NCBI GenBank assembly: GCA_036375715.1
Contig: DASVBS010000060.1
Coordinates: 1-64,000, forward strand
Origin: Longimicrobiaceae bacterium
Lineage (GTDB): Bacteria; Gemmatimonadota; Gemmatimonadetes; Longimicrobiales; Longimicrobiaceae
Direction of reading: 5' to 3'
DNA length: 64,000 nt
Below, one piece after another: positions 1 to 64,000 of the stretch; the first letter of the stretch is position 1; the number at the start of each line of letters is the position of its first letter. The translations under genes and the position numbers were made by a program. Under the pieces are notes generated by a model. That model saw only the letters and a list, made by a program, of their open reading frames with translations, searched no databases and had not been told where the DNA came from.

Positions 1-633
1 ATCGAGGGGGGCGACGTATTGATCCTGCGGCCGGATCTCGCCATGATCGGCCTGTCGGAGCGATCCAGCCCGGCCGCGATCGAGTCGCTGGTGGAGGGGC
101 TGCGGGACAAGGCGGGGATCGAAGACGTGCTCATCGTGGTACTGCCTACGGAGAGCCCCGCGATTCATCTGGACATGATCCTCACCATGGTGGACGAGGC
201 GCACTGTGTGGTGTACCCGCCGTACTTCGTGGGGCCCGGCCGCCTCCCCGTGCTCCACTATCGCGGGACCGCCGCCGTGAAGGAGCGTCCAGACCTGTTC
301 ACCGCGCTACGCGACGTGGGCCTTCCCTTGGAGCCGGTCTTCTGCGGGGGGCACCACCCGGTGATCCAGGAACGGGAGCAGTGGGCGAGCGGCTGCAACT
401 TCGTGGCGGTGCGGCCCGGCGTGGTGCTGGGGTACTCACGCAACGAGGAGACGCTGCGGCAGCTGGAGCACGAGGCGGGTTACCGGGTGATGGACGCGGT
501 GGACTTCCTGCTCGAGAAAGCGTTGCCGCCGGGTGAGCGGGTGGCGATCGCATTCGAGGGGGCCGAGCTGGTCCGCGGTGGCGGGGGTGGCCGGTGCATG
601 ACTCTTCCTGTGAAGCGGGACGATATCTGGTGA
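1..633 (+). CDS. arcA: arginine deiminase, C-terminal part
   Basis: Hydrolyses L-arginine to citrulline and ammonia in the cytosol. The frame is open from the first base, so the true start lies left of the window; 210 residues are visible of a family usually near 410. Seen here: GGDV at visible residues 3-6, the HLDM block with the catalytic His at residue 56, a REQW segment, and a glycine-rich loop leading into RCMTLP with the nucleophile Cys at residue 199. These are the marks of the guanidino-group-modifying fold and of ArcA in particular. Neither arcB nor arcC is present in the window, so whether it feeds an ATP-yielding deiminase pathway cannot be told. The stop overlaps the probable GTG start of the next gene. 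Confidence 0.9.
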   Translation: MEGGDVLILRPDLAMIGLSERSSPAAIESLVEGLRDKAGIEDVLIVVLPTESPAIHLDMILTMVDEAHCVVYPPYFVGPGRLPVLHYRGTAAVKERPDLFTALRDVGLPLEPVFCGGHHPVIQEREQWASGCNFVAVRPGVVLGYSRNEETLRQLEHEAGYRVMDAVDFLLEKALPPGERVAIAFEGAELVRGGGGGRCMTLPVKRDDIW

Positions 634-1511
634 TCGGCGACGCGCAGTACACCCTCCCGGGACTGGACGTGCGCCCTTCCGGCGGGCTGATCGACCGGGC
701 GATTGCGGCGTTGAGAGAAGGGCCGCAGCACACCCACGCCCTTGCCCGCATCGTGCTGGGCATCCAGGGAGCCCCACCCGCGGCGGCCACGGCGGTGTTC
801 ACACTGCTCGGGTCCGATCCCCGCTTCGTGGTCGATCGACAGGGAGTCTGGCGGCTGGCTGACCCCTCGGCCGGATGGCGTCCGCTGCGCAGGCTGCGGG
901 AAGAGGAGTGGGTGGTGGTGGATGTCGAGACCACCGGAGGGTCGCCCCGGCGCGGACACCGGATCACCGAGGTCGCCGCGGTGTGTGTCTCTGGCGGCCG
1001 GATCCGGCGGACCTACAGCACGCTGGTGAACCCGGAGCGCCGCATTCCCTCGATGATCACCGCCCTCACCGGCATCTCCGACGAGATGGTGCGCGACGCC
1101 CCGCGCTTCCGCGACGTGGTGGATGAGCTGGAGGGGGTGCTCAGGGGGCGCATCTTCGTCGCCCACAACGCGGCCTTCGACTGGGCTTTCCTCTGTAGCG
1201 AGATGGAGCGGGCGGTGGGCGGGCGGCTGGAAGGCCGCCAGCTCTGCACGGTCCGGCTCGCCCGTAAGCTGCTTCCCCAGCTTCCCTCACGATCGCTCGA
1301 CTCGCTCGCCTACTACTTCGGTCTGCGCATCGAGTCGCGCCACCGTGCCCTGGACGACGCGGTCGCCACGGCCCAGGTCTTCATCCACCTGCTGGACCGT
1401 CTGCAGGAAATGGAGATCGAGGAGTGGGAGCAGGTGCAGCGGCTGCTCCGGCGTCCCGTTCGCCGGCGCAAGCGCCGGCGGGCGATGCCTCGATCGATGG
1501 ATTCCGCGTGA
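630..1511 (+). CDS. DEDDh 3'-5' exonuclease (DnaQ/PolC epsilon-like)
   Basis: Probable DNA or RNA 3'-5' exonuclease of the DnaQ fold. With the GTG at 630 as start (4-nt GTGA overlap with the deiminase stop) the protein has 293 residues; an in-frame GTG at 594 would add 12. About 95 N-terminal residues look like a small helical or winged-helix region. Then come DVETTG (Asp98, Glu100), a TALTGIS block, HNAAFD, and HRALDDA near residue 235, which together give the D-E-D-Dh metal and catalytic residues. The tail is strongly basic (RRPVRRRKRRR), suggesting nucleic-acid contact. No polymerase domain is attached. It could be a proofreading subunit or a stand-alone repair nuclease; the family alone does not decide. 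Confidence 0.85.
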   Translation: MIGDAQYTLPGLDVRPSGGLIDRAIAALREGPQHTHALARIVLGIQGAPPAAATAVFTLLGSDPRFVVDRQGVWRLADPSAGWRPLRRLREEEWVVVDVETTGGSPRRGHRITEVAAVCVSGGRIRRTYSTLVNPERRIPSMITALTGISDEMVRDAPRFRDVVDELEGVLRGRIFVAHNAAFDWAFLCSEMERAVGGRLEGRQLCTVRLARKLLPQLPSRSLDSLAYYFGLRIESRHRALDDAVATAQVFIHLLDRLQEMEIEEWEQVQRLLRRPVRRRKRRRAMPRSMDSA

Positions 1512-2467
1512 GTGCGCAGCTGCCGACCCGCGCCGCCGACCTGCCCCTGCTGCGGACGCGCACGCTGGGGGATCTCCGCATACACGCCATCGACGGGGGA
1601 CTGCAGTGGCTGGACGGAGGGGCGATGTTCGGTGTGGTGCCGAAGGTGCTCTGGGAGCGCCGCATTCCCGCTGACGAACGGAACCGCATCCCCCTGGCAG
1701 TCCGCTCGCTCCTCGTCGAGACGCCCGACGAGCTGATCCTCATCGAGACCGGGCTCGGCAACAAGTCAGACGAGAAGGCGATCGAGATCTACGGCATCGA
1801 CTCCCTGCCGGAAGACACCTCACGGGCCGCGGACCGGGTGCAGGCGGGCATTCTGGAAGCCGGCTTCTCGCTGGATGACATCACGCTCGTCATCAACACC
1901 CACCTCCATTTCGACCACGCCGGCGGGAACACCTTCCGCGACCCCGAGGGGCAGATTCGGGTATCGTTTCCCCGTGCCCGCTACGTGGTCCAGCGCGGGG
2001 AGTGGGAGTATGCCCACAACACCAACGAGAGAACGCGGGCGAGCTATATTAAGGATGACTTCGACCCGGTTCATGCGGCCGGAGCCACTCGGTTTCTGGA
2101 CGGAGAGACGGAGGTGATTCCGGGAGTCTCCGTGATCCTTACTCCCGGGCACACCCCTCACCACCAGTCGGTCATCCTGCGTTCGGGCGGGGAGACCGCC
2201 TGCTATCTGGGTGATCTGGTGCCCACGATGGCCCACCTTCCGCTTCCCTGGATCATGGGGTACGATGTGGAGCCACTGGTCACCCTGGAATCGAAGCGGC
2301 GAACCCTGGCTCGCGCGCTGGAGGAGGGCTGGTTGCTGGTGTCCACGCACGATCCGGTGACGGCATGGGGCTATCTCCAGCAGGAGAGCGGCAAGCTCGT
2401 TCTGCGCGATGAGCCGCCCGCATCTCGTGCGGCCGGCGCGCACGGCTCCGAGCAGGAGGAACGATGA
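1508..2467 (+). CDS. metallo-beta-lactamase fold hydrolase
   Basis: Zinc-dependent hydrolase of the MBL superfamily, substrate unknown. I chose the GTG at 1508 because it overlaps the upstream stop (GTGA); this gives 319 residues. Metal ligands are visible: HLHFDH with His132, His134, Asp136 and His137, then GHTPHH, the bridging Asp in CYLGDL, and a late STHDP histidine. The N-terminal segment (WLDGGAMFGVVPK) resembles MBL hydrolases of the quorum-quenching lactonase type, but that is only a resemblance. It is translationally coupled to the thiolase downstream (ATGA), so an acyl-thioester or lactone substrate is a reasonable but unproven idea. Confidence 0.85.
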   Translation: MSAQLPTRAADLPLLRTRTLGDLRIHAIDGGLQWLDGGAMFGVVPKVLWERRIPADERNRIPLAVRSLLVETPDELILIETGLGNKSDEKAIEIYGIDSLPEDTSRAADRVQAGILEAGFSLDDITLVINTHLHFDHAGGNTFRDPEGQIRVSFPRARYVVQRGEWEYAHNTNERTRASYIKDDFDPVHAAGATRFLDGETEVIPGVSVILTPGHTPHHQSVILRSGGETACYLGDLVPTMAHLPLPWIMGYDVEPLVTLESKRRTLARALEEGWLLVSTHDPVTAWGYLQQESGKLVLRDEPPASRAAGAHGSEQEER

Positions 2468-3687
2468 ACGGTTCACGCAGCGCCAGCACCACGGCGGTGA
2501 TCGTGAGTGCGGTGCGCACCCCAATCGGCCGGTTCCTGGGTGGGCTCGCCCCGCTGACGGCGCCGCAGCTCGGGGCGATCGCGGTGCGGGAGGCGGTGCG
2601 GCGGGCGGGCATCGACGGCGGGGAAGTGGAGGAGGTGATCCTCGGCCACGTGGTGCAGGGGGGCACCGGACAGGCCCCCGCCCGGCAGGCGGCGATCGGG
2701 GCCGGGCTCCCTCCCACCGTATCGGCGCTCACCATCAACAAGGTGTGCGGCTCGGGGCTGAAGGCCGTGATGCTGGCGGCCCAGGCCGTGCGCGCGGGCG
2801 ACCTGGCGTTGGCGGTGGCCGGCGGGCAGGAGTCGATGTCGAACGCCCCCTTCTACCTCTACGGCGCGCGCCAGGGCGTGAAGTTCGGTGATCAGACCCT
2901 GGTGGACGGAGTGATCCGGGACGGCCTGTGGTGCTCGTTCTGCGATGTCCACATGGGCGGGCACGCCGAGTACACCGCGAAGAAGGCGGGGATCAGCCGG
3001 CAGATGGCGGACGAGTTCGCCCTCGAGTCGCATCGCCGGGCAGTCGCGGCGACCAGGGAGGGGAAGTTCCGCGCGGAGACCGTGCCCGTGGAGGTGCCTG
3101 GCCGTAAGGGTCCCACCATCGTCGATGCGGACGAGGGGCCACGGCCGGATACCAGCCTCGAGTCCCTGAGCCGCCTACGGCCGGCCTTCACGCAGGATGC
3201 TCCTCCGGACGTGGACGAACTGGTGGTGACCGCGGGGAACGCCTCCTCCATGAACGATGGGGCGTCCGCGCTGGTGATCGCTTCGGAAGAGTACGCCCGG
3301 GCCAATGGGCTGAAGATCATGGCCCGCATCACGGGCTATGCGACCGGGGCGGTGGAGCCGCGCGAGCTCTTCTTCGCCCCCATCCAGGCAGTCCGCAACC
3401 TGATGCGGAAGCAGGGGACCACCATCGGGGACTACGACCTGATCGAGGCCAACGAGGCCTTCGCCGTGCAGGCGCTCGCCAACGGACAGGCCTTGAGTTG
3501 GGATTGGGATCGGGTGAATGTTCACGGTGGGGCGATTGCCCTCGGCCACCCGATCGGCGCGAGCGGCGCGCGCGTGCTCACGACGCTGCTCTACGCCATG
3601 GCGGACCGGGACGCGCAGACCGGCCTCGCCACCCTCTGCCTCGGCGGCGGCGACGCCGTGGCCCTGGCGGTGGAACGAGTCTCTTAG
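2464..3687 (+). CDS. thiolase (acetyl-CoA C-acetyltransferase)
   Basis: Condenses two acetyl-CoA to acetoacetyl-CoA, or cleaves 3-ketoacyl-CoA in the reverse direction. The length of 407 is slightly above the usual 390-400. The acylated nucleophile is Cys95 in the NKVCGSGLKA block; His362 in GHPIGASG and Cys392 in CLGGGDA complete the catalytic set. The last motif usually reads C-x-GGGQG, so DA in place of QG is a small deviation. The ATG overlaps the preceding stop by 4 nt and is preceded by GAGGAA. The 3-hydroxyacyl-CoA dehydrogenase gene 1.9 kb downstream supplies the next step of the same pathway. Cellular site: cytosol. Confidence 0.93.
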   Translation: MNGSRSASTTAVIVSAVRTPIGRFLGGLAPLTAPQLGAIAVREAVRRAGIDGGEVEEVILGHVVQGGTGQAPARQAAIGAGLPPTVSALTINKVCGSGLKAVMLAAQAVRAGDLALAVAGGQESMSNAPFYLYGARQGVKFGDQTLVDGVIRDGLWCSFCDVHMGGHAEYTAKKAGISRQMADEFALESHRRAVAATREGKFRAETVPVEVPGRKGPTIVDADEGPRPDTSLESLSRLRPAFTQDAPPDVDELVVTAGNASSMNDGASALVIASEEYARANGLKIMARITGYATGAVEPRELFFAPIQAVRNLMRKQGTTIGDYDLIEANEAFAVQALANGQALSWDWDRVNVHGGAIALGHPIGASGARVLTTLLYAMADRDAQTGLATLCLGGGDAVALAVERVS

Positions 3688-3725
3688 GGATTGGCGCAAC
3701 CCATAACCCATCTCCAAGCGCACGA

Positions 3726-4286
3726 ATGACTCAGCAGACGCTGTCTCTGGCCCTCTCTCCCTCCCGGACGCTCCGTATGGCGATCGGGGCCATCGTCTTT
3801 GCGATCGCTACCGCGGTCAGCGCCAAGGTACAGGTGATCCTGCCGATGACGCCGGTGCCCTTCACCTTCCAGCCGCTCCTGGTGGTCCTCGCCGGAGCGC
3901 TGCTCGGGGCCCGATTGGGGGCAGCGAGCCAGGTGCTCTACCTGACCGCGGGGATCCTGGGCGTTCCGGCCTTCGCCTTCGGGGGCGGAGCCGCATACCT
4001 GCTGGGGCCGACCGGTGGCTACCTGCTGGCGTATCCGCTGGCGGCGGCGGTGGCCGGCGCGCTCGTCGGGGGGAGCTTGCTGCGGATATTCGGTGGAATG
4101 CTGGCGGGCGTTGCGGTCATCTACGCGGGAGGGCTGCTGTGGCTGGCGGCGCTCTACGGCACCGGGGCGGTGCTCGCGCTCGGGCTCACCCCCTTCGTCC
4201 TGGCGGACTTGGTGAAGGTCGTGGTGGGGACGGCGGTCGTGCGTCAGTTCCGGACCACCACGCTGAGGCTCTTCGGGGGGCGCTGA
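3726..4286 (+). CDS. bioY: BioY biotin transporter S component
   Basis: Membrane substrate-binding component that takes up biotin, alone or with the shared ECF energising module. At 186 residues it has the usual BioY size. It is almost wholly hydrophobic with about six predicted spans. It carries the family pattern around VQVILPMTPVPFTFQ near the N-terminus, GARLGAASQVLYL, then GVPAFAFGGG and a GPTGGYLLAYPLAA helix that is typical of BioY. The ATG lies 38 nt after the thiolase stop; the much longer open frame to the left is a shadow of that gene. No ecfA or ecfT is in the window. Biotin import next to acyl-CoA genes suggests supply for a carboxylase, which is an inference. Confidence 0.92.
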   Translation: MTQQTLSLALSPSRTLRMAIGAIVFAIATAVSAKVQVILPMTPVPFTFQPLLVVLAGALLGARLGAASQVLYLTAGILGVPAFAFGGGAAYLLGPTGGYLLAYPLAAAVAGALVGGSLLRIFGGMLAGVAVIYAGGLLWLAALYGTGAVLALGLTPFVLADLVKVVVGTAVVRQFRTTTLRLFGGR

Positions 4287-4306
4287 GCCCGCAAGCGGAG
4301 ACGTCC

Positions 4307-5212
4307 GTGTCGCGCCGGGAGGAGGCCGCCGAGGGGCGGCGGCTCGGCGTCGTCTGGCGCATCCTCCTCTGGCTGGTCCTGCTGCTGCTCTTCTACCTGG
4401 CGGGCCAGTATGCGGTGAGTCTGCTCCCCCGTACGCCGCTCGGGTGGGCGGCGTACCTCGTTCTCTCTGCCGGGGGCTTGATGGCGGGTTGGGCGGTGCT
4501 CGTCCGGGTGGACGGGCGTCCCCCGGGGGCCCTGGGGTTCGCCCTCTCCCGTGAAGCGATCACCGAGACGGTGGTGGGCACCGCGTTCGGCGGTGCCCTG
4601 ATCGCCCTCGCGGTTCTCCTCCTCCTGCTGACCGGGAGCGCGATCTTCGTCGTGGACTCCGGATCCGCGCTCGATTACGCTTCCTCCCTCGGCTGGACCC
4701 TCCTCTACTTCTGGCTCGCGGCTGCTTACGAGGAGATCTGGTTCAGGGGATACGGCTTCCAGGCGCTGGTGGAAGGCGTCGGCCCCTGGCCGGCCGTGAT
4801 CGCCTCCTCCGCCCTCTTCTCCCTACTCCACGCGGCCAATCCGAACTTCGGCGTTGCGGCCTTCGTGAACATCTTCCTCGCGGGGGTTCTGCTCGCCCTG
4901 GCCTACCTGCGGACACGCTCGCTCTGGTTCGCGACGGCGGTGCACGCCGGCTGGAACTGGGCGATGGCGAGCCTGTTCGCCTTCCCGGTGAGCGGCCTGA
5001 CCATGATCGACACCCCGCTCTACGACGCCGTGGAAGTGGGTCGTGACTGGTGGACGGGTGGAGCCTTCGGTCCGGAGGCGGGGGTAGCGGGGACTCTCGT
5101 GTTGATCGTAGGGGTCTGGCTGCTGATCCGCGGACCCCTGCCGAGGGAGTCCGCGCACGTGCGTGCGCTCGGACCGATTGTGGACCGGCGTCTGCCCGCG
5201 AGCTGGCCATGA
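4307..5212 (+). CDS. CPBP family intramembrane metalloprotease
   Basis: Multi-span membrane protein of the CPBP (CAAX protease and bacteriocin-processing) family, related to Rce1. The start is taken as the GTG at 4307, which follows GCGGAG and gives 301 residues. After two leading spans and a third near residue 100, the family motifs appear in order: EEIWFRGYGF (the EExxxR glutamates), a LLHAANPN block (FxxxH-like) and HAGWNW (HxxxN). These residues form the presumed metal-binding active site in the membrane. The substrate is unknown; bacterial members are linked to peptide processing or immunity, but nothing nearby encodes a bacteriocin. It overlaps the next gene by ATGA. Confidence 0.85.
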   Translation: MSRREEAAEGRRLGVVWRILLWLVLLLLFYLAGQYAVSLLPRTPLGWAAYLVLSAGGLMAGWAVLVRVDGRPPGALGFALSREAITETVVGTAFGGALIALAVLLLLLTGSAIFVVDSGSALDYASSLGWTLLYFWLAAAYEEIWFRGYGFQALVEGVGPWPAVIASSALFSLLHAANPNFGVAAFVNIFLAGVLLALAYLRTRSLWFATAVHAGWNWAMASLFAFPVSGLTMIDTPLYDAVEVGRDWWTGGAFGPEAGVAGTLVLIVGVWLLIRGPLPRESAHVRALGPIVDRRLPASWP

Positions 5213-5586
5213 AGCGCGAGGCTCTGCGTTTCTGGGGATCCGCGGTGGCGGTGGCGGTGGCGTGGGCGGTGATCGCTCCGCTGGTGCTGCCCTACGAGGC
5301 GCTGGGCTTGGAGTCCGCGGCGGCGCGGGGGCGGGCCTGGTTGCTCACGCTGTGGACCTCCGGGGTGATGTCGATCTGCTTCGGGGCTGCTGGGCTGCTG
5401 GGCTACGTCAGCCCGATCGGCTTCAAGGAGGTCGCCGAGGCGGGCTCCCTCATGCAGGCCATCGAAGCGCGGCGCCGGGCGCGGCGCGAGGGATCCTTCC
5501 ATCAGAACTTCGCCTGGTGGCTGATCGTCACCGGGTTGCTGCTCATCGCCATCTACTTCGTCGTCTGGGGGGCCACACATGCCTGA
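5209..5586 (+). CDS. small membrane protein of unknown function
   Basis: A 125-residue protein I do not recognise. Three hydrophobic stretches are visible: residues 10-28 ([16 protein letters not shown]), 42-68 ([22 protein letters not shown]) and 100-120 ([18 protein letters not shown]). An arginine-rich loop ([10 protein letters not shown]) lies before the last span, so the positive-inside rule would place that loop in the cytosol. Its ATG overlaps the protease stop (ATGA), and its last 8 nt overlap the start of the dehydrogenase gene, so it is translated as part of this operon. A helper of the CPBP protease is possible only on position. Confidence 0.7.
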
Positions 5587-6430
5587 AGTGCGGCGGGTCG
5601 CGGTGATCGGGGCGGGCACGATGGGCAACGGCATCGCCCACGTCTTCGCCCTGCGGGGTTATGACGTGCGGATGATCGACGTGCAGAAAGAGGCGGTGGA
5701 GCGTGCGCGGGTGACTATCGCGGCCAACCTGGATCGCCAGGTCAAGAAGGGGACGGTAACCGAAGCGGAGAAGGCCGCTGCGCTCGACCGCATCGCAGGG
5801 TCCACCGAGCTCGCGGACGCCGCCGGCGCGGAGCTGGTCATCGAGGCGGTCAGCGAGAACCGGGACCTGAAGTTCCAGCTCTTCCGCCAGCTCGACGCGG
5901 TGGCGGACCAAGGGGCCATTCTGGCGAGCAACACCTCCTCCATCTCCATCACCGAGCTGGGCGCGCGCACCAGTCGGCCCGAGCAGGTGATCGGGATGCA
6001 CTTCATGAACCCGGTTCCGGTGATGGATCTGGTCGAGCTCATCCGCGGACTCGCCACCTCCGACGAGACCGCCCGGGCCGCGCGCGCGATCGCCGAGTCG
6101 TTGGGGAAGGTCGTGGCGGAGGCACAGGATTACCCGGGGTTCATCTCCAATCGGATCCTGATGCCAATGATCAACGAGGCGGTGTACTGTGTGATGGAGG
6201 GAGTGGCGGAACCCGAGGCGATCGATACGGTGATGAAGTGGGGGATGAACCACCCCATGGGCCCGCTCGCCCTCGCCGACCTCATCGGGCTGGACACCTG
6301 TCTGGCGATCCTGGAGGTGCTTCACTCCGGCCTCGGCGACGACAAGTACCGCCCCTGCCCCCTGCTGCGGAAGTACGTGGCCGCTGGACGCTTGGGGAGG
6401 AAGAGTGGGGAGGGGTTTTACAAGTACTAG
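5579..6430 (+). CDS. 3-hydroxybutyryl-CoA dehydrogenase
   Basis: NAD(P)-dependent oxidation of (S)-3-hydroxybutyryl-CoA to acetoacetyl-CoA, or the reverse; cytosolic. The length is 283, which is typical of stand-alone Hbd/PaaH enzymes. The Rossmann motif [11 protein letters not shown] is at the N-terminus, and the catalytic His141 sits in [15 protein letters not shown]. The conserved C-terminal dimer domain is present ([40 protein letters not shown]). With the thiolase upstream it can form a two-step route between acetyl-CoA and 3-hydroxybutyryl-CoA; no crotonase or PHA synthase is in view. The gene overlaps the preceding membrane protein by 8 nt. Confidence 0.93.
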
Positions 6431-6460
6431 AGCTGGCTGTCGGCTACGGGCCGTGCGTTG

Positions 6461-6511
6461 GGTTATCCGTTATCCGTTGGGGTTATCCGTTATCCGTTAT
6501 CCGCTATCCGT
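6461..6511 (+). repeat. heptad direct-repeat array, unit TTATCCG
   Basis: The 7-nt unit TTATCCG (phase arbitrary) recurs about six times between the dehydrogenase and leucine dehydrogenase genes. It runs as two blocks: two units, then a short GG-rich break, then three units plus one variant (CTATCCG). The array ends about 26 nt before the ATG of the next gene, so it is probably in its 5' leader. An imperfect inverted pair, AGCTGG(CTG)TCGGC at 6431-6444 and GCCGACCAGCT at 6522-6532, brackets the array and could place it in the loop of a hairpin. No coding function is apparent. Confidence 0.8.
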
Positions 6512-6536
6512 CAGGAACTGCGCCGACCAGCTGCTA

Positions 6537-7595
6537 ATGGTAAACCCATTCAATCTCATCGAATCCCAGGGCCACGAGCAGGTGGTCTACTGCCATGATC
6601 CTTCGTGTGGGTACCGGGGGATCATTGCAATTCACGACACCACCCTGGGGCCGGCGCTGGGCGGTACGCGGTTGTGGAACTATGCATCCGAGACCGAGGC
6701 GCTGGTCGACGTGCTGCGCCTCTCGCGGGGCATGACCTACAAGGCGGCGGTGGCGGGGCTGAACCTCGGGGGCGGGAAGGCGGTGATCATCGGGGATCCG
6801 CACACGGTGCGGCGCGAGGCACTCTTCCGGGCGCACGGCAGGTTCATCGAGAGCCTGGGCGGACGCTACATCACCGCGGAGGACGTGGGCACCTCCGAGA
6901 CGGACATGGAGTACGTGCGGATGGAGACGCGGCACGTGACCGGCCTTCCGGGGGCTTCCGGGGATCCTTCGCCGGTGACCGCGTTCGGCGTGTTCCGCGG
7001 CATCCAGGCCTGCGTCCGCGAGGTCTTCGAAGTCGACTCGCTGCAGGGACGGACGGTCGCCGTGCAGGGGTTGGGGCACGTGGGATACCACCTCTGCAGC
7101 TACCTGCACGACGCCGGGGCCGAGCTGATCGTCTCCGATCTCGATCCGTCGCGGGTGCAGCGGGTGGTGGAGGAGTTCGGTGCCCGCAGCGTCGGCGTCG
7201 ACGAGATCTTCTCGGTGGAGGCGGACGTGTACTCTCCCTGCGCTCTGGGCGCTACCGTGAACGACGAGACCCTGCCCCGGCTACGGGCGCGAATCGTCGC
7301 CGGCGGCGCCAACAACGTGCTCGCGGAGCCCCGCCACGGAGACGAGCTGCATGAGAGGGAGATCCTCTACGCACCCGATTACGTGATCAACGCAGGCGGG
7401 TTGATCAGCGTGTATGGCGAGTTACAGGGGTGGACCCACGAGCGGGCGATGCGGCAGGCAGGCGAGATCTACACGACGCTGCTGCGCCTCTTCGAGCGCT
7501 CTCGCGAAGACTCGGTGCCGCCCCACGAGGCCGCCGATCGGCTCGCTCGCGAGCGGATCGAAGCGATCGGCGGGCTGCGCCGGATGAAGCTGTGA
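6537..7595 (+). CDS. ldh: leucine dehydrogenase (Glu/Leu/Phe/Val dehydrogenase family)
   Basis: Oxidative deamination of leucine and other branched-chain amino acids with NAD+, or reductive amination. The start is the ATG at 6537, giving 352 residues (family about 350-365). The longer open frame on its left only reads through the heptad array. Visible: HDTTLGPALGGTR, then MTYKAAVAGLNLGGGKAVI with the substrate-binding and catalytic lysines, then AEDVGTS, the NAD site QGLGHVGYHL, and GGANNVLAE. The spacing and sequence fit leucine rather than glutamate dehydrogenase, which would be about 420 long. It is GTGA-coupled to tsaE. Confidence 0.88.
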   Translation: MVNPFNLIESQGHEQVVYCHDPSCGYRGIIAIHDTTLGPALGGTRLWNYASETEALVDVLRLSRGMTYKAAVAGLNLGGGKAVIIGDPHTVRREALFRAHGRFIESLGGRYITAEDVGTSETDMEYVRMETRHVTGLPGASGDPSPVTAFGVFRGIQACVREVFEVDSLQGRTVAVQGLGHVGYHLCSYLHDAGAELIVSDLDPSRVQRVVEEFGARSVGVDEIFSVEADVYSPCALGATVNDETLPRLRARIVAGGANNVLAEPRHGDELHEREILYAPDYVINAGGLISVYGELQGWTHERAMRQAGEIYTTLLRLFERSREDSVPPHEAADRLARERIEAIGGLRRMKL

Positions 7596-8101
7596 GCGGG
7601 TCCGGATCGGGCCCCGGTGCGGGATCGCTGGAGCGCAGGTTGATTTACGCGCGGCTGGACGAGGAGCAGCTGATCGCCCTGGGGGAGCGAATCGGCCACG
7701 AGGTGAGTCCACCCCTCTTCCTGGCGCTGCGTGGAGACCTCGGAGCGGGAAAGTCGACGTTTGCTCGGGCGATCGCGCGGGGAGCCGGAGTGGAAGGAGA
7801 GATCCCTTCGCCGACCTTCAACCTCCTCTTCCGCTATCCCGTGCCGCGAGGCGCGCAGATCGTGCACATCGATCTGTACCGCCTCGACGATCCCGAGGAA
7901 GTGTGGGAGCTCGGCTGGGCGGAGCTGCCTGCCCCCGACGAGATCGTGATGGTGGAGTGGCCGGAGCGCGCCGAGGTGCTGCTTCCGCCGGACCGTTGGG
8001 AGATCGAGCTGGTCGAGACCGAATCGGGCGAGGCGCGCGACGTCGAGTTTCGCCGGGTCGGGAACCCTGGGCCGCTGCCCCTGCCGGAGGAGGCGGGATG
8101 A
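7592..8101 (+). CDS. tsaE: tRNA t6A biosynthesis ATPase TsaE
   Basis: ATPase that works with TsaB and TsaD to put threonylcarbamoyl on A37 of ANN-decoding tRNAs. With the GTG at 7592 (overlapping the upstream stop) the protein has 169 residues, a normal size. The P-loop GDLGAGKST is at residues 48-56, followed by SPTFNLLFRY and the Walker-B-like HIDLYRLD. An EWPERAE block near residue 128 is typical of TsaE. The first 15 residues are Gly/Ser-rich and look unstructured. Next is tsaB with an ATGA overlap, then rimI, the common bacterial order. No tsaD is in the window. Confidence 0.93.
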   Translation: MSGSGSGPGAGSLERRLIYARLDEEQLIALGERIGHEVSPPLFLALRGDLGAGKSTFARAIARGAGVEGEIPSPTFNLLFRYPVPRGAQIVHIDLYRLDDPEEVWELGWAELPAPDEIVMVEWPERAEVLLPPDRWEIELVETESGEARDVEFRRVGNPGPLPLPEEAG

Positions 8102-8811
8102 TCCGCCGCCCGATCCTGGCGCTCGACTCCTCCACCGCGGTCGGCTCTGTTGCCGTGGGGGGAGAGGAGGGTGTCTACGCTGAAGTGATCCAGAGCGTGG
8201 CTGGGAGCCATTCCGCGTCGCTGCTTCCCGCCGTCGAGCAGGTGATGCGATCGGCCGGACTCCGCCCCCGGGATCTCGCCGCGGTGGTGGTCGGGGAGGG
8301 ACCCGGATCCTTCACTGGTTTGCGCATCGCCGGGGCGACTGCCAAAGGGATGCTCCGCGGACTCGACATCCCCCTCTACGCGTACTCCGGGCTCCTCGCC
8401 ACCGCGGCTTCGGCCTGGAGTCATGAGGGGCCGGTCTGGGCGCTGTTCGACGCCCGGCGGCGGGACGTCTTTGCCGCTTGCTATCGCTTCGCACAGGGCG
8501 TACAGGTGTTGATGCCGCCCGAGGCGATTTCGCTCGACCTGCTGCTGGAGCGGGCGAGGGGTGGCGACGGTGCGGTCCCGCTGTTCGTGGGCGAGGGGGC
8601 GAGCCTCCACCGCGAGGAGCTGGAGCGAGAAACCGGTGGGCGGGTCGGGCCTGCGCACCTGGCGCAGCCGAGGGCCGCTGCGCTGCTCTGGCTGGCCGTG
8701 ACCGTACCGGAGATGGGGCGAGTGGAGGATCCAGCCCGCTGGGAGCCGGAGTATCTGCGCGCTTCGGGTGCCGAGCGCATCGCCGCGGCGCGAGCGGAAC
8801 GAGGAGGATAG
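8098..8811 (+). CDS. tsaB: tRNA t6A biosynthesis protein TsaB
   Basis: Partner of TsaD and TsaE in threonylcarbamoyl transfer to tRNA. The 237 residues match the family. It has the ASKHA-type N-terminal fold: LALDSSTAVGSVAV at residues 7-20, and VVVGEGPGSFTGLRI near residues 61-75, the block most typical of TsaB. The C-terminal half is poorly conserved, as is usual. The ATG at 8098 overlaps the tsaE stop, so the two should be made together. Cytosolic. Confidence 0.93.
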   Translation: MIRRPILALDSSTAVGSVAVGGEEGVYAEVIQSVAGSHSASLLPAVEQVMRSAGLRPRDLAAVVVGEGPGSFTGLRIAGATAKGMLRGLDIPLYAYSGLLATAASAWSHEGPVWALFDARRRDVFAACYRFAQGVQVLMPPEAISLDLLLERARGGDGAVPLFVGEGASLHREELERETGGRVGPAHLAQPRAAALLWLAVTVPEMGRVEDPARWEPEYLRASGAERIAAARAERGG

Positions 8812-8813
8812 AC

Positions 8814-9293
8814 ATGACCGCCACCGAGCCGACCGCGATCTTCCTTCTCCGCGACCTCCGCATCGACGATCTCCCGCGCATCCTGGAAATCGAACAGGCG
8901 TCGTTCAGCACCCCCTGGCGTCGCAGCACCTTCGAGGGATTGCTGCGCCGGGCTGACGCCGACCTGATCGGAGCCACCCTCGAGGGACGGCTGGTGGGAT
9001 ACGCCATCAGCTGGACCATCCTCGACCAGGCGGAGCTGGGGAACGTGGCCGTGGGTCCGGAGGTTCGGCAGCGGGGGCTGGGCCGTACGCTGGTGGAGGC
9101 TTCCCTACAACGGGTGCGGCAGCGGGGTGCGCGGGAATGCTTCCTGGAGGTGCGTGAGTCGAACCACGTCGCCCGGCGGCTCTACGAAACCCTGGGCTTC
9201 ACCGTCATCGGTCGCCGGCGGCGATACTACTCGCATCCGGTGGAGGACGCGCTGGTGATGAGGATCGAGCTCGGCCGGGCGGGGCATGGGTAA
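8814..9293 (+). CDS. rimI: RimI-like N-alpha-acetyltransferase
   Basis: GNAT-family enzyme expected to acetylate the N-terminal residue of ribosomal protein S18 from acetyl-CoA. The start ATG at 8814 follows a strong GAGGAGGA and gives 159 residues. Visible GNAT motifs: RDLRIDDLPRILEIEQASFSTPW at the N-terminus, then the acetyl-CoA loop VRQRGLGRTLVEA, then the motif-B segment with a SNHVARRLYETLGF helix. The SFSTPW segment and the tsaB neighbour are both usual for RimI. Two nucleotides separate it from the tsaB stop. Confidence 0.9.
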   Translation: MTATEPTAIFLLRDLRIDDLPRILEIEQASFSTPWRRSTFEGLLRRADADLIGATLEGRLVGYAISWTILDQAELGNVAVGPEVRQRGLGRTLVEASLQRVRQRGARECFLEVRESNHVARRLYETLGFTVIGRRRRYYSHPVEDALVMRIELGRAGHG

Positions 9294-9357
9294 GAGGAGC
9301 GGTCCGGCGCCGACGTTCTAATGCCCTCTTCTGTGACTTTGCCGGCAAATGGTCCGG

Positions 9358-9386
9358 TTGCACCGCGCTGGACCGAGCCCGATATT
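9358..9386 (+). promoter_or_regulatory. candidate promoter for ssb
   Basis: TTGCAC at 9358-9363 and GATATT at 9381-9386 are separated by exactly 17 nt, close to a sigma-70-type pair. They lie about 45 nt before the ssb start in a 138-nt gap. This is a pattern match only. Confidence 0.4.
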
Positions 9387-9431
9387 CCATGCCGGTGATC
9401 GGAAACTCGACTCGAACCGCGGGAGGGATCA

Positions 9432-9890
9432 GTGTCACGCAGCCTGAACAAGGCCATGATCATTGGCAATCTGGGGTCGGATCCGGAGGTGAGGACCACC
9501 GCGACCGGCACCCGGGTCGCGAATTTCTCCGTGGCCACGAGTCGGAGTTGGACCGCCCGCGACGGCACGCCGCAGGAGAAGACGGAGTGGCATCGGATCG
9601 TGGCGTGGGACAAGCTGGCGGAGATCGCCGAGCGGTATCTCAAGAAGGGGGATCGGGTGTACGTGGAGGGGGAGATCGAGTATCGCTCCTACGAGGATAA
9701 GGACGGGGTGACGAAGTACATAACGGAGATCCGCGCCCGCGACCTGGTCATGCTCGGAGGTGCGCGGGAGGGAGGATCGGATTTCCGCGAGTCGCGGCAG
9801 CCGGCCCCGGCGGGGAAGCCGGCGGACAAGGGGGGATACGACGATTTCGAGGGGGGCAGCTTCCCCGAGGACGACGACCTTCCCTTCTAG
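9432..9890 (+). CDS. ssb: single-stranded DNA-binding protein
   Basis: Binds single-stranded DNA in replication, repair and recombination. 152 residues from a GTG start preceded by GGGAGGGA. The OB fold is clear: LNKAMIIGNLGSDPEVR at the N-terminus, then TEWHRIVAWDKLAEIA and KGDRVYVEGEIEYRSYED. It is followed by a Gly/Pro-rich linker. The acidic tip is DDDLPF at the C-terminus, the conserved docking peptide for partner proteins. It stands apart from its neighbours by 138 nt upstream and 142 nt downstream, with a hairpin after it, so it is probably its own transcription unit. Confidence 0.96.
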   Translation: MSRSLNKAMIIGNLGSDPEVRTTATGTRVANFSVATSRSWTARDGTPQEKTEWHRIVAWDKLAEIAERYLKKGDRVYVEGEIEYRSYEDKDGVTKYITEIRARDLVMLGGAREGGSDFRESRQPAPAGKPADKGGYDDFEGGSFPEDDDLPF

Positions 9891-9912
9891 TCGGCGCGGC
9901 CGTCACGGCGGG

Positions 9913-9937
9913 GGCGAGCCTGCTCAAGCGGCTCGCC
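9913..9937 (+). other. perfect 8-bp hairpin after ssb
   Basis: GGCGAGCC at 9913-9920 pairs exactly with GGCTCGCC at 9930-9937 around a 9-nt loop. There is no T tract. It sits just before a second, terminator-like hairpin. Confidence 0.5.
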
Positions 9938-9952
9938 GGCACAGCCGAGAAT

Positions 9953-9990
9953 AACGGGGGAGGACCCTTCCGGGGGCTTCCCCCGTTCTC
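9953..9990 (+). terminator. probable terminator between ssb and the LysM gene
   Basis: AACGGGGGA at 9953-9961 pairs with TCCCCCGTT at 9979-9987. It can extend inward by one G-T and one G-C pair and is followed by the pyrimidine run CTCTTCCCC. The T content after the stem is low, so efficiency is uncertain. Confidence 0.5.
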
Positions 9991-10032
9991 TTCCCCGGAG
10001 GGGGTGCTCGAGAACCCAGACTCCTCCTTACG

Positions 10033-11106
10033 ATGAAACGGTTGTTCTTCCCGGTCGTGGCGATGCTGGTGGCCAGTCCGCTGGCGGCGCAGGAGCTTCC
10101 CGGCGACACGGCCCGGACCCATGTCGTGCGGCCGGGCGACACCCTGTGGGACCTCTCCGAACAATACCTTTCCAATCCTTTCCGCTGGCCGGAGATCTAC
10201 GGTGTGAATCGGGAGGTGGTGGCGGATCCGCACTGGATCTACCCGGCGCAGCGGCTGCGCATCCCGAGACGGGGCGGGTCGTCTCCGGCGGTGGCGGGCG
10301 CGCCCGCGGATGGATACGTTCCCGCGGCGCCCGCGTCGCCTCCTGCGCGCACGGTCTTCTACCCGGTGAGCCCTTCGGCGAACGCCGGCGCACTGATCTC
10401 CGCCGCCAACAGGCAGGACGTGCCGGTGGTGACGCCGGGCGATTTCTACCGAGCGGGGCGGCTGGTTCCGGATGGGACCATGCGGCCGCTCGGTCGGTTG
10501 GTCGAGGTGGCCGAGGCAAGCGCGGTGGATCTTCGCGAGACGCGGCAGATCCATCCCCACACCCGGGTGTATTTGAAGCTCGAGCCCGGCGCGAGCCTGC
10601 AGGTGGGGGACGAGCTGCATCTCTGGCGTCCGGGCAAGGAGATCCGTCCGTACGGGCGCATCTACGAGCCGACCGGCACCGCCCGGGTGGTGGCGCTGGA
10701 CGGTGACGTGGCCACGGTCTCCATCGAGGGGCTGTTCGCTCCGGTTCTGCTGGGTGATCTGGCACTGCCGGTGGAACAGTTCGCGGTTCCCGGGGGTGTG
10801 ATTCCCCGACCGGCGGCGGGCCTGGAGGGTCGGGTGGTGGCGTTTGCCACCCGACAGGCGGTGTTCTCGGTCGAAGACATCGCTTATCTGGACGTGGGCG
10901 CGAGCTCCGGCGTTGTCGAGGGGGACGTGTTCGTGGTCGTCACGCCGCGACAGCGAACCGAGTACGGGATCCGCCCCGAGATGGAGATCGCCCGTCTGCA
11001 GGTAGTGCGCGTCAGCGACCGGACCTCGGCCGCGCGCGTTACCAGCCTGCAGCAGCCGGCCCTCGAGGCTGGGCAGGTGGTGCGGCTGGTGGGGAAGATG
11101 CCCTGA
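10033..11106 (+). CDS. exported LysM-domain protein
   Basis: Probable periplasmic or outer-membrane-associated protein that binds peptidoglycan. 357 residues. There is a signal peptide (MKRLFFPVVAMLVASPLAAQ) with a likely cut after AQ. It is followed by one LysM domain at about residues 30-76 (HVVRPGDTLWDLSEQYL ... YPAQRLRIP). A Pro/Ala-rich spacer comes next. The remaining 230 residues form repeated small beta units (VGDELHLW, EGDVFVVV) with no named domain that I recognise. It is an isolated gene between two hairpin terminators. Its role in cell-wall biology is inferred from LysM only. Confidence 0.8.
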   Translation: MKRLFFPVVAMLVASPLAAQELPGDTARTHVVRPGDTLWDLSEQYLSNPFRWPEIYGVNREVVADPHWIYPAQRLRIPRRGGSSPAVAGAPADGYVPAAPASPPARTVFYPVSPSANAGALISAANRQDVPVVTPGDFYRAGRLVPDGTMRPLGRLVEVAEASAVDLRETRQIHPHTRVYLKLEPGASLQVGDELHLWRPGKEIRPYGRIYEPTGTARVVALDGDVATVSIEGLFAPVLLGDLALPVEQFAVPGGVIPRPAAGLEGRVVAFATRQAVFSVEDIAYLDVGASSGVVEGDVFVVVTPRQRTEYGIRPEMEIARLQVVRVSDRTSAARVTSLQQPALEAGQVVRLVGKMP

Positions 11107-11135
11107 GCTTCTTCCCTCTCGGATCGCCGGTGCCG

Positions 11136-11173
11136 CGACGCCCTCCCCGCCTGGAGAGGGCGTCGTTTCTTTA
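11136..11173 (+). terminator. rho-independent terminator after the LysM gene
   Basis: CGACGCCCTC at 11136-11145 pairs perfectly with GAGGGCGTCG at 11156-11165 around a 10-nt loop. It is followed at once by TTTCTTTA. This is the clearest intrinsic terminator in the window and separates the LysM gene from the haem operon. Confidence 0.85.
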
Positions 11174-11192
11174 TGCACGCTGAGCGAACCGC

Positions 11193-12008
11193 ATGATCGA
11201 GGGGCTTCACATCGTCGCATTGGCGCTCTACTGCCTGGGAGCGGCGATCATGGGAATCTCCTTCGCGCGTGGCGGGCGCGGACTTCCGCCCCTCGCCGCG
11301 GGCGCGGTCGGCGCCGCCCTCCTCGCCCATGCGGCGGCGCTCGCCGTCTTCACCTCGACCTGGGGGGAGCTCCCTCTGGTGGGACTCGGACCCTCCCTCT
11401 CCACCCTCGCTTTCCTGATCGCCTTCGGTAGCCTCGTCGCCGCAATCCCGGGGCATGCAGGAACGGTCGGGCTGCTGGTGATCCCACTGGTCGTAGTCCT
11501 GGGTGCAGTGGCAAGCGCCGTGGGCGTGGCACCGCAGGGCGAGGCAACGCAATTCCGCGGGATCTGGTTCGCGCTGCACGTGATCCTCGCCTTCCTCGGC
11601 TACGCCGGGCTGACGGTCGCGGCCGCGGCGGGGGTGATGTACCTGCTGCAGTTCCGAGAGTTGAAGAGCAAGCACTTCGGTGCCATCTTTCGATTCTTCC
11701 CCCCGCTGGAGAGTCTGGATCGGCTGGGAAGGCGCGGAATCGTGTTCGGGTTCCCCTTTCTGACCCTCTCGGTCCTGGTCGGCTGGGCCTGGACCGCCCG
11801 ATTCGACGTGGCGGAGCTTCCCGGCAATCCGAAGCTGGTCTGGGTGGTGGTCTCCTGGGTGGTTTTCCTGGCGGCGCTGATCGCGCGCCTCGGCGGGGGG
11901 CGGCCGAGTCGACGGGGCGCCGTGGCGAGCGTGATCGGCTTCGTGGTCGTGGTCGTCGCCTACCTCGTGCTGCGAGTGCAGGCGGCGCGCGGAGGGGCGT
12001 TCCTGTGA
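11193..12008 (+). CDS. HemX/CcsA-like cytochrome c assembly membrane protein
   Basis: Integral membrane protein of the CcsA/CcmC-type haem-handling family. 271 residues with about eight hydrophobic spans. The span-loop segment around residues 130-155 (WFALHVILAFLGYAG) contains a histidine in the place where these proteins bind haem. Its position directly before a siroheme synthase gene and hemA matches the hemX place in several bacterial haem operons, where HemX affects GluTR level. Whether it is a HemX regulator or a cytochrome c assembly factor cannot be decided here. The stop overlaps the next start by GTGA. Confidence 0.78.
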   Translation: MIEGLHIVALALYCLGAAIMGISFARGGRGLPPLAAGAVGAALLAHAAALAVFTSTWGELPLVGLGPSLSTLAFLIAFGSLVAAIPGHAGTVGLLVIPLVVVLGAVASAVGVAPQGEATQFRGIWFALHVILAFLGYAGLTVAAAAGVMYLLQFRELKSKHFGAIFRFFPPLESLDRLGRRGIVFGFPFLTLSVLVGWAWTARFDVAELPGNPKLVWVVVSWVVFLAALIARLGGGRPSRRGAVASVIGFVVVVVAYLVLRVQAARGGAFL

Positions 12009-12643
12009 GATCGACGTATCCGGCGTTCCTCGACCTCACCGACGTTCCGACCCTGCTGGTGGGCGGAGGGCGCGTCGCGCTGCGCAAGCTCGAAGGCCTG
12101 CTGGCCGGTGGGGCGACCCCGGACGTCCTCTCACCGGAGCTATCCGCGCCGGTGCAGGCGCTGGTCGCCTCTTTCGGGCTCGCCTATCGGGCGAGCCATT
12201 TCGCGCCCGGCGCGGTGCAAGGATACCGGGTCGTCGTTGCCGCCACGAACGACCGCTCCGTGAATGCCGCAATCGGACGGGAAGCACGGGACAATGGCGC
12301 CTGGGTCAACGTGGTGGACGACCCCGAGGCTTCCAACTTCCTGGTTCCCGCGGTACTCCGGCAGGGGGAAGTGGTGGCGGCGGTGTCGACAGGAGGCGCT
12401 TCGCCGCTGCTCGCGGCCGCCGTCCGGGAGCGGCTGGAAGAGATCGTCACCCCTGGCCTCGGCCGGGCGGCCGAGCGGTTGCTGGCGCTGCGCGAGGAGG
12501 TGCGCCGCCGCTGGCCGTCGGACGAAGAGCGCCGTCGAACATTCTGGAAGGACCTCGTGTCCCAGGAGTTCCTGGATCTCGCCACGGCCGGGAACGACGA
12601 GGAAGTGGAATCGAGAATCGCAGCATGTCTCTCGCGGTCGTAG
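12005..12643 (+). CDS. precorrin-2 dehydrogenase / siroheme synthase N-domain (Met8-type)
   Basis: NAD-dependent oxidation of precorrin-2 to sirohydrochlorin, and possibly iron insertion, towards siroheme. 212 residues from GTG at 12005. It corresponds to the N-terminal domain of CysG without the methyltransferase half. Visible: a Rossmann loop LLVGGGRVALRKLEGLL at residues 16-32, then VVVAATNDRSVN, then NVVDDPEASNFLVPA, then VVAAVSTGGASPLLAAAVRERLEE, all typical of the family. It overlaps hemA by 19 nt, so siroheme and haem branches of tetrapyrrole synthesis are coupled. Confidence 0.88.
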   Translation: MRSTYPAFLDLTDVPTLLVGGGRVALRKLEGLLAGGATPDVLSPELSAPVQALVASFGLAYRASHFAPGAVQGYRVVVAATNDRSVNAAIGREARDNGAWVNVVDDPEASNFLVPAVLRQGEVVAAVSTGGASPLLAAAVRERLEEIVTPGLGRAAERLLALREEVRRRWPSDEERRRTFWKDLVSQEFLDLATAGNDEEVESRIAACLSRS

Positions 12644-14013
12644 GAATCAACCATCGCACCGCTCCCGTTCGCGTACGGGAGCGGTTGGCGTACAGCCGCG
12701 CAGAGATCCCCGCTGCCCTGCGCCGTCTGCTGGGTAGCGGTGCGCTGGATGAGGCGGTGCTCCTCTCCACCTGCAACCGCACCGAAGTCTATCTCAGCGC
12801 CGCCGACGAAACGCTCGGCGAAGCCGCCGCGCGCGAGCTGCTCGCCGAGCAGTGGCGCGAGCCCCAGCCGATTTTGTCCTACCTGTATGCCCGGCGGGGC
12901 CGTTCCGTGGTCGAGCACCTCTTCCGGGTCACCTCGGGAATCGACTCCATGATTCTCGGGGAGCCGCAGATCCAGGGGCAGGTGCGCGAGGCGTACCAGT
13001 TGGCGATGGAGGTGGGGAAGGGTCCCGAAGCCGTGGTCGGGCCGATCCTCAACCGCCTCTTTCAGACCGCCCTCAGTGTGGGGGGCCGCGTTCGCACGGA
13101 GACCGAAGTGGGGATGGGGGCGGCCTCCATCTCTTCCGCCGCGGTGGAGCTGGCGAAGAAGATCTTCGGCACCCTGAAGGGAAGGCACGCGCTGGTGCTC
13201 GGCGCCGGGGAGATGAGCGCGGTCACCCTGGAGTGCCTGCGCGCGGAAGGGGTGCAGAGTTGCGTGGTGGCCAACCGCACATACGACCGTGCCGTGGAGC
13301 TCGCGGAGCGCTTTCGAGGGCGCGCCGTGCACTGGGAGGCGCTGGGCGAGGAGCTGCCCCATGCGGACATCGTGATCTGCTCCACCGCGGCGCCGCACCC
13401 GGTGTTGACGCTGAAACGCCTGCGGGCCTCCCTGCCCGGCGGTGCGAAACGCCCGCTGTGCATCATCGACATCGCCATCCCTCGGGACGTGGAGGTCGAG
13501 GTCGGGGAAGAGCCCAACGTCTTCCTCTACAACGTCGACGACCTGCAGCAGATCGTCGACGACAGTCTGGGGCGCCGGCGTCGCGAGATTCCCGCGGCCG
13601 AGGCAATCATCTCGGCGGCGTCGCAGGAGTTCTGGAGCTGGTACACCAGTCTGTCCGTGGTGCCGACCATCCGCGAGCTTCGCGAGCGCGGTGAATCCCT
13701 TCGCCGAGCCGAGGTAGACCGTGCACTCCGCCGGCTCGCGCACCTGAGCGAGCCGGATCGGGATGCGGTCGAGGCGCTGACCCGCTCGCTCATGAACAAG
13801 CTGCTGCACGCGCCCACCGTCCGGCTGCGCAAGGCGGCGGGTAACGGGCGGGGGCTCGACGTGATCGACACGGCGCGCTACCTGTTCGAGCTGGACAAGA
13901 ACGACGAGGACCTCGACGACACCAGCGCCGACCAGGGGTCGGAGCTGGACCCCGAGTCCGCCGGTGGGCGGTCGGGAGGAGAAAGCCTTCAACCAGACGA
14001 GGGAGAGAAGTGA
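12625..14013 (+). CDS. hemA: glutamyl-tRNA reductase
   Basis: NADPH-dependent reduction of Glu-tRNA(Glu) to glutamate-1-semialdehyde, the first committed step of C5-pathway tetrapyrrole synthesis. 462 residues. The catalytic Cys50 lies in LLSTCNRTEVY. Then VEHLFRVTSGIDSMILGEPQIQGQVREAY, the NADPH site LVLGAGEMS, and DIAIPRDVEVEV are clear. The last 60 residues are acidic and low-complexity (NDEDLDDTSADQGSE), an extension beyond the usual dimer helix. No hemL or hemB is in the window. The GTGA overlap into tolQ ties haem synthesis to the cell-envelope operon. Confidence 0.95.
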   Translation: MSLAVVGINHRTAPVRVRERLAYSRAEIPAALRRLLGSGALDEAVLLSTCNRTEVYLSAADETLGEAAARELLAEQWREPQPILSYLYARRGRSVVEHLFRVTSGIDSMILGEPQIQGQVREAYQLAMEVGKGPEAVVGPILNRLFQTALSVGGRVRTETEVGMGAASISSAAVELAKKIFGTLKGRHALVLGAGEMSAVTLECLRAEGVQSCVVANRTYDRAVELAERFRGRAVHWEALGEELPHADIVICSTAAPHPVLTLKRLRASLPGGAKRPLCIIDIAIPRDVEVEVGEEPNVFLYNVDDLQQIVDDSLGRRRREIPAAEAIISAASQEFWSWYTSLSVVPTIRELRERGESLRRAEVDRALRRLAHLSEPDRDAVEALTRSLMNKLLHAPTVRLRKAAGNGRGLDVIDTARYLFELDKNDEDLDDTSADQGSELDPESAGGRSGGESLQPDEGEK

Positions 14014-14732
14014 TCGTTTCCCTGCCCGTTGCCCAGGTGTCCACCAACGAGCTGGTGAGCGCCTGGCGGATGATCGTGCACGGCACGATCTCCACCCAGC
14101 TCATCATGATCATCCTCGCGTTCTTTTCCCTCTTCACATGGGGACTCATCATCTGGAAGTGGTTTCACTTCCGGAAGCTGTGGCGGCAGGCGAGCGGCTT
14201 CATGGAGCGGATCGAGAGCGCACAGCGGCTGGAGGAGGCGTATCGAAACGTCCTATCACTCCCCGAATCCCCGTTCACGCGCGTATTCCGCCGCGGGGTG
14301 AACTTCTTCTCCGAGCTCCGTCCGGGCGGGCTCCGGGAGGGCGTCGCGACGGTGGGGCTCAGCTCGGCGCAGCTGGAGGTTCTGCGACTCGTGCTGGAGA
14401 AGGAGGAGGGCGAGGAGCGCGACGAAGCCGGTCACGGCCTCCACTGGTTGGCGATCATCGCCACCGTTTCGCCTCTGCTCGGCCTGTTGGGGACTGTGCT
14501 GGGAGTGATGAACTCCTTCATGGGAGTGGCGGAGACAGGGTCGGCCAACATCAGCGCGGTTGCGCCCGGGGTGGCCGAGGCGCTGATCACCACCGTGGGC
14601 GGCCTCATCGTCGCCATCCCGGCGGCCATGGCGTACAACTATTTCGTCGCGAGGTTGCAGCTAATCATGAGTGAGCTGGAGGGCTTCTCCAGCGAGTTCA
14701 TCGGAACCCTCGCGCGAGAAGGGAAGGTCTGA
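14010..14732 (+). CDS. tolQ: TolQ/ExbB-type proton channel subunit
   Basis: Inner-membrane subunit of the proton-driven TolQR motor that energises the Tol-Pal system. 240 residues. The first span is near residues 30-52 (IIMILAFFSLFTWGLIIW). The conserved MotA/ExbB region is at about 145-215 (HWLAIIATVSPLLGLLGTVLGVMNSF, then APGVAEALITTVGGLIVAIPAAMAYNYF). The start GTG overlaps the hemA stop. The following tolR, tolA-like, tolB, pal and cpoB genes support TolQ over ExbB. Confidence 0.93.
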   Translation: MIVSLPVAQVSTNELVSAWRMIVHGTISTQLIMIILAFFSLFTWGLIIWKWFHFRKLWRQASGFMERIESAQRLEEAYRNVLSLPESPFTRVFRRGVNFFSELRPGGLREGVATVGLSSAQLEVLRLVLEKEEGEERDEAGHGLHWLAIIATVSPLLGLLGTVLGVMNSFMGVAETGSANISAVAPGVAEALITTVGGLIVAIPAAMAYNYFVARLQLIMSELEGFSSEFIGTLAREGKV

Positions 14733-15163
14733 TGCCTCGGCGTCGTGGAGGCGGAGACTCGTATCGCGCAACCGCCGACATCAACGTCACCTCGCTCGTG
14801 GACGTGGCGTTCACGCTCCTGGTCATCTTCATCATCACCGCTCCGATCCTGCAGAGCGGTGTCGACGTGAACGTTCCCCGTGCAGCCGCGGAGGCGATCA
14901 CTTCGCCGGAAGGGGTGGTGGTGACCGTCACGCGCGAGGGGCAGATCTACATCGGCAACGCTAGCGCGACGTGGGAGGAGTTCCCCGCTGCTCTCGGAGA
15001 CGTGGTCCGTGAACAGCAGGCGCGCAACCTGTACCTCAAGGCGGACGAAGGCGTCCCGTACGGGACCGTGCTGCGGGTGCTGGGCGCGATGAAGGAGCTC
15101 GACATCGCCAACGTCGGCCTTGTGGCTGAGCCCGAGGACCTTCCGGTAAGAGGAGCCGGGTGA
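14732..15163 (+). CDS. tolR: TolR/ExbD-type proton channel subunit
   Basis: Partner of TolQ. 143 residues: a short cytosolic N-terminus, one span at about 22-42 beginning with VTSLVDVAFTLLVIF, whose Asp is the conserved proton-carrying residue, and a periplasmic domain ending in a segment like AMKELDIANVGLVAEP. The start overlaps the tolQ stop by one base (TGATG). The next start overlaps its stop by GTGA. Confidence 0.93.
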   Translation: MPRRRGGGDSYRATADINVTSLVDVAFTLLVIFIITAPILQSGVDVNVPRAAAEAITSPEGVVVTVTREGQIYIGNASATWEEFPAALGDVVREQQARNLYLKADEGVPYGTVLRVLGAMKELDIANVGLVAEPEDLPVRGAG

Positions 15164-15987
15164 GACGGTCACCCCCGATCCGTCTGCGAGCCGGGCTGCT
15201 CGTGTCGGCGATCGCCCACGCGGGGGCGGTCGCGTTGATGTGGTTTGCGGTGCAGAACGCGGACGAGCTCCCCGAGATGCGGGTGTACGCGGTCGACATT
15301 GTGTCGCCGCCACCGCAGCTGTCGGGGGAGCCGAACCCGGGTGGGGGTGGCGTCCCGGCCGTGGAAGAGGCGCCCGAGCCGGAGCCTGAACCCGAGCCGG
15401 AAACCGAACAAACGGAGGAACCCCCGGCGCCGCCCGAGCCGACTCCGCCACCGCCCGAAGCTCCGCCGCAGCGGGAACCTTCTCCGCCTGCCCAGGCTAC
15501 AACACCCGAACCCGCGCCCTCCCGTACGGAGCCGCCGGACGAAGAGCCCGAGGAGGACCAGCCGGAGGAGGAAGAGGAGGAGGCGCCTGCCGCTCGCCCC
15601 GGGGGCGGTACGGGGGAGGGGACCGGAGCTTCGCGCGGCGACGATCCGGACCCGGAATCTGTCGGCGGGGAGAACATAGACGTGCGCCTGCGTGGGGTGC
15701 AGTGTCCGAGCCCCGCGTACTGCGCGAACATCGTTCGGCAGCTCTACCGCTACTTCCGGCCGCCCGAGGGGGCGACCTCGGACGCGGTGGAGGTCTTCTT
15801 CTGGATCAATCGCGACGGCTCGGCGGAGGACATGCGCGTGGTGCGGAGCAGCGGCAGCTACTCCTTCCAGATCGCGGCGCTGGAAGCGGTGGAGCAGGCG
15901 GGACGGAACAAGGCGTTCGGTCCGCTGCCGAGCTCGTTCCAGCGCGACCGACTCCCGGTTTCGTTCTATTTCCGCCCCGCGCGCTAG
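15160..15987 (+). CDS. tolA: TolA-like periplasm-spanning protein with TonB-type C-domain
   Basis: Probable TolA: connects the TolQR motor to TolB/Pal. 275 residues. One N-terminal span (residues 11-31, LLVSAIAHAGAVALMWFAV). A long Pro/Glu-rich linker of about 110 residues (EPEPEPEPETEQTEEPP, EEEEEEAPAA) is extended rather than the alanine-rich helix of enterobacterial TolA. The C-terminal globular domain spans about 175-275 (VEVFFWINRDGSAEDMRVVRSSG), as in TonB/TolA C-domains. Cys182 and Cys188 in QCPSPAYCAN could form a disulphide. TonB is the alternative name, but the operon favours TolA. Confidence 0.82.
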   Translation: MRRSPPIRLRAGLLVSAIAHAGAVALMWFAVQNADELPEMRVYAVDIVSPPPQLSGEPNPGGGGVPAVEEAPEPEPEPEPETEQTEEPPAPPEPTPPPPEAPPQREPSPPAQATTPEPAPSRTEPPDEEPEEDQPEEEEEEAPAARPGGGTGEGTGASRGDDPDPESVGGENIDVRLRGVQCPSPAYCANIVRQLYRYFRPPEGATSDAVEVFFWINRDGSAEDMRVVRSSGSYSFQIAALEAVEQAGRNKAFGPLPSSFQRDRLPVSFYFRPAR

Positions 15988-16025
15988 CTGCTTCGGGGGC
16001 TCGGGGATAGGTTGATCGGCTCCAC

Positions 16026-16045
16026 GAGGCTCGCCCGGGAGCCTC
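16026..16045 (+). other. 7-bp hairpin in the tolA-tolB gap
   Basis: GAGGCTC at 16026-16032 pairs with GAGCCTC at 16039-16045 around a 6-nt loop, 22 nt before the tolB start. There is no T tract. It may tune translation of tolB or partial termination; this is only a fold seen by eye. Confidence 0.35.
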
Positions 16046-16067
16046 TCACTGCACGTGCTGGAGGACG

Positions 16068-17390
16068 ATGCGCTTTCTGCGACTGCTTCTGATCGGTTTG
16101 GTGGTGCTGCCGGGCGTGCTCTCCGCCCAGGAGCCGGAGGAGGGTGTTCGGCTCGGGCTGCTGTACCAGCCCGAATATCAGCCCGGACTGGTGGTGCTCC
16201 CGTTCGAGGCGTCCGGATCCGCGGCATCCGCCGCGTCGACGATCCAGTCGATCATCGCCCAGGACCTGGATTTCAGCGACCGCTTCCAGCTCCGCAGCGT
16301 GACCGAGGGCGGTGGCACCGGCGAGTCGATCAACCTTGCGCTCTGGAAGGAGCGTGGTGCCGACTGGGTGCTGCAGGGTTCGCTGGCTCCGCGTAGCGGC
16401 GGGTTGACACTCACCCTGGTGCTGCACGACGCGGTCTACGGTCGGGTGAAGGACCAGCGGGCGATCGCCCTCCCACCGCCGGGTGACCCGAACTTCCGCA
16501 TGGCGGTCCATGCCGCGTCGGACGAGGTGGTGCGCTGGGCCACCGGCGATCCGGGCATGTCGGCCTCGCGCATCGTCTTCGTGCTGGAGGGAAGGGGCTC
16601 GAAGGAGATCTACATGGTCGATTCGGACGGCGAGAACGTCCAGCGAATCACCAGCGACGGCTCGATTGCGCTCACCCCGACGTGGGGGCCGGACGGCCAG
16701 CGCATCGCCTACACCTCCTACCGGAGCGGGCGGCCGCTGCTTTACGAGCGCGATATGCGCACCGGCCGCGACCGGGTTCTCTCCGACCGGGAAGGGATCA
16801 ACAGCACGCCGGCTTACTCGCCGGACGGGCGCCTCATCGCCTTCGGTACCAGTGTCTCCGGCAATACGGAGATCGCGACCTACGATCGCCAGCAGAACTG
16901 CTGCCTTCAGCAGCAGACGCGGGGTCGGCAGTTCGACTCCCTCAACCCCAGCTTCTCGCCGGACGGGACGCAGCTCGCGTTCGTCTCCAACCGGCTGGGT
17001 CAGCCCCACATCTACGTGATGGAGCTGGGGGGAGAGGGCCGCCTCGTCTCCGAGTACGTGTATGGCCGCCGGGCCTACAACGACGGACCGGACTGGTCCC
17101 CCACCTCGAACCAGATCGTCTACCACACCGAGGTTCGCAGTGGGCAGTACCAGCTCGTCCTGCTGGACCTGGACCGCGGGACGAGGCGTTACCTGACGAA
17201 CGAGTACAACAACGAGACGGCGAGCTGGGCTCCGGACGGGCGCCACGTCGTCTTCTCTTCCCCGGACCGCGAGGGCGGCGGGCTGTTCGTACTGGACACC
17301 GTGAGCGGCCGCATTCGCCCTCTGCTGCGTGGTAGGGGCTATCAGCTTCCCGACTGGTCGCGGACGCTCTACCGGGTCGCCGGAGAGTGA
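16068..17390 (+). CDS. tolB: TolB beta-propeller protein
   Basis: Periplasmic partner of Pal and of the TolQRA motor in envelope constriction and outer-membrane stability. 440 residues; start preceded by GGAGG. There is a signal peptide (MRFLRLLLIGLVVLPGVLSAQ) with a likely cut after AQ. An N-terminal alpha/beta domain is followed by WD40-like PD40 repeats. These show as SRIVFVLEGRG, then LTPTWGPDGQRIAYTSYRSG, STPAYSPDGRLIAFGTS, LNPSFSPDGTQLAFVSNR, DGPDWSPTSNQIVYHTE and TASWAPDGRHVVFSS. The order tolQRABpal is complete here. Confidence 0.94.
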   Translation: MRFLRLLLIGLVVLPGVLSAQEPEEGVRLGLLYQPEYQPGLVVLPFEASGSAASAASTIQSIIAQDLDFSDRFQLRSVTEGGGTGESINLALWKERGADWVLQGSLAPRSGGLTLTLVLHDAVYGRVKDQRAIALPPPGDPNFRMAVHAASDEVVRWATGDPGMSASRIVFVLEGRGSKEIYMVDSDGENVQRITSDGSIALTPTWGPDGQRIAYTSYRSGRPLLYERDMRTGRDRVLSDREGINSTPAYSPDGRLIAFGTSVSGNTEIATYDRQQNCCLQQQTRGRQFDSLNPSFSPDGTQLAFVSNRLGQPHIYVMELGGEGRLVSEYVYGRRAYNDGPDWSPTSNQIVYHTEVRSGQYQLVLLDLDRGTRRYLTNEYNNETASWAPDGRHVVFSSPDREGGGLFVLDTVSGRIRPLLRGRGYQLPDWSRTLYRVAGE

Positions 17391-17439
17391 CCGATTTTCT
17401 CATCGCGGCCTCCAGGCCGCAAAACCGGCGCGCACCGCG

Positions 17440-17465
17440 CCTCTAGATTCCACCCTGGGTAGAGG
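17440..17465 (+). promoter_or_regulatory. hairpin overlapping the pal ribosome-binding site
   Basis: CCTCTA at 17440-17445 can pair with TAGAGG at 17460-17465, which is the Shine-Dalgarno-like sequence just before the ATGATG of pal. A second perfect hairpin (GCGGCCT / AGGCCGC, 17405-17420) lies upstream. Together they could limit pal translation unless melted. This is inferred from base pairing only. Confidence 0.3.
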
Positions 17466-17466
17466 A

Positions 17467-18051
17467 ATGATGACGCTTCGTCAGGTTCTCGTGCTCGTGC
17501 TGGCCGTCTCCACGGTCGCCGCCTGTCGCAAGAAGGAGCCTCCCGCCGAGCTCAACCCCGTGGCGACCGCGGACGGTTCGAACGCCGCCGATCGCGCTCG
17601 CGCCGACTCGATCGCCGCCGCCGAGCGCGCGCGCAGGGAAGCGGAGGAGCGGGATCGCGCTGCCGGCATTGCGCGCGTGCGCGAGGCGCTGGCCGACATC
17701 GTCTACTTCGATTACGACAGCGACGAGCTGACTTCCGAAGCCGAGGCGAAGCTGCGCACCAAGGCGGCGATCCTGCGGGCGAACCCGACGCTGGAGATCC
17801 GGGTGGACGGGCACGCAGACGAACGGGGCTCCACCGAGTACAACCTGGCGCTCAGCCAGCGGCGTGCGGAGACCGTGCGTGACTTCCTCACCGGGTACGG
17901 AATCGCGGCGAGCAGGATCACCACCATCCCCTACGGCGAGGAGCGCCCCCGAGTCGAAGGAACGGGAGAAGCGGTATGGGCTCAGAATCGACGGGCAGAG
18001 TTTGCCATCACCGGCGGTCAGATCACCGTGGTACCGCCCGAGGTGCGCTGA
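17467..18051 (+). CDS. pal: peptidoglycan-associated lipoprotein Pal
   Basis: Outer-membrane lipoprotein that anchors the membrane to peptidoglycan and binds TolB. 194 residues from ATG 17467 (an ATG at 17470 is equally possible). Signal peptide with lipobox VAAC at about residues 17-20. An Ala/Arg-rich coiled segment (RARADSIAAAERARREAEERD) links to the OmpA-like domain: IVYFDYDSDELTSEAEAKL, then VDGHADERGSTEYNLALSQRRAETVRDFL, the peptidoglycan-binding block, and NRRAEF. The frame is open further left, but those residues have no signal sequence. Confidence 0.93.
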   Translation: MMTLRQVLVLVLAVSTVAACRKKEPPAELNPVATADGSNAADRARADSIAAAERARREAEERDRAAGIARVREALADIVYFDYDSDELTSEAEAKLRTKAAILRANPTLEIRVDGHADERGSTEYNLALSQRRAETVRDFLTGYGIAASRITTIPYGEERPRVEGTGEAVWAQNRRAEFAITGGQITVVPPEVR

Positions 18052-18800
18052 TGCGGCCGCGCCTCCTCTCCGTGCTGGTGCTGACGCCCCTCCTCGGCGC
18101 CTGCGCCACCAAACGGGACCTGCGCGACCTCCGCACGGAGGTGGAGGCGATGCGGTCCAGCCAGGAAGCGTTGCTGCGGGAGATCGTGCAGCAGAACGAG
18201 CTGCTGCGCGACTCGATGACGGCCCAGGACGTGCGGCTCCGGGGGGATCTGCTGAACCGGCTCCTCCAGATGGAGCGGCAGCTCGTGCAGATCCAGGAGC
18301 TCACCGGCCAGGGGCAGCAGCGGCTCGCGGAGATGCGCGAGGAGCTTCGCCGGCAGGAGGAGTCGATCCGGATATCCTCGACACCCGGTGCTCCCGCAGG
18401 ATCGCCGGCGGGCGCCCCGACGGGTGACCCCGAGGAGATCTACGCTGCGGCGGAGGGGGCGCTGATGCGGGGTTCCTTTACCGCTGCGCGCACCGGCTTC
18501 GAGACGTTGGTTCGCAACTTTCCCCAGCACGAGCTGGCGCCCCAGGCGCAGCTCGGGATCGGTGAGACGTACGAGAAGACCTCGGAGCCGGAGCGAGCGC
18601 TGGAAGCGTACTCCCTGGTGCCGCAGCTCTATCCCGATTCGCCGCAGGCGCCCACGGCGCTGTTGCGCGCAGGCCGCATCGAGGCAGAGCGGGACAACCG
18701 CGAGGAAGCGCGCGACCTCTTCAGTCAGCTCATCGGTGCGTACCCCGACAGTCCCGAGGCGGAAACAGCTCGGGAAGAGCTGGCGGAGCTCAGGCGCTAG
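18051..18800 (+). CDS. cpoB: Tol-Pal accessory lipoprotein CpoB/YbgF-like
   Basis: Coordinates Tol-Pal with peptidoglycan synthesis in other bacteria. 249 residues from ATG 18051 (TGATG overlap with pal). Here it carries a lipobox (LLGAC at residues 14-18), whereas the E. coli protein is soluble. A coiled-coil segment covers about residues 22-105 with many Gln, Glu and Leu. It is followed by a Pro/Gly linker and a TPR-like C-terminal domain (EEIYAAAEGALMRGSFTAARTGFETLVRNFP, then LAPQAQLGIGETYEKTSEPERALEAYSLV), as in YbgF. The frame would allow an earlier start, but the lipobox favours this one. Confidence 0.87.
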   Translation: MRPRLLSVLVLTPLLGACATKRDLRDLRTEVEAMRSSQEALLREIVQQNELLRDSMTAQDVRLRGDLLNRLLQMERQLVQIQELTGQGQQRLAEMREELRRQEESIRISSTPGAPAGSPAGAPTGDPEEIYAAAEGALMRGSFTAARTGFETLVRNFPQHELAPQAQLGIGETYEKTSEPERALEAYSLVPQLYPDSPQAPTALLRAGRIEAERDNREEARDLFSQLIGAYPDSPEAETAREELAELRR

Positions 18801-18809
18801 CCACTTCCA

Positions 18810-19379
18810 ATGAGGTGCCCGTACTGTCAGCACCTCGAGGATCGCGTGGTGGATTCACGCACCAGTCGGGAGGGGCGTGCCGTTCGCAGGCGTCGTGAGT
18901 GCACCCGTTGCGGTCGCCGCTTCACGACCTACGAGTACATCGAAGAGCGTCCGCTGCAGGTCATCAAACGAACCGGGGAGATCGAGCCGTACGACCGGCG
19001 GAAGCTCCTGCGCAGCATCGAGGTCGCGGCGGCCAAGCGGCCCATCGCTCCGGCTGCCATTGACGCCATCGTCGAGGATCTCGAGCGCGTTCTCGATCAG
19101 TCCGACCTGCAGGAGGTGGAGAGTCGCTATCTGGGCGAGCTGGTGATGGAGCGCTTGAAGGCGCAGGACCACATCGCCTACGTTCGGTTCGCATCGGTGT
19201 ACAGGAATTTCCAGGACCTGACCGAGTTCTACGACGAGTTGCAGGACCTGGATGCCCGCACGGCGCAGCGGGAGGTGCAGCGCTACCAGCGCGAGCTGCC
19301 CCTGGACGGAATCGAGGCGCCGGAGGGCGTGGTCCCGGCGACGCCCGGGGAGGGCGAGGCCGAGGGCGCCTCGCCCTGA
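18810..19379 (+). CDS. nrdR: transcriptional repressor NrdR
   Basis: Zinc-ribbon and ATP-cone repressor of ribonucleotide reductase genes. 189 residues. MRCPYCQHLEDRVVDSR at the start and CTRCGRRFTTYE supply the two Cys pairs for zinc. The ATP-cone covers about residues 49-139 (VIKRTGEIEPYDRRKLLRSIEVA, LGELVMERLKAQDHIAYVRFASVYRNFQDL). The tail after residue 150 is longer than in most NrdR (usually about 150-160) and is low-complexity. No nrd genes or NrdR boxes were noticed nearby, so it acts elsewhere on the chromosome. Confidence 0.95.
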   Translation: MRCPYCQHLEDRVVDSRTSREGRAVRRRRECTRCGRRFTTYEYIEERPLQVIKRTGEIEPYDRRKLLRSIEVAAAKRPIAPAAIDAIVEDLERVLDQSDLQEVESRYLGELVMERLKAQDHIAYVRFASVYRNFQDLTEFYDELQDLDARTAQREVQRYQRELPLDGIEAPEGVVPATPGEGEAEGASP

Positions 19380-19403
19380 CGCATTACCAATTCGCTCGTC
19401 CTG

Positions 19404-20171
19404 ATGAAGTACTTCCGCATCAACCGGGAAGAGATGCCGTTCCTCGATCACCTCGAGGAGCTGCGCTGGCGCTTGATCTGGAGTCTGGCAGCCGCACTGC
19501 TGGGAGCCATCATCGGCTTCTTCCTGGTTGTGCACTTCGATGTCCTCGGCATCCTCGTCGACCCGATCGAGCCGTTTTTGAGCGGGGACAAGCTGGCCTT
19601 CCTGGACCCGATCACGCCGTTCTTCATCACCCTCAAGCTGGCGGTGATCGTGGGGCTCATCCTGGCCTCCCCGATCATCATCTACCACATCTGGGCCTTC
19701 CTCTCACCGGCACTCCTTCCTTCCGAGAAGCGGGCGATCGTGCCGAGCCTCTACATGGGGCTGATCCTCTTCGCGGCCGGGGTGGTGATGGCGTACTTCG
19801 TGGTCGTGCCGATGACGCTGCGGTTCACGATGGGCTTCCAGACCGAGTCGCTGACGCCCGTCATCACGATCGACAAGCACCTCGGGTTCATGATCCGCTT
19901 GCTGCTTGCGTTCGGGCTCGTCTTCGAGCTGCCCGTCGTGGTCCTGATCCTCTCGGTCCTGGGCATCGTCACCCCGGAATTCCTCGCCGAGAAGCGCCGC
20001 TACGCCATCGCCGCGATTGCCATCCTCTCGGCGGTGCTGACCCCGGGTGACGTCATTACGGTGACCATCCTGATGATGGTGCCGCTGATGGCGCTGTACG
20101 AGTTCAGTATTCTGCTGTCGCGGATCGTGGAGAAGAGGCGAATCGCAGCAGCGGCAACGGCCGATTCCTGA
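19404..20171 (+). CDS. tatC: Sec-independent translocase subunit TatC
   Basis: Core membrane receptor of the twin-arginine export pathway for folded proteins. 255 residues with six spans. EEMPFLDHLEELRWRLIWSL at the N-terminus is the family signature, with the Glu that contacts the RR signal. AFLSPALLPSEKRAIVPSL and FGLVFELPVVVLIL follow. It is placed in the Tol/LPS operon without tatA or tatB, which must be elsewhere. The start is 24 nt after the nrdR stop. Confidence 0.95.
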   Translation: MKYFRINREEMPFLDHLEELRWRLIWSLAAALLGAIIGFFLVVHFDVLGILVDPIEPFLSGDKLAFLDPITPFFITLKLAVIVGLILASPIIIYHIWAFLSPALLPSEKRAIVPSLYMGLILFAAGVVMAYFVVVPMTLRFTMGFQTESLTPVITIDKHLGFMIRLLLAFGLVFELPVVVLILSVLGIVTPEFLAEKRRYAIAAIAILSAVLTPGDVITVTILMMVPLMALYEFSILLSRIVEKRRIAAAATADS

Positions 20172-20192
20172 GTCATGGGGGGGCGAGCCGTG

Positions 20193-23078
20193 ATGCGCGC
20201 GCTCCTGGCGGCAGCGGCGATCTCGACCGTCTGGGTGACGGGATCGGCCGCGCAGGTGCGGCCGGACACGCTCCCGCCCCAGGACACCGTCGTGGTCCCG
20301 GCTCCCGACACGGTGCCCGTCGACCTGCCGGACACGACGGCCGTGCAGGTGACCCTTCCGGACAGCCTCGACGCCGAGGCGCCAGACACCCTGTCCACCG
20401 ATTCGACCGGCGCTCGTGTCGCTCCTCCCGATCCCGAGGGCGACGCCATTATCCAGGAGCTACGTGAGCTGCGAGGATACGTCGCCACCGAATACCTGGG
20501 CGAGCGGGCCGTCTACGAGTCGGAGGAGGAGGTGCTTCGGCTCATGGGGAAGGCGCAGGTGGAGCGGGAGGGGAACCGCCTCACCGCGGATACCATCGTC
20601 TACCGCGGGTTGGACGACCTGGTGGAGGCGTACGGCGAGCCTCGGGTGGTGGGTGAGTCGCAGGAGCTGACCGGGAGGATTCTTTACTACGACCTGGTCA
20701 CCCGCCGCGCGACCGCCTTCGGCGCGCGCACCGAGGTGCAGCAGAGCGCCAACTGGATCGTAACCGGCGACGTGACGGTCGAAACGGGAGAGGATACCCG
20801 GATCTACGCAACGTCGGGCCACTTCACCACCTGCGACCTGGCGATCCCCCACTATCACTTCGAAGCGGACGAGATCAAGATCGTCCGCGACAAGTACCTC
20901 GTGGGGCGCCCGGCACGGCTCTACTTCGGACGCGTGCCGGTGGCGGTGCTTCCCTTCTTCGTGCAGAGCCTCGAGCAGGGACGCCGCAGCGGGCTCATCG
21001 CGCCGCGCTTCTCACTCACCGACATCGTCCGCAACTCGGGCCATACCCGCGAGATCTCCGACCTCGGCTGGTACTGGGCGATCAACGACTACCTGGGAGC
21101 GCAGGTGACCGGCCGTTGGCGTAGCGGCGCGTACACCGCGCTCACCGGCAACCTGGATTTCCGCTGGCGGCGGCAGTTCCTGCAAGGGAACTTCGCCTTC
21201 ACCCGCTACTGGCGGCAGAATGGGCGGCGCGAGTTCGGGTTGAACGGAAACGGGAGCTGGCGGCCTGACGAGCGAACCAATCTCTCCGCCAGCGCCAGCT
21301 ACTCCTCCTCTTCGGAGTTCATCCGCGAGTCGACGATCGACCCGCTGGAGGCGACGCAGGACCTCAACTCCGCCTTCAACCTCAGCCGGCGGTTCGACTG
21401 GGGTGTGGTTGCGCTGGGCGCCGATGCCCGTCAATCAATGGCGGACGGGGGACTCACGTACACGTTCCCGCGCTTCTCGATCAGCCCGAATCCGATCACC
21501 CTCTTCCCTTCCTCCTCTCCCGATCTCGCGCGCTGGTACAATAACGCGACGATCAACTGGAATTTCGACGCGATCAAGAGGGGAAGCACTGGCGAGGGCA
21601 GTTTCACCAGCGGAGCGCAGGACCAGAGCCAGACGCAGGTCGACGGGGGCCTTTCGCTCACCCTCGGTCGGCTGAGCATCTCCACCAGCGGGAATCTCGA
21701 CCTGAGCGAGCGTGAGGAGGTCACCGGCTTCCGCTTTGGCAACGATGTGATCACCGGCTGCCCGCTCCCCGACTTCGTCGGACCGCCGCAGGCGTTCTGC
21801 GAGGTCCGACCGGGCGGACGAAGCGACCAGGCGAGCTGGAGCGCCTCGATCAACTACCAGCAGGAGCTCATCGGACAGACGACGCTAACCCCGACCCTCG
21901 GGGTCAGCCAGCAGATACTGCGCGATTCGCTGACCAACTTCGAGTACCTGGCGGCGCCGATGCGCGTCAACTTCGGCGCCAGCCTCGCCACCGCACTGTT
22001 CGGGTTCTATGGCGGCTTCGGGCCGTTCGAGGCCATGCGGCACCGGATCACGCCGACGATCTCCTATACCTACTCTCCCGCCGTCCAGCAGAATGCCGCG
22101 CAGGATTCGGCTTTCGGGGTGATCGAGAGCCGGACGCGGAGTCAGATCACGCTCAACTTGAACCAGACCTTCGAGGCGAAGCTGCGTCCCTCGGAGAGAA
22201 GGGAGCGCGCAGATACCGCTGCCGCGCGCGCGGACAGCCTCGCGGCGGGGGATAGCCTCACCGCGGGCGACACCCTCACCGCCCGCGCGACCCGCGAGGC
22301 GGAGCCGCAGCAGCCGGAGAAGGTGACGCTGCTGTCGATCACCACCAGCGCGCTCACTTACGACTTCACGCGTGCTAGGGAAACCGGTAACGGCTTCACC
22401 AACACGAGCATCTCCAACAACATCACCTCCGACTATCTGGGCGGGCTGAGCGTGCAGATCACTCACGATCTGTTCGATCAGAGCGAGATCAACCCGAACG
22501 ATCCGGAGCAGCGAGGGAGGCTCGGGCGCTTTGCGCCGCGTCTATCCCGTCTCAGCACGGGATTCCACCTCGGGCCGACCTCTCCGATCTTCCGCTGGCT
22601 CGGCATTCTGCGACGTGGCGGCGACCGGACAGCGCCAACGGACGGTAACATCCCCGGGGAGGAGGAGCCTGGCCCGACCGACCGCGCGGGCGCGACTACC
22701 GCGACCGGCAACCAGCAATCGCTGGGTTCCGGCCAGTGGAGAGCCACGATCGACTATTCGTTCACGCGGCCCTCACGCACCTATGATCCGCAAAACCTGA
22801 GGCGGGACGAGGCGACGCAGACGATCAACCTTTCGGCCAGCCTTCCACTGACACCCAACTGGGCGGCCGATTGGCGGACGCAGTACTCCATCACCGACAA
22901 CGAGTTCGCCGGCCACTCGCTGAACTTCAGCCGCAGCCTGCACCGCTGGCAGGCGAATTTCAGCTTCTTCCAGACCGCTACCGGCAACACCGGGTTCCAG
23001 TTCTACGTAGAGCTGGTCGACAACCGCGACCTCCATTTCGATTACCGCGAGCGGAATCTGGGAATCGATCGCCGCTGA
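20193..23078 (+). CDS. lptD: LptD/OstA-like LPS-assembly outer-membrane protein
   Basis: Probable outer-membrane beta-barrel that inserts lipopolysaccharide. 961 residues from ATG 20193 (an ATG at 20175 would add six). Signal peptide MRALLAAAAISTVWVTGSAAQ. A Pro/Asp/Thr-rich stretch follows, then an OstA-type beta-jellyroll at about residues 95-250 (LMGKAQVEREGNRLTADTIVY, then TGDVTVETGEDTRIYATSG). The LptD central motif region is LYFGRVPVAVLPFFVQSL near residue 245-262. Many alternating aromatic barrel strands run to the end. The protein is longer than E. coli LptD (about 780). Two Cys in FTTCDLAIPHYHF and GCPLPD-FCEV are visible. No lptE is seen. Confidence 0.85.
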   Translation: MRALLAAAAISTVWVTGSAAQVRPDTLPPQDTVVVPAPDTVPVDLPDTTAVQVTLPDSLDAEAPDTLSTDSTGARVAPPDPEGDAIIQELRELRGYVATEYLGERAVYESEEEVLRLMGKAQVEREGNRLTADTIVYRGLDDLVEAYGEPRVVGESQELTGRILYYDLVTRRATAFGARTEVQQSANWIVTGDVTVETGEDTRIYATSGHFTTCDLAIPHYHFEADEIKIVRDKYLVGRPARLYFGRVPVAVLPFFVQSLEQGRRSGLIAPRFSLTDIVRNSGHTREISDLGWYWAINDYLGAQVTGRWRSGAYTALTGNLDFRWRRQFLQGNFAFTRYWRQNGRREFGLNGNGSWRPDERTNLSASASYSSSSEFIRESTIDPLEATQDLNSAFNLSRRFDWGVVALGADARQSMADGGLTYTFPRFSISPNPITLFPSSSPDLARWYNNATINWNFDAIKRGSTGEGSFTSGAQDQSQTQVDGGLSLTLGRLSISTSGNLDLSEREEVTGFRFGNDVITGCPLPDFVGPPQAFCEVRPGGRSDQASWSASINYQQELIGQTTLTPTLGVSQQILRDSLTNFEYLAAPMRVNFGASLATALFGFYGGFGPFEAMRHRITPTISYTYSPAVQQNAAQDSAFGVIESRTRSQITLNLNQTFEAKLRPSERRERADTAAARADSLAAGDSLTAGDTLTARATREAEPQQPEKVTLLSITTSALTYDFTRARETGNGFTNTSISNNITSDYLGGLSVQITHDLFDQSEINPNDPEQRGRLGRFAPRLSRLSTGFHLGPTSPIFRWLGILRRGGDRTAPTDGNIPGEEEPGPTDRAGATTATGNQQSLGSGQWRATIDYSFTRPSRTYDPQNLRRDEATQTINLSASLPLTPNWAADWRTQYSITDNEFAGHSLNFSRSLHRWQANFSFFQTATGNTGFQFYVELVDNRDLHFDYRERNLGIDRR

Positions 23079-23098
23079 CGCCGCTGCCGGCGTCATTG
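23077..23098 (+). terminator. possible terminator at the lptD stop
   Basis: GACGCCG at 23077-23083 pairs with CGGCGTC at 23088-23094, a 7-bp GC stem with a 4-nt loop that begins inside the lptD stop codon. The following ATTGTC is only weakly T-rich. Confidence 0.4.
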
Positions 23099-23175
23099 TC
23101 GCGTTGCGAGCTACCTGTGCGTTGATCTGGTAGAGGTGTCCACCGCTTGTCACAGTGATCGACGCCTGCCGGTGA

Positions 23176-23212
23176 CGCGCCAGGACCAGATCGTGGCGCG
23201 CCCGCTTGTTTT
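23176..23212 (+). terminator. second hairpin with T-rich tail after lptD
   Basis: CGCGCCA at 23176-23182 pairs with TGGCGCG at 23194-23200 around an 11-nt loop. It is followed by CCCGCTTGTTTT. It may end the long hem-tol-lpt transcript. The T run starts several bases after the stem, so confidence is modest. Confidence 0.45.
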
Positions 23213-23320
23213 CCGCAGTGCCGCTCACCTCCGGCCGCCGAGTGTCGGATCGGTCCTACCTTTGCCATAGCGACTTGCGGCGAATCGCTGCCCGAAACCC
23301 TCCAAGGAGATTGGATCTCG

Positions 23321-24520
23321 ATGAGGTCTACGTTCGCGCCTCACAGGCGCACTGCTCGCTCTCGCCTGATGGTTCTCGCGCTCGTGGGGTTGCTGCCACT
23401 CGCCTTGGCGTGCGAAAGCGACGACGACCCGGTCATCGTCCGGCCCGGCGAGCTCGATCCGGAGATCACCTCTATCCAGACGGTATGGGTGGAAGAGGGA
23501 TGGGTGGACCTGGAACCGGTGGGGAGCCTGGCCGTGCAGCTCTTCTGGGAGTTGCCGGACGAATGGGATGGTGAGGTGTTCCGCGTCTACTCGCGCGAGT
23601 CGGGTGGAGGCGACTACCTCCTGATCGCCACCGTCACCGCCTGCACCGACCGGCGATGCACCTATACCGACACGAACGTGCAGCCGGGACGCTCCTACGA
23701 CTACCTGGTGGCAACCGTCGACGAGCGATCCGATCGCGAAGTCGGCGAGTCGGCGCCGGAATCGGTGCAGGTCCCCTCGGACGCCGCGCCTGAGCCTCCG
23801 ACGGAGCTGAGCGCGGTAGCGCTCGACAATGCCGTCTACCTGCAGTGGGAGAGCGTGGAGGCGGAGAAGTACAGGATCTTTCTGGAAGGTGTGGACGATG
23901 AGGAGATGTTCATCGAGGTGGGCGCGACCGACGGAACCGGCTACGTGGACACACGAGCGGAGAACGGCAAGGTCCACGTGTATCGGATCGCCCCGGTGGC
24001 GGAGAGCGGGCAGGTGGGCGCCCGCAGCGAGACCGTGAGTGCGATCCCGCGGCCCGATTACCACTCCGAGCTGATCTGGCCACTCTCCGAGAACGCAGCC
24101 TCGAGCGGGTTCCGCTTCCGCGCATCGGAGGGAGAGAACCCGATCGTCGCGGGGAACTCCGCCGACGCGCAGTGGCGGCTGGAGGCGAACGGAGGCAACC
24201 TGCAGATCGTGCCGATCGGTGACACTCGAGTGACCGAGGGAGTCTTCACCACCTCGCTGACCTGCGGTCCCGGCAGCGAAGCGGACTGCGAATACGTGGA
24301 CGAGGCCCCGGCCGAAGAGGAGTTCGGCAGCGATCCGGTAGCGGTTTCCGCGGGGAACACCTACGTCTTCTCGGTGCGCGCCGACGGTGAAACGCATTTC
24401 GGCAAGATCCGCGTACAGGGGGTGGCGGAAGACGACGAGGGACGCACGGTCCTCGTCTTCGACTGGGCCTACCAGACCCGCGCGGACGTGCCGTCGCTGG
24501 ATCTCGTGCCGGGGCGCTGA
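23321..24520 (+). CDS. lipoprotein with fibronectin type III-like domains
   Basis: Exported protein of unknown role, 399 residues. The start ATG follows AAGGAGA at a suitable distance. Signal sequence of the lipoprotein type: Arg-rich N-terminus, then MVLALVGLLPLALAC with lipobox LALAC near residue 31. Two fibronectin-III-like units can be seen: about 55-140 (LAVQLFWELPDEWDGEVFRVYSR, then PGRSYDYLVATVDE) and about 145-240 (PPTELSAVALDNAVYLQWE, VYRIAPVAESG). The last 150 residues are beta-rich and acidic. FN3 modules usually bind other proteins or glycans. It is alone between terminator hairpins and hutH. Confidence 0.75.
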   Translation: MRSTFAPHRRTARSRLMVLALVGLLPLALACESDDDPVIVRPGELDPEITSIQTVWVEEGWVDLEPVGSLAVQLFWELPDEWDGEVFRVYSRESGGGDYLLIATVTACTDRRCTYTDTNVQPGRSYDYLVATVDERSDREVGESAPESVQVPSDAAPEPPTELSAVALDNAVYLQWESVEAEKYRIFLEGVDDEEMFIEVGATDGTGYVDTRAENGKVHVYRIAPVAESGQVGARSETVSAIPRPDYHSELIWPLSENAASSGFRFRASEGENPIVAGNSADAQWRLEANGGNLQIVPIGDTRVTEGVFTTSLTCGPGSEADCEYVDEAPAEEEFGSDPVAVSAGNTYVFSVRADGETHFGKIRVQGVAEDDEGRTVLVFDWAYQTRADVPSLDLVPGR

Positions 24521-24644
24521 TAGGTCCGAGCGACGGCCGGCAGGCCGGCACATCGACGTTGGGCAGATCGCAGTACGGTGCGCTGATGAAGTCCGAGGCG
24601 CGACTCTCGCTCTGTCCCCCAGCGCGTGGGAGGTTGGCTGACCC

Positions 24645-26153
24645 ATGGAGATCGACGGCGGGAGCCTGACGCTGGAAGCACTCGAGCGGGTGGCACGCGG
24701 GGAAGAGTCGCGCGTCACCCTCTCCACCACCGCCCGCGAGCGGATGTTGCGCTCGCGGGCGGTGGTGGAAGAGGCGGTGGCGTCGGGGGCGGTGGTGTAC
24801 GGCGTGACTACGGGTTTCGGACGCCTCGCGGACGTGGCCATTCCACGGGAGCGCATCGCCGAGCTGCAGCTCAATCTCATCCGTAGCCATGCCTGCGGGT
24901 TCGGCCCACCGCTGCCCACTGAGGAGGTTCGGGCCATCATGCTCCTGCGGGCAAACGTGCTCGCGAAGGGGTGCTCGGGCATCCGCCCGGAGGTGGTCGA
25001 TCTGTTGCTCGAGATGCTGAACCGCGGCGTGCACCCCGTGATTCCGGAGCAGGGATCGGTCGGCGCCTCCGGGGATCTCGCCCCGCTCTCGCACCTGGCG
25101 CTGGTACTGGTGGGGGAGGGGGAGGCCGAAGTCGGTGGACGGGTACTCACGGGGAGTGAGTCCCTGCGGTCAGTGGGGCTGGAGCCGATCGTCCTGGGAG
25201 CCAAGGAAGGCCTGGCGCTGAACAACGGCACCCAGGTGATGACGGGCATCGGAGCGCTGTCGCTCCGGCGGGCGGAGCGGTTGGTGAAGACCGCCGAGGT
25301 GGCCGGGGCGATGTCGCTCGAGGGGCTGCGCGGGACCCCCGATGCGTTCCATCCCGCGCTGCAGCGCGTCCGCCCGCACCCGGGTCAGATCGCGAGCGCG
25401 GACCGGCTGCGTTCGCTCCTGCGCGGGAGCGAGATTCGCGAGTCGCACCGGCACAACGATCCGCGAGTCCAGGACGCCTATGCCCTCCGCTGCATGCCGC
25501 AGGTGCACGGTGCCGCGCGCTCCGCGCTGGCCTACGTCCGCTCCGTGCTCGAGGTGGAGGTCAACAGCGCGACCGACAATCCGCTCATCTTCCCGGACGA
25601 GGAAGATGGTCCGGTCCTGAGCGGCGGCAACTTCCACGGCCAGATCGTCGCCCAGGCTCTCGATCTGTTGGCGATGGCGCTGACCGACCTCGCCTCCATC
25701 AGCGAGCGGCGAATCGAGCGACTGGTAAATCCGGACCTGTCGGACCTGCCTGCCTTCCTGACTCGGGAGGCGGGCGTGCGCTCGGGTCTGATGGTGGCGC
25801 AGATCACCGCGGCCTCCTTGGTGAGCGAATCCAAGGTGCTGGCACATCCGGCGAGCATCGACTCGATCCCGACCGGGGCGAGCAAGGAAGATCATGTCTC
25901 GATGGGAGCCGCCGCGGCGAGGAAGGCGAGGCAGGTCGTGGCCAACGCTGAGGCGGTGTTGGCGATCGAACTGATCTGCGCTGCGCAGGCGCTCGAGTTT
26001 CTTCGGCCTCTGCGTCCCGGAGCCGGAGTCGCGGCGGCGTACGAGCTCCTTCGCAGCAGGATCCCGCCCCTGGAAGAAGACCGGGTGCTGGCTGCGGACA
26101 TATCGACAGCCGCGGCGATGGTGCGCGAAGGTGTTTTCGCCGCGATCGATTGA
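24645..26153 (+). CDS. hutH: histidine ammonia-lyase
   Basis: Deaminates L-histidine to urocanate, the first step of the Hut pathway. 502 residues, typical. The Ala141-Ser142-Gly143 triad in [14 protein letters not shown] forms the MIO electrophile. [24 protein letters not shown] and [13 protein letters not shown] are family blocks. A Ser-His pair in [10 protein letters not shown] occupies the selectivity site that in tyrosine or phenylalanine lyases differs, which supports histidine as substrate. No hutU, hutI or hutG lies nearby, so the rest of the pathway is elsewhere or the product has another use. Confidence 0.92.
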
Positions 26154-26236
26154 GGGAACTTCGCTTCCTGCCGAAGCTACAACTACGCGAGCAGCCCGCC
26201 GCGGCGGGCGAGAGCATCGCGAGTCGGGGAAACGGC

Positions 26237-27013
26237 ATGGCAGTCTCTGAGCAACTGGAGTTGGCCGGGAAGTCGGTCGGGTACACCCGTGCCACGGAAC
26301 GGGAAGAGCGACGCTGGCGCCGCGCACTCACGGTGGGTCTGGTAGTCGCCGCCATCCTCCACATCGCCGTTCTCTTCTCCGTCCGATCGACCGTGTTGCC
26401 CCCGAGCCCGTTTACGGCCGCGGGGCCGAATCGGGGCGACTATCGAGCGGCGGCGGGGGGCGATGGGGGGCTGACGATGGTCGACATTCGCAACCCCGAG
26501 GTGCCGACCGAGGTGGCGGCCGTGCCGGTCGAGCCGGTTCCGGTTCCTGTGCCGGAGCCTGAGCCCGTTCCGGAGCCGGAGGTCGAGCCGGAGGTGCCCG
26601 CCCCGGAGATTCCGACGGCGAGCGTGGAGGTGTCGATGCCGGGCGTGGGCGAGGCGGGGACCGGAGGGGAGAGCGGCACCGCGACCGGCGCCGGGACGGC
26701 AACCGGGACGGGCGAGGGCGGCGGTGGCGCCGACGAGAGCGGTGACGCGGGGTTGATCGCGCCGCGGCCGAGGGGGATCCTGATCCCTCCGGCAGGCCGA
26801 CCCGCCAGCGCCAGGGGTCAGGAGATCACCGTCTGGGTCTTCGTGACCCCCAACGGCCGGGTGGTCGCCGATTCGACCCGGCTCGACCCGCCCACCAGCG
26901 ACGGCCGCTACAACAACCGGCTTCGCCAGACCGTTTCCGACTGGGTCTTCGAGCCCGCCCGCCGCGGGGGGCAGCCGGTCGCAGCGTGGTATCCGTTTGA
27001 GATAATTCTTTGA
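26237..27013 (+). CDS. TonB-like energy transducer protein
   Basis: Probable inner-membrane anchored, periplasm-spanning protein of the TonB/TolA type. I take the ATG at 26237 (258 residues); a TTG at 26150 overlapping the hutH stop would add 29 residues with no obvious role. One span at about 35-53 (LTVGLVVAAILHIAVLFSV) follows a basic segment. Then a Pro-Val-Glu repeat (PVPEPEPVPEPEVEPEVP) and a Gly/Thr-rich linker lead to a C-terminal TonB-type domain (ITVWVFVTPNGRVVADSTRL ... SDWVFEPARRGGQPV). No exbB or exbD accompanies it; it may share the TolQR motor or another one. Confidence 0.75.
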   Translation: MAVSEQLELAGKSVGYTRATEREERRWRRALTVGLVVAAILHIAVLFSVRSTVLPPSPFTAAGPNRGDYRAAAGGDGGLTMVDIRNPEVPTEVAAVPVEPVPVPVPEPEPVPEPEVEPEVPAPEIPTASVEVSMPGVGEAGTGGESGTATGAGTATGTGEGGGGADESGDAGLIAPRPRGILIPPAGRPASARGQEITVWVFVTPNGRVVADSTRLDPPTSDGRYNNRLRQTVSDWVFEPARRGGQPVAAWYPFEIIL

Positions 27014-27036
27014 GTGGAAGTGGAGGAGGTCGGAGG

Positions 27037-27242
27037 AGCTAGAAGATTCCGCGGAGAGGAAGCCAGGAGACCGGGGGGCGTCAGAAGGAGAAGTTGTGGC
27101 ATTCCTCCTTCCCCGCGGGACGCGCTCCCCCGTTCGTCCCAGGAACCCGGGATGGAATGGAAAGTCAGGAGAATGCCGATTCTAGCTTCTAACTTCTAGC
27201 TTCTAGCTTCTTCTCCTAGCTTTTCCCAACTTCTAGCTTCTC
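27037..27242 (+). repeat. intergenic element with TTCTAGC heptad array
   Basis: Between the TonB-like gene and the ABC gene, 27180-27240 carries repeated TTCTAGC-type heptads (TCTAGCT, TCTAACT, TCTAGCT, TCTAGCT, then degenerate copies). They end 15 nt before the ABC start. A single inverted copy, AGCTAGAAG, lies at 27037-27045 at the other side of the gap. An inverted pair inside (GGCATTCCTCCT near 27099 against AGGAGAATGCC near 27168-27178) could form a stem. The strand is pyrimidine-rich here. Nothing coding is seen in these 243 nt. Confidence 0.7.
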
Positions 27243-27256
27243 CCCAAAATTCCCAG

Positions 27257-28192
27257 ATGCACCTCACCATCCGCAACCTTTCCAAGACCTACCCCAACGG
27301 GGTCCATGCGCTCAGGAACGTGTCGCTGAGCATCCCCCAAGGGATGTTCGGCCTGCTGGGGCCCAACGGCGCGGGCAAGTCCACCCTGATGCGCACGCTC
27401 GCCACGCTGCAGGAGCCCGATTCCGGGAGCGTGTTCCTGGGCGACCCCGAGGGTGGCCCGGGCCAGGGGCTGGACGTGTTGCGGCAGAAGGAGGAGGTGC
27501 GCCGCACGCTGGGATACCTTCCCCAGGAGTTCGGGGTCTACCCCAAGGTCAGCGCCTACGACCTCCTCGATCACTTCGCGGTCCTCAAGGGCATTACCCG
27601 CCGCGGGGAGCGCAAGGACACGGTCGAGGCGCTGTTGCAGCAGACCAATCTCTGGGAGGCGCGCAACAAGCACCTGGGCGGCTTCTCCGGGGGGATGCGG
27701 CAGCGCTTCGGCATCGCCGTCGCCCTGCTGGCCCGCCCGCAGCTCATCATCGTAGACGAGCCGACGGCCGGGCTCGACCCCGCGGAGCGGGTCCGCTTCC
27801 TCAACCTGCTGAGCGAGCTGGGCGAGAACGCGATCGTCATACTCTCGACCCACATAGTGGAGGACGTCGCTGAGCTCTGCAGCCGCATGGCCATCATCAA
27901 CCGCGGTGAGATCCTGCTCGAGGCTGAGCCGCTGGCGGCGATGCAGGCGCTGCGCGGCCGGATCTGGCGCACGATGATCGACCGCGCGGACCTGTCCGAC
28001 TACCAGCGCGACTATCGGGTCATCTCCAGCCGCCTGCTGGCCGGGCGCACCGTGATTCACGTGTACTCGGAGAACGCGCCGGATCCGCGCTTCGAGGCGG
28101 TCGAACCCGACCTCGAGGACGTCTACTTCACAGCGATCGAAGGGCTACCCTTTCCTCAGGCCGAGCTGGTGGTGCCGGAGGTGGCCGGATGA
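27257..28192 (+). CDS. ABC transporter ATP-binding protein
   Basis: ATPase subunit that should power the permease encoded next. 311 residues. Walker A GPNGAGKST at about residues 36-44, Q-loop LPQEFGVYPKVSAYDLL, signature GFSGGMRQR, Walker B LIIVDEPTAGLDP, and the switch His in STHIVEDV are all intact. About 95 residues follow the nucleotide-binding domain (ALRGRIWRTMIDRADL onwards), a regulatory-type tail also seen in ABC-2 ATPases. The stop overlaps the permease start by ATGA, so the two form one unit. The heptad array lies directly upstream. Confidence 0.93.
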   Translation: MHLTIRNLSKTYPNGVHALRNVSLSIPQGMFGLLGPNGAGKSTLMRTLATLQEPDSGSVFLGDPEGGPGQGLDVLRQKEEVRRTLGYLPQEFGVYPKVSAYDLLDHFAVLKGITRRGERKDTVEALLQQTNLWEARNKHLGGFSGGMRQRFGIAVALLARPQLIIVDEPTAGLDPAERVRFLNLLSELGENAIVILSTHIVEDVAELCSRMAIINRGEILLEAEPLAAMQALRGRIWRTMIDRADLSDYQRDYRVISSRLLAGRTVIHVYSENAPDPRFEAVEPDLEDVYFTAIEGLPFPQAELVVPEVAG

Positions 28193-31100
28193 CAGGAGCG
28201 TACGCCGGGATCGTACGCTTCGAGCTCCGCTACTACCTGCGCCGGATCTCGACCTGGGTCTACTTCGGGGTGTTCTTCCTCGTCGCGTTTCTCCTCGTCC
28301 AGCTCGCGGGAGGCGCCTGGGATTCGGTGCAGGTCGGCTTCGGGGGCAGCGGGGGGAACGTCCACGTGGACTCCCCCTACGCGGTCGCCCAGCTGAGTGG
28401 CGCTATCTCGCTGTTTGCGGTGTTGGTGACCGCCGCGCTGGTGGGAAGCGCAATCTGCCGGGATTTCGATACAGGGGCGTATCCGCTCTTCTTCACTACC
28501 CCCGTGTCCCGGGTTCAATATCTGGGCGGCCGCTTCACGGGCGTGCTGCTGGTCAACGCTTTCATCCTCGCGAGCATCCCCCTGGGGCTCGCGCTGGGCA
28601 GCGCCATGCCCTACCTCGACCGGCAACGCTTCGGCGGGTTCGATCTGGGAGCCTACGTCAACCCGTTCTTCGTCTTCCTCTTCCCCAACCTCGTCTTCAC
28701 CGCCGCGATCTTCTTCGCCCTGGCCGCCCTCACGCGCCGGATGCTGCCCAACTATGTGGGCGGCATCTTCCTGCTCATCGGCTACACGGTGGCGGGCGAG
28801 TACCTGCAGGGGATCGAGAACGATCGCATGGTGGGCATGCTCGACGCCTTCGGCTTTGGCCCCTACGAGCTGGTCGCGCGCTACTGGACGCCGGCCGAGA
28901 AAAACACGCTGCTGGCTCCCCTGGAGGGGCTGCTGCTGGCGAATCGGCTGGTCTGGGTGGGCGTGGGGTTGCTGATGCTGGCGGTTGCTTTCGCGCGGTT
29001 CCGCTTCGCCCACGAGGCCAGCGCGCCCCGCTGGCGACGGCGACGGAAGGCCATCGAGACGACGGTGGAGACCGTTCGTGGCGGTACTGAAGAGCGGCCC
29101 CTGCGCGTGCCTGCCGTGGCCCCGCGCCGGGGAGCGTTGGTGGCGCTCGTGCAGTTCTGGTCCATCGCCCGGCAGTCGTTCTGGGGGATCGTCCGGAACC
29201 GGTACTTCTTCGCCATCGTGGGTGGTGGCGTGCTCTTCATGATCCTGATGTCGCGCATCCTCCAGGACATGTACGGCACGGTCACCTGGCCGGTCACCTA
29301 TGCCATGCTGGAGATCCTGGGTGCCAACTTCTGGATCTTCATGCTGGTCATCATCACCCTCTACGCCGGCGACCTGGTGTGGGCGGAGCGAGAGGCGGGG
29401 ATTCACCAGGTGGTCGATGCTACCCCGGTGCGCGACTGGGTGCCCCTTGCGGCGAAGTGGACCGGCCTCGCGTTGATGATAATCGTGCTGCAGCTGGTGG
29501 TGATGCTGACCGGTATGGCCATTCAGCTCGCGGAAGGTTACACGCGGCTCGAGCCGGGGCTGTACCTGAAGTCGCTGCTGGGGATGGAGCTGGTGAACTT
29601 CCTCCTGCTGAGCGTCTTCGTGATGGTGGTGCACGTGCTGGCGAACCATAAATACGTCGCCCACCTGATCGTGGTGCTCCTGCTCGTGTTCACCGGATTC
29701 ATGCCCGAGCTGGGGCTCGAGCACACCCTCTACCGCTACAACTCGGGGAGCACCGGCACCTACTCGGACATGAACGGGTTCGGCCCGTTCCCTGAGCGCT
29801 TCTTCTGGCTGAAGGGGTACTGGCTCGGGTGGGCGATCCTGCTCGCCCTAGCCTCGAACCTTTTCTGGGTACGGGGAGAGGAGAGCACGGCCAGCTGGAG
29901 ACTGCGCCTCGCTCGCCTGCGGTTCCGGCGTCCCGCCGCGGTGGCCACGGCGGTGGCGTCTCTGTTGATCCTGGGCTTCGGGGGATTCGTGTTCTACAAC
30001 ACGAACATCCTGAACAGCTACCGGACGAGCCACGACGGCGAGGTCGCCGCGGCGGAGTATGAGCGGGAGTTCAAGCGCTTCGAGGGGATCGCGCAGCCCC
30101 GCGTCACGGGTGTCGACCTGCAGGTAGAGCTCTACCCCGAGCAGCGGCACGCCGAAGTGAGCGGGACCTACCGCCTGGTCAACCGCACGGACCAGCCGAT
30201 CGACTCGGTCCACATCCTCCTGCCGAGCGAGGTCGACATCGAGCGGATGGAATTCGATCGACCGGCCGAGCAAGCGCTGCGAGACCGGAGGCTCGGCTAC
30301 CACATCTTCACGCTGGGCAGTCCGCTGCTGCCCGGAGACTCGGCCCGGCTCGAGTTCGCGCTCTCCTTCGGGGTGGAGGGCTTCGCGAACAGCGAGGATT
30401 TCCTGGAGCTGGTCGAGAACGGCACCTTCTTCAACAGCGGTCTGTTGCCGTCCTTCGGGTACGACCCGGAGCTGGAGCTGTCTAGCGACGAGGTGCGGCG
30501 CAAATACGGGCTCGAGCCGAAGGAACGGGTTGCGCCGCTGGAGGACACGCTGGCGATCCGCAACAACTACATCTCGCGCGACGCCGACTGGATCGACTTT
30601 GCCGTGACGGTCGGTACGTCGCCGGATCAGATCGCCCTCGCTCCGGGATACCTCGAGCGGGAGTGGGTGGAGAATCCGCCGCCAGGCTCGGGACGCGCCC
30701 CGCGCCGGTATTTCCGCTACGAGATGGACGCGCCCATCCTCAACATGTACTCGGTCCTCTCGGCCAGGTACGTGGTCAAGCGCGATCGCTGGATTCCGGC
30801 CGACGGCACGGCGCAGCCGGTGACCATCGAGGTCTATCATCATCCCGGCCATGAATTCAACGTGGACCGGATGATCGACGCGGTGAAGAAGTCCCTCGAC
30901 TACTTCACGCGCGAGTTCGGTCCCTACCAGCACCGGCAGCTCCGAATTCTGGAGTTCCCGCGCTACCAGACCTTCGCGCAGTCGTTCCCGAACACGGTGC
31001 CGTATTCGGAAGGGATCGGCTTCATCGCGCGCGTCAAGGACGAGGAGGAGGACATCGACTACCCCTTCTATGTCACGGCGCACGAGGTCGCGCACCAGTG

Positions 31101-31872
31101 GTGGGCGCACCAGGTCATCGGTGGGAACGTGCAGGGGGCAACGCTCCTGTCCGAGACCCTCTCGCAGTACTCGGCGTTGATGGTGATGGAGAAGGAGTTC
31201 GGTCGCGATCAGATCCGCCGCTTCCTCGCCTACGAGCTCGACGAATACCTGCAGGGGCGTGGCTTCGAGCAGAAGAAGGAGCTGCCGCTGCTGCGGGTGG
31301 AGGGGCAGGGGTACATCCACTACAACAAGGGAGCGGTGGTGATGTACGCCCTGCGTGACCTCATCGGCGAGGAGGCGCTCAACGCCGCCCTGCGCGACTA
31401 CCTCGAGGAGGTGAAGTTCCAGCAGCCGCCGTACACCACCTCACTGGAGCTCTACCGGCACCTTCAGGCGGCAACGCCCGACTCGATTCGACCCATGCTC
31501 GAGGACTTCTTCGAGCACATCACCCTCTACGACAACCGGGCGCGCCAGGCGGCGGTGACCGAGCTGGAGGGCGGCGGGTACGAGGTTACGCTGCAGGTAG
31601 AGGGACGTAAGCTCCACGCGGACAGCCTCGGGAACGAATCCGAGGTGGCCATGAGGGATCTCGTGGATATCGGGGTGTTCGCCGCTCACCCCGAGGGAGG
31701 AACGCGCCTCGGATCCGAGCTCTATCTGGGCAAGCACTGGATCGGGCCGGGAGCGCAGACCATCACCGTGCGCGTCGACTCCCTGCCGGCCCGGGCGGGG
31801 ATCGATCCGTACAATAAGCTGATCGACCGGAACCGGGACGACAACGTGGTGGCCGTACGACGGGGATCGTGA
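28189..31872 (+). CDS. ABC-2 type permease fused to M1-family metallopeptidase domain
   Basis: One 1227-residue protein with two jobs. Residues 1 to about 600 hold roughly 12 spans in two ABC-2-like halves (first beginning FELRYYLRRISTWVYFG, second near residue 322 with FWSIARQSFWGIVRNRYF), the last span near 585-605. The rest, about 640-1227, is a soluble domain that should face the periplasm. It has an M1 N-terminal beta domain (VDLQVELYPEQRHAEVSGTY) and a thermolysin-like core with HEVAHQWW (His965, Glu966, His969) and Glu989. The zinc spacing is HExxH-19-E, one more than the usual 18, and no GAMEN exopeptidase motif is visible; the equivalent stretch reads FPNTVPYSEGIGF. Similar fusions are known from genome annotation in Bacteroidota and relatives, but I know of no defined substrate. 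Confidence 0.9.
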   Translation: MTGAYAGIVRFELRYYLRRISTWVYFGVFFLVAFLLVQLAGGAWDSVQVGFGGSGGNVHVDSPYAVAQLSGAISLFAVLVTAALVGSAICRDFDTGAYPLFFTTPVSRVQYLGGRFTGVLLVNAFILASIPLGLALGSAMPYLDRQRFGGFDLGAYVNPFFVFLFPNLVFTAAIFFALAALTRRMLPNYVGGIFLLIGYTVAGEYLQGIENDRMVGMLDAFGFGPYELVARYWTPAEKNTLLAPLEGLLLANRLVWVGVGLLMLAVAFARFRFAHEASAPRWRRRRKAIETTVETVRGGTEERPLRVPAVAPRRGALVALVQFWSIARQSFWGIVRNRYFFAIVGGGVLFMILMSRILQDMYGTVTWPVTYAMLEILGANFWIFMLVIITLYAGDLVWAEREAGIHQVVDATPVRDWVPLAAKWTGLALMIIVLQLVVMLTGMAIQLAEGYTRLEPGLYLKSLLGMELVNFLLLSVFVMVVHVLANHKYVAHLIVVLLLVFTGFMPELGLEHTLYRYNSGSTGTYSDMNGFGPFPERFFWLKGYWLGWAILLALASNLFWVRGEESTASWRLRLARLRFRRPAAVATAVASLLILGFGGFVFYNTNILNSYRTSHDGEVAAAEYEREFKRFEGIAQPRVTGVDLQVELYPEQRHAEVSGTYRLVNRTDQPIDSVHILLPSEVDIERMEFDRPAEQALRDRRLGYHIFTLGSPLLPGDSARLEFALSFGVEGFANSEDFLELVENGTFFNSGLLPSFGYDPELELSSDEVRRKYGLEPKERVAPLEDTLAIRNNYISRDADWIDFAVTVGTSPDQIALAPGYLEREWVENPPPGSGRAPRRYFRYEMDAPILNMYSVLSARYVVKRDRWIPADGTAQPVTIEVYHHPGHEFNVDRMIDAVKKSLDYFTREFGPYQHRQLRILEFPRYQTFAQSFPNTVPYSEGIGFIARVKDEEEDIDYPFYVTAHEVAHQWWAHQVIGGNVQGATLLSETLSQYSALMVMEKEFGRDQIRRFLAYELDEYLQGRGFEQKKELPLLRVEGQGYIHYNKGAVVMYALRDLIGEEALNAALRDYLEEVKFQQPPYTTSLELYRHLQAATPDSIRPMLEDFFEHITLYDNRARQAAVTELEGGGYEVTLQVEGRKLHADSLGNESEVAMRDLVDIGVFAAHPEGGTRLGSELYLGKHWIGPGAQTITVRVDSLPARAGIDPYNKLIDRNRDDNVVAVRRGS

Positions 31873-31958
31873 AGCTACCGGCTCCGACGGACGGCTAGCC
31901 GCCGGAGTACCGCTACGGGGCATCGCGCTCCCCGGCATAAGAGCGGCTCCGAGAGGGT

Positions 31959-32237
31959 TCAGCTAGCAGGTGGGGGGGTCCGGTACTTCGGATCGTTGTA
32001 CATCTTGTACTGCCGATAGACCTTCGGCACGACTCTGCCCGCGGCGATGTCGTCGAGCAGCTGGGTGAGCTCCTCGGCGAGATCGTCGCGCTGCTGTTGC
32101 AGGACGCTCACCCGGTGTTCCGCTTCCCTGCGGAAATCCTCGGTCACGTCAGCACGCCTGACCTGCTCGCGCATGTGGTAGATCTTCAGCTCCATGATGC
32201 TGATCTTGTCCACCAGCGAGCCCACCGTCTCAGCCAC
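31959..32237 (-). CDS. DUF4254-like protein, C-terminal half as separate gene
   Basis: 92 residues from a GTG at 32237. The sequence starts with [20 protein letters not shown], which I recall as the second conserved block of DUF4254 proteins. These are normally single chains near 200 residues that occur beside GT9 glycosyltransferases in LPS loci. The rest is charged and helical ([22 protein letters not shown]), with a Tyr-rich end ([18 protein letters not shown]). The start overlaps the stop of the other half by 8 nt (GTGGCTGA), so it may be a true two-gene arrangement or a frameshift in the DNA or assembly. The function of the family is unknown to me. Confidence 0.6.
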
Positions 32238-32451
32238 GCGCCGCGCCTCCCGCGGCAGTCCGAACCGCTTCCATCACGGCCTCATCGATCCGCTCGATGA
32301 GGTCGTTCCGCTTCTGGTTCAGTCGATCGATGTTGCGCTTGGCGGCGGCGACCACGTGATCGTCGTCCACCCTCGCCTTGTCCTCTTCGTGCCAGAGCTC
32401 GACGTTCGTCTGCGCGAGCTGGGATACGAGGGAACCGATCGCCTCCTTCAT
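32230..32451 (-). CDS. DUF4254-like protein, N-terminal half as separate gene
   Basis: 73 residues from the ATG at 32451, which is preceded on this strand by GAGGAACGAGG at a workable distance. The block [42 protein letters not shown] matches what I recall of the first conserved part of DUF4254. It ends after [13 protein letters not shown], where the second-half gene starts in another frame. The gene is divergent from the first GT9 gene at 32633, sharing a gap of about 180 nt that must contain the control signals of both. Helical and charged; no membrane span. Confidence 0.6.
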
Positions 32452-32632
32452 TTGTGCCTCGTTCCTCGTTCGGGGGTGTTCGTTGCCGACCCTGCGGCTG
32501 GCCAAAGGTAGGTGGATCCGGGCGACCTCGCCACCGCAGCGCGGGCTTGCCGAACTCCTTCGACCCGGGCAGTTTGCCGCCTCCTGTCACGCGGGCTGCC
32601 GCCCGCTTCGAGCAAGCTTCAACGGGGATCTG

Positions 32633-33703
32633 ATGTCCGTTCGCCTACCGCCTTCCGCCCGGGTCTGCCTGGTGATGATGAGCGCGATCGGCGACTCCGT
32701 CCACGCGCTGCCGGTCGTGACCGCCCTTAAGCGACACGATCCCACCCTTCATCTCACCTGGATCCTGCAACCGGGACCGGCGAGTATGATCGCCGGTCAT
32801 CCGGAGGTGGACGAAATCATCATCTTCGAGCGCAGCCGTGGTCTGGGGGCCTACCGGGACATGCGCAGGAAGCTCGCGCGGCGCCGCTTCGACCTCGTCC
32901 TCGACCTGCAGGTGTACTTCAAGGCCAGCGTGGTGACGGCTCTGATCGACGCGCCGGTCAAGCTCGGATTCGACCGGGCTCGCGCGCGTGACTTCAACTG
33001 GCTGGTCACGACCCACCGGATTCCGCCACATGCGCCGCAGCACGTGCAGGACCAGTACTTCGAGTTCCTCGAGTATCTGGGTGTCTCAGCCGAACCGGTG
33101 GAGTGGAAGCTGGGACCCTGGCCGCACGAACGAGAGGCGCAGCGGGCGCTGTTGGCAAAGTACGACCGGCCGGTCGCGTGCCTCGCGGTGGGCAGCAGCG
33201 AGGCGCGCCGCGAGTGGGATCCCGTGTGCTGGGCAGAACTGAGCGACGCCCTCCACCGCGACTTCGGTCTGCAGCCGGTGCTCATCGGGGGAGCATCGCC
33301 TCGTGAGCTCGAATCCGAGCGGCGCATTCGCGAGGTAGCGACCCATCCGATCGAGTCGATGCTGGGGTCGTCTCTGCGAGAGATGGTGTGGTTGATCGAG
33401 GGCGCGGCGCTGACCATCTCTCTCAACTCGGCCCCGCTACACATCTCCGTGGCGGTGAACACTCCCGTGGTCGGGTTGATGGCCCGGCGAAACCCGAAGC
33501 GCACCGGACCCTACCGCTTTCGCGAGCTGATGGTCGACGCGTACGGAGAACCGGGCGAGGATTACCCGATCTCGCTGGAGACGCGGCCCGGCGGCCTGGA
33601 GAAGGTCAGCGTGGAGGACGTTCTGGAGAAGGTCCGACTCTGGCGAGAACGCTACCGAATCTCCCGTCCGGAGAGCCCGCGGGAAGTGCCGGCGGACGAA
33701 TGA
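32633..33703 (+). CDS. GT9 family glycosyltransferase (heptosyltransferase-like)
   Basis: Probable ADP-heptose:LPS heptosyltransferase-type enzyme at the cytosolic face of the inner membrane. 356 residues from ATG 32633. The N-terminal block VCLVMMSAIGDSVHALPVVTALKR and the HPEVDEIIIFERSRGL stretch are GT9 marks. The later nucleotide-sugar site reads LTISLNSAPLHISVAVNTPVVGLMARRNPKRTGPYR. The usual D-T-G-P-x-H is here N-S-A-P-L-H. The Asp and Gly changes are worth noting for activity. It overlaps the next GT9 gene by ATGA, and the two are about half identical by eye, so they look like a tandem duplication. Confidence 0.85.
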   Translation: MSVRLPPSARVCLVMMSAIGDSVHALPVVTALKRHDPTLHLTWILQPGPASMIAGHPEVDEIIIFERSRGLGAYRDMRRKLARRRFDLVLDLQVYFKASVVTALIDAPVKLGFDRARARDFNWLVTTHRIPPHAPQHVQDQYFEFLEYLGVSAEPVEWKLGPWPHEREAQRALLAKYDRPVACLAVGSSEARREWDPVCWAELSDALHRDFGLQPVLIGGASPRELESERRIREVATHPIESMLGSSLREMVWLIEGAALTISLNSAPLHISVAVNTPVVGLMARRNPKRTGPYRFRELMVDAYGEPGEDYPISLETRPGGLEKVSVEDVLEKVRLWRERYRISRPESPREVPADE

Positions 33704-34779
33704 CTGATCAGCAGCGCTCCGGCAGCGGGCCTGGCGCGCCCCTCGAGATCGCCATCGTGATGCTGACGGCGGTCGGCGACGTGGTGCACGTCCTGCCGGT
33801 GGTGAACTCGCTACGAGCCGCCTATCCGGACGGGCGTATTACCTGGATCGTGCAGCCTGGACCACTCGGTCTGGTGGCCGGTCACCCGGGGGTGGACGAG
33901 CTCATCCCCTTCGATCGCAAGAAGGGGTGGCGTGCCTATCTAGAGTTGCGCCAGAGGCTGCGCGGGCGCCGCTTCGACGTGGTCCTGGCGCTCCAGGACT
34001 ACTTCAAGGCGGGGCTGATCACGGCGATGCTGCGGGCACCGCGCAAGATCGGCATCGACCGGGCGAGGGCGCGCGACCTCAACTGGCTCTTCACCACCGA
34101 GCGGGTTGCGCCGCGACCGCGCGGGCACACCCAGGACCAATACCTGGAGTTCCTGCAGCACCTTGGCATCCCCACCCGTCTCGACTGGAGCGGCCTCGGT
34201 CCCACGCCTGAGGAGGCGAGTCGTTACGCCACGCTGCTCCCGCCGCACCCCGGTCCGACGGTGGCGATCGTGATCGGGACCAGTCGTCCCGCCAAGGAGT
34301 GGCCGGAGGAGCGCTATGCCGCGCTCGCCGACCGGGTGCAGGAAGAGCTGGGCGGACGGGCGGTGATTGTGGGAGGGCGATCGGCCCGGGAGGAGGAGGC
34401 TGCAGCTCGCATCCGCGAGCTGGCGCGGCATCCGCCGCTGGATCTGCGCGAGTGGGACCTGCGGCGGGTGGTCTATCTGCTCGATCGGGCGGACGTGGTC
34501 GTCTCTCCCGATACCGGGCCATTGCACGTGGCCGTGGCTCTCGGGACGCCCAGTGTCGCCTTGATGGGGTACACGAACCCCAAGCGGGTCGGACCGTACC
34601 GTTTCCGCGAGCTGATGGTGGACGCGTTCGGGGATCCCGGGGAGGATTACGGGGTGGATGAGCTCTACCGGCCCGGCAGGATGGAGCGAATCGAGGTAGA
34701 GACGGTGATGGACCGGGTCCGGCTGGCCCTCGAGCGTTATGGAAGGGGTAGCTCGTCCGCAGGCCACGCGGGTCCGTAG
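33700..34779 (+). CDS. GT9 family glycosyltransferase (heptosyltransferase-like), second copy
   Basis: 359 residues. Same architecture as its upstream neighbour, but with the canonical sugar-nucleotide motif VVVSPDTGPLHVAVALGTPSVALMGYTNPKRVGPYR. N-terminal IAIVMLTAVGDVVHVLPVVNSLRAA and HPGVDELIPFDRKKGWRAYLEL fit GT9. A poorly conserved 15-residue lead (MTDQQRSGSGPGAP) precedes the fold. The last 43 nt overlap the 3' end of the Kdo-kinase-like gene on the other strand. Expected to add heptose or a related sugar to the inner LPS core. Confidence 0.88.
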   Translation: MTDQQRSGSGPGAPLEIAIVMLTAVGDVVHVLPVVNSLRAAYPDGRITWIVQPGPLGLVAGHPGVDELIPFDRKKGWRAYLELRQRLRGRRFDVVLALQDYFKAGLITAMLRAPRKIGIDRARARDLNWLFTTERVAPRPRGHTQDQYLEFLQHLGIPTRLDWSGLGPTPEEASRYATLLPPHPGPTVAIVIGTSRPAKEWPEERYAALADRVQEELGGRAVIVGGRSAREEEAAARIRELARHPPLDLREWDLRRVVYLLDRADVVVSPDTGPLHVAVALGTPSVALMGYTNPKRVGPYRFRELMVDAFGDPGEDYGVDELYRPGRMERIEVETVMDRVRLALERYGRGSSSAGHAGP

Positions 34780-35510
34780 CCGGCCCGCAGGCTTGCCCAA
34801 TCTTCGGGGCGCAGCGGAACGCCCAGCTTGGCCGCTGAGCGGGCGAGGCGAAGCAGCTCGCGCGCACGCTGGCGCGAGGGAGCAGCGGCCGGGAGGAGTA
34901 CCGCCCGGTCGAAGTCGATGATGTACACGGTCAGAGCTTCGTCGCCGTCCTGGACCACGAGCAGGTTGCGGAGGTTCAGGTCGGGATGGATGATCCCGGC
35001 GTCGTGCATCCGTCCGATCTGCTCGCCAGCCGCGCCCAGCAAGGCCGAGCGTCGCTCGGCTCCCGCAGCCCCCGCCGTGGCGAGTCTCTCCTCCAGGCCG
35101 CTCGCGCGCGCGATCCTGCGGGTGGCGATCCACGCCCGATAGGCCAATCCGCTCCGTCGCTCTCCCGCGGCGATCACCTCGGGGACGCGCACGCCTGCCG
35201 CGGCGGCGCGCGCGGTGACCCTGGCTTCAGCAAAGGCCCGGTGTCCCGCGAAGTATGCGTCCCCGTTCAGGTGACGCATCAGCCCGCCGCGGTGAAAGCG
35301 CCGGAAGACCGCCTCTCCTCCGTCCGGAAGCGCGAATACGGGATGCTCCGCCCGCCCGCCACCGATCGTTGCCGCGGCGTCGAGCTCCCCCTTCGCAGCC
35401 CCCGCGGCCCACGAGCGGAACCCGGAGCGGACGAGGATTCTCCACCCGCCCACCTCGATCGCCTCGAAGTCCCGGAGCGCCGGATCGCTCAGATAGGCTC
35501 GCCATCGCAT
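34737..35510 (-). CDS. Kdo kinase / LPS kinase-like protein (KdkA, InaA family)
   Basis: Probable ATP-dependent kinase that phosphorylates a Kdo or core sugar of LPS. 257 residues from ATG 35510 (a TTG at 35519 adds three). Eukaryotic-kinase-like features: an N-terminal lobe with GGEAVFRRFHRGGLMRHL, as in KdkA, then the catalytic loop IIHPDLNLRNLLV (HxDxNxxN) and the metal motif IIDFDRA. It converges with the second GT9 gene, overlapping its 3' end by 43 nt, and diverges from the PorX-like gene. The neighbourhood supports an LPS-core target, but which sugar is modified cannot be seen. Confidence 0.8.
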   Translation of the reverse strand: MRWRAYLSDPALRDFEAIEVGGWRILVRSGFRSWAAGAAKGELDAAATIGGGRAEHPVFALPDGGEAVFRRFHRGGLMRHLNGDAYFAGHRAFAEARVTARAAAAGVRVPEVIAAGERRSGLAYRAWIATRRIARASGLEERLATAGAAGAERRSALLGAAGEQIGRMHDAGIIHPDLNLRNLLVVQDGDEALTVYIIDFDRAVLLPAAAPSRQRARELLRLARSAAKLGVPLRPEDWASLRAGYGPAWPADELPLP

Positions 35511-35667
35511 GCCTGCCAAGCTAGGCGGTTCAGGCGCCCGGGGCGAGGGAACGTAATCCGTTGGCGCCGACCCTGCCGCATGCCTCGGCGTCCGCAGAGT
35601 GGACGGACCGCTTTCCCCAAGGGAGGGTTTGACTTCCGTCGCTGAATTTCTCTACCTTCCTCGTACG

Positions 35668-37227
35668 ATGACCGCGAATTCCAAACGCCTCCTCTGGGTC
35701 GACGATGAGATCGATCTACTCCGCCCCCACCTGCTCTTCGTGCAGGGGAGGGGCTATCATATTGACGCGGTCGCAAACGGCGACGACGCGCTGGAGCTGA
35801 TCCGTCTCCACCCCTACGACCTGGTGCTGTTGGACGAGCAGATGCCGGGACGTTCGGGGATGGAGGTGTTCGACGAGCTGCGCCGCATCGATCCGCTGGT
35901 GCCGGTGGTCATGGTCACCAAGAGCGAGGAAGATCGCACCATGACCGAAGCGATCGGCCGCCGCGTCGCCGACTACCTGGTCAAACCCACCTCACCACGG
36001 CAGGTCCTGTCCGTCGTTACCCGGCTGCTGGAGGGCGAGACCATCCAACAGCAGCACGTCGCTCGCGAATTCACCTTCCGCTTCCGGGAGCTGAACGCGC
36101 AGCGCGGCGTGGAGCGTGGGTGGCGCGAGTGGAGCGAGACCTACTCCGAGATCGTAGACTGGGAGCTGCGGCTGCGCGAAGCGGGCGAGACCGGGCTGCT
36201 CTCCTCGCTGGAGACCCTGCTGGACGACTTCCGCCGGGAGTTCTGCCGATTCGTGGTGCAGAACTACGGCGAATGGGTGAACGGCGCGCCGAATCGCCCT
36301 CCGCTCTCCATCGATCTCGTCCCACGCTTCCTGCTTCCGCTGCTGGGATCGAATCGGAGCGTCCTCTTCGTGATCGTGGATTGCCTCCGCCTCGACCAGT
36401 GGCGCACGATCCTGCCGATCCTCGCGAACTTCGCGGAGGTTGAGGAGGCGCTGTACTACTCGATCCTGCCTTCCGCGACGCCTTATTCGCGCAACGCCAT
36501 CTTCTCCGGCTGGTTCCCCGACGAGATCGCGGAGGCGTACCCCGGCTGGTGGGACCGTGAGGGTGAGGGCGGATTGAACACCTTCGAGGATCAGCTGTTC
36601 GCCGCCCAGATTCGTCGCCTCGTCGGACAGGATCTCCCGATCCACTACGAGAAGGTCTTCAGCGCCAACGACGGCGAGCTGATGCTCCACCGCCTCCCGG
36701 GCTACCTCGGGCAGCCGGGCGTCACCGCGGTGGTGTTCAACTTCGTCGACATGCTGACCCACGGGCGCTCAGAGTCCGCGATCCTGCTCGAAGTGGCGCG
36801 CGACAACGAGGCGCTGCGGGCGCTGTCACGGCAGTGGTTCGAGCGCTCGCAGGCGCTCACGGCGATTCGCGAAGCGGTGCGCATGGGGGTGCCGGTGCTG
36901 GTCACCACCGACCACGGATCCATCCACTGTCACCGTCCGGTGACGGTGTACGCCAAGCGCGACGCAACCCAGAATCTGCGCTACAAGTTCGGCGACGACC
37001 TGCGCGCGCAGGATCCCTCGCTGGTCTTCTCCGTCGGTGACGAGCGCATCCTCCGCTTCCCGGCCGGGCGCACGGCCACGCGCTACCTGATCGGCCTGGA
37101 GGATGCCTTCTTCGTCTATCCCACCAAGCTGCGGCAGTACCAGGCGCGCTATAGAGGTAGCTTCCTGCACGGGGGTGTGAGCCCGGAGGAGATGATCCTG
37201 CCGGTTGCGCTGCTGACGGCGCGATGA
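35668..37227 (+). CDS. porX: PorX-like response regulator with PglZ alkaline-phosphatase-fold domain
   Basis: 519 residues, almost the same length as PorX of Porphyromonas. Receiver domain at 1-125: acidic pair Asp12-Asp13, phospho-acceptor Asp56 in LLDEQMPG, Thr84, Lys106 in LVKPTSP. A helical linker follows (about 130-210). The PglZ effector at about 215-519 has the metal and nucleophile marks of the alkaline phosphatase superfamily: VIVDCLRLDQW, the Thr in PSATPYSRNAIFSG, NFVDMLTHG, TTDHGSIHCH and SFLHGGVSPEEM. In Bacteroidota, PorX controls type IX secretion and has been shown to cleave oligonucleotides. No PorY kinase, SigP or T9SS gene is in the window. The stop overlaps the ABC exporter start (ATGA). 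Confidence 0.88.
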   Translation: MTANSKRLLWVDDEIDLLRPHLLFVQGRGYHIDAVANGDDALELIRLHPYDLVLLDEQMPGRSGMEVFDELRRIDPLVPVVMVTKSEEDRTMTEAIGRRVADYLVKPTSPRQVLSVVTRLLEGETIQQQHVAREFTFRFRELNAQRGVERGWREWSETYSEIVDWELRLREAGETGLLSSLETLLDDFRREFCRFVVQNYGEWVNGAPNRPPLSIDLVPRFLLPLLGSNRSVLFVIVDCLRLDQWRTILPILANFAEVEEALYYSILPSATPYSRNAIFSGWFPDEIAEAYPGWWDREGEGGLNTFEDQLFAAQIRRLVGQDLPIHYEKVFSANDGELMLHRLPGYLGQPGVTAVVFNFVDMLTHGRSESAILLEVARDNEALRALSRQWFERSQALTAIREAVRMGVPVLVTTDHGSIHCHRPVTVYAKRDATQNLRYKFGDDLRAQDPSLVFSVGDERILRFPAGRTATRYLIGLEDAFFVYPTKLRQYQARYRGSFLHGGVSPEEMILPVALLTAR

Positions 37228-39095
37228 AGCTCTACCTCCGCATCCTGGGCTTTCTCAAGCCCCACGCCGGGGTCTTTCTGGCGTCGATCGTGGCGATGAC
37301 CATCTTCGCCGCGCTCGACGTCTCCAGCTTCATCCTGCTGGCCCCCTTCCTGGCCGTGCTCTTCCGATCGGAGGCGGCGGCGACCACCCCGGGCGTGGAG
37401 GTGCTGCAGGAGGGCGGTGGGGCGATCGGGGACCTCATCCAGTGGGCGGTCTCGGACATGGTGGAGCAGGCGCCTCCAATGGAGGCACTGCGCAACGTGG
37501 TCCTGCTGCTCTTCGCCGTCTACCTCGTCAAGAACGTCGCGTTGTACGTGCAGCAGTACACGGTCTCGGTGGTGCAGGGACGGGTGACCCGCGACCTGCG
37601 CAACGCGATGTACGACCACCTGCTGCGCCTGGGCTTCCCCTACTTTCAGCGCACCCGCACGGGTCAGGTCATCTCGCGGGTCACCGTCGACGTCGACCAG
37701 ATTCGCTCTCTGGTCACGCAGAACCTCGCCAAGGCGGTTTCGTCGTTCATCCAGGTCGTCTTTCTTCTGACGTCGCTCCTTCTGCTCTCCTGGAAACTGA
37801 CTCTGGTGGCGGCGCTCTCGCTTCCCCCCATGGTCGGGCTGTGGGCGCGCTTCCGCTCGCGCTTGCGGGTCGGGGTGTTGAAGGTGCTGGACGCGGTGGG
37901 CGAGCTCTCCTCGCACGTGCAGGAGACAGTCTCGGGGATAAGGCTGGTGAAGGCGTCGGGTTCTGAGCCCTGGGAGGCGCGGCGATTCCGCGCGCTCACC
38001 CAGCGGCATTACAAGGCCTTCGTACGCAACGAACGGTGGCGGCAGTTCTTCCCGCCCGCCACCGAGATGGTGATCGCGGTCGCGGTGCTGGCGCTGCTCT
38101 GGTACGGCAGCTACCTCGTGCTCGAGGAGGAGTCGCTGACGGCGGAGTACTTCCTGCTCTCCCTGGGCTTCGCCATGAAGCTGATGGCGCCGGCCAAGTT
38201 CCTGGGGCAGTTCCCCTCCGTCGTGCAGCCCGGCCTTGCCGCCGCGGAGCGAGCCTTCGAGATCATGGACGCGCCCCCCGAGGTGCTGGACCGGCCGGGT
38301 GCGCACCCGGTCGAGCGCTTCCGCGATGCCCTGCATTTCGAAGGGGTTTCCTTCGAGTACCAGCCGGGAGAGCCGGTTCTGAGGGACATCGATCTCACCA
38401 TTCCGGCGGGCGAAGTGGTTGCCCTGGTGGGCGCCAGTGGGGCGGGGAAGAGCACCCTGGTCGACCTGATTCCCCGCTTCCACGATCCCACTGCGGGGCG
38501 AGTGACCGTGGACGGCGTCGATCTGCGTAAGGTGCAGCTTGCGACGTGGCGGGCGCAGCTCGGGATCGTCACCCAGGAAACCATCCTGTTCCACGACACG
38601 GTGCGGGCGAACATCGCCTACGGGACCGAGAACCCTTCGCAGGAGGCGGTCGAGGCCGCGGCGCGGGCGGCGTACGCCCACGATTTCATCATGGAGATGC
38701 CGGACGGCTACGACACCGTGATCGGCGAGCGCGGGGTGCGGCTATCGGGCGGCCAGCGCCAGCGCATCGCCATCGCGCGGGCACTCTTCCGCAATCCGCC
38801 CATCCTGATCCTGGACGAGGCGACCAGTGCCCTGGACACGGAAAGCGAGCTGCTGGTGCAGCAGGCGATCGAGGAGCTGGTGCACAACCGCACCGTGGTG
38901 GTGATCGCCCACCGCCTCTCCACCGTGCGACGTGCCGACCAGATCGTCGTTCTGGAAGGGGGGCGGATCGTGGAGCGCGGGACGCACGACGAGTTGCTGG
39001 CGCTCGAGGGCGTGTACCACCGGCTGTACCGCTTGCAGTTTGCCGCCTCCGAGGAACAGCAGCCGGCAGAAACTGAGGTTCCCGGACGGCATTAA
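37224..39095 (+). CDS. msbA: MsbA-like ABC exporter (membrane plus ATPase domains)
   Basis: Half-transporter that works as a dimer; by context it should flip lipid A-core or a similar lipid-linked glycan across the inner membrane. 623 residues. Six spans in residues 1 to about 330, with coupling helices (TRDLRNAMYDHLLRLGFPYFQRTRTGQVISRVTVDVDQI). The ATPase domain follows from about 370: Walker A GASGAGKST, signature LSGGQRQRIAIARAL, Walker B ILILDEATSALD, switch IAHRLST. A long first periplasmic loop (about residues 48-85, AATTPGVEVLQEGGGAIGD) is larger than in E. coli MsbA. It is coupled to porX by ATGA. Confidence 0.88.
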   Translation: MKLYLRILGFLKPHAGVFLASIVAMTIFAALDVSSFILLAPFLAVLFRSEAAATTPGVEVLQEGGGAIGDLIQWAVSDMVEQAPPMEALRNVVLLLFAVYLVKNVALYVQQYTVSVVQGRVTRDLRNAMYDHLLRLGFPYFQRTRTGQVISRVTVDVDQIRSLVTQNLAKAVSSFIQVVFLLTSLLLLSWKLTLVAALSLPPMVGLWARFRSRLRVGVLKVLDAVGELSSHVQETVSGIRLVKASGSEPWEARRFRALTQRHYKAFVRNERWRQFFPPATEMVIAVAVLALLWYGSYLVLEEESLTAEYFLLSLGFAMKLMAPAKFLGQFPSVVQPGLAAAERAFEIMDAPPEVLDRPGAHPVERFRDALHFEGVSFEYQPGEPVLRDIDLTIPAGEVVALVGASGAGKSTLVDLIPRFHDPTAGRVTVDGVDLRKVQLATWRAQLGIVTQETILFHDTVRANIAYGTENPSQEAVEAAARAAYAHDFIMEMPDGYDTVIGERGVRLSGGQRQRIAIARALFRNPPILILDEATSALDTESELLVQQAIEELVHNRTVVVIAHRLSTVRRADQIVVLEGGRIVERGTHDELLALEGVYHRLYRLQFAASEEQQPAETEVPGRH

Positions 39096-39113
39096 GCCGC
39101 AAGGTCGGCGTGC

Positions 39114-39135
39114 GGGCGCCCACCAGGGGGCGCCC
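39114..39135 (+). other. GC hairpin after the ABC exporter gene
   Basis: GGGCGCC at 39114-39120 pairs with GGCGCCC at 39129-39135. There is no T tract. It lies 19 nt after the msbA-like stop in a 218-nt gap and may help to end transcription. Confidence 0.35.
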
Positions 39136-39313
39136 CGACAGGCCAGTCCGGTGCCGTTTTCCGGGGGGCCGCGACGCATAGTCGCCGCGAAATTCCTCGC
39201 GGGATTGACAAGGATGCGGAACGGGCGTCCGGAACGGCCCGGCGCCTGCGCACCACGGTCTTAGGACATCCGCGCTCACGACTCGAACTACAAAGCCTGA
39301 ATCAAGGACGCTC

Positions 39314-40441
39314 ATGCAAGTTCCGTTGCTGGACCTGACGCGGCAGTACCAGACGATCGCTGCGCAGATCGACCAGGCGATCTCGGGGGTGGTGAAGTCC
39401 CAGCACTTCATCCTCGGGCCGCGGGTGGAGGCCTTTGAGCGGCAGGTGGAGGAGACCCTGGGAGTGCACCACGCGGTGGGGTGCGCGAGCGGCACCGACG
39501 CGCTGCTGCTGTCGCTGCGGGCGCTGGACGTGAAGCCGGGGGACGAGGTGGTGACCACGCCTTTCACCTTCTTCGCCACTGCCGGCGCGATCCACAACGT
39601 GGGCGCGCGGCCGGTATTTGCCGACATCCAGCCGGACACCTTCAACCTGGACCCCGAGGCGGCCGCCGCCGCGGTGACCTCCGCGACCCGGGCGATGATC
39701 CCGGTGCACCTGTTCGGGCAGATGGCGGACATGACCGCCTTCCGTTCGCTCGCCGATCGGGCTGGCATCGGCCTGATCGAGGATGCCGCGCAGGCCATCG
39801 GGGCGCGTCAGCGCCGCCCCGACGGGAGCTGGATCACCGCCGGTACCCTCGGCGACGCTTGCGCTTTCTCCTTCTTTCCCTCGAAGAACCTCGGCGGGTT
39901 CGGCGACGGGGGGATGATCGTCACGCCCCGCCAGGAGGTGGCGGAACGCCTCAAGCGTCTCCGCGTTCACGGGGGGCGGCAGATGTACCACCACGAGGAG
40001 GTCGGCTACAACTCCCGGCTCGACGCCCTCCAGGCCGCCGTCCTCGCGGTCAAGCTGCCCTCGCTGCAGGCCTGGAGCGAGGCGCGACGCCGCAACGCGC
40101 AGTTCTACGACGAAGCTCTAGCCGGGCTCGAGGGCGTCCGGACGCCGACCGTGCGCCCAGAGAACGAGGCGATCTACAACCAGTACACCATCCGGGTGCT
40201 CGACGGGCGTCGCGACGCGCTCGTCGCACACCTGCGCGAACGGGGTGTGGGGTCGGCGATCTACTACCCGCTCCCCCTCCACCTGCAGGAATGCTTCGCC
40301 TACCTGGGTCACCGCGAAGGGGAGTTCCCCCACGCCGAGCAGGCGAGCCGCGAGGTATTGTCGCTTCCGGTCTTCCCCGAGCTGAGGGAAGAGGAGCGGG
40401 AGTACGTCGCGGATTCGATCCGAAGCTTCTTCGGCGCCTGA
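39314..40441 (+). CDS. DegT/DnrJ/EryC1/StrS family sugar aminotransferase
   Basis: PLP-dependent transamination of a nucleotide-linked keto-sugar. 375 residues. VPLLDLTRQYQTIAAQIDQAI at the start, GCASGTDALLLSLRAL, IPVHLFGQMADM, EDAAQAIGA and SFFPSKNLGGFGDGG with the PLP lysine at Lys191 are all present. The C-terminus has the family end (ECFAYLGHREGEFPHAEQASREVLSLPVFPEL). The RfbB gene 4 kb downstream could supply a 4-keto-6-deoxy sugar substrate, which would make an amino-deoxy sugar for the O-chain. Preceded by a 218-nt gap, so it may begin a new transcript. Confidence 0.92.
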   Translation: MQVPLLDLTRQYQTIAAQIDQAISGVVKSQHFILGPRVEAFERQVEETLGVHHAVGCASGTDALLLSLRALDVKPGDEVVTTPFTFFATAGAIHNVGARPVFADIQPDTFNLDPEAAAAAVTSATRAMIPVHLFGQMADMTAFRSLADRAGIGLIEDAAQAIGARQRRPDGSWITAGTLGDACAFSFFPSKNLGGFGDGGMIVTPRQEVAERLKRLRVHGGRQMYHHEEVGYNSRLDALQAAVLAVKLPSLQAWSEARRRNAQFYDEALAGLEGVRTPTVRPENEAIYNQYTIRVLDGRRDALVAHLRERGVGSAIYYPLPLHLQECFAYLGHREGEFPHAEQASREVLSLPVFPELREEEREYVADSIRSFFGA

Positions 40442-40462
40442 GCGAGACAGGAAAAGCGCGCG

Positions 40463-41572
40463 ATGTTCGTCGCGGCGCACAACGGTGCCCGCATCTGGGG
40501 GGGCGCGGAGCTCGCGCTCGCGCGTCTGCTCGCGGGCCTGCAGGGCCGTGGGCACCGGGTGCTGCTCTACTGCAACCGGCCGGTCGTTGCCGAAGGAGCA
40601 GCGCGCATGGGCGTGCCTTCCCGCATCGCGCACATCGGAGGCGACGTCGCCATCTTCGACGCCGTGCGTTTCGGTCTCCACCTGCGCAACGCGCCGCCGG
40701 ACGTGCTGATCGTGGGGACGTACAAGAAGCTGTTTCACGCCGTTCTCGCGGCGCGGATCGGGCACATTCCGCGTGTGGTCGCGCGCGTGGGGCTCGAGAG
40801 CGACGTCCCGCGAGCGTGGAAGTATCGCTATGCCCTCCGCCACGGTGTGGATCTCGTGGTGGTGACCGCTGAACGGATGCGCGGGCCCTTCGTAGACCTG
40901 CTCGGAGAGGATTCCGGACGGGTGACGGTGATCCCGAACGCAGCACCGTCGCCGCCTGAGCTGCCGTCGCGGGCCGCCGCGCGGGCTGAGCTGGGCCTTC
41001 CACCCGCCGCCCCGCTGATTGGAGTGGTGGCGAGGCTGGCCAGTCAGAAGCGCCTCGATCGGTTTCTGCGCGCGCTGTCGCGCCTTTCTCCCGAGGTGCA
41101 CGGGGTCATTGCGGGCGATGGTCCGGAGCGGGCCGCGCTCGAGCAGCTCTCCCGTGACCTCGGCCTCGGCGGCCGGGTCCACTTCCTCGGGCATCGCGAA
41201 CATCCCTGGCCGGTGTACGCCGCCCTCGACCTGATGGTGATCTCATCGGATCGCGAGGGAATGAGCAACGCCATGCTGGAGGCGATCGCCGCCGGTGTTC
41301 CCGTCCTCAGCACACCCGTCAGCGGGGCGGCTGACGCCCTCCACGCCGAGCCGGACGGCCGCCGCCCCGGCGTGGTGCTGGAAACCTTCTCCGAGGAGGA
41401 GCTCGCAACCGTTCTCCACGAAGTGATCTCCTCGCCTACCAGGCTGGCAGAAATGCGTGAGGCGGCCTGCGCCCGCGCCCGTTCCGAGTTCAATTTCGAC
41501 CTCCTGCTGGACCGCTGGGAGGCGGCCCTCACCGGCGGAATGAATCCCAGCGGTTCCATGCTCACGCGATGA
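40463..41572 (+). CDS. GT4 family glycosyltransferase
   Basis: Retaining glycosyltransferase of the GT-B fold. 369 residues. The N-terminal GGAELALARLLAGLQGRGHRVLLYC loop is typical of acceptor-side GT4 domains. In the second half come VIPNAAP, GVVARLASQKRLDRFLRAL, IAGDGPERAALEQL, VHFLGHRE and the donor-site SSDREGMSNAMLEAIAAGVPVLST (E-x7-E). It starts without the usual leading residues (MFVAAHNGARIWGG), so an earlier non-ATG start is possible, although none is obvious. Overlaps the next gene by ATGA. It should build the surface glycan encoded here. Confidence 0.9.
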   Translation: MFVAAHNGARIWGGAELALARLLAGLQGRGHRVLLYCNRPVVAEGAARMGVPSRIAHIGGDVAIFDAVRFGLHLRNAPPDVLIVGTYKKLFHAVLAARIGHIPRVVARVGLESDVPRAWKYRYALRHGVDLVVVTAERMRGPFVDLLGEDSGRVTVIPNAAPSPPELPSRAAARAELGLPPAAPLIGVVARLASQKRLDRFLRALSRLSPEVHGVIAGDGPERAALEQLSRDLGLGGRVHFLGHREHPWPVYAALDLMVISSDREGMSNAMLEAIAAGVPVLSTPVSGAADALHAEPDGRRPGVVLETFSEEELATVLHEVISSPTRLAEMREAACARARSEFNFDLLLDRWEAALTGGMNPSGSMLTR

Positions 41573-43347
41573 GCGACTTCCTGTATTCCTCGCGTCCACG
41601 CCCCCAGGGCGAGCTGCGGACGATTCTGAACAGCTTCCTGGAGTCGGTGTCCGCCTCCATCATCGAGGAGCACGGCCCGTGGGGATCGCTGGCGGTGGCC
41701 GCGTGCCCGCACGACGTGCAGCCGCTGGTCGCCGATGAAAACGGGATTACCGTCCTGCTCGGCTGGCCGGTGCTTCATGGCACGGCCGGGTTCACTGCCG
41801 CCCCGGTGCTCGACCCGGGGCGCCGCAAGGCGGTGCATGAGCTCCTCCTGGAGACCCGCGGCGCCACGACCGCGGCATCCCGTCTCGACGGCCCCTTCGC
41901 CACCCTGACCATCGACAGGACTGCGGCCGTCGCGGACGTTCTCACCGATCGCATGGGGTTCATTCCCCTCTTCCACGCGTCGCCCAAAGACGACGAGAGC
42001 GCGCTGGTGCTGGGGTCGCATGTGGACGCGGTCGCCGTGGCCTCGGCCCGGGTCGGGGATATCGATCTGGTATCCGCCGCGGATTTCACGGTGCACTCCA
42101 CCATCACCTACCCGCGCACGCTCTATGACGGGGTCGTGCAGTTCCCGCCCGCCTCCGCGCGGCGCTGGAATCGATCGGGATGGGAGAGCCCGGAGCAGAC
42201 CTACTGGTTTCCGATGGAACAGCCGACCCGCTATGCCGGACGAGCAGCGCGTGCGCTGCGCGGCGCGTTCAGGGCCGCGGTCCAGCGCGGCTGTGAGGGC
42301 AGGGAGGGGGTTGGCCTGCTGCTGAGCGGGGGCGAGGATTCGCGCGCAGTGCTCGGCGCCATTCCGCGCTCGGTGCGGGTGGACGCCTTCATCTTCGGCG
42401 ACTGGGAAAACCGCGAGTTCCGCATAGCCCGTCGGATCGCGGAGATCTACGGAGCGCACCTGCATTTCGGGCAGCGGCAAGCAGACCACTACCTGGCTTA
42501 CGAGCTGGTGGCCCCCATGCTCGGCACGCAGCACCGCTACACCGACGTCCATGGGTACGGGCTGCATCGGTCGCTACGTCTCGACGAGCTGCCGATCGTC
42601 TTCGACGGCTACCTATCCGACTCGTTGCTGAAGGCGAACTACGCTCATCGGCCGAAGCGTCGGCTGGTCCGCCGAGCATCACCGCTCGAGGGCGAGCGGC
42701 ACCCGCCGATCATCGCCAACGCCGCCGGCCTGCGGGAAGACCTGCTTCGCGAGGTGGAGCGCCGGCGGGACGCTCACCGCGATCTGATCCGCCGCATGCG
42801 CCCCTTCTCCGCGGCGGAGTGGCTTGTCCTCTGGCCCTTCAGCATGCGGGCGACCGGCTCCAACATTCACGGCAGTCGACGACTGTTCCGCAGCTACGAG
42901 CCGTACGTCAGCAACGAGATCCTGGAGATCGCCGCTGCGGTGCCGCAGTTGTGGAAGCGCGAGCGGCTGCTCTTTCATCGCGCCATGCGCCCGTTCCTTG
43001 CCCCGTCGTGGTTCGTACCACACGGCCGCTCGAAGTACCCGTACTTCGGCCCGATCGCCAACGTCCCGCTGGGGCTGGGCGTGAAGTGGGCGCGCATGCT
43101 CCGCGACCGGTTAGCCGGCGAGCGCGGCAGGGTCCAGGGCCCCTGGCCCGAGCTGTCGCAGCTCGTCGCCACTCCGGCCATGCACAGCCGACGCTCGGCC
43201 ATGGCGCTCGAGGAGACGCCGTTTGCCGAGCTCTTCCAACCGGGGCTCGACCCCCGCAAGAGGCAGGAGGCGCAGAGCCGCTGGACGCCGGAACAGCAGC
43301 TCGGCTTCCTGCAGATGGTCCATCTCTACCACCGCACCGCGGCATGA
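41569..43347 (+). CDS. asparagine-synthase-like protein lacking the glutaminase Cys
   Basis: 592 residues. The second half contains a PP-loop ATP-pyrophosphatase site LLLSGGEDSRAVLGAI near residue 245 and long helical parts as in the AsnB synthetase domain. The first 200 residues have an AsnB-like N-terminal layout but start MSDFLY, without the Cys2 nucleophile needed to use glutamine. So free ammonia or another amine would be needed, or the enzyme does a different ATP-dependent amide or adenylation step. Such proteins are common in polysaccharide loci, where a role in amidating sugar acids has been proposed. It sits between GT4 and GT9 genes and overlaps both. Confidence 0.78.
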   Translation: MSDFLYSSRPRPQGELRTILNSFLESVSASIIEEHGPWGSLAVAACPHDVQPLVADENGITVLLGWPVLHGTAGFTAAPVLDPGRRKAVHELLLETRGATTAASRLDGPFATLTIDRTAAVADVLTDRMGFIPLFHASPKDDESALVLGSHVDAVAVASARVGDIDLVSAADFTVHSTITYPRTLYDGVVQFPPASARRWNRSGWESPEQTYWFPMEQPTRYAGRAARALRGAFRAAVQRGCEGREGVGLLLSGGEDSRAVLGAIPRSVRVDAFIFGDWENREFRIARRIAEIYGAHLHFGQRQADHYLAYELVAPMLGTQHRYTDVHGYGLHRSLRLDELPIVFDGYLSDSLLKANYAHRPKRRLVRRASPLEGERHPPIIANAAGLREDLLREVERRRDAHRDLIRRMRPFSAAEWLVLWPFSMRATGSNIHGSRRLFRSYEPYVSNEILEIAAAVPQLWKRERLLFHRAMRPFLAPSWFVPHGRSKYPYFGPIANVPLGLGVKWARMLRDRLAGERGRVQGPWPELSQLVATPAMHSRRSAMALEETPFAELFQPGLDPRKRQEAQSRWTPEQQLGFLQMVHLYHRTAA

Positions 43348-44420
43348 GCCGGAGCGGCAGCGACTCCTTGGCCATTGCTGAGCTCGCGGGGAAGCGGATC
43401 TGCCTGGTCCTCCTCACCGGGCTCGGCGACGTCGTCATGGGCCTACCGGTGGCGAACGCCCTGAAACGCCACGTGCCCGGCGTGCACGTCACCTGGGTGG
43501 CGGAGCCGATGCCGGCCGGCGTCCTGCGCGGTCACCCTGCCGTCGACCGTATCGTCGTATACGAAAAGAAGAAGGGAGTGCGCGGGCTCCTCGGGCTACG
43601 GGAGGCCCTGAAGGGAGGCGAGTTCGATCTGACGCTGAACCTCAACTACTACTTCAAGAGCATCTGGCCGGTGCTGCTGTCCCGAGCCCCGCGCCGCATC
43701 GGGTTCGACCGAGGACGAAGTCGCGACGGCACCTGGCTCGCGGTCAACGAACACCTCGCTCCGCGGCCGCGTAGCCACACGGTCGACATGTTCCTGGAGT
43801 TTCTCGATCACCTGGGGGTGCCGCGAAATCCGATCGAATGGCGCCTGGAGCTCACGTCCGAAGAACGTCGCGCGCAGGCCTCCTTCTTCGAGCGCTTCAA
43901 CGGTGATCCGGTGGCGGCACTCGTCCCGGCAAGTGCCAACTCGCGCAAGGATTGGTTTCCCGACCGGTTCGCGCGGGTAGCAGAGGGTCTGCGTGAGGAT
44001 TTCGGTTATCACGTGCTGCTGGTAGGCGGCCCCGGAGAGCGCGAGACGAACATCGCGCAGGAGATCGAGTCGACCGCCCGCACAGAGGTGGTGTGGGCGC
44101 TCGGGGATGGGGTCCGGCGTCTGGTCTGGCTCCTGGCGGGTAGCGACCTGGTGATCGCTCCCGACACCGGCCCCGTGCACATCGCCCGCGCGCTGGACGT
44201 ACCGGTCATCGGACTGTACGGTCATACCAACCCCTGGCGCGTGGGGCCGTACCGTCGATTCGAGGACCTCTGGATCGACGAATACACGGATCCCGGTGAG
44301 GCGCCGGATCCCTCGCGCTTCGATCCGAAGCAGGAAAGGATGGAGCGCATCCGCCCCGAGGACGTTCTGGAGCGGGTGGAGCGCGCCCGCGAGCGCTACC
44401 CACGAACCGTGAAGCGCTGA
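43344..44420 (+). CDS. GT9 family glycosyltransferase (heptosyltransferase-like), third copy
   Basis: 358 residues from the ATG at 43344, which overlaps the previous stop (ATGA). The much longer open frame to the left is a shadow of the synthase-like gene. ICLVLLTGLGDVVMGLPVANALKRH, HPAVDRIVVYEKKKG and LVIAPDTGPVHIARALDVPVIGLYGHTNPWRVGPYR identify it as GT9 with the canonical DTGPxH. It is more distant from the two other GT9 proteins than they are from each other. Probably transfers heptose or a deoxy sugar to the growing core. Confidence 0.88.
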   Translation: MSRSGSDSLAIAELAGKRICLVLLTGLGDVVMGLPVANALKRHVPGVHVTWVAEPMPAGVLRGHPAVDRIVVYEKKKGVRGLLGLREALKGGEFDLTLNLNYYFKSIWPVLLSRAPRRIGFDRGRSRDGTWLAVNEHLAPRPRSHTVDMFLEFLDHLGVPRNPIEWRLELTSEERRAQASFFERFNGDPVAALVPASANSRKDWFPDRFARVAEGLREDFGYHVLLVGGPGERETNIAQEIESTARTEVVWALGDGVRRLVWLLAGSDLVIAPDTGPVHIARALDVPVIGLYGHTNPWRVGPYRRFEDLWIDEYTDPGEAPDPSRFDPKQERMERIRPEDVLERVERARERYPRTVKR

Positions 44421-44467
44421 GCAGTGGCTCGCATGCGACCCCCACAACCCCAACCGCACTTCGCCTC

Positions 44468-45499
44468 GTGAGACTCCTGGTGACCGGAGGGATGGGCTTC
44501 ATCGGCAGCAACTTCATCCGGTTGCTGCTCGAGGAGCGTCCTGCGTGGGAGATCTGGAACCTGGACGCCCTCACTTACGCGGGTAATCCGGAGAACCTCG
44601 CCGACGTGGCCCCGGCGGCGGAGCAGGCGGGGAGGTATCGGTTCCTGCACGCCGACATCGCGCAGGGGGATCGGTTGCGTGAGATCCTGGTTGGCGCGGA
44701 GGTGGACGTGGTGGTGAACTTCGCCGCGGAGAGCCACGTGGATCGCTCGATCGAGGGCTCAGCGGCCTTTGTCCGCACCAACGTGGCCGGAACCCAGGAG
44801 CTTCTCGACGCCGCCAGGGCGGCCGGTGTGTCGCGCTTCGTGCAGATCTCGACCGACGAGGTGTACGGGGATCTCGGTCCCGTCGACCCGCCCTTCACCG
44901 AGCGCTCGCCCCTGGCTCCGTCCTCCCCGTACAGCGCCACCAAGGCCGGGGCCGATCACCTCGTTCTGGCCTACCACCGGACCCACCGGATGGACGTGGT
45001 CATCACCCGCTGCTCCAACAACTACGGCCCGTACCAGTTCCCCGAGAAGCTGATTCCGCTCATGATCGTGAATGGGATGTCGGGCCGGAAGTTGCCGGTT
45101 TACGGGCGGGGGGAGAACGTGCGCGACTGGATCCACGTGGAGGATCACTGCCGCGGGGTGCTGGTGGCGCTGGAGCGCGGGCGCGCGGGGGAGGTCTACA
45201 ACTTCGGAGGCGCGAGCGAGCGCAGGAACATCGATGTCGTGAGGGCGATCGTGCGGGCGCTGGGCGCCCCCGAATCGCTGATCGAGTTCGTGCCGGACCG
45301 GCCCGGTCACGATCGACGCTACGCGATCGATTTCAGTAAGGCGGCCGGCGAGCTCGGCTGGGCGCCGCGCTTCGACTTCGAGCAGGGGCTCGCCGCCACC
45401 GTCGAGTGGTATCGGGAGAACGCCGCATGGTGGCGGCATGTGCAGGAGGGAGTCTACCGGAAGAGCGCGGAGATGATCGCCGGCTGGAGTGCACGCTGA
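44468..45499 (+). CDS. rfbB: dTDP-glucose 4,6-dehydratase
   Basis: Converts dTDP-glucose to dTDP-4-keto-6-deoxyglucose, entry to rhamnose and many deoxy and amino sugars. 343 residues from a GTG at 44468. NAD site GGMGFIGSNFIR, then NLDALTYAGN, ISTDEVYGDL with catalytic Thr-Asp-Glu, PYSATKAGADHL (YxxxK), TRCSNNYGPYQFPEKLIPLMI and VRDWIHVEDHC all match RfbB. rfbA, rfbC and rfbD are absent from the window, so the rest of the route is elsewhere; the DegT aminotransferase nearby may use the product. Confidence 0.94.
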   Translation: MRLLVTGGMGFIGSNFIRLLLEERPAWEIWNLDALTYAGNPENLADVAPAAEQAGRYRFLHADIAQGDRLREILVGAEVDVVVNFAAESHVDRSIEGSAAFVRTNVAGTQELLDAARAAGVSRFVQISTDEVYGDLGPVDPPFTERSPLAPSSPYSATKAGADHLVLAYHRTHRMDVVITRCSNNYGPYQFPEKLIPLMIVNGMSGRKLPVYGRGENVRDWIHVEDHCRGVLVALERGRAGEVYNFGGASERRNIDVVRAIVRALGAPESLIEFVPDRPGHDRRYAIDFSKAAGELGWAPRFDFEQGLAATVEWYRENAAWWRHVQEGVYRKSAEMIAGWSAR

Positions 45500-45504
45500 C
45501 GGAG

Positions 45505-46401
45505 ATGGCGCGACCTACAGTTCAGGATCGGGTGGAGTATCTCCTGGCGCGAGCACTGGAGGGCGGCATCACCCACCTGCCGCCCGGCGCGGCCGATTCG
45601 GTAGGCAGGGCGATCGGGCGGCTGGTGCGGCAGCCGTTGGGAATCCGGCGGAAGACGGTCCTCGAGAACCTGCGGATTGCCTTTCCGGAGGCCGACGAGG
45701 AGTGGATCGAGCGGGTGGCGCGCCAGGCCTACGAGCACCTGGGGCGGGAAGTGGTGACCATGATCCGGCTCTCGCGCATGAGCCGCGAGGAGGTGCTCGC
45801 CCTCACCGACGTTCCTACCTGGCCGGAGGTCCAGGCGGCCTTGGCCGAGGGGAAAGGCGCGCTGTTGGTCACCGGGCATTATGGGAACTGGGAGGTGGCG
45901 GCGGCGTCGGTGGCGGCGCGCGGTGTGCCGATCTCCGCGATCGTGAAGCCGCAGCGCAATCGCCTGGTCGACCGGATGGTGCAGGAGGCGCGGGCTCGCT
46001 TGGGGATCGGGACCATCACGATGCGCAAGGCGGCGCGGCAGGTGCCGAGGTTGCTGGAGAAAGGAGGGGTGGTGGGAATCGTCGCCGACCAGGACGCCCG
46101 GGGAAAGGGTGTGTGGGTGCCGTTCTTCGGGAGACCGGCTTCCACGTTTCGCGGTCCCGCTCAGTTCGCGTTGAAGTTCGGCGCGGCCGTCTTCGCCTCG
46201 ATCGCCCGACGTCTCCCCGACGGCCGCTACCGGGTGGAGGGGACCCGGCTTCCCCTGCTGCGGACGGGAGACCAGGAGGCGGATGAATGGCGTTTGACGG
46301 CCCTTCTTGCGGAGCATCTGGAGGCGGAGATCCGCAAGGATCCAGGCCAGTATTTCTGGTTCCACAAGCGCTGGAAGACTCCTCCGCCTCCGGAACTTTG
46401 A
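45505..46401 (+). CDS. LpxL/HtrB-like lipid A acyltransferase
   Basis: Probable lauroyl-type acyltransferase acting on lipid A at the inner membrane. 298 residues from ATG 45505, five nt after the rfbB stop. RKTVLENLRIAFPEADEEW is the usual lead; GHYGNWE carries His125 and Glu130 (HX4E/D catalytic pair). GVVGIVADQDARGKGVWVPFFGRPASTFRGPAQFALKFGA is the substrate-binding block, and FWFHKRWKT ends the domain. An anchor helix at the very N-terminus, usual in LpxL, is not evident. Confidence 0.88.
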   Translation: MARPTVQDRVEYLLARALEGGITHLPPGAADSVGRAIGRLVRQPLGIRRKTVLENLRIAFPEADEEWIERVARQAYEHLGREVVTMIRLSRMSREEVLALTDVPTWPEVQAALAEGKGALLVTGHYGNWEVAAASVAARGVPISAIVKPQRNRLVDRMVQEARARLGIGTITMRKAARQVPRLLEKGGVVGIVADQDARGKGVWVPFFGRPASTFRGPAQFALKFGAAVFASIARRLPDGRYRVEGTRLPLLRTGDQEADEWRLTALLAEHLEAEIRKDPGQYFWFHKRWKTPPPPEL

Positions 46402-46487
46402 CCTCGGGGTCCTCGTATCAGTTCCGCACGGTCGCGTGCCCGACGGCTAGTTCGACGGATCACCGCAGATCGAATTCGAAATAGTTC

Positions 46488-47252
46488 TTGATCTATATCT
46501 GCATACCGGCCTACAACGAGGCGGCCACCATCGGGGTGTTGTTGTGGAAGATCCGACAGGTGATGAGCGAGTTCCGGCGGGATTACGAGCTCCTCGTCTT
46601 GAACGATTTTTCCACCGATTCGACCGAAGATGTGCTGGCGCCCTATCTCCGGGTCCTGCCGCTCAGCGTTCTGCGCAGCGATCAGCGGCTCGGCTACGCG
46701 GCCTCGGTCGAGCGATTGATTCGCGAGGCGGTCGGCCGCGCTTCACACCCGCGGCGTGACGTCGTCGTCACGCTGCAGGCGGATTTCAGCGATCCCCCCG
46801 AGGAGATTCCGGCCCTGGTCAAGCGCATCGAGGGCGGTGCGGACGTGGTCGAGGCGACCTCGGGTGTGGTCCCGTCCACGGCCCCGCGCGTTCTCAAGTG
46901 GGTGCGCAGGACGCTACCGTGGATCCTTCGTCGCGCGGATCTCCCGGAAGGGGCACGCGATCCGGTTTCCGGGTTTCGTGCCTACCGCGTGGCGGTGCTC
47001 AAGAAAGCCCTCGCCGAACGGAACGGAGATCCGCTCCTCTCGCGGGAGGGGTGGGCTGCCAACGTGGAGCTGCTGCTCGCGGTGGCGCCATACGCCCGCC
47101 GGGTGGATGGCGCGGAGATCGCTGACCGGCAGCCTCGGCGGTTGCGCGAGACGCGCTTCCGTGCCTGGGACACGTTGGTGCAGGTCTGGGGAGTCGCGCG
47201 CAGCAGAAAGACTCCGCCTTCCTCCGTCACCGGCGTCGACGCAGCGGGATGA
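46488..47252 (+). CDS. GT2 family glycosyltransferase
   Basis: Inverting GT-A-fold enzyme. 254 residues; the only start in frame near the fold is TTG at 46488 (IYICIPAYNEAATIG follows), without a clear Shine-Dalgarno. VLNDFSTDSTEDVL gives the nucleotide-binding Asp, and LQADFSDPPEEIPALV contains the DxD-like metal site (here A-D-F-S-D). It has no membrane spans, so it is closer to polyprenol-phosphate-sugar synthases without the tail, or to a soluble core transferase. It closes the glycan region; a DUF3108 gene follows seven nt later. Confidence 0.83.
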   Translation: MIYICIPAYNEAATIGVLLWKIRQVMSEFRRDYELLVLNDFSTDSTEDVLAPYLRVLPLSVLRSDQRLGYAASVERLIREAVGRASHPRRDVVVTLQADFSDPPEEIPALVKRIEGGADVVEATSGVVPSTAPRVLKWVRRTLPWILRRADLPEGARDPVSGFRAYRVAVLKKALAERNGDPLLSREGWAANVELLLAVAPYARRVDGAEIADRQPRRLRETRFRAWDTLVQVWGVARSRKTPPSSVTGVDAAG

Positions 47253-47258
47253 TTACGA

Positions 47259-48071
47259 GTGATGAGTATTCAGAATGCGGTTCGATGGCTCGGTGCACCG
47301 GGGCTCGCCTTGCTCCTGCTCGGCGGAACCCCCGAGGCGTCGCGCGCGTGGCAATCCAGCGCGGGACCGCCGCGCCCGGCGGTGGTGCCATTCGGCACCG
47401 GCGAGCGGGCTGAGTACCAGGTCAAGCTGGGCGGGGTCTCCGTCGGGAGCGGATCGATGGAGGTCGTCGGCCTCGACACCGTCCGTGGCCACCAGACCTA
47501 TCATGCGAGCCTGCGGGTTTCGGGGGGCCTTCCCCTCATGCGCGTGGACGACCGCTTCGACTCCTGGATCGACGTGGAGGGGCTCTTCTCGCGCCGCTTC
47601 AAGCAGAATCAGCGCGAGCTGAGCTTCCGGCGCAACCGCACTTACGAGTTCTTCCCCGAGGAGCGGCGCTACGAGCGGGTGAATTCTGACGACCGGGGGC
47701 AGCTACCCACCAATCAACCCCTGGACGACGTCTCGTTCCTCTACTACGCGCGCACGCTGCCACTCGAGGTCGGCGACCGGTACGTGCTCGACCGCTACTT
47801 CAAGGCGGACGGCAATCCGGTCATCCTGGAGGTGCTGCGCAAGGAGACGGTGAAGGTACCCGCGGGCACCTTCAACACCGTGGTCGTACGGCCCATCATC
47901 AAGACCGACGGGCTTTTCGGCGAGGGGGGCGAAGCGGAGGTCTACTTCACCGACGATCCGCGTCGCCTGATGGTGCAGATGCGCAGCAAGGTCCCCCTGG
48001 TGGGCTCCCTCAGCCTGCACATGACCTCGTATAAGCCGGGGGAGGTGTTGAGCCGGCCGGGAGGGTATTGA
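47259..48071 (+). CDS. DUF3108 family exported protein
   Basis: 270 residues from GTG 47259, or 269 from the ATG at 47262. A signal peptide is seen (WLGAPGLALLLLGGTPEASRAWQ). The mature part is beta-rich with the DUF3108 pattern: GERAEYQVKLGGVSVGSGSMEV, then TYHASLRVSGGLPLMRVDDRFDSWID, RRFKQNQREL, LYYARTLPL, and a late FTDDPRRLMVQMRSKVPLVGSLSLHM. Likely periplasmic. The family has no firm function that I know; its place at the end of a glycan locus suggests an envelope role. Confidence 0.82.
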   Translation: MMSIQNAVRWLGAPGLALLLLGGTPEASRAWQSSAGPPRPAVVPFGTGERAEYQVKLGGVSVGSGSMEVVGLDTVRGHQTYHASLRVSGGLPLMRVDDRFDSWIDVEGLFSRRFKQNQRELSFRRNRTYEFFPEERRYERVNSDDRGQLPTNQPLDDVSFLYYARTLPLEVGDRYVLDRYFKADGNPVILEVLRKETVKVPAGTFNTVVVRPIIKTDGLFGEGGEAEVYFTDDPRRLMVQMRSKVPLVGSLSLHMTSYKPGEVLSRPGGY

Positions 48072-48117
48072 GGGCGTACTGAGGCTTGCCCGTCCGGAGC
48101 GACACCCCCCGGCCTGG

Positions 48118-48909
48118 TCAAAGCACCGAGCGCGTAAACCTCACCACCTCCCCGTTGAACTCGCGCGCCGTGTCGTAGATGCCGGCGTGCGAGCCGCCCT
48201 CGATCCAGCGGAGCTCGCCCCCGGGAAGGCTCGCCGCGAGGGCTGCGGCGAAGTCTCTCCCCACCACCGGATCACGGGTTCCCAGCAAGACGACCCCGGG
48301 AGAGCGCGCGTCTGTCGCCAGGGCCAGCGCGTCGTTGCGCGCGGCAGCGACCCAGGTGTTCCAGGCTCGGCGGAAGCCGGCGCGCAGATAGGCCTGCGCC
48401 ACCACCACCTTCAGCCTCCACGACTCACGCGGCGCATCGCGCAGCAGACCGATGGCCTGCCGCAACAGGCGGTGCCTCGCGGGATCACCGGTGGGCGCCG
48501 CCAGGACCAGCCCTGCCACCCGACGCGGCTGCCAGACGGCGTGCTGCAGAACGGTCTGACAGGAGAGCGAGTGACCGACGTAGACGGCCGGCTCGAGGTG
48601 CATCCGCTGCGCCCAGGCGTCGAGCGCCGTCGCCTGTTCCGGAATGGAGAGTCCCGCGGGAGGGCCGTTGGTGCGGCCGAACCCGGGTAGGTCAGGAGCG
48701 AGCACGCGGTAGCCGGCGGCCGCGAGGGCCGGCCCGTTTCGCCACCAGTAGTCGGCCGACACGGCGAGGCCGTGCAGCAGCACGATCGTCGGCCCGGTCC
48801 CGGCTTCGCGATAGCGAACGCGCCAGCGCTCCACCGTGATCCACCGTTCCTTCGTCCACTCGGCTGCGCAGGCGCCGAGCTGGCTCGTCTCCACGCGGCC
48901 GTCAGGCAC
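48118..48909 (-). CDS. alpha/beta hydrolase
   Basis: 263 residues from GTG 48909, which overlaps the stop of the upstream hydrolase (GTGCCTGA, 8 nt). A GTG at 48891 is possible as well. The fold is plain: TIVLLHGLAVSADYWWRNGPALAAAGYRVLAPDLPGFG, nucleophile elbow GHSLSC near residue 125, an Asp in GTRDPVVG, and a final GGSHAGIYD with the catalytic His. Sequence around the active site suggests an esterase or C-C hydrolase; no substrate can be named. It forms a pair with the next gene on the same strand. Confidence 0.82.
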   Translation of the reverse strand: MPDGRVETSQLGACAAEWTKERWITVERWRVRYREAGTGPTIVLLHGLAVSADYWWRNGPALAAAGYRVLAPDLPGFGRTNGPPAGLSIPEQATALDAWAQRMHLEPAVYVGHSLSCQTVLQHAVWQPRRVAGLVLAAPTGDPARHRLLRQAIGLLRDAPRESWRLKVVVAQAYLRAGFRRAWNTWVAAARNDALALATDARSPGVVLLGTRDPVVGRDFAAALAASLPGGELRWIEGGSHAGIYDTAREFNGEVVRFTRSVL

Positions 48910-49735
48910 CGACCGGCTCACCTTGCAGGAAACGGAGCACGAGGCGGTTGAAGGCTTCCGGCCGATCCACCATCGGCATGTGCGCCGCCCCACGGAGGAT
49001 CACCAGCGACGAGTCGGGGATGCCCTGCCGCAACTCGAGGGCATGGGAGAGCGGCACCCAGCTATCCCGCTCTCCCCAGAGAATGAGGGTGGGAGCCTGG
49101 ATCCTCGGGAGCAGGGGGCGCACGTCGTCGCGCAGGATGTGTCCGATCGAGCGGAGGAGGGTTCGCGGGCCGGCCGTCCACGCGTCGCCGACGATCACGC
49201 GGAGGAACGACGGATCGCCCCAGCGCCAGAGCGGCGCGATCTCCAGGGCGAAGCGGGCGACGTGGCGAGGAGTGGTGGGGCGGGGGATGCCCGCTGCGTC
49301 CACCAGCACCAGGCGGTGGAGGCGCTGGGGGTGGCGGACAGCGAAGTGAATCGCTACCTGTCCCCCCATCGAGTGGCCCGCGACGTCGGCCTGCTCGATC
49401 TCCAGCACGTCCAGCCAGGACGCCAGGAGATCGGCCATTGCGTCGAGGGTGGGGACCCGCCCCGCCAGGGGGCTACGTCCGTAGCCGACCAGGTCCGGAA
49501 TGAGCACCCGGTGCCGCGTGGCGAGTCCGTTGATGTTGCGCTCCCACCAGCGCCCGGACCCGGAGAGGCCGTGCAGGAGCACCAGGGGGTCCCCGGCGGA
49601 TCCGGCTTCCAGCGAGTGGATGTCGTAGCCCCGGACGCGGGTGGACATCCGAGCCCGCTCCACGGCGGACGCCGTGTGTCGCCTGCTCTTCCAGGCTGCG
49701 GCTCCGGTGTCGGCGGGAACTGGTTGCGAGGCCAT
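48902..49735 (-). CDS. alpha/beta hydrolase
   Basis: 277 residues from ATG 49735; an internal ATG at 49648 starts right before the fold and may be the true start. LVLLHGLSGSGRWWERNINGLATRHRVLIPDLVGYG, nucleophile elbow GHSMGG, charge-relay Asp in LILWGERDSWVPLS and His in GAAHMPMVDRPEAFN make a full Ser-Asp-His triad. Similar to the downstream hydrolase (common architecture, clear sequence likeness), so they look like a tandem duplicate. Divergent from the small gene at 49905. Confidence 0.83.
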   Translation of the reverse strand: MASQPVPADTGAAAWKSRRHTASAVERARMSTRVRGYDIHSLEAGSAGDPLVLLHGLSGSGRWWERNINGLATRHRVLIPDLVGYGRSPLAGRVPTLDAMADLLASWLDVLEIEQADVAGHSMGGQVAIHFAVRHPQRLHRLVLVDAAGIPRPTTPRHVARFALEIAPLWRWGDPSFLRVIVGDAWTAGPRTLLRSIGHILRDDVRPLLPRIQAPTLILWGERDSWVPLSHALELRQGIPDSSLVILRGAAHMPMVDRPEAFNRLVLRFLQGEPVGA

Positions 49736-49809
49736 ACGACGATCCTGAAATCGCGGGGTGATCGCTCGCGATCCTCTCGCAAAGCTCGAGCCCCAAGGGG
49801 CTTCAGAGG

Positions 49810-49838
49810 TTGGCGGAAAGTGCCGTAACTGTTATATT
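49810..49838 (+). promoter_or_regulatory. candidate promoter for the small gene at 49905
   Basis: TTGGCG at 49810-49815 and TATATT at 49833-49838 are spaced by 17 nt, in a locally AT-rich stretch that stands out in this GC-rich DNA. The -10 region reads TATATTTG, which also fits the TAnnTTTG form used by Bacteroidota. It lies about 65 nt before the proposed TTG start. Confidence 0.5.
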
Positions 49839-49904
49839 TGGAGTTCAAACAATTTCCAAATTTCGCGCTCCGACGGGAGAGCGCGTCCAGCTACAGGGGG
49901 GCTT

Positions 49905-50192
49905 TTGACTCAAACGGGACGTAATGACGTGGTAGAGAGGGCAAGAGACGAGCTCTTCAGTCACATCCACCGGTGTGGCGTCCTGAAGGCCTTGCCGGAG
50001 CACCAGGTGGAGTGGATGGATGACACGATCGAGTACATCGCCGAGCGGTATCCGGACCTGACGCGCGACCAGCTCAGCGAGCTACGCACGATGGGTCTCC
50101 GCTTCTGCAGCCCGGTGATCGATCATTCGCAGACGGCCGCGGAAACGGAGGCTGGCGGCGAAGCGGCCGAGTCGGAAGCGGCCGCCGCCTGA
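49905..50192 (+). CDS. small protein of unknown function
   Basis: 95 residues from a TTG at 49905 that follows ACAGGGGGG; a GTG at 49929 would give 87. I do not recognise the family. The chain is charged and helical (VVERARDELFSHIHRCGVLKALPEHQVEWMDDTIEYIAERYPDL). It has two Cys (HRCG and FCSP) and a low-complexity end rich in Ala and Glu (AETEAGGEAAESEAAAA). No signal or span. A good candidate promoter lies upstream, and a strong hairpin follows, so it is probably its own transcript. The frame stays open to 49758, but those residues look random. Confidence 0.6.
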   Translation: MTQTGRNDVVERARDELFSHIHRCGVLKALPEHQVEWMDDTIEYIAERYPDLTRDQLSELRTMGLRFCSPVIDHSQTAAETEAGGEAAESEAAAA

Positions 50193-50204
50193 TCCGACCC
50201 CCGA

Positions 50205-50228
50205 GGGGCTCCGGAACGCCGGGGCCCC
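50205..50228 (+). other. 10-bp hairpin between the small gene and the CorC-like gene
   Basis: GGGGCTCCGG at 50205-50214 pairs with CCGGGGCCCC at 50219-50228 (one G-T pair) around AACG. No T tract follows; it stops 9 nt before the next ATG and could affect its translation or act as a weak terminator. Confidence 0.4.
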
Positions 50229-50236
50229 AGAGCACC

Positions 50237-51568
50237 ATGGACCCCGACATAGTACTACCCACCTTCCTCTTCGTTCTCGCACTCCTGGCGGCGAACGCTT
50301 ACTTCGTGACCGCAGAATTCGCCCTGCTCACCCTGCATCGCTCGCGGGCGGAGCAGGAGGCGCGTGACGGAGACTCCAGGGCGGACCGCCTGCTCCCCGT
50401 GATCAATTCGCCGGATCGCCTGCTGCTCACGGCGCAGATCGGGAGCAGCCTCACGACCATGCTGGTTGGATTCCTGCTCGCGCGAGCTTCGCTCCAATGG
50501 AGCGGGCCGGCGTCGGGCACGCGGGTGGGCGTGGTCGTCCTGGCCTTCGCTATGGCGGTTCTGCTCCACGCCGCCCTGAGCGGGCTGCTGCCCAAGCTGG
50601 TGGGGATCCACCGAGCAGCTCGAGTCGCCGGCGTGGTCCTGCCGCCTCTGCGCTGGCTGGAGACGGGGCTCCGCCTCGTGACCTGGCCGCTGTCGAAGCT
50701 CGTCTCGGCGGTGGCGCGTCTCTTCGGAGTGACCGAGTCCGGATTCCATCCGCTCGTCCGCACGCCCGAGGAGATCCGCATTCTGGTGGCGCGCGGCCAC
50801 GAGCAGGGAGTGGTCGAAGAGGACGAGCGGGAGATGATCCACGGCATCTTCGAATTCTCGCAGACCGTGGCCCGCGAGGTGATGACGCCACGCATCGACG
50901 TCGTCGCCGTGCCGGTCGACATCACCCTCCCGGAGCTGATCCGGGTGGTCGTGGAGGAGGGTCACTCGCGCTTGCCGGTCTACTCCGGCACCATCGACAG
51001 CGTGGTCGGAGTGCTGCTGGCGAAGGACCTGATCCCGCTGCTCGCCGACCCGGATCGCTTCCGGGATCGACCCTTCGACATCCGCGAGGTGATGCGCGAG
51101 GCCTACTTCGTTCCGGATACGAAGCCGGTCGACGACATCCTGGCGGAGTTCCAGCAGCAGAAGGTGCACCTCGCGGTGGTCCTCGACGAGTTCGGCGGCA
51201 CCTATGGCGTGGTGACGATGGAGGACCTGCTGGAGGAGATCGTCGGCGAGATCGACGACGAGTATGACGTCTCCGAGCCCGACTTCTCGGCGACCCCGGA
51301 GGGCGACGTGCTGATCGACGGTGGAGTTTCCCTCTCGGAGGTCAACGAGCGCTACGGACTGGGTCTGCCCGAGGAAGACTACGACACGATCGGCGGGTAC
51401 ATCTTCGGGGCGCTGGGCCGCGTGCCGGTGCCCGGAGACCAGATCGATGCCCCCGGCCAGGACGGCGCGGTCACCCTGGTGGTGGAGGAGATCGAGGATC
51501 GCCGCGTCTTGCGGGTGCGCCTGACGCGTGCGGCTCCGGTGGTGGAGGAGGTCGCCGCGGACGAATGA
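50237..51568 (+). CDS. CNNM/CorC-HlyC family membrane protein with CBS pair
   Basis: Probable magnesium or cobalt transport or homeostasis protein of the inner membrane. 443 residues. The N-terminal DUF21/CNNM domain has four hydrophobic segments within residues 1-150 (LFVLALLAANAYFVTAEFALLTLHRSR, QIGSSLTTMLVGFLLA). Then a CBS pair follows at about 215-335 (VMTPRIDVVAVPVDITLPELIRVVVEEGHSRLPVYSG, IREVMREAYFVPDTKPVDDILAEFQQQKVHLAVVLDEFGGTYGVVTMEDLLEEIVGEI). A CorC_HlyC C-terminal domain is at about 350-435. The annotation haemolysin is historic; ion handling is the better supported role. Confidence 0.9.
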   Translation: MDPDIVLPTFLFVLALLAANAYFVTAEFALLTLHRSRAEQEARDGDSRADRLLPVINSPDRLLLTAQIGSSLTTMLVGFLLARASLQWSGPASGTRVGVVVLAFAMAVLLHAALSGLLPKLVGIHRAARVAGVVLPPLRWLETGLRLVTWPLSKLVSAVARLFGVTESGFHPLVRTPEEIRILVARGHEQGVVEEDEREMIHGIFEFSQTVAREVMTPRIDVVAVPVDITLPELIRVVVEEGHSRLPVYSGTIDSVVGVLLAKDLIPLLADPDRFRDRPFDIREVMREAYFVPDTKPVDDILAEFQQQKVHLAVVLDEFGGTYGVVTMEDLLEEIVGEIDDEYDVSEPDFSATPEGDVLIDGGVSLSEVNERYGLGLPEEDYDTIGGYIFGALGRVPVPGDQIDAPGQDGAVTLVVEEIEDRRVLRVRLTRAAPVVEEVAADE

Positions 51569-51575
51569 CGGGCCC

Positions 51576-51594
51576 CAGGAGGGTAACCCTCCTG
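51576..51594. terminator. palindrome between converging genes
   Basis: CAGGAGGGT at 51576-51584 and ACCCTCCTG at 51586-51594 form a near-perfect palindrome just after the CorC-like stop and 23 nt before the end of the facing minus-strand gene. It could stop transcription from both sides. The loop is very small and there is no T tract. Confidence 0.35.
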
Positions 51595-51616
51595 ATCCCC
51601 ACCCGTCCGGCAGCGA

Positions 51617-51913
51617 TCAGCGGAAGATGTGCTTGAACCGCCTTGCCTCGCGCCCGCCGCGCTCCTGCAGGCTTTCCAGGCGCGTCAGCACCCGGTTCGT
51701 CACCGAGTTGGCGATCGATTCGTCGAGGGAGACCATCTCCGCGTACAGCTCGATCCCTCGATCCAGGTCGACCTCCTCCCCGAGCGTTTGCAGCAGGTCG
51801 AGGAGATTGTTTGCATGCGTCTCGATGAGCGCTTCCTCGGCACGGGCCGAGAGAAGCAGGAGCTTCCTGCGTGCCTCGGCGCTGAGCCGCCTTCGACGGA
51901 GCCAGTTGAACAT
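51617..51913 (-). CDS. small helical protein of unknown function
   Basis: 98 residues from ATG 51913. I do not recognise it. It is basic at the start (MFNWLRRRRLSAEARRK) and then forms a long amphipathic helical region (LLLLSARAEEALIETHANNLLDLLQTLGEEVDLDRGIELYAEMVSLDE). It ends ARRFKHIFR. No span, no Cys. It faces the CorC-like gene and diverges from the TPR gene at 52088, so it is a single-gene unit. The sense of the frame is supported by the clean codon pattern and lack of a better opposite frame. Confidence 0.6.
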   Translation of the reverse strand: MFNWLRRRRLSAEARRKLLLLSARAEEALIETHANNLLDLLQTLGEEVDLDRGIELYAEMVSLDESIANSVTNRVLTRLESLQERGGREARRFKHIFR

Positions 51914-52012
51914 TTCGTTCGCGGTTCGAGACGGCGAGAAGATGGTCCTGGGGCTGGGAGTTCGCAACCCCGTGCCACCTCTCCGGGGGTGGTACGGAGC
52001 GCGGGCCTCCGT

Positions 52013-52018
52013 TATACT
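52013..52018 (+). promoter_or_regulatory. possible -10 element for the TPR operon
   Basis: TATACT (in GTTATACTTAG) lies 70 nt before the TPR gene start in an otherwise very GC-rich stretch. No convincing -35 box is found at the right distance, so this is weak. Confidence 0.3.
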
Positions 52019-52087
52019 TAGCCCCACCCGCCGGCCCCGCGACTGGGGATTTCCGCTTCAGTGCTTCGCCACCCGAGGACTGACTGG

Positions 52088-53173
52088 ATGACGTATTCAT
52101 TCCTGAGTTCTGAAGAGTTCGACGAGCGCGCGCATCAGTACTACGATGCCGGCGAGTACGACCTCGCGCTCGAGGTGCTGAAGGAGGGGATTCAGCGGTA
52201 TCCGCAGGCGGTGGATCTGCACGTGGGGCTGGGTTACGTCCGCCTCGCTCGCGAGGAGTACGTCTGGGCGTACCAGAGCTTCTCCGAGGGCTTGCTGCTC
52301 GACGCGGACCACGAGGACGCCTGGGTCGGGTTGGGCGAGGCGCTGCTGAAGTTCGGGAAGGTGGACGAGGCGCTGCGCGCCTTCCAACGGGTGGAGGAGC
52401 TCGGGCTGGGTGACGATTGCGAGATGGGGCTGGCGATCGGCCGGGCCCTGTATCGGGAAGGCCTCTTCCGCGAGTCCCGGGATCGGCTGGCCGCTCTGGC
52501 GGTGAAGCACCGGAACTCCGCGGAAGTGCGCGCGGCGCTGGGCTACACGTTGCATGCATTGGGCGATGACCTCGGCGCGCGACGGGAGCTTCGCGCGGCC
52601 CTTCGCCTCGATCCCGACCTTCACGAGGTTCGCATCTACCTTGCTCATCTGCTCTTCGAGCGGGGCGACCTGGAGTCGTCGCTGCGCGAAATGGAGCGGG
52701 TGCCTCCCGCTGAGCACTGGGATCCCCTCTCGCTCTGGCGGTTCATCGAGCTGAAGTGCAGTCTCGACGGCCTCACCGAGGATGATCCGTCGCTCGCCCC
52801 CTGGCGTGACCGCTGGCTGGAGCTGCAGGCCGAGCCCGATGCCGTGGATCACCTGCTCGCCGAGGTCGAGGCGGCTTTCGAGGACGCGGGTAACGACGCG
52901 GGGGCCGCGCTAACGGTGATCGCGCCGGGCCGGCCCGAGGCGGAGATCCACCGCGTCCGCACGGCTGACGGCCGGCTCTTCACCGGAACCTGGAACGAGA
53001 TCGTCGCGCGGATGGCCGACGAGCTCGCTGGACCCGGCGAATCGGTCGCCTCCTTCATGGAGCAGGCGGCGAACCGGGTTCGCAGCCTGACCGGGTGTGA
53101 GATTCCCTGCGACGATCCGGAGAGCTTCCTGCGCGAGAGCGCCCGGATGGGATTGCTCGAGATCGACGACTGA
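52088..53173 (+). CDS. TPR-repeat protein
   Basis: 361 residues from ATG 52088. At least five TPR-like units can be read from about residue 10 to 215: AHQYYDAGEYDLALEVLKEGIQRYP, LGYVRLAREEYVWAYQSFSEGLLLD, LGEALLKFGKVDEALRAFQRVEELG, IGRALYREGLFRESRDRLAALAVK, LGYTLHALGDDLGARRELRAALRLD. The last 140 residues have no repeats and are acidic. No signal peptide, so it is cytosolic. It heads a three-gene run with the TPR membrane protein and the zinc-ribbon protein; a scaffold role is likely but the partners are unknown. Confidence 0.8.
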   Translation: MTYSFLSSEEFDERAHQYYDAGEYDLALEVLKEGIQRYPQAVDLHVGLGYVRLAREEYVWAYQSFSEGLLLDADHEDAWVGLGEALLKFGKVDEALRAFQRVEELGLGDDCEMGLAIGRALYREGLFRESRDRLAALAVKHRNSAEVRAALGYTLHALGDDLGARRELRAALRLDPDLHEVRIYLAHLLFERGDLESSLREMERVPPAEHWDPLSLWRFIELKCSLDGLTEDDPSLAPWRDRWLELQAEPDAVDHLLAEVEAAFEDAGNDAGAALTVIAPGRPEAEIHRVRTADGRLFTGTWNEIVARMADELAGPGESVASFMEQAANRVRSLTGCEIPCDDPESFLRESARMGLLEIDD

Positions 53174-53184
53174 AAGGAGGCGGG

Positions 53185-54219
53185 GTGGCGGCCGGAACCG
53201 AGGATCAGGAATCCGCGCTTCGCCCGCTCCGGAATGTCGCGTCCACGACGGCGGCGCTCCGTTCGGGTGAGCTCACCGAAGAAGAGAGCCGGGCGGCGGT
53301 CATACAGGTAGCCGCCGCGGTCGAGATGTCGCTGCGGCGCCTCCTCCGCGACTACCCGGGCGCTGCCCTGCAGGTGAGACTGCGCGCCCTGGCGCCCGAC
53401 GAGCTGCGGGCGGACGAGGTTCTCGCCGAGCTCCGCCAGCACGACCAGATCTCTATCGAGCTCGCCGCTGCCGTGCACGACCTGCTCGAGGTCCGGCAAC
53501 GCCTGCGCGGTGGTGCTCCGCTCTCGCCGCAGGACGCAACCCTCGCCTACCAGGTGGCGGACCGCCTCGAGCAGGAGGCCAATCGTCCGCATCCGCCGGT
53601 CCCCGCTCCCAGCCCGACAGTCGACGAATTCGAGGAGGAGGCCAGCGTCCTGGCCGCGAGCCCTCCCCGGCGTCGCAGGCGCATGGCGAGCACCCCGCCG
53701 AAGGGTCAGCTGGCCCTGGCAGGCGTGGTGATCGTGTTGCTCGTGGCCCTTGGCGTGTGGTGGGCTGCGCCGGGGGACAGCAGCGAGCTCGAGGAAGGAA
53801 TCACTCTCTTCCGCATGGGCGCGTACGAGGACGCGGCATCGCATTTCTGGCGCTTCGCCCAGGAGAACCCGGAAGATCCTACCCCGCGCCTCTACCTGGC
53901 CCGGATTCACCGGCGGCTGGAGCGTCCGGACCTTGCGGCCGCTCAGCTCGACACGGCGCTCGAGCTCGCGCCCGAGGACCCCGACGTCTTCGTGGAGCTG
54001 GGCTTCCTGCTGATCGACACGGGTCACCCGGCCGAGGCGGTCGGTCGCTTCCGCTCCGCTCTCTCGCTCGATCCCGACTCGGAAACGGCCTGGATAGGCC
54101 TGGTCACCGCCCTGCGCGAGGACGGGCGTCCTGACGCCGCAGAGCGGGTCGTGCAAACGGCGCCGCCCGCCCTGCGTCCGCGGCTCGCCCTTCCAGTCGA
54201 CTCTGCCGCCGCGCCGTGA
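53185..54219 (+). CDS. TPR membrane protein
   Basis: 344 residues from GTG 53185, which follows a near-perfect AAAGGAGG. The first 165 residues are helical and would be cytosolic (ALRPLRNVASTTAALRSGELTEEESRAAVIQVAAAVEMSLRRLL). One span is at about 172-192 (LALAGVVIVLLVALGVWWAAP) after a basic stretch (PPRRRRRMAS). The outer part contains three TPR-like units (LFRMGAYEDAASHFWRFAQENP, LARIHRRLERPDLAAAQLDTALELA, LGFLLIDTGHPAEAVGRFRSALSLD). It thus links a cytosolic domain to a periplasmic TPR domain. Function unknown. Confidence 0.78.
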   Translation: MAAGTEDQESALRPLRNVASTTAALRSGELTEEESRAAVIQVAAAVEMSLRRLLRDYPGAALQVRLRALAPDELRADEVLAELRQHDQISIELAAAVHDLLEVRQRLRGGAPLSPQDATLAYQVADRLEQEANRPHPPVPAPSPTVDEFEEEASVLAASPPRRRRRMASTPPKGQLALAGVVIVLLVALGVWWAAPGDSSELEEGITLFRMGAYEDAASHFWRFAQENPEDPTPRLYLARIHRRLERPDLAAAQLDTALELAPEDPDVFVELGFLLIDTGHPAEAVGRFRSALSLDPDSETAWIGLVTALREDGRPDAAERVVQTAPPALRPRLALPVDSAAAP

Positions 54220-55118
54220 GCTTGAGCGCGATGAACCTGGCCGAGCGTCTCTACCTACGGCTGCTGGAGGCGCTTCGTCAGGGCGGCGTCCGACACGACC
54301 AGGAGATCACGGTCGGCGACGTCTACCAGCACCTCGTTCCCTATCGGGCGGTTCGTTCGGAGCTCGGCGTGTTCGAGCTGGCCGAGTACGAGCACGCCCT
54401 GCTTCAACTGCTCGCGGGAGAAGGCGAATTCCTGCGGGTGGCCGATGAGACGGTACGGTCGGAGCTGGCCGCCGAGCTCCGATCTCCCAACCCCATCCTC
54501 GGCATCTATCGAGACTACGCGGCGAGCCCGGTCGTGCTCCTTCGCTCCGGGGAGGAGCTGCGCGCGTCCGCTGCCGCGGACGCGGACTCTCCTGGCACAG
54601 CGCCGAAAGGAACCGAGGAGGAGACGGTCCGGCCGGTCACCGATTTTCTGCAGGAAGACTCCGACGACGCGGCTGACGAGGTCTCGGCGCGTGAGTCCGC
54701 CGGCGACGTCGGCGGCCGAAATGCACCCCGAGTGGGGAATGCTGCGGGCGGGCCCGCGAGGAGTCGCCAAGACCCGTCGGACCAGGCCAGTGTGGGTGAG
54801 CCGCGCCCGCTTCCTCCGCTCGATTACCCGGCTCCGTCACCCGCTCCGGCCGATGCCACTCGCGTGGCGGGGCACTCGCCTGCGCCGTTTCCGGACAGGG
54901 ATTCGGGAGACGCGCAGCGTCCGCAGGTCATGCAGGCCGAATGCGTTCGCTGCGGCCAGATCCTTCCGGAGGTCGAGGGGCTTCGCTTCTGTCCGTATTG
55001 CGGGATTGATCAGACTGTCCTGCCGTGTGAGCGCTGCGGCACGCCCTTGCAGCCGGAGTGGAGCTTCTGCATCCGCTGTGGGACCCGGCGCTCCCTCCCG
55101 CCCGCCGCAGGCGCCTGA
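54216..55118 (+). CDS. double zinc-ribbon protein of unknown function
   Basis: 300 residues from GTG 54216 (GTGA overlap). The first 110 residues are an unfamiliar helical domain (LAERLYLRLLEALRQGGVRHDQEITVGDVYQHLVPYR). Then comes an acidic, Pro-rich linker of about 125 residues. The C-terminus has four Cys pairs, CVRCG, CPYCG, CERCG and CIRCG, giving two zinc ribbons as in DZR domains. Such ribbons often bind nucleic acid or protein. It is co-transcribed with the TPR genes, which suggests one complex. I cannot name it. Confidence 0.72.
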   Translation: MSLSAMNLAERLYLRLLEALRQGGVRHDQEITVGDVYQHLVPYRAVRSELGVFELAEYEHALLQLLAGEGEFLRVADETVRSELAAELRSPNPILGIYRDYAASPVVLLRSGEELRASAAADADSPGTAPKGTEEETVRPVTDFLQEDSDDAADEVSARESAGDVGGRNAPRVGNAAGGPARSRQDPSDQASVGEPRPLPPLDYPAPSPAPADATRVAGHSPAPFPDRDSGDAQRPQVMQAECVRCGQILPEVEGLRFCPYCGIDQTVLPCERCGTPLQPEWSFCIRCGTRRSLPPAAGA

Positions 55119-55269
55119 CCCATCGTGACGGGAACATCGCTTGCGCCTTCTCGCACGCTGCCTCGCGGCCTTCTGCGTGGCGGAATTCTCGAATTTCTCC
55201 CTCACCGTTTCGGGGCCGCCATCGAGGGGTGCCCCTGGGGGAAATCATCAACGAAAGCGAACTGGTCAG

Positions 55270-55770
55270 GTGCGTAAGGTGGCTGGAAGGAGGTCGGGGA
55301 GGTGGTTCGTCCTGCCAGGGGTGCTCGCGGCTCTGCTCGCCGGGTGCGAGGTACGGGCGGGGGCCGACACAGAGGAAGGACTCGCCGCCGACCTGGAGCC
55401 GTCGACTCCGGTGCACGCGGCCGGCTCGATACCGCCCGGTCTGACCGAGGAGGAGGTCGAGCGCGGTCGCGAGCTCTTCCTCCCCTGCGCGGTCTGTCAC
55501 GGTTTGGACGGCCAGGGGAACCAGCTCGGTCCGTCGCTGCGGGACACGGTCTGGGTCCACATAGACGGGTCCCTCGCGTCCATCGAGCAGATCATCCGCA
55601 GTGGCGTTCCGCAGCCGCTCGACTACCCGGTTCCGATGGTCCCGATGGGCGGCGGAGAGTTCGACGACGCCGACCTCCGTGCGGTGGCCGCGTACGTCTA
55701 CGCCATCTCCCATCCGTCCCCGCCCGATTCGGTGCCACCGGCGGAGCGCTCTCCGCCGCGCCGGCGCTGA
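55270..55770 (+). CDS. c-type cytochrome lipoprotein
   Basis: 166 residues from GTG 55270 (a GTG at 55279 is similar). A basic N-terminus, hydrophobic stretch and lipobox LLAGC near residues 22-26 mark a lipoprotein. The haem site is Cys73-Ala-Val-Cys76-His77 in LPCAVCHGLDGQG, followed by GPSLRD; the likely Met ligand is in PMVPMGGG. A single class I-type haem domain of about 85 residues ends in DDADLRAVAAYVYAIS. No oxidase or reductase genes are close, so the redox partner is not known. Confidence 0.84.
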   Translation: MRKVAGRRSGRWFVLPGVLAALLAGCEVRAGADTEEGLAADLEPSTPVHAAGSIPPGLTEEEVERGRELFLPCAVCHGLDGQGNQLGPSLRDTVWVHIDGSLASIEQIIRSGVPQPLDYPVPMVPMGGGEFDDADLRAVAAYVYAISHPSPPDSVPPAERSPPRRR

Positions 55771-55923
55771 GCGCCCACTAGTTGTCGGAAGCTGGAGTCC
55801 TCGCGCCCGGACGGCTCCGCTAGACGCACAAATTACGTCATTTCAGAGATTTACGTGTCGCTCGGTACGACTGTTGCGACGTCGCTCCGCCCCTGACTGC
55901 AAACCGATTTCATGGAGGCGATC

Positions 55924-56403
55924 ATGAGCGACGAGTTCGACCGGGTGGTGCCTCTGGACGAGCTTCCAGACTTCGAGGTGGCGGAGGGAGACCCCGACGT
56001 GCGCGGGTGGGAGGTGCTCGCTTCCGATGGGACGCGAATCGGCGAGGTCGATGACCTCCTCGTGGATACGGACGCGATGAAGGTTCGTTACCTGGACGTG
56101 GACCTGACGAGCGATTTCGACGCTGGGGAGGACCGGCACATCCTGGTCCCGATCGGGTATGCGCGGCTGGCCGAGTCGGATGACCGGGTGATCGTCGATG
56201 AGCTGAGCGCCGCGGACATCGCCGCGCTTCCCCTGTATGACCATTCGCCGCTGACGCGAGAGTACGAAACCGACTTGCGGAGCCGCTACGATCGCGACAA
56301 CGTCGGCACGCGAGACGACACGGATTTCTACGCCTCTGACCTCTACGACCCCGACCGCTTCTACTCGGCTCGACGCCAGAGCCGGGGCAATCCGATGGCG
56401 TAG
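55924..56403 (+). CDS. PRC-barrel domain protein
   Basis: 159 residues from ATG 55924, chosen because GGAGG lies six nt before it; an ATG at 55912 is too close to that site. The PRC-barrel part is at about residues 15-95 (VRGWEVLASDGTRIGEVDDLLVDTDAMKVRYLDVDL, then HILVPIGYARLAESDDRVIVDEL). The rest is acidic and Tyr-rich (DDTDFYASDLYDPDRFYSARRQ). Soluble. Stand-alone PRC-barrel proteins are often stress-linked, but nothing here proves it. It is a single-gene unit, with a 153-nt gap before and a strong hairpin after. Confidence 0.85.
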   Translation: MSDEFDRVVPLDELPDFEVAEGDPDVRGWEVLASDGTRIGEVDDLLVDTDAMKVRYLDVDLTSDFDAGEDRHILVPIGYARLAESDDRVIVDELSAADIAALPLYDHSPLTREYETDLRSRYDRDNVGTRDDTDFYASDLYDPDRFYSARRQSRGNPMA

Positions 56404-56432
56404 CCGCTGCATCGTCGCCGGGCCCTGATCCC

Positions 56433-56458
56433 AACGCCCCCGGCAGGCCGGGGGCGTT
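56433..56458 (+). terminator. strong hairpin after the PRC-barrel gene
   Basis: AACGCCCCCGGC at 56433-56444 is complementary to GCCGGGGGCGTT at 56447-56458; at least 10 bp can form after leaving a loop. T tract absent. It lies between two transcription units and 30 nt before the sugar kinase gene. Confidence 0.6.
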
Positions 56459-56488
56459 CCGGCAGGGCGTCCACAACGAAACATCGCG

Positions 56489-57994
56489 ATGCACAATCGC
56501 ACTCCAACCGGCGCCGAGCGGGTCCTGGTGCTCGACGTGGGTAGCTCGTCCGTGCGGGCGACTTTCTTCGATGCGACCGGAGAGAGCCTGCCCTCCGGCG
56601 AGGAGATGCGCCGGCGCTACCGCTGGCGATCCGAGCCCGAGGGGGCGATGGAGTGCGAGGCAGATCGGTTGCTCGCGGAGGTAGAGCAGGTCCTGGACGC
56701 CGCGGTCGCGAAGGCGCGCGCGGAGCGTCTCGAAATCGTGGCCGTTGCGATCGCCGCCTTCTGGCACAGCCTGATGGGGTTGGATCGATCCGGAATGCCG
56801 TCCACTCCGGTCTTCGGGTGGGGCGATACGCGTGCTTCCGACACGGCCATTTCACTGCGCGCGCAGGTGGAAGAGCGGGCGATCCACGAACGGACCGGGT
56901 GCTTCCTCCACCCCAGCTATCCGCTCGTTCGCCTGGTGTGGCTGCGCTCTCACGACCCCGATGCTTTCGCGCGGACTGCGGCCTGGGTATCATTTCCCGA
57001 ATACCTGGAAGAGCGGCTGCTCGGGGTGCGGCGGTGCTCCATCTCGATGGCCTCCGGGTCGGGGCTGCTCGACGTCCATCGCTGCGACTGGGATGAGCGG
57101 GCCGCCGAGGTCGCGGGGATCGACCCGCGGCAGCTGTCGCCACTGGTGGATGCACACGAAGCGGCGTCGGGCCTGCGACCGGAGTACGCGCAGCGCTGGC
57201 CCGAGCTTGCACATATTCCCTGGTTTCCGGCGCTCGGCGACGGTGCGTGCGCGAATGCTGGAAGCGGGGCGGTAGGAACGGAACGGTTCGGGGTCACCGT
57301 CGGGACGAGTGCCGCGGTTCGAGCGCTTTGGCAGCCCGGTGGCCGGGTGAGCATTCCGGAGGCGCTCTGGTGCTATCGTCTCGACCGGCGCTGGTGGGTG
57401 GCGGGCGGAGCACTCTCCAATGGTGGCAACGCTCTGGACTATCTTCGCCGCACACTGCGCGTGGGGACGACGGCTGAATCCGACCCACGGGTAGGGGTGC
57501 TGCCGCCGGACGGCCACGGCCTCACGGTGCTCCCCTTCTTGCGCGGGGAACGGGGTCCCGGCTGGCAGATGGAACGGGAGGGGGTGATGGTCGGGATGAG
57601 CGACGTCACGCGTCCGGAGGAGATCCTTCGGGCATGGATGGAAGCCGTGGCCTATCGCATTGCCCGGGTGGCGGAGCGGCTCGAGGAGGTCGGCGGCCCC
57701 GTCCGCGAAGTCGTGGCGAGCGGGGGCGCGCTCTATTCCTCCCCCGCCTGGACACAGATCCTGGCGGATGTGTTGAACCGACCGGTCGTCCTCACCGGCG
57801 AACGGGAGGACACCAGTCGCGGCGCCGCCTTGATGGCGTTGCGGAGCCTGGGTCTCATCGAGGGGCTGCGCGAGCTCGCCCCCCCGGTCGCACGGCGGCT
57901 GGAGCCCGATCCCGACCGTCACGCCGTCTATTGTGAGGCGGCCGCACGACAGCAACGACTCCTGGAAGTGCTGGCCACCTGGTCCGATCGCTAG
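56489..57994 (+). CDS. FGGY family sugar kinase, probable gluconokinase
   Basis: ATP-dependent phosphorylation of a sugar or sugar acid. 501 residues, usual for [22 protein letters not shown] at the start is the phosphate-1 block. [10 protein letters not shown] and [11 protein letters not shown] lie in the first half. In the second half [13 protein letters not shown], the [14 protein letters not shown] segment and the adenosine-site [29 protein letters not shown] fit gluconate or xylulose kinases. Transketolase follows directly; transaldolase and 6-phosphogluconate dehydrogenase come 4-7 kb downstream, so gluconate (product 6-phosphogluconate) is the likelier substrate. Xylulose would also enter this pathway. 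Confidence 0.85.
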
Positions 57995-58050
57995 ACCGAG
58001 GACGGAAATTCGAGGACAGCCCTGGACGCTTCAAGAAAGGACCTGCAAAG

Positions 58051-60132
<2,082 letters not shown>

Positions 60133-60140
60133 TATTTAAT

Positions 60141-60390
60141 TTTGAATTTTGAGTTTTGAATTACGAATTACGAATTACGAATTACGGCAGCAGCGTGCCT
60201 GTCACCGACGGCGCCGCCCCGATCATTGCGAGCTCGGCCTCTGTCATCCTGAGCAAAGTGAAGGAGCGCGGGCGAGCAGGATCTCGGTTTGCGATCCTTC
60301 GCTGCGCCGCTCCCGGGCTCCGCTCAGATGGCAGGCTGACACAATTCCAGATTGACAACCTGTAATTCGTAATTCGTAATTCGCAATTCA
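60141..60390. repeat. palindromic intergenic element bounded by inverted heptad arrays
   Basis: The 286-nt gap between transketolase and transaldolase is almost filled by one structured, non-coding element. Left edge: three TTTGAAT-type heptads, then GAATTAC four times in tandem (60158-60185). Right edge: GTAATTC three times plus the variant GCAATTC (60362-60389), which is the exact inverse complement. Inside, 60241-60334 is an imperfect inverted repeat: CTGTCATCCTGAGC on the left faces GCTCAGATGGCAG on the right, with AGGATC/GATCCT at the tip. The AT-rich arrays stand out sharply from the surrounding DNA. No open frame in it looks like a gene. Confidence 0.85.
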
Positions 60391-60417
60391 TAGCATCCCT
60401 CTCTCCCCCTTTGACCC

Positions 60418-61557
60418 ATGACCACTAGCCCTTTGCAGGAGCTCACCCGCCTGGGACAGAGCGTGTGGCTCGATTACATCCGGCGGGGAATTCTGGACAA
60501 TGGCGAGCTGGAGCGGTTGATCCGCGAGAGCTCGGTACGGGGGGTCACCTCGAACCCCGCCATCTTCGAGCAGGCCATTGCCCGCAGCGATGACTACGAC
60601 GACGAGCTGGAGATGCTCGCGGCGGAGGGGGCGGAGGCGCTCGAGGTGTACGAGACGCTCGCCATCGCGGACATCCAGCGCGCGGCCGACCTCTTCCGCG
60701 GCATTTACGACGAGACCGGGGGGACCGACGGCTTCGTCTCGCTGGAGGTCTCCCCGGAGCTTGCTCACGACACCGAGGGAACCATCGCGGAGGCGCGCCG
60801 GCTGTGGTCGATGGTCGACCGGCCCAACGTCATGATCAAGGTGCCTGGCACCGACGAGGGCCTGCCCGCGATCGAGCAGCTGCTCGCCGAGGGGCTCAAC
60901 ATCAACATCACCCTGCTCTTCTCCCTGGAGGGCTATGAGAGGGTGATGGAGGCCTACCTGGCGGCTTTGGAGCGGCGTGCCAGCGCGGGACAGCCGCTGG
61001 ACCGGATCGCTTCGGTGGCGTCGTTCTTCGTTTCGCGGGTAGACACGGCGGTGGACAAGTTGCTAGAGGCGAAGGCGGCGAACGCGACCTCGGACGAGGA
61101 GCGCGCGCACATACGCTCGCTGCTCGGCCGTGGTGCCATCGCCAACGCCAAGCTCGCCTACCGTCGTTTCCAGGAGATCTTCGGATCGCCGCGGTTCGGC
61201 GCCCTCCGCGAGAAGGGAGCCCAGGTGCAGCGGCCGCTCTGGGCCAGCACCTCCACCAAGAACCCGGAGTACAGCGACGTGCTCTACGTGGAGGAGCTGA
61301 TCGGCCCGGACACAGTGAACACGATGCCGTTGGCGACGCTGGAGGCCTTTGCCGATCACGGCATCGCCCAGCGCACCGTGGACCAGGACATCGAAGGGGC
61401 GCGCCGCGTCATCTCACAGTTGGAAGAGCTGGGCATCGACTTCGCCGGGGTCACCCACCAGCTGCAGGTCGAAGGGGTGGAGAAGTTCGTCGAGCCCTTC
61501 CGGCATATGCTGGAGAAGATCGATGAGAAGTTGACCGAAGTCGCCGCCGGCGACTGA
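60418..61557 (+). CDS. tal: transaldolase
   Basis: Transfers a dihydroxyacetone unit between sugar phosphates in the non-oxidative pentose phosphate pathway. 379 residues, the length of the longer (actinobacterial-type) Tal class. [39 protein letters not shown], the Schiff-base lysine at Lys141 in [19 protein letters not shown], and [15 protein letters not shown] are present. [26 protein letters not shown] is also typical. The gene follows the palindromic heptad element by 28 nt, so its 5' leader would include part of that element if transcribed through. Confidence 0.95.
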
Positions 61558-61579
61558 CCCCTCGCGGCGGCACCGCGGA

Positions 61580-61612
61580 TCGGCCCCGGCAGCGCTCGCT
61601 TCCCGGGGCCGA
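61580..61612 (+). terminator. hairpin after transaldolase
   Basis: TCGGCCCCGG at 61580-61589 pairs with CCGGGGCCGA at 61603-61612 around a 13-nt loop. No T run follows. It precedes the next start by about 10 nt, so it may act on translation as much as on transcription. Confidence 0.45.
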
Positions 61613-61622
61613 CGCGTGCGCG

Positions 61623-63269
61623 GTGGCCGCTCCGAAGGCCCGACCAACCATGCTGATCGCCCCACTTCCTGAAGTTGCCGTTGCCCGCCAGCCGACCCGG
61701 GCAGAACGTGCGGCCGTCCGGCTGCTCCAGATCGGATGCACCGCGGCCGTGTTGGTCGCCGCCACCTACCGGGAGTTCGACCTCGATCGATTCTTCGTCC
61801 CCAAGGAGCTGGTGCTCCACGTCACCGCGGCGGCGATAGGACTTCTGCTGGTGGGCAGCGTGAGGTCCCTCGCGGTCACGCGGGTCGACCTCTTTCTTCT
61901 GGGATTCCTGGTGGTGAGCGCGGTCTCGACGGCGCTGGCGACGAACCCGTGGGCGGCGCTGAGGGCGCTCGGGATCAGCGTGTCGGGGGTGCTGGTGTTC
62001 TGGTGTGCGCGCGCCCTGCGAGAAGCGGGTCTGGCTCGCCGGGTGCTCTTCGGCGCAGCCCTCGCGGCAGTCATCACCGCGATCGCATGTCTGCTGCAGG
62101 CGTACGGCGTCAGATCGGACTTCTTTTCGCTGAACCGGTCGCCCGGCGGGACGCTGGGAAATCGCAACTTCGTGGCGCACCTCGTCTCTTTCTCGCTGCC
62201 GGTCCTGCTGCTGACCACGTTGCGCGCGTGGCGCAACCTCGGCTTCGTGATCGGGGCGTCGGGAACGGCGATCGCGCTGTGGGCGTTGATCCTGACCCGC
62301 TCGCGCGCCGCGTGGCTGGGGATGGCGGTCGCACTCCTCGTGCTCGCGGTGGGTGCTCTGCTCTCGCGTCCGGTCCGGCGGGACCGCCGATACCTGCTGC
62401 GCACCGCGCTGTTGATGGTGTTCGCGTTGGGAGGGGTGGCGGGCGCCGTCTCGTTGCCCAACGCGCTGAAATGGCGTTCCGAATCGCCCTACCTGGAGAC
62501 GGCCCGCGGAGTCGTGAACTATCGTGACGGTAGCGGCCGCGGGCGCTTGCTCCAGTACCGGAGTTCCCTCAAGCTGCTCGGAGATTATCCCGTGCTCGGC
62601 GCCGGACCGGGGAACTGGCAGGTGCATTACGCGGAGCATGCCGAGGCGAACGATCCCTCGCTGGACCGGACGGAGGCAGGGCTGACCGCGAACCCCTGGC
62701 CGAGCAGCGATTGGGTGGCGTATGTCAGTGAGCGGGGGCTGCTCGGGTTTGGCTTGCTGGTCCTGGGCGGCGTGGGGCTCGTGGTCGCGGCCTGGCGGAG
62801 GCTGCGCACCGCTCGCGACTCGGAAGAAGGACTCGCCGCGATCGCGTGTGTGGCGGTGGTGGCGGCGACGGTCACCACCGGGATGTTCGATGCCGTCCTG
62901 CTGCTGGGATGGCCCACGCTCCTAGTGTGGGCTACCCTCGGTGCGCTGTGGAGCCCCGAGACGGCGCGCGGCGTTTCAGCTCCGGCCGCGCTGAAGATGA
63001 TCGTGGTGTTGCTGCTCGCCCTCGGCGCCTCTGCAGCCGCGGTGCGTAGCCTGGGCTCCCTCTCGGCGATGACGATCTTTGTCGGCGATCCGAGCCCCGA
63101 GCGCCTGGAGATGGCCGCAAAGCTTGACCCGGGAAACTACCGCGTGAGGATTGCGGCGGCCCGCAATCATCGCCGGGGTTCGGAAGGGCGCTGCCGACAC
63201 GCCGGCGCCGCGCTACGGTATTTTCCCAACTCGGCCTCGGCGCGAAGCCTGGCGAGGAGCTGCGACTGA
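61623..63269 (+). CDS. O-antigen ligase / polymerase-like membrane protein
   Basis: Probable WaaL- or Wzy-type protein that joins or extends surface glycan on the periplasmic side. 548 residues from GTG 61623; an ATG at 61650 gives 539. About 11-12 spans. The large periplasmic loop characteristic of the family runs about residues 285-370 (YLETARGVVNYRDGSGRGRLLQYRSSLKLLGDYPVLGAGPGNWQVHY), with RG and GPG features and basic residues as in O-antigen ligases. LGNRNFVAHL near residue 180 and LTRSRAAWLGM near 222 are typical also. It sits in the pentose phosphate group, away from the main glycan region 15 kb to the left. Confidence 0.82.
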   Translation: MAAPKARPTMLIAPLPEVAVARQPTRAERAAVRLLQIGCTAAVLVAATYREFDLDRFFVPKELVLHVTAAAIGLLLVGSVRSLAVTRVDLFLLGFLVVSAVSTALATNPWAALRALGISVSGVLVFWCARALREAGLARRVLFGAALAAVITAIACLLQAYGVRSDFFSLNRSPGGTLGNRNFVAHLVSFSLPVLLLTTLRAWRNLGFVIGASGTAIALWALILTRSRAAWLGMAVALLVLAVGALLSRPVRRDRRYLLRTALLMVFALGGVAGAVSLPNALKWRSESPYLETARGVVNYRDGSGRGRLLQYRSSLKLLGDYPVLGAGPGNWQVHYAEHAEANDPSLDRTEAGLTANPWPSSDWVAYVSERGLLGFGLLVLGGVGLVVAAWRRLRTARDSEEGLAAIACVAVVAATVTTGMFDAVLLLGWPTLLVWATLGALWSPETARGVSAPAALKMIVVLLLALGASAAAVRSLGSLSAMTIFVGDPSPERLEMAAKLDPGNYRVRIAAARNHRRGSEGRCRHAGAALRYFPNSASARSLARSCD

Positions 63270-63375
63270 GGAGGCGTCCGGCGCCCCCATCGGCAGTGAA
63301 ATTGCGGCGCCGCTGGCCGTCACGCCGTCGAAAATATCGGCGATTCCAACTGCGGTACTCAGAGGGAGGAGCGGA

Positions 63376-64000
63376 ATGGAGCTGGGGATGGTCGGCCTGG
63401 GCAGGATGGGCGGCAGAATGACGGAGCGCCTGCTGCGAGGCGGGCACCGCGTGGTGGTGTACGATCTCGACCCCGAGTTGACGCGAACGATCGGAGAGCT
63501 GCCCGGCGCGGAGCCGGCGGAGTCGCTCCAGGCGATCGTCGATCATCTACAGCCGCCTCGCGTGCTCTGGGTGATGGTGCCGGCCGGGGATGCCACCGAG
63601 CAGACCCTGCTGTCGCTGGCGGACGTCGTGGCCCCCGGCGACATCCTCATCGATGGCGGCAACTCGAACTGGCACGACACCAAGCGGCGCGCCACCCTCC
63701 TGCGCGAGCGCGGCCTGCGCATGCTCGACGCCGGCACCAGTGGGGGCGTATGGGGGCTGGAGGTCGGATACTGCTTGATGGTGGGTGGCGAGGCGGACGC
63801 GTTCGCCCATTGTGAGCCGATCTTCCGCACGCTCGCTCCGCCGAACGGCTACCTGCACGTGGGGCCGAATGGGGCGGGCCACTTCACCAAGATGGTGCAC
63901 AACGGGATCGAGTACGGCCTCCTGCAGGCCTACGCCGAGGGGTTCGAGATCCTGCACGCCTCAGAGTTTCCGCTGGATTTGCGGGCGATCGCCGCGCTCT
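63376..64000 (+). CDS. gnd: 6-phosphogluconate dehydrogenase (decarboxylating), N-terminal part
   Basis: Oxidises 6-phosphogluconate to ribulose 5-phosphate and CO2 with NAD(P)+. The frame runs off the right edge, with 208 residues visible. The ATG at 63376 follows AGAGGGAGGAGCGG. MELGMVGLGRMGGRM is the dinucleotide site, DGGNSNWHDTKRR and DAGTSGGVWGLEVGYCLMVGG the substrate-binding blocks, and GAGHFTKMVHNGIEYGLLQAYAEG holds the catalytic Lys. The sequence style (GVWGLEVGYCLMVGG) fits the shorter YqeC/GntZ-type enzymes of about 300 residues. With the FGGY kinase this makes a gluconate-to-pentose route. Confidence 0.93.
   Translation, partial: MELGMVGLGRMGGRMTERLLRGGHRVVVYDLDPELTRTIGELPGAEPAESLQAIVDHLQPPRVLWVMVPAGDATEQTLLSLADVVAPGDILIDGGNSNWHDTKRRATLLRERGLRMLDAGTSGGVWGLEVGYCLMVGGEADAFAHCEPIFRTLAPPNGYLHVGPNGAGHFTKMVHNGIEYGLLQAYAEGFEILHASEFPLDLRAIAAL

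Follow-up and report, generated by a model that had tools for sequence, protein, structure and literature searches.

Inverted heptad arrays between tktA and tal mark a probable gene-less, IVS/IVP-type fold-back element in a Longimicrobiaceae genome

The intergenic feature between tktA and tal of a Longimicrobiaceae bacterium is, in our assessment, probably a gene-less fold-back element of the IVS/IVP type located outside rRNA, with ends made of inverted AATTACG arrays. The gene-bearing form of the same family would, with similar likelihood, carry an IVP/S23 gene (PF05635) between like arms, the known instance so far being the 23S rRNA IVS. Inverted heptad brackets form a genome-wide class that is directed inward and biased to gene 3' ends, and in several phyla inverted heptad arrays specifically bracket IVP genes; gene-less brackets like the one at tktA-tal would fall into the same family as the IVP-bearing elements.

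Results

The window, i.e., the whole stretch of 64,000 nucleotides analysed (contig DASVBS010000060.1 of assembly GCA_036375715.1), contains a site between tktA and tal where four GAATTAC units oppose four inverted units, one of them a variant, at a distance of 176 nt:

58051..60132, plus strand: transketolase gene (Pfam PF00456/PF02779/PF22613; open reading frame list)
60130-60132, plus strand: transketolase stop codon, with the first GAATTAC unit 25 nt further on
60140..60160, plus strand: outer period-7 units TTTTGAA TTTTGAG TTTTGAA, leading into the left array (sequence)
60158..60185, plus strand: left arm, four GAATTAC units, all exact (sequence)
60186..60361, no strand: inner segment of 176 nt, differing between elements (sequence comparison of brackets)
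60236..60337, no strand: imperfect palindrome within the bracket, belonging to the TCATCCTGAGC...GATCCTTCGC family (fold z; partial genome matches)
60362..60389, minus strand: right arm, three exact GTAATTC units and one GCAATTC (sequence)
60418..61557, plus strand: downstream transaldolase-like gene (PF00923, E 2.6e-84)

The arms (60157-60185 and 60362-60390) measure 29 nt each and are 97% complementary, which bears out the initial annotation of a palindromic element with inverted GAATTAC arrays at both ends; its description of the right-hand units as exact inverse complements holds for the three GTAATTC units and fails for the fourth, GCAATTC. The claim that such arrays exceed chance is likewise upheld, with six matches to the 14-mer GAATTACGAATTAC at up to two mismatches in the window, all at the tktA-tal element, against 0.03 expected. 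As RNA, positions 60130-60400 are predicted to fold at -114 kcal/mol (z -7.6, matched by 0/200 shuffles), in agreement with the very long stem that had been proposed. An inner imperfect palindrome is supported in its core (60236-60340, fold z -3.2, 0/200 shuffles) but is weaker than had been claimed: the whole inner part (60186-60361) reaches a fold z of only -1.3, and the arm-to-arm alignment scores 16 against a null q95 of 23, no higher than for other inner sequences. Ten further genomic sites carry copies, 73-87% identical, of portions of the inner segment, chiefly of its TCATCCTGAGC...GATCCTTCGC core. No Rfam family was matched in a search of the window, and the tktA-tal bracket encloses neither an open reading frame nor a convincing IVP remnant.

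Across the genome (4.37 Mb in 87 contigs, with roughly 5% missing), GAATTACGAATTAC occurs in 188 forward and 194 reverse copies and its reversed control in none, which settles in the affirmative that the word is multi-copy. A 1.53-Mb sample, its contigs picked partly for carrying matches, holds 47% of all 14-mers and 46 GAATTAC...GTAATTC brackets, and we therefore estimate about 100 brackets in the whole genome. All 46 are directed inward and none outward, and none overlaps a called gene in the sample, where 1302 genes were called with a custom hexamer-based script. Measured against gaps of 60 bp or more, brackets favour convergent gaps (19/46 vs. 101/718, p 2e-6) and avoid divergent ones (3/46 vs. 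157/718, p 0.009), with a median distance of about 12 nt past the stop codon. The arrays have a sharp outer edge, starting AATTACG, and a variable inner one; in the first 0.78 Mb of the sample exact tandem runs numbered 41 at period 7 and 0-4 at periods 4-6 and 8-12. Unit numbers of the two arms are uncorrelated between brackets, and homogenisation of the arms by equal growth was rejected on this ground. Intrinsic terminators, with their short G+C-rich stem and U-tract, are not indicated either: a simple scan picked out 0/61 of the 3' ends that carry an element, and T is not enriched outside the arms. No target-site duplication is visible, the compared Chitinophaga and Akkermansia relatives being too diverged for clean empty sites, and the brackets contain no enzyme able to cut or copy DNA.

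Inner sequences are mostly particular to their copy, 28 of the 46 being without a similar sequence elsewhere in the sample. The arrays are the outer, defining part of the element class and the inner part its variable one, contrary to the earlier proposal of a MITE inserted beside heptad arrays. The nesting of a TCATCCTGAGC-type palindrome within heptad brackets is confirmed, since six of its seven exact copies in the sample lie inside brackets, whose share of intergenic DNA is about 4%; it is one among several nested layers, and the brackets of Odoribacteraceae and Prevotellaceae visibly show these layers in a concentric arrangement. The inner part of Chitinophaga solisilvae brackets is a near-perfect palindrome, both arms of which co-vary between copies, and dispersed Chitinophaga copies are 84-97% identical, with internal sequence common to them. 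Several different palindrome families are seen nested concentrically in one heptad bracket at L361 192-776, L362 4638-4961 and G000 C67:10830-11076.

Two additional heptad classes, each with 8 pairs in a single direction, are present in the same genome (G000). GGATAACGGATAAC, the word of the first, never lies within AATTACG brackets; the second has the related words GCCAGGA/AGCCAGA.

GTTATCC...GGATAAC brackets: G000 C60:216616, C4:7026, C65:97038, C65:246515, C53:192263, C76:33937, C64:33650, C22:48695
GCTAGAA...TTCTAGC brackets: G000 C4:46451, C65:26266, C65:205696, C65:215134, C53:212729, C14:10976, C22:101654, C22:110598

Scanning for brackets with longer insides identified one, C76:31921-32468, whose AATTACG arms enclose a 132-aa frame matching PF05635, 23S_rRNA_IVP (E 1.5e-25; TIGR02436), the small four-helix bundle protein also called S23. 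It is the sole bracket-enclosed gene of the 1302 called and the sole IVP gene found in the sample; such genes are scarce, with 2 in the genome vs. about 100 gene-less brackets. The latter contain no convincing IVP remnant (one best E of 0.003, the others >0.5), which leaves descent from an IVP-bearing copy hypothetical. In a comparison covering 13 genomes and 14 controls, the controls being model organisms, PF05635 is present in 10/10 array-rich genomes and absent from 14/14 control genomes; it is further found in the family members G007 and G008, picked as relatives, and is absent from G022, which has no arrays.

A search of plasmids with an IVP protein as query, which avoids the bias of loci fetched via their arrays, returned 20 loci from Cyanobacteriota, Bacteroidota, Chloroflexota and Spirochaetota, several of them related Nostoc loci, so that the 20 are not all independent events. 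The inverted-repeat score of the flanks is at least 23 in 20/20 (median 53), compared with a median of 15 and a maximum of 23 for random intervals (n=396) and a median of 15 and a maximum of 33 for neighbour genes. Period-7 runs of at least 12 occur in 18/20 of the loci and runs at other periods from 4 to 12 in 0/20; neighbour genes show period-7 runs in 12/40, partly from adjoining the same arrays. The heptad words vary (TAATTCG, CAATTCG, GGAAGTC, AAAATTC, TAGTGAT, CTGGTCA and others), and Nostoc IVP genes are bracketed by the AATTACG heptad itself, but pointing the other way. Five further IVP loci comprise two clear cases (L442, L443), one degenerate (L439) and two without heptads (L440, L441), which resemble clostridial sequence classified as phage. 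Among viral contigs sampled by their IVP match, where L444 duplicates L411, period 7 is seen in 9/12 and other periods in none. Taken over all IVP loci found by protein similarity, 29/37 have period-7 arrays beside the gene and 0 have arrays at periods 4-6 or 8-12; heptad arrays are absent at some IVP genes, namely at L440, L441, L451 and L452.

Two side observations concern the surroundings of IVP genes. The clostridial-looking loci L440, L441 and L451 have other short palindromes around the gene, with heptads absent. IVP genes also lie repeatedly within defence operons (hsdS/hsdR, DISARM/BREX-like, cas genes):

L439: Monoglobus hsdS-hsdR
L431: Planktothrix drmD/pglX
L432/L436: DUF1156/Swt1
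L429/L434/L442: adjoining cas1

Gene order at tkt-tal is conserved in the family, and in nine relatives the spacer there measures 16-137 nt and lacks the element; two of the nine (G007, G002) carry other inverted repeats. Because relatives lack the element at tkt-tal, and also show plain short gaps opposite a Chitinophaga copy, it behaves like inserted DNA. GAATTACGAATTAC itself is absent from 98/98 relatives. An octad, GTGAGTGC, is abundant in the sister genus g8 (G007, G010, G013-G020), reaching about 200 exact copies in a genome, at period 8, and an array of it is also found at the tkt-tal site of L205.

Beyond the family, an exact 21-mer is found, among the matches listed, in cyanobacteria, Bacteroidota, Acidobacteria, Chloroflexota, Akkermansia and candidate phyla, several of these genomes having high copy numbers. 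Phage as the vehicle was rejected, with just 30 stretches bearing the 21-mer among 2.9 million viral contigs. The inward direction dominates in Chitinophaga (21 FR vs. 1 RF) and likewise among Prevotellaceae/Odoribacteraceae heptad brackets (14 FR vs. 1 RF). At one Chitinophaga site (L111 3953-4079 vs. L280 and L281) bracket and flanks are common to three species and the inside is replaced; Akkermansia G221 and G192 have flanks 91-94% identical and a bracket interior that, judged from coordinates only, appears different. Several relatives carry canonical terminators at one site where the Chitinophaga element sits, and at another site a plain gap of 40-67 nt, without a hairpin, is all that relatives show; replacement of terminators was accordingly set aside, the first site being suggestive of it and the second contrary.

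Discussion

We weighed the IVS/IVP-type reading against four other accounts of the brackets. An origin as REP/BIME sequences mobilised by a RAYT transposase would fit their palindromic, intergenic character and REP-like preference for 3' ends, yet Y1_Tnp (PF01797) has no match in the genome (roughly 5% missing) and is also absent from the word-sharing Chitinophaga solisilvae, Planktothrix, Akkermansia and Prevotellaceae genomes, which makes this account extremely improbable. The linked RAYT-type transposase suggested in the initial annotation is accordingly not found, and of its mobile-element reading the multi-copy, palindromic, intergenic and insertion-like aspects stand while the RAYT/REP connection is not supported. 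A MITE-like nature, with the arrays as terminal inverted repeats offering several sites to a trans-acting transposase of conventional type and the IVP gene as a passenger, strikes us as unlikely. The sharply defined outer edge, the constant inward direction, the high identity of dispersed Chitinophaga copies and one Chitinophaga site where the gap in relatives is short and plain speak for it; it is opposed by the lack of a visible target-site duplication, as far as the compared, strongly diverged relatives can show, by the 28/46 inner sequences unique within the sample, by the fact that no transposase was noticed in brackets up to 4 kb and by the IVP gene being the sole gene inside a bracket in the sample.

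Selection for an RNA hairpin that functions at the 3' ends of genes, be it a bidirectional terminator, an RNase III site or an mRNA stabiliser, whose sequence turns over while the hairpin stays, would account for the favoured convergent 3' ends and the short median distance past stop codons, the co-varying arms of Chitinophaga copies, the canonical terminators of several Chitinophaga relatives at one element site and the other palindromes of G007 and G002 at tkt-tal. We consider it quite unlikely nonetheless: a U-tract is absent, relatives do without a hairpin at the other Chitinophaga site, some elements sit past a separate canonical terminator, and most relatives have no such array at tkt-tal. 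Even less favoured, and in our view very unlikely, is a neutral product of mutation in which 7-nt units are favoured by replication slippage and inverted copies arise by template switching, with no protein involved. Many bacteria have an excess of heptameric repeats, with polymerase slippage as the proposed cause (PMC4692102), and the two arms differ in array length independently of each other; against this, word, direction and outer edge are identical in several phyla, IVP genes are specifically bracketed, and the word is missing from 98 relatives.

The tktA-tal element has the long-stem inverted termini and heptad-built arms of IVS/IVP elements and holds no IVP/S23 frame; its designation as an IVP element is therefore weakened, and the statement that it is built like one is unaffected. 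rRNA IVSs devoid of the S23 frame exist. In Coxiella, the 23S rRNA IVS combines terminal inverted repeats, an S23 frame and excision by RNase III, tandem GACAGAT heptamers precede the S23 frame and vary between strains, and mobility via the product of the frame was proposed in 1993; S23 of Xanthomonas campestris is a homopentamer of solved structure (PMC4990558). The brackets thus resemble the 23S rRNA IVSs of Coxiella and Leptospira (PMC4990558) in their long-stem inverted termini, heptamers (Coxiella), optional S23/IVP gene and scattered distribution, but differ from them in being intergenic, numbering about 100 per genome and mostly lacking a gene.

Other repeats share part of this design. 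Terminal inverted repeats as in MITEs are present at tktA-tal, whereas a common internal sequence is found in Chitinophaga and not here; like MITEs and REP/BIME-RAYT elements, the brackets are short palindromic intergenic repeats preferring 3' ends, but they come without a RAYT, without a visible target-site duplication and with inner sequence mostly specific to the copy. Tandem 7-nt units between genes, as in heptameric intergenic repeats (SSR/STRR), are also present, and cyanobacterial STRRs are themselves intergenic tandem heptamers. Xanthomonas genomes contain 70-75 inverted GGGAATC heptad pairs each (PMC4692102), likewise close, convergent and intergenic, in a genus from which S23/IVP is known (X. 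campestris); their word is a different, G-rich one, and that study treats G-quadruplexes and makes no connection to IVP. The TAACTGA heptamers of Beggiatoaceae, cyanobacteria and Bacteroidetes, three phyla for which no mechanism was given, are likewise intergenic tandem repeats of distant lineages, but are direct repeats near start codons among which inverted pairs are very rare (PMC4679880).

For the IVS/IVP-type reading we propose that the transcribed arms would close a long stem, like the stems that RNase III cuts in rRNA IVSs, and that the IVP protein may recognise the heptad arms and aid copying in trans, including that of gene-less elements. Copying may proceed via RNA or a single-stranded hairpin, unit number would be altered by slippage, and insertions directly past stop codons would persist because they are the least harmful. 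PF05635 resembles Avd, the accessory protein that diversity-generating retroelements require for retrohoming (PMC10053308). A far-reaching extension, which we offer tentatively and hold to be doubtful, is that bacterial period-7 intergenic repeats are the arms of one mobile fold-back superfamily, in which an IVP pentamer would bind the arms as RNA or ssDNA with one subunit per heptad and direct a reverse transcriptase to the hairpin as Avd does, rRNA IVSs being copies that landed in rRNA.

The single tktA-tal element would thus be an IVS-like, heptad-armed variant, and what is new is the link between IVP and heptads; a search covering part of the literature returned no paper that relates heptad repeats to IVP genes. 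Reports of tandem heptamers in unrelated bacteria have come without a mechanism; that such arrays bracket IVP genes provides a first handle on the origin of these repeats. The function and spread of IVP/S23 have been open for decades; the bracketing joins both questions and makes both testable, and the IVP-heptad link could explain why one 7-letter word recurs across several phyla.
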